Below are positions 1 through 10,481 of a stretch of DNA of 10,481 bases, piece by piece. The notes under the pieces are model-generated. The model was not told the DNA's origin. It searched no databases and saw only the letters and a program-made list of their open reading frames with translations. Source of the DNA: Anaerolineales bacterium (GTDB lineage: Bacteria > Chloroflexota > Anaerolineae > Anaerolineales > UBA4823); the NCBI GenBank assembly GCA_016932955.1, contig JAFGBV010000149.1, forward strand, positions 1 through 10,481, read 5' to 3'. The position numbers were made by a program, and so were the translations under genes. Within the stretch, counting starts at the first letter, position 1. Each line of letters opens with the position of its first letter.

Positions 1-2
1 TC

Positions 3-1607
3 CTGATCTGCCTGGTTGGCATTGTAGAGGTTTTTAGCAAGCGTGACCTGGTCGGCGGTGTGCTCAATGTTGGCATCACCTTCCTGATTGTGGCAATTTT
101 TATCATTGCGAACTCGGCGGTTAAAAAACTCACCTATCCCCGGCCGATTGGAGCAATCCTGGATGGTGCTCTGGTAGGAGCAACCAGTGGTGCTGTTCTT
201 GCCCTGTTCATCTTGATCACATCCACAATCAATCTGCGCTTCATGCTGGTAAACATTTCACCTGAACTGCTAAGCATCCTTTCCTTCGGTCAACCACCAG
301 TGATCGGCGCCGTTCTGATCACCCTCTTTGGGGCTGTCATCGGTGCTATTGCTGCCAGCATTACCCTGCTCACGCCCAAGCTCCAGCGTACCATCACCAT
401 GACCGCTGCTCTGCTCATCCTTATCGGTCTCCTGGCAGAACTGTTGCGCGTGATCATGGATGGCTGGGGCTTCGTCGGCGATATCTTTTCCTGGTTGTTC
501 TCCGGGCGTGGTCTCTCCATCATCGGCGCGATTGTTCTTGCAGCCGTCATCGGCGCCTGGCAATATTTCCTTGCTGATCGTCCCGGCGCCAAATCAACCT
601 CGCGTCTGGGCGCACGCCCCCGCTCCCCAAAAGAATGGGCCAGACTGGCAGTGATTGCTGCCGTATTAATGGTGTTACCATTGCTGTTCGGTGTTTACAT
701 CAGCGAAGTGCTCGATAACGTAGGCATATATCTCCTGATGGGGCTGGGGTTGAACATCGTGGTGGGCTATGCAGGCCTGCTCGATCTCGGCTATGTGGCT
801 TTCTACGCCATTGGCGCCTATACCGCCGGCGTGCTTACCTCGCCTGAGATCAGCGCCAACCCCATGTCTTTTTGGGCAGCCGTCCCCATCGCAGTGCTGG
901 TTGCCACCCTAGCCGGAGCAACCCTGGGCATCCCGGTTCTCAAGATGCGCGGCGACTACCTCGCCATCGTCACTCTCGGCTTCGGAGAGATCATCCGTAT
1001 CCTCACCCTCTCAGACCTGATGAAGCCCTACATCGGCGGCTCGCAAGGCATCCAGTTGATTGCCAAGCCAACTATCGGCTCCTTTGTCTTAGGTGATCAG
1101 CGGAGTATTTACTATGTCATTCTAGGTGGAGTGCTTCTTGCCCTCTTCATTGGCATCCGCCTGCGCGATTCGCGCATGGGCCGCACCTGGATGGCCATGC
1201 GTGAAGATGAAGATGTCGCTCAGGCGATGGGTATTAACCTGGTTGTTACCAAGCTGCTCGCTTTTGCCACTGGCGCAGCCTTCTCCGGTCTTGCCGGAGC
1301 CATCTTTGCTGCCAAGCTGGCTTCAGCCTACCCGCAAAGCTTCTCAGTATGGGTTTCGTTCAACGTGATCTGCCTGATCATCATCGGCGGCATCGGTAGC
1401 ATCCCTGGTGTGATCGTCGGCGCCTTTGCCCTGATTGGCCTGCCAGAACTGCTGCGCGAATTCGCCGAGTACCGCCTCTGGGTCTATGGTGCCCTCCTCG
1501 TCTTCATGATGCTCAACCGCCCAGAGGGCTTGCTTCCCGAAGAAGCGCACAAACGCGAGCTCCGCGGCGAGAGCGAAGCCCCCCCTTCACCCCAGGCAAC
1601 GGAATAG
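3..1607 (+). CDS. livM: Branched-chain amino-acid ABC transporter permease, LivM type, 5' partial
   Basis: Inner-membrane permease of a HAAT-family importer. With a LivH partner, not in the window, it would form the channel driven by the LivG and LivF ATPases that follow. The frame is open from base 3 with no stop, so the gene starts outside the window; the GTG at 60 is probably internal, because the residues before it are also hydrophobic. The conserved LivM core begins near base 630. It shows GLGLNIVVGYAGLLDLG at about 738-791, then the cytoplasmic ATPase-contact region MRGDYLAIVTLGFGEIIRIL at about 945-1004, and a Gly-rich helix IIIGGIGSIPG near 1377. Before the core are at least five further hydrophobic stretches, making this protein longer (at least 534 residues) than E. 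coli LivM, which has about 425. The product ends in a charged tail. Its stop codon overlaps the Shine-Dalgarno of the next gene. The family assignment is firm; the exact substrate is not shown. Confidence 0.92.
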   Translation: MICLVGIVEVFSKRDLVGGVLNVGITFLIVAIFIIANSAVKKLTYPRPIGAILDGALVGATSGAVLALFILITSTINLRFMLVNISPELLSILSFGQPPVIGAVLITLFGAVIGAIAASITLLTPKLQRTITMTAALLILIGLLAELLRVIMDGWGFVGDIFSWLFSGRGLSIIGAIVLAAVIGAWQYFLADRPGAKSTSRLGARPRSPKEWARLAVIAAVLMVLPLLFGVYISEVLDNVGIYLLMGLGLNIVVGYAGLLDLGYVAFYAIGAYTAGVLTSPEISANPMSFWAAVPIAVLVATLAGATLGIPVLKMRGDYLAIVTLGFGEIIRILTLSDLMKPYIGGSQGIQLIAKPTIGSFVLGDQRSIYYVILGGVLLALFIGIRLRDSRMGRTWMAMREDEDVAQAMGINLVVTKLLAFATGAAFSGLAGAIFAAKLASAYPQSFSVWVSFNVICLIIIGGIGSIPGVIVGAFALIGLPELLREFAEYRLWVYGALLVFMMLNRPEGLLPEEAHKRELRGESEAPPSPQATE

Positions 1608-1611
1608 GAGG
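1606..1611 (+). promoter_or_regulatory. Strong Shine-Dalgarno overlapping the livM stop
   Basis: AGGAGG lies 5 bases before the ATG at 1617, and its first two bases belong to the livM TAG stop. Ribosomes finishing livM therefore cover the livG initiation site, which points to translational coupling of permease and ATPase. Confidence 0.75.
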
Positions 1612-1616
1612 CCAAC

Positions 1617-2411
1617 ATGGAATCGATACTTAGCGCTCATGCTGTTACTAAACGCTTCGGAGGCCTCGTCGCTGTCAACGCCTTTGATGTGGAGATTGCC
1701 AAGCAATCAATCTCCAGCATTATCGGTCCCAATGGCGCCGGTAAAACAACCTTTTTCAACTGCATCACCGGCTTCTATAATCCCGAAGAAGGTCAAATCA
1801 TCTTTAACAGCGAAACCATCCAGGGGTTATCGACCGACCGTGTTACCAAGCGCGGCATCTCGCGCACCTACCAGAACATTCGCCTCTTTTCCAATATGAC
1901 CGCCATCGAGAACGTCTTGGTAGGGCAGCATCCGCATCTGCACAGCAACTGGTTCGACGCTGTGTTTCGCACCCCCCGCTTCCACCGCGAGGAGAACGAC
2001 TCGCTGGAAGAAGCTCTTCGGTTACTGAAGTTCGTTGGTCTGGCTGGTATGGGAGATCAAGTCGCCCGCAACCTGCCCTATGGCGCGCAGCGTCGCCTGG
2101 AAATTGCCCGCGCCCTGGCCAGCAAACCCAGTCTGCTCCTCCTCGATGAGCCAACCGCAGGCATGAACCCCAATGAAACCACAGAGATGACCCATTTCAT
2201 TAAGAACCTGCGCGATGAGCTGGGAATCACCGTTCTGCTGATCGAACACGACATGCGCGTGGTAATGGGCATCAGCGAGCAGATCAGCGTGATGGACTTC
2301 GGCACTAAGATCGCTGAGGGCACACCCAAAGATATCCAAAGCAACCCACGCGTCATCGAGGCTTACCTGGGGCGTGGGGCGGCGGCTGGCTTTCAGCCAT
2401 CTGCAGCATAA
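1617..2411 (+). CDS. livG: Branched-chain amino-acid ABC transporter ATP-binding protein LivG
   Basis: Cytoplasmic ATPase subunit of the HAAT importer, 264 residues, close to the usual LivG length. Visible motifs in order are the Walker A GPNGAGKT at residues 37-44, the Q-loop around Q86 (SRTYQNIRLF), the LivG-style signature LPYGAQRRLEIARAL at 153-167 in place of LSGGQ, the Walker B LLLLDEP at 173-179, and the H-loop His211 in LLIEHDM. The C-terminal VIEAYLG is typical of LivG and LivF. The start ATG is set by AGGAGG 5 bases upstream. It follows livM by 9 bases and precedes livF by 15, so the three are one operon. All nucleotide-binding residues are intact. The choice of LivG over LivF rests on the LPYGxQR signature, the His in the H-loop and the length. 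Confidence 0.95.
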   Translation: MESILSAHAVTKRFGGLVAVNAFDVEIAKQSISSIIGPNGAGKTTFFNCITGFYNPEEGQIIFNSETIQGLSTDRVTKRGISRTYQNIRLFSNMTAIENVLVGQHPHLHSNWFDAVFRTPRFHREENDSLEEALRLLKFVGLAGMGDQVARNLPYGAQRRLEIARALASKPSLLLLDEPTAGMNPNETTEMTHFIKNLRDELGITVLLIEHDMRVVMGISEQISVMDFGTKIAEGTPKDIQSNPRVIEAYLGRGAAAGFQPSAA

Positions 2412-2426
2412 CCGGGAGAGATTGCT

Positions 2427-3140
2427 ATGCCAATGCTGGAAGTACACGACATTCACACCTATTATGGCAACATCCACGCCTTGAAGGGCATCTCCCTTAC
2501 CGTTGAAAAGGGCGAGATCGTCACCCTCATCGGCGCTAATGGCGCCGGTAAAACTACCATCCTCAAGACCATTGCCGGAGTTCTCAAACCGCGCCAGGGA
2601 AACGTGATCTTGGAAGGCGAGGACCTCACCCCCTTCCGCGCCCACGAAATCGTATTTAAAGGCGTCTCCATGGTTCCCGAAGGGCGCGGCGTGTTCGCCA
2701 CCCTCACCGTCATGGAAAACCTGGAAATGGGCGCTTTCATTCGCAAGGACAAAGCTGCCATCCAGCAAGATCTCGAACGGGTATTCACCCTTTTCCCCCG
2801 CCTCAAAGAGCGGCGCACCCAGGTGGCTGGCACACTCTCCGGTGGCGAGCAGCAAATGCTGGCTACCGGACGGGCCATGATGTCTCACCCGCGCCTGATC
2901 CTGATGGATGAGCCATCCATGGGTCTTGCACCTGTTCTGGTAGAGAACATCTTTGAAACCATTCTGCGGATCAACAAAGAAGGCACAACCGTCCTGCTCG
3001 TCGAGCAAAATGCCACCATGGCCCTTAGCGTTGCCAATCGTGGTTATGTCCTGCAGACAGGAGAGATCGTCCTCACTGATACTGCCTCCAACCTACGAAA
3101 TAACGAGATGGTACAGAAAGCCTATCTCGGCATCGAATAA
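2427..3140 (+). CDS. livF: Branched-chain amino-acid ABC transporter ATP-binding protein LivF
   Basis: Second ATPase subunit of the importer, 237 residues, the normal LivF size. It has Walker A GANGAGKT at 36-43, the LivF-typical VPEGRGVF at 83-90 where the Q-loop lies, the ABC signature LSGGEQQ at 137-143, Walker B LILMDEP at 157-163, and LLVEQN at 190-195. In that last motif the H-loop histidine is replaced by Gln194. This substitution is normal for LivF proteins (E. coli LivF also reads LVEQN) and should not be read as damage. The C-terminus KAYLGIE matches the family. A GGGAGA ribosome-binding sequence sits 7 bases upstream of the ATG. A hairpin about 25 bases after the stop probably ends the liv transcript. 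Confidence 0.95.
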   Translation: MPMLEVHDIHTYYGNIHALKGISLTVEKGEIVTLIGANGAGKTTILKTIAGVLKPRQGNVILEGEDLTPFRAHEIVFKGVSMVPEGRGVFATLTVMENLEMGAFIRKDKAAIQQDLERVFTLFPRLKERRTQVAGTLSGGEQQMLATGRAMMSHPRLILMDEPSMGLAPVLVENIFETILRINKEGTTVLLVEQNATMALSVANRGYVLQTGEIVLTDTASNLRNNEMVQKAYLGIE

Positions 3141-3165
3141 ATCGATTTCAACCCCACATACGAAG

Positions 3166-3210
3166 AAACCGGATATTGAGTGGTAAAATCACTCAATGTC
3201 CGGTTTGTTT
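3166..3210 (+). terminator. Probable intrinsic terminator after livF
   Basis: Bases 3166-3182 and 3190-3206 form a 17-base-pair stem with a 7-base loop (GTAAAAT). All pairs are Watson-Crick except one G-U wobble (T3174 with G3198). The stem contains a CCGG block and is followed by TTTGTTTAT, a broken and rather weak T tract. Its position, 25 bases past the livF stop and before the next start, fits termination of the liv operon. On the opposite strand the trailing T run is poorer, so the + orientation is preferred. Confidence 0.75.
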
Positions 3211-3257
3211 ATCCATGCTGATATTCATATTCCTATCTCAACAAAGGAACCATTCAT

Positions 3258-4412
3258 ATGAACATTCCAAACACTGCTGATTTCATTGTCATCGGGGGCG
3301 GCGTGATGGGCGCCAGCACAGCCTATCACCTTGCCGCGCGGGGGCACAAGAATGTGATTCTCCTGGAAAAAGATGAGTTCTTTGGCCTGGGGGCCACCGG
3401 GCGCTGCGCTGGTGGTGTGCGCTACCAATTCGGTACTGAGATCAACGTTTGCCTCTCCATTGAAAGCTTGCCTATGTTGGAGCGCTTTGAACAGGAGATT
3501 GGCCAGCCGATCGACTATCGCAAGTGCGGCTATCTATTCCTACTTACTCAACCAGAAGATGTTGCCACCTTCAGGGATATTGTTGCCATGCAGAATCGGC
3601 TCGGCGTGGATACCCAATTGCTGGATGGAGACGAAATTCGCCGCCGCCTGCCCATGATGAATCTTCATGATGTTCTGGCTGGTAGCTGGAATCCACAAGA
3701 TGGAGTTGTTGATCCCAATAGTGTTGTCATGGGCTATATCGGCGCCGCCCAACGCCTTGGCGCCCGCGCCTACACCGACACCCCAGTCACCGGCATCACG
3801 GTGCAAAATGGCCGCGTTGCAAGCGTGCAAACACCCCATGGAGCCATTTCTGCTCCCATCGTTGTGGATGCCACCGGCCCTTGGTCTGTGCTTACTTGCC
3901 GTATGGCGGGTGTAGAGGTGCCGGTTGAGCCCGTTCGCCGCCAATGGCTCACCACCACCCCCCTGCCTGAGATCCCCGAGGACTTTCCCTTTGTCATCGA
4001 TTTCGCCGAATCGCTCTATTTCCATCGCGAAGGCCCTGGCATTCTCACCGGCATGTCAAACCATCGCGAAAAGGTCGGCTTCGATCAGAACATTGATGAA
4101 GAATGGGAGCTCGAGCACATGGAAGCCGCCATTGCCCGCATGCCCCTGCTCGAAAAAGCCGGTCTTGCCTCTCACCTGGCAGGTCTCTACGAAGTGACCC
4201 CCGATGCGCACCCCATCTTTGGCGCCACTCCCGTCGCAGGCTTCTACCTGATCACCGGCTTCTCCGGGCATGGCTTCATGCATGGTCCAATCGGAGGCAA
4301 GCTCATGGCAGAGCTGATCCTGGATGGAAAGTTTCATACCCTCGATATATCCAGCCTTGATCTTGCCCGCTTCGCCGAAGAACGGCTGATCCACGAGTAT
4401 AATGTTATCTGA
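3258..4412 (+). CDS. FAD-dependent oxidoreductase, DAO family (sarcosine oxidase beta / glycine oxidase-like)
   Basis: Predicted cytoplasmic flavoenzyme of 384 residues that would oxidise the C-N bond of an amine or amino acid, as sarcosine oxidase, glycine oxidase or D-amino-acid dehydrogenases do. The N-terminal Rossmann motif IGGGVMG is at 12-18, with the ribose-binding acid Glu37 at the end of the second strand (VILLEKD). GATGRCAGGVR at 45-55 is the flavin-contacting loop, and VVDATGPWS at 202-210 is the second conserved DAO motif. The C-terminal GLYEVTPDAHPIFG (309-322) and GFSGHGFMHGPIGGKLMAE (334-352) close the FAD site. There is no signal peptide. The ATG is preceded by AAAGGA at 3243-3248. 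It sits after the liv terminator and 23 bases before the CinA-family gene, so it may share a transcript with that gene rather than with liv. The true substrate cannot be read from the sequence. Confidence 0.88.
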   Translation: MNIPNTADFIVIGGGVMGASTAYHLAARGHKNVILLEKDEFFGLGATGRCAGGVRYQFGTEINVCLSIESLPMLERFEQEIGQPIDYRKCGYLFLLTQPEDVATFRDIVAMQNRLGVDTQLLDGDEIRRRLPMMNLHDVLAGSWNPQDGVVDPNSVVMGYIGAAQRLGARAYTDTPVTGITVQNGRVASVQTPHGAISAPIVVDATGPWSVLTCRMAGVEVPVEPVRRQWLTTTPLPEIPEDFPFVIDFAESLYFHREGPGILTGMSNHREKVGFDQNIDEEWELEHMEAAIARMPLLEKAGLASHLAGLYEVTPDAHPIFGATPVAGFYLITGFSGHGFMHGPIGGKLMAELILDGKFHTLDISSLDLARFAEERLIHEYNVI

Positions 4413-4435
4413 CAATTCAAACCACAAGGAGTGGC

Positions 4436-5578
4436 ATGCCATCTGCTGAAATCATCACCATCGGCACCGAAATTCTTCTCGGTGAAATTGTAGATACCAA
4501 CGCCCGTTATCTCGCCCGCAAGTTGCGCGATACAGGCATCGACCTGTACCGCAAAACCTCGGTGGGAGATAACGCCAGGCGCATCGCCCAGGCCATCCAG
4601 CAATCGCTGGAGCGTTGTGACATCATCATCACCACTGGTGGATTAGGCCCTACCGTTGATGACCCCACGCGCGAGGCTGTTGCCCAGGCAATTGGCGTGG
4701 AGACCGAATTCCATCCGGAGCTTTGGGAGCAAATTCAAGCCCGCTTTCGCCGTTTTGGTCGCCAGCCCACCGAGAACAACAAACGCCAGGCTTACATCCC
4801 CAAAGACTCAATCGCCCTCGAAAACCCCGTTGGCACAGCCCCCATCTTCATCGTTGAGCAGGGAGAAAAAGTAATCATCTCTCTGCCCGGCGTGCCGCGC
4901 GAAATGGAATACCTGGTCGAGCATTCCATCATTCCCTACCTGCGCCAGCGCTTTGATATTCACAGTGTCATCAAAGCCCGCGTCCTCCACACTGCCGGCA
5001 CCGGCGAATCGCAGATTGATGACCTGATCGGCGATCTGGAAGAGTTAAGCAACCCCACGGTGGGTCTCGCAGCCCATTCCGGCCAGGTGGATGTGCGCAT
5101 CACTGCCAAGGCTGACTCTGAAGAGGCTGTTGACTCCCTCATTAAGCCCATCGAGCAGACCATCCGCCAGCGCCTGGGGAATTGGGTTTATGGCGCCGAT
5201 GAGGAGACCCTGGAGGCCGTTGCCCTGGAGGCGGTGAAACGCAACGGCTGGACACTGGCTGTGGTCGAGGCTGGTCTGGGCGGCGAGCTCATCCAGCGCC
5301 TGGCTTCGGTGCCAGGGCCCTTCCTTGGCGGGCAGATGCTCACCACCCCTCCATCCCCCAACGATCTGGTCGAACTCACCGATGCCTACCGGCAGGATCG
5401 CCAGGCAGATATCGGCCTGGGCGTTGCCATCCATCCTGCAGGTGAAAAGCAAGATGTCTACCTCTCCCTCATCACGCCCGAAGCAAGACTCCAATTCACC
5501 CGTCCCTATGGCGGTCCGCCTGAGTATGCCCCCCGCTGGGCATTGCACCACAGCCTGGATGTGATCCGTAAGCTCTAG
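4436..5578 (+). CDS. cinA: CinA-family protein (COG1058 domain) with degenerate C-terminal PncC-like domain
   Basis: Canonical CinA has an N-terminal MoaB/MogA-like domain linked to ADP-ribose pyrophosphatase activity and a C-terminal nicotinamide-nucleotide amidase (PncC) domain. Here the first part is well kept: EIITIGTEILLGEIVDTNAR at 5-24, TTGGLGPTVDD at 66-76, ENPVGTAP at 129-136, PGVPREME at 151-158, and the middle domain GESQIDD (190-196) with AAHSGQVDVRITA (212-224). From about residue 255 the PncC region is eroded. The family motif ESCTGG reads EAGLGG at 278-283, the usual YSNEAK region is replaced by Pro-rich sequence near 304-309, and the GIAGPGGG loop is reduced to AIHPAGEK at 331-338. 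At 380 residues it is shorter than the usual 410-430. The start is supported by AAGGAG at 4426-4431. It probably cannot deamidate NMN; the N-terminal activity may remain. Confidence 0.88.
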   Translation: MPSAEIITIGTEILLGEIVDTNARYLARKLRDTGIDLYRKTSVGDNARRIAQAIQQSLERCDIIITTGGLGPTVDDPTREAVAQAIGVETEFHPELWEQIQARFRRFGRQPTENNKRQAYIPKDSIALENPVGTAPIFIVEQGEKVIISLPGVPREMEYLVEHSIIPYLRQRFDIHSVIKARVLHTAGTGESQIDDLIGDLEELSNPTVGLAAHSGQVDVRITAKADSEEAVDSLIKPIEQTIRQRLGNWVYGADEETLEAVALEAVKRNGWTLAVVEAGLGGELIQRLASVPGPFLGGQMLTTPPSPNDLVELTDAYRQDRQADIGLGVAIHPAGEKQDVYLSLITPEARLQFTRPYGGPPEYAPRWALHHSLDVIRKL

Positions 5579-5650
5579 CTAATATTCACCATCCAGCCCA
5601 CACATTACATCCTTGATGACTACATAGGAATACATAAGGAATCACGCTGA
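5579..5650 (+). other. Short intergenic gap before the second gene cluster
   Basis: This 72-base gap is the largest break between 4436 and the right edge and the natural place for a promoter of the downstream cluster. I see no convincing -35/-10 pair. It contains an AT-rich, loosely repeated stretch (ACATAGGAAT followed by ACATAAGGAAT, 5622-5642). The second copy supplies the ribosome-binding site AAGGAA at 5636-5641 for the amidohydrolase. No hairpin terminator is evident after the CinA-family gene. Confidence 0.4.
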
Positions 5651-7630
5651 ATGATGAAAGCCGATCTACTCCTCACCAATGCAATCGTTCTGACCATGGA
5701 TGATCAGATGAGCATCTACGAACCGGGCGCAGTTGCCTTGCAAGGCAACCAGATCGTTGCTGTTGGCCTCGAATCAGAGATCATCCCTGCCTTCCCTGAT
5801 GTCCCAATAACGGATTGCGGGGAAAAAGTACTGATGCCTGGCATGATCAATACCCACACCCACGTGCCAATGACCCTCCTGCGCGGGCTTGCCGATGACT
5901 TGCGCCTCGATGTGTGGCTGATGGGGTATATGATGCCCGTCGAGCGCGAGTTCGTCTCTCCCGATTTCGTCCGCCTGGGCACGCAAATTGCCTGCGCCGA
6001 GCTGATTCGCTCTGGCGTGACCTGCTTTGCCGATATGTACTACTTCGAAGAAAGCATCGCCCAGGCTACAGCCGAAGCCGGCATGCGCGCCGTGTGTGGG
6101 CAAACAGTGCTCAAGTTCCCCGCACCCGACGCACGTTATTTTGAAGAATCGCTTGCGCTCGCCCGCCAGTTCATCCAACGCTGGAAAAATCACCCGCTCA
6201 TCATACCTTCCGTGGCGCCCCATGCGCCTTATACCTGCACCCAGGAAATCCTCCAGTCCACCGCTGCGCTGGCAGTTGAGTTCGATGTTCCTCTTCAGAT
6301 CCATATCTCCGAGACCGCTCAAGAAGTAGAAAACAGCCGCGATGAACATGGCATGCCCGTTGTGCCTTATGTCAAAAAACAGAATGTCTTTGATGCGCGC
6401 GTCATCGCTGCGCATTGCGTTCATATCGACGATGGTGAAATCCTGACCCTCAAACATCACCATGTGGGGGTTGCGCATAACCCATCCTCAAACCTGAAGC
6501 TGGCTTCGGGATTCGCTCCCATCGCAGACATGCTCAAAGCCGGTCTGAACGTGGGCATCGGCACGGATGGACCGGCTTCCAACAATGATCTCGACATGTT
6601 TGAAGAGATGCGCCTCGCCGCATTCCTGGCAAAAGTCACCACCAATGATCCAACCACCCTCCCCGCGCCAATGGCCTTGCGCATGGCGACAAGCATGGGC
6701 GCAAAAGCATTGCACATTGATCATCTCACTGGTTCAATCGAGCCAGGCAAGCGCGCCGATTTGGTTTTGGTGGATATCAGCTCCGTGCACAACACCCCCC
6801 GCTTCCACCGTGAGCCAGAAGGCATTTACGCGCAACTTGTCTATGCGGGTCACGCCACAGATGTGAATGATGTGATGGTCGATGGGCGCTGGTTGATGCG
6901 CGACCGCCAACTGCTCACTCTGGATGAGGCCGAGATGGCTGCACAGACAGCCGATTATGCTCGCCGCATCGATGCCTTCCTCATCGAACGCGAGCAGTCC
7001 ATCCTCTCCAAATTGATCGCCATTGGCGGGGCGACCGAAGGAGAATCCTTCGAGGTTCAGGTCAAGATCCGCCTGACCGATGCAAAGCCCATCCTACAGT
7101 CCATCCAGCAGCCTGGCATCGATCTCCTTTACCATCGCCATTACCACGAGTACGATACCTATTTCTCCTTTTCCGATCCCAAGCAAGGCTATCTGCGCTA
7201 TCGAGAGGACGAATTTGTAGATGCCAACGACCAAGTCACCAACGTGCGCTATCGTCTCACCCTCATCGGCCCCGTCCGTGAGGGCGCCTTCCCCAGTGAT
7301 GTATTGCTCTCCCGCAGCCGCTTTATCGCCCCGGCTACCCACAGCCTGCGTTTCTACCGCGAATATTTCAAACCATCGCAGGAGACAATCGTTCAAAAGG
7401 ATCGCCTGCGCTGGAGAGTGCTGTTTCAGGGCACCGAATTTTATATCAACCTGGATCAGGTCCTGGACCCCCCTCTCGGATACTTTCTGGAAGTCAAAAG
7501 CCGCACCTGGAGTCGCCGCGATGCCGAGCACAAAGCTCTGGTTGCCCAAGAGCTGATTCGTTTTTTGGGGGCTTCGCCAGAAAAAGCCGAAGTGCGCGAC
7601 TATGTGGAAATCGTTGAGGCCTCCGCATGA
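5651..7630 (+). CDS. MTA/SAH-deaminase-like amidohydrolase fused to a C-terminal CYTH-like domain
   Basis: 659 residues, against about 430-450 for ordinary MtaD-type deaminases. Residues 1 to about 420 are a metal-dependent amidohydrolase: NTHTH at 67-71 (His69, His71), Glu98 in MPVERE, PHAPYT (His191), IHISE (His218, Glu221), AAHCVH (His255) and GTDGPAS (Asp306), then GSIEPGKRADLVLVD near 361-375. By analogy with Thermotoga MtaD, His69, His71, His218 and Asp306 would bind metal and Glu221 and His255 act in deamination, so the likely chemistry is deamination of 5'-methylthioadenosine, S-adenosylhomocysteine or a related adenosine. A linker of about 40 residues leads to a CYTH-like domain (about 465-645): EVQVKIRL (468-475), EYDTYFSF (500-507), LRYRED (515-520), YRLTLIGP (534-541), QKDRLRW (582-588), NLDQV (600-604) and GYFLEVK (610-616). 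AAGGAA at 5636 favours the first of two tandem ATGs. The fused partner and its altered motifs are unusual. Confidence 0.87.
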   Translation: MMKADLLLTNAIVLTMDDQMSIYEPGAVALQGNQIVAVGLESEIIPAFPDVPITDCGEKVLMPGMINTHTHVPMTLLRGLADDLRLDVWLMGYMMPVEREFVSPDFVRLGTQIACAELIRSGVTCFADMYYFEESIAQATAEAGMRAVCGQTVLKFPAPDARYFEESLALARQFIQRWKNHPLIIPSVAPHAPYTCTQEILQSTAALAVEFDVPLQIHISETAQEVENSRDEHGMPVVPYVKKQNVFDARVIAAHCVHIDDGEILTLKHHHVGVAHNPSSNLKLASGFAPIADMLKAGLNVGIGTDGPASNNDLDMFEEMRLAAFLAKVTTNDPTTLPAPMALRMATSMGAKALHIDHLTGSIEPGKRADLVLVDISSVHNTPRFHREPEGIYAQLVYAGHATDVNDVMVDGRWLMRDRQLLTLDEAEMAAQTADYARRIDAFLIEREQSILSKLIAIGGATEGESFEVQVKIRLTDAKPILQSIQQPGIDLLYHRHYHEYDTYFSFSDPKQGYLRYREDEFVDANDQVTNVRYRLTLIGPVREGAFPSDVLLSRSRFIAPATHSLRFYREYFKPSQETIVQKDRLRWRVLFQGTEFYINLDQVLDPPLGYFLEVKSRTWSRRDAEHKALVAQELIRFLGASPEKAEVRDYVEIVEASA

Positions 7631-8826
7631 GTTCCCAAGCCACGCAGCTCGACACAAACCAAATCCGCGAAAATGATTTCCAGGTCGCACCTGTCGCCAC
7701 CATCACGGCCGGACATTTCGTTCATGATATCTACTCGGCTTTCCTGGCGCCCCTCCTCCCGCAGATCATCGAAAAGCTGTCCCTCAGCCTCACGCAGGCC
7801 GGCTCACTCCCAGCCATCATGCAGTTGCCCTCCCTGCTCAACCCTTTCATCGGCTACCTGGACGATAAGATAAACCTGCGCATTCTGGTCATCCTGGCGC
7901 CAGCGATCACTGCAACCACAATGAGCGCTATCGGTCTGGCGCCAAATTACCTCTCCCTGATCTTGTTGCTCATCGTCACTGGCTTGAGTATCGCCGCCTT
8001 CCATTCTCCCAGCCCGGCAATGGTAGCGCGCGTTTCGGGTCGCCAGGTCGGCAAAGGGATGAGCTTCTACATGGCTGCTGGCGAGTTAGGCCGCACCCTT
8101 GGACCTCTGGTCGCCGTTTGGGGCGTCTCCACCTTCGGATTACAAGGCATCTATCGCCTTGCTGTGATCGGCTGGGCCTCATCGCTGGTGATTTTCCTGC
8201 GCTTCCGCGGTATCCAAATCCACACCAGCCGCAGCACTGGCTTTCGTGCCATCTTCCTGGAATCCTGGAAGCTATTCCTCCTCCTCGCTGCGCTTACCCT
8301 CGCCAGGAACTTCCTCACCGTTTCTTTAGGCATATACATGCCCACCTTGCTTGCCAGCGAAGGCGCAAGCCTGGTCGCCGCTGGCGGCGCCCTCGCCTGG
8401 TATCAACTGGCTGGCGTCGGCGGGGCATTCTTGGGCGGCACACTCAGCGACCGTATCGGTCGCAGAGCTGTCTTGCTCTTTACCCTGCTCATTTCACCTT
8501 TATTGGCATTGCTCTTCTTGCAGGTAGAAGGCTGGGTGATGGCGCTTGTTCTCCTTTTCCTCGGATTGCTCTCCCTATCCCCCCAGCCCGTCCTCCTCGC
8601 CTTCGTTCAGGATCAATTCCCCCGCCACCGCTCCGCAGCCAACGGCATCTACATGGCTTTATCATTCATCATGATGTCTATCACCTCCCTCACCATCGGC
8701 ATCCTTGGTGATGTTATTGGCCTCCGCAGCGCATTCGTCTGGTCAGCGCTCATCAGCCTCCTGGCTGCCCCCCTGGCTCTGGCCCTTCCCATGCCTTCCC
8801 ATCCAACCAACACCCTGTCAGATTGA
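7627..8826 (+). CDS. MFS transporter, Fsr (fosmidomycin-resistance)-like
   Basis: Inner-membrane transporter of 399 residues with about 12 hydrophobic segments split by a central cytoplasmic loop near 190-212. Resemblance to the Fsr branch of the major facilitator superfamily comes from the early GHFVHDIYSAFLAPLLP (29-45), SIAAFHSPSPAMVAR (121-135) and GKGMSFYMAAGELGRTLGP (142-160). The loop between helices 8 and 9 carries a clear MFS motif A, GTLSDRIGRR at 271-280; the loop 2-3 version is degenerate (GYLDDKINLR, 76-85). Its ATG overlaps the amidohydrolase stop as ATGA, so translation is almost certainly coupled. A short charged N-terminal tail precedes the first helix. Fsr-like proteins are annotated as drug or metabolite exporters; the substrate here is unknown. 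Pairing with the deaminase suggests export or uptake of a purine-related compound, which is inference. Confidence 0.88.
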   Translation: MSSQATQLDTNQIRENDFQVAPVATITAGHFVHDIYSAFLAPLLPQIIEKLSLSLTQAGSLPAIMQLPSLLNPFIGYLDDKINLRILVILAPAITATTMSAIGLAPNYLSLILLLIVTGLSIAAFHSPSPAMVARVSGRQVGKGMSFYMAAGELGRTLGPLVAVWGVSTFGLQGIYRLAVIGWASSLVIFLRFRGIQIHTSRSTGFRAIFLESWKLFLLLAALTLARNFLTVSLGIYMPTLLASEGASLVAAGGALAWYQLAGVGGAFLGGTLSDRIGRRAVLLFTLLISPLLALLFLQVEGWVMALVLLFLGLLSLSPQPVLLAFVQDQFPRHRSAANGIYMALSFIMMSITSLTIGILGDVIGLRSAFVWSALISLLAAPLALALPMPSHPTNTLSD

Positions 8827-8854
8827 CCATTATCTATCTGAATCGAGCCCCTCC

Positions 8855-9667
8855 GTGACAACCCATCTCGAATTTACCTCCAAGCTCGCCCTCCAGGCCG
8901 GTAACCTGCTCCTAGAGCATTTCCAGCGCGCCGATCTTGCAATTTCCCGCAAAGCAGATCAATCAATTGTCACCCAGGCAGACCTGGCCTCAGATCGCCT
9001 GATCGCTGAGGCCATCCACCGCGAGTATCCCCAGGATTTCATCCTCAGCGAAGAACTGCAAACCAGCCTGGCTCAAGATGCCTCCGTCATATGGATCGTC
9101 GATCCATTGGATGGAACGACCAATTACACCCTGGGTTTGCATGTTTGGGGCGTCTCGATTGCCCGCCTCATCGACCATCGCCCTCAGCTAGCCATCATCT
9201 ACTTCCCCCTCTTGGATGAGCTTTACACCGCCGAATTGGGACGCGGCGCTTTCCTCAATGGCAAACCGATCCATGTTCGCCCTCCCCATCCCGATCACCC
9301 ACTCCCCTTTTTTGCCTGTTGCTCGCGCGCCCACAGGCGATACCAGATCCAAATCCCTTATAAATACCGTATCCTCGGTTCATCGGCTTATACATACTGC
9401 ATGGTCGCTCGCGGTACGGCCATCCTCGGATTTGAGGTTACCCCAAAAATTTGGGACCTGGCTGCCGCCTGGCTGATCGTTGAAGAAGCCGGTGGGTTCA
9501 TCGAGCCATTCAGCGGCTCCTCCCCGTTCCCCATCCAGCAAGGTCACGAGTACGTCCACCAATCCTTCACCTGCCTGGCAGCTGCATCTCAGGAGTTACT
9601 TGCCGAAGCGCATGAAAAAATCCAATTAAAACAAGCCTCTCCTCTTGCCCCTCCACCTGAGGCATGA
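8855..9667 (+). CDS. Inositol monophosphatase family protein
   Basis: Predicted Mg2+-dependent phosphatase of 270 residues from a GTG start. The family covers inositol-1-phosphatase (SuhB), fructose-1,6-bisphosphatase and 3'-phosphoadenosine 5'-phosphate phosphatase (CysQ). Visible motifs are SEE at 65-67, WIVDPLDGTTNY at 80-91 with metal-binding Asp83 and Asp86, and KIWDLAAAWLIVEEAGG at 198-214 with Asp201. The region between is a little divergent, with RGAFLNGKPI at 130-139 being typical. The open frame extends upstream to 8705, but that part lies inside the MFS gene, has non-family composition, and the IMPase fold begins at about THLEFTSKLALQAG. GTG 8855 gives the usual length. No good Shine-Dalgarno precedes it, so translation may depend on ribosomes finishing the MFS gene 28 bases upstream. 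The substrate cannot be decided. Confidence 0.87.
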   Translation: MTTHLEFTSKLALQAGNLLLEHFQRADLAISRKADQSIVTQADLASDRLIAEAIHREYPQDFILSEELQTSLAQDASVIWIVDPLDGTTNYTLGLHVWGVSIARLIDHRPQLAIIYFPLLDELYTAELGRGAFLNGKPIHVRPPHPDHPLPFFACCSRAHRRYQIQIPYKYRILGSSAYTYCMVARGTAILGFEVTPKIWDLAAAWLIVEEAGGFIEPFSGSSPFPIQQGHEYVHQSFTCLAAASQELLAEAHEKIQLKQASPLAPPPEA

Positions 9668-9681
9668 TACGATATATCGGT

Positions 9682-9687
9682 AAGGAG
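9682..9687 (+). promoter_or_regulatory. Shine-Dalgarno that fixes the start of the cNMP-binding gene
   Basis: AAGGAG lies 9 bases before the ATG at 9697. The same frame also has an ATG at 9664 that overlaps the phosphatase stop, but that codon has no ribosome-binding sequence and would place this one inside the coding region. The downstream start is preferred. Confidence 0.65.
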
Positions 9688-9696
9688 ACAGAGCTG

Positions 9697-10182
9697 ATGA
9701 GCAGCGCTGATATTTTATTAGATGTGGACATTTTTGCAGATCTGAACCAGGCACAATTGGAGCGGATCTACACCATCTGTACCCCAGAGCATTACCATCA
9801 AGGCGACATGATTTTCGACGAAAACTCGCCCAGCAAAGAAATATACATCATTCTGGAAGGCACTGTTCATATCCTGGTCAACCCAGATCCTTTCCACCGC
9901 GAAGGCCAGGAACCCCATTGCATCTCTCGTCTCTCACATGGTCAATGCTTTGGCGAGGTTGCCCTTGTCGACCAGGGATTGCGTTCCGCTGCTGCACAAT
10001 GTGGCAGCCCGACCTGCAAACTGCTGGTTATCGATCGAGATCACTTTCTGGACTTACTGCGCTCCGACCTGGACATGGGCTTCACCATTCTTTATAACCT
10101 TGCTACTGACCTATGCCTGAAAATCCGCCGCACAACCTTTGTGGTGCGTGAGAATCTCCTCTACGGAAAAGCAAGAGGATAA
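9697..10182 (+). CDS. Stand-alone cyclic-nucleotide-binding domain protein
   Basis: A 161-residue cytoplasmic protein consisting almost entirely of one CRP-type cyclic-nucleotide-binding domain. The beta-roll hallmarks are QGDMIFDENSPSKEIYIILE at 35-54 and EGTVHILV at 54-61. The phosphate-binding cassette reads FGEVALVDQGLRSAAA at 85-100, with Glu87 and Arg96 at the positions that contact ribose and cyclic phosphate in cAMP-binding members. A final helix at about 114-146 follows. There is no C-terminal helix-turn-helix, kinase or channel part, so it would act as a ligand-binding subunit or bind a partner rather than DNA. The start at 9697 is chosen from the AAGGAG upstream. It lies 29 bases after the phosphatase and 29 before the aldo/keto reductase. 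Whether it binds cAMP, cGMP or no nucleotide is not shown. Confidence 0.85.
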   Translation: MSSADILLDVDIFADLNQAQLERIYTICTPEHYHQGDMIFDENSPSKEIYIILEGTVHILVNPDPFHREGQEPHCISRLSHGQCFGEVALVDQGLRSAAAQCGSPTCKLLVIDRDHFLDLLRSDLDMGFTILYNLATDLCLKIRRTTFVVRENLLYGKARG

Positions 10183-10194
10183 TAGTTCACCTTT

Positions 10195-10200
10195 AGGAGG
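10195..10200 (+). promoter_or_regulatory. Shine-Dalgarno of the aldo/keto reductase gene
   Basis: AGGAGG lies 11 bases before the ATG at 10212. The spacing is a little long, but the sequence is the full consensus, and no other start codon fits the conserved N-terminus. Confidence 0.65.
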
Positions 10201-10211
10201 ATATTAACAAA

Positions 10212-10481
10212 ATGGAGTATCGTTATCTTGGACGTTCCGGTTTACAGGTTTCTGTGCTGTCCCTTGGTGCATGGGTCACCTATGGGGGACAGGTGGGAGA
10301 TGAGCCGGCTTATGAGTGTATGCAAGCCGCTTATGAAGCGGGTGTGAACTTCTTCGACAATGCTGAGGCGTATGCCCACGGCAACGCCGAAACTGTAATG
10401 GGCAATGTGATCAAGAGAACAGGCTGGAAGCGCTCAGATCTGGTGATTTCCACCAAAATCTTCTGGGGAGGCCGCGGTCCA
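10212..10481 (+). CDS. Aldo/keto reductase, Kv-beta-like (AKR6 type), 3' partial
   Basis: The first 90 residues of a NADPH-dependent oxidoreductase of the aldo/keto reductase superfamily; the frame is still open at the window edge. The N-terminus [19 protein letters not shown] is characteristic. [15 protein letters not shown] at 46-60 holds the catalytic Asp49 and Tyr54, and [10 protein letters not shown] at 78-87 holds the catalytic Lys82. The TKIFWGG form is typical of members related to potassium-channel beta subunits and YghZ rather than of other AKR groups. The fourth tetrad residue, His, and the cofactor-binding half lie outside the window. It follows the cNMP-binding gene by 29 bases and is probably in the same transcript. 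The physiological substrate, an aldehyde or ketone, cannot be told. Confidence 0.9.

Follow-up and report, generated by a model that had tools for sequence, protein, structure and literature searches.

What does a CYTH domain do at the end of a nucleoside deaminase? The question is raised by a gene (5651..7630, + strand) in a window of 10,481 nucleotides, the whole stretch of DNA analysed here, which encodes in a single frame of 659 amino acids an amidohydrolase of the MTA/SAH/adenosine type followed by a CYTH (TTM-fold) domain. The first-pass annotation of this DNA had described one uninterrupted 659-codon frame with an amidohydrolase and a C-terminal CYTH-like domain, and our analysis confirmed this observation. 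The label given to CYTH proteins is that of a cyclase or a triphosphatase, while what they do in the cell is still largely open; in an SSN-based study of PF01928, multidomain members in which CYTH is joined to CHAD or to a phosphoribulokinase domain are described among the ten largest clusters (both from PMC8233210).

In the open-licence literature we found neither the pairing of CYTH with an amidohydrolase, in general or in Chloroflexi, nor a mention of CYTH together with Chloroflexus. Within that literature only, this supports the earlier suspicion that the pairing is undescribed; such a silence is weak evidence, as published MTA deaminase work was missed likewise. Automatic annotation has already placed both Pfam domains on some members in public databases, and NCBI calls one member 'CYTH domain-containing protein', but the name that such annotation usually assigns (MTA/SAH deaminase, or amidohydrolase) masks the second domain. 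The fusion is real and widespread, and its architecture, with a metal-site-altered TTM domain, is apparently undescribed. It offers a direct test of TTM folds as sensors in bacteria and bears on the control of SAM by-product salvage in Chloroflexota.

One frame in many Chloroflexota genomes

That gene calling or assembly has welded two genes together is a reading to which we give practically no weight: no support for it was found, and we regard it as already refuted. In 76 of the 80 fetched loci one unbroken frame runs for more than 600 aa, and the remaining four frames (L033, L060, L072 and L073) start at the locus edge. Moreover, when 400 genomes were sampled from the phylum Chloroflexota, 89 gave matches, nearly all within open frames of at least 650 aa, with one match in 88 of these genomes and two in the other (G308). 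The fusion was also detected in 115 of 199 sampled genomes of the class of G001, which we take to be Anaerolineae, and in 30 of 61 genomes sampled from that of G123, presumably Chloroflexia. These samples share genomes with one another and contain the centre genomes, and all three counts are lower bounds.

Database searches gave a similarly broad picture. With residues 440-659 as query, 7572 of 8000 scored candidates matched at E<=0.001, and PF01979 was among the precomputed domains of at least 120 of these, that is, of all matches listed. When one genome per species was considered, 372 of 410 pattern-bearing stretches encoded a relative; the titles of the best 80 of these 372, which were fetched, name Chloroflexota or Chloroflexi, Anaerolineales, Anaerolineae or other classes or orders of the phylum, or genera that belong to it. 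A second search with the G123 member as query returned names including Oscillochloris, Chloroploca, Viridilinea and Roseiflexaceae. Stand-alone versions of the C-terminal domain were sought by a length-restricted profile search, in which 1481 of 3695 candidates reached E<=0.001; among the matches listed (120 of 1481), many are named MTA/SAH deaminase or bear PF01979, often on short contigs, and these are probably truncated fusions.

No unfused orthologue of the deaminase part was found at E<=1e-40 among 40 genomes, 20 with and 20 without the fusion, that were searched with the N-terminal domain. The best match in all 20 fusion genomes was the fused frame itself (50-75% identity), all other matches in the 40 genomes had at most 41% identity and lay in frames of 433-550 aa, and 14 of the 20 fusion-free genomes gave no match at this threshold. 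The fusion is fixed where we looked for it. Distances in the N- and C-terminal domains are correlated over 111 proteins (r 0.90, not phylogeny-corrected; 0 of 500 permutations as high), as expected if both parts were inherited together.

The two domains are joined by a helical linker (residues 426-459; 6926..7027, + strand), which forms helices at 426-448 and 451-459 in a full-length AlphaFold2 model made with 51 sequences (pLDDT 91.6, pTM 0.86). In ten-residue blocks from residue 421 the pLDDT of the linker is 95, 95, 89 and 81, and it is just 69 at the domain junction (461-470). The pTM of the model suggests a defined domain arrangement, which is not sure to be fixed because of the junction value. 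Long antisense frames were also noted in the window, at 7094-7690 (-) over the C-terminal domain of the fusion and at 2022-3008 (-) over two ABC ATPase genes; both are probably codon-bias shadows.

A deaminase part with all metal and catalytic residues

The amidohydrolase domain (residues 1-440; 5651..6970, + strand) was assigned by its Amidohydro_1 match, by NCBIfam models and by structure superposition. Amidohydro_1 spans residues 60-414 (Pfam, E 1.7e-73), and the barrel contains the succession HxH, His, HxxE, His and Asp on the + strand: the metal ligands His69-x-His71 (5855..5863), His191 (6221..6223), His218-x-x-Glu221 (6302..6313), His255 (6413..6415) and Asp306 (6566..6568). The amidohydrolase had been called complete on account of these seven residues, and the claim is borne out by their identity in 111 of 111 aligned proteins. 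The top NCBIfam models for this domain are deaminase and TRZ-ATZ hydrolase models; the best of them, PRK09045, scored 467.9 bits, below its cut-off of 540, and none among the best 25 of 52 families passed a curated NCBIfam equivalog cut-off. We therefore assign the domain to a group rather than to a named equivalog.

Structure superposition points in the same direction. The first six entries matched by the full-length model (4f0s, 4f0r, 3lnp, 4gbd, 4dzh and 4dyk) have TM(target) values of 0.95-0.97 at 38-40% identity; five of the six are titled adenosine deaminase (or homolog), 3lnp is titled only amidohydrolase, and 4gbd (TM(target) 0.97) contains methylthio-coformycin. The MTA/SAH/adenosine deaminases of P. 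aeruginosa (4gbd, 4dyk), Chromobacterium (4f0r) and Xanthomonas (4dzh) have the fold and the metal and catalytic residues in common with the fusion, at 38-40% identity over about 440 columns, and the identity to the deaminase TM0936 is 32%. However, the solved deaminases have about 400-470 residues per chain and lack a CYTH domain, whereas the fusion adds a TTM domain of 200 residues. From this kinship we infer a nucleoside deaminase of the MTA, SAH, 5'-deoxyadenosine or adenosine type. By its description, DadD of M. jannaschii belongs to the same deaminase group (PMC10978960), and the same source describes a SAH-deaminase/SIH route in Methanocaldococcus and Thermotoga.

A tunnel barrel with replaced metal-site residues

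The C-terminal domain (residues 465-659; 7043..7627, + strand) was identified by a fold search with the predicted model. By sequence, both single and as a profile, it gave no match in the PDB up to E 10, and its solved relatives were reached solely through the fold search, in which class IV cyclases were among the nearest folds and Mediator Med18/Med20 also matched structurally. The predicted fold is an eight-stranded tunnel barrel, as the first-pass annotation had expected, and its assignment of the domain to CYTH holds by this predicted TTM fold. The comparison with PF01928 that it had proposed came out divided: the window protein does match (E 0.0012), but its 19.2 bits lie below the Pfam gathering cut-off of 23.2. 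Two fused relatives clear this cut-off with 31.1 and 28 bits.

The residues lining the tunnel were compared in an alignment of 111 full-length proteins, consisting of 77 that come from the window and L001-L080 (81 frames, less four that are cut) and 34 divergent ones (from 36 proteins, with two cut frames left out). E468, Q470, K472, D502, Y504, R516, R518, R557, R567, K583, R585, R587, D602, E614, K616, R618 and Y651 are identical in all 111. Of the four glutamates that make up the metal site, two have been exchanged: the ExExK signature has become ExQxK (E468-V-Q470-V-K472; 7052..7066, + strand) and the ExE of strand 8 has become ExK (E614-V-K616; 7490..7498, +), with E468 and E614 remaining. 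Both Q470 and K616 recur in 240 of 240 database matches (among them that of the window protein itself) from the first and second searches; in a third set, Q470 was found in 120 of 120 and K616 in 119 of 120 proteins (one Met). The DxY or beta-water motif, whose role is taken from PMC8233210 (D502-x-Y504; 7154..7162, +), and the phosphate-binding RxR (R516-x-R518; 7196..7204, +) and KxR (K583-x-R585; 7397..7405, +) are kept, as is Y651 (7601..7603, +) in the C-terminal plug helix, modelled at 651-658. An earlier motif reading of the domain (E-x-x-x-K, DTYF, LRYR, KxR) missed the changes from ExExK to ExQxK and from ExE to ExK.

A further basic pair of uncertain register, R555-x-R557 (7313..7321, + strand), is formed by R557 in 111 and R555 in 110 of the 111 proteins, and each of the two occurs in 119 of 120 proteins of the third set. 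The pair falls in or near the strand that bears an acidic ExE in stand-alone CYTH proteins, and the alignments hint at a charge flip from ExE to RxR in beta-5; this is only tentative because MAFFT and hhalign differ by two residues there.

SaTTM served as the reference for reading these residues. In this protein E7 and E135 hold metal 1, E5, E7 and E137 coordinate in a two-calcium state in which E137 serves metal 2, and the triphosphate is held by R56, R58, K69, K110 and R112, while D38/Y40 position a water and Y168 of the plug helix contacts F133 (PMC8233210). Equivalences were drawn by motif order together with the N-terminal structural register, the sequence alignments having been made without SaTTM itself. 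In this way E5, E7 and K9 correspond to E468, Q470 and K472, D38/Y40 to D502/Y504, R56/R58 to R516/R518, K110/R112 to K583/R585, E135 to E614, E137 to K616 and F133 to F612 (Phe or Tyr); Y651 is a candidate counterpart of Y168 by its position, and the place of K69 is taken by residue 539, which is I, L, V, M, T or S and provides no basic counterpart. The first aligned structural pair sets residue 15 of the model on SaTTM 6 (7ns8), which places E468/Q470/K472 on SaTTM 5/7/9 if there is no gap at the start; with the same proviso, residue 10 of the model falls on residue 6 of 3n0z and E468/Q470/K472 on 10/12/14 of the class IV cyclase. The rows of 7ns9 and 7nsf begin one residue off this N-terminal register and need a gap to fit.

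Read against SaTTM, a ligand of both metals would be replaced by Gln470 and a ligand of metal 2 by Lys616, and the metal site has most likely been lost. Compared with SaTTM and the archaeal CYTH proteins (SSN cluster 3 of PMC8233210), the fusion thus has Gln for E7 and Lys for E137, has lost Lys69 and carries the domain behind a deaminase. Because a counterpart of Lys69 is absent, phosphate may be held less tightly or in another way.

Stand-alone CYTH proteins of the same genomes provide a second comparison. Ten fusion-bearing genomes contained 11 such loci, of which 10 (one per genome) passed a filter for ExExK plus RxR. Their ExExK aligns over E468-x-Q470-x-K472 and their RxR over R516-x-R518, in both cases by selection, the filter having demanded these motifs; they further have Lys over residue 539, Arg over R585 and, in 7 of 10, Lys over K583. 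ExE, which was not selected for, lies over E614-x-K616 in 10 of 10 with both aligners. MAFFT and profile-profile hhalign (Prob 87.6, E 3.5e-6) give the same register at the N-terminus, at 539, at K583/R585 and at the C-terminus. The eleventh CYTH-like frame, a weaker one (L154:1417-2013, +, genome G005; E 5.7e-6 against a profile built from the ten), has EIKAR in the place of ExExK and keeps ExE further on; the fusion is therefore not alone in having an altered second Glu. By contrast, none of the eleven stand-alone loci showed ExK where ExE is expected.

A possible anion sensor and its alternatives

Our preferred reading, for and against which we see about equal chances, is that the fusion combines a nucleoside deaminase with a repurposed TTM barrel that would bind a triphosphate-like anion without Mg and without hydrolysis, and would thereby gate the deaminase. 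A binding-only tunnel is predicted because most phosphate-binding residues are kept and the metal ligands are swapped. The basic side of the tunnel, which grips phosphate, would be largely retained in the barrel, with the metal site gone. Candidate ligands are ATP and other NTPs, tripolyphosphate and polyphosphate of short chain length, any of which would be held uncut and with no need of Mg. The ligand could close or open the tunnel, the signal could be passed via the helical linker 426-459, and the deaminase would be gated by anion binding in the tunnel, so that the irreversible step in which SAM by-products lose their adenine would be tied to the energy or phosphate state of the cell. Gating by a nucleotide or polyphosphate site had already been proposed in the first-pass annotation, and it is the option that we favour. 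More tentatively, and with rather less than even confidence, we suggest a metal-free sensor that is spread over Chloroflexota, in which the Gln/Lys charge stands in for Mg and a triphosphate lodged in the tunnel would act as an allosteric switch of the adenosine-type deaminase, coupling SAM by-product salvage to the NTP or polyphosphate level.

The loss of motifs does not prove the loss of catalysis, because AtTTM1 and AtTTM2, which lack ExExK and ExE, hydrolyse pyrophosphate (PMC8233210). These proteins resemble the fusion in combining a TTM domain with changed metal motifs and another enzyme domain, but the partner is of the phosphoribulokinase type, they come from plants and amoebae, and the likeness is one of description rather than of motif sequence (PMC8233210). 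A bifunctional enzyme could be envisaged on this model, its CYTH part being an active phosphohydrolase with altered chemistry (Lys616 for metal 2, or pyrophosphate as substrate) that is coupled to deamination and accounts for the invariance of most phosphate-binding residues. We regard this as unlikely, however, since Gln at the place of the both-metal ligand E7 and Lys at the second Glu of ExE are each found in 111 of 111 proteins, and since all ten fusion genomes tested also carry a stand-alone ExExK CYTH protein (10 proteins), a possible source of hydrolase. The same two replacements disfavour channelling from the CYTH site, which had been suggested earlier, and a catalytic role of CYTH. 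Class IV cyclases, although among the nearest folds, are defined by HFxxxxExExK and by a small residue at the first Arg of RxR (PMC8233210), whereas the window protein has Thr-Glu at residues 462-463 and no HF before ExQxK, R516 is kept in 111 of 111 proteins and the metal site is altered. A class IV adenylyl cyclase joined to a deaminase is thus hardly credible and is ruled out on motifs, and the cAMP synthesis mentioned in the earlier annotation is disfavoured. The aromatic residue of the W/YxRxR motif of thiamine triphosphatases is Tyr514 in the window protein and Tyr in 50% of 107 close relatives, and ExE is changed here as well.

Mediator Med18/Med20 use the TTM fold without catalysis. 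They share this fold with the fusion, as the structural match indicates, but belong to a eukaryotic transcription complex, and are not known to have a conserved phosphate tunnel. A structural or assembly domain of this kind, which would bind no small anion and would serve subunit contacts or the positioning of the deaminase, is unlikely here, as a purely structural role gives little reason for K472, DxY, RxR, KxR and the plug tyrosine to be identical in all 111 proteins. The many invariant basic residues would also suit a polyphosphate anchor whose tunnel tethers the deaminase to granules, and the TTM domains of VTC bind polyphosphate and other anions (PMC9911596). Nevertheless, PPK1 was found in just 14 of 20 fusion-bearing genomes (and in 6 of 20 without the fusion; genomes may be incomplete), and we hold such an anchor to be quite improbable. 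Because of this count, PPK1-made chains are also judged unlikely to be obligatory as a ligand. YgiF is a known inorganic triphosphatase. Proteins of the YgiF-type CYTH-CHAD architecture resemble the fusion as bacterial multidomain CYTH proteins (PMC8233210), but their CYTH domain is N-terminal and its partner is CHAD.

Genomic neighbourhood and nucleoside salvage genes

The fusion lies in a run of genes on the same strand that comprises liv ABC transport genes (identified by eye and from their clusters), the genes of a DAO-family oxidoreductase and of a CinA-like protein, and the fusion, followed by genes for an MFS transporter, an inositol-phosphatase-like protein and a small protein with a cNMP-binding domain. 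The last of these is a single-domain cyclic-nucleotide-binding protein of 172 residues (9664-10182, +; PF00027), whose gene overlaps the inositol-phosphatase-like gene by a few bases. Neighbours were grouped into BLAST clusters, which were named from a Pfam scan of one member each. The CinA-like gene directly upstream of the fusion (4436..5578, +; MoCF_biosynth and CinA_KH) is a conserved neighbour: a member of its cluster lies at most two ORFs upstream in 56 of the 75 loci with an upstream ORF (window included) and anywhere in 60 of 80 loci (window included, L080 left out), and the inositol-phosphatase-like gene occurs in 38 of the same 80. An AESxTGG-type motif is typical of CinA deamidases. 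This motif is absent from 60 of 60 members of the CinA-like cluster, the window gene has no Pfam match for the C-terminal deamidase part, and the C-terminus of this neighbour looks degenerate in sequence. In the divergent set of 36 loci, 13 contain a CoaE-type (dephospho-CoA kinase) gene, named from one Pfam-scanned cluster member, which is the next gene after the fusion, in the same orientation, in at least 11 (L119-L121, L123-L127, L129, L130 and L146). The CinA and CoaE neighbours are nucleotide-cofactor genes and do not name the ligand.

A link of the fusion to a missing SAH hydrolase was considered and rejected, since PF05221 is present in 38 of the 40 genomes, including all 20 with the fusion. 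PF01048, the family of phosphorylases and MTAN (PNP/MTAP family), was found in 40 of 40. As SAH hydrolase and PNP/MTAP-family genes are near-universal, deaminated products could be processed. Two unfused relatives of the deaminase, in genomes without the fusion, adjoin a PNP/MTAP-family gene (G021, C14:31036-33154; G024, C2:62075-64219), as expected for a salvage route that deaminates and then phosphorolyses. The second of these genomes, of 2.7 Mb, has 23 amidohydrolase and 11 PNP-family matches, an unusual expansion.
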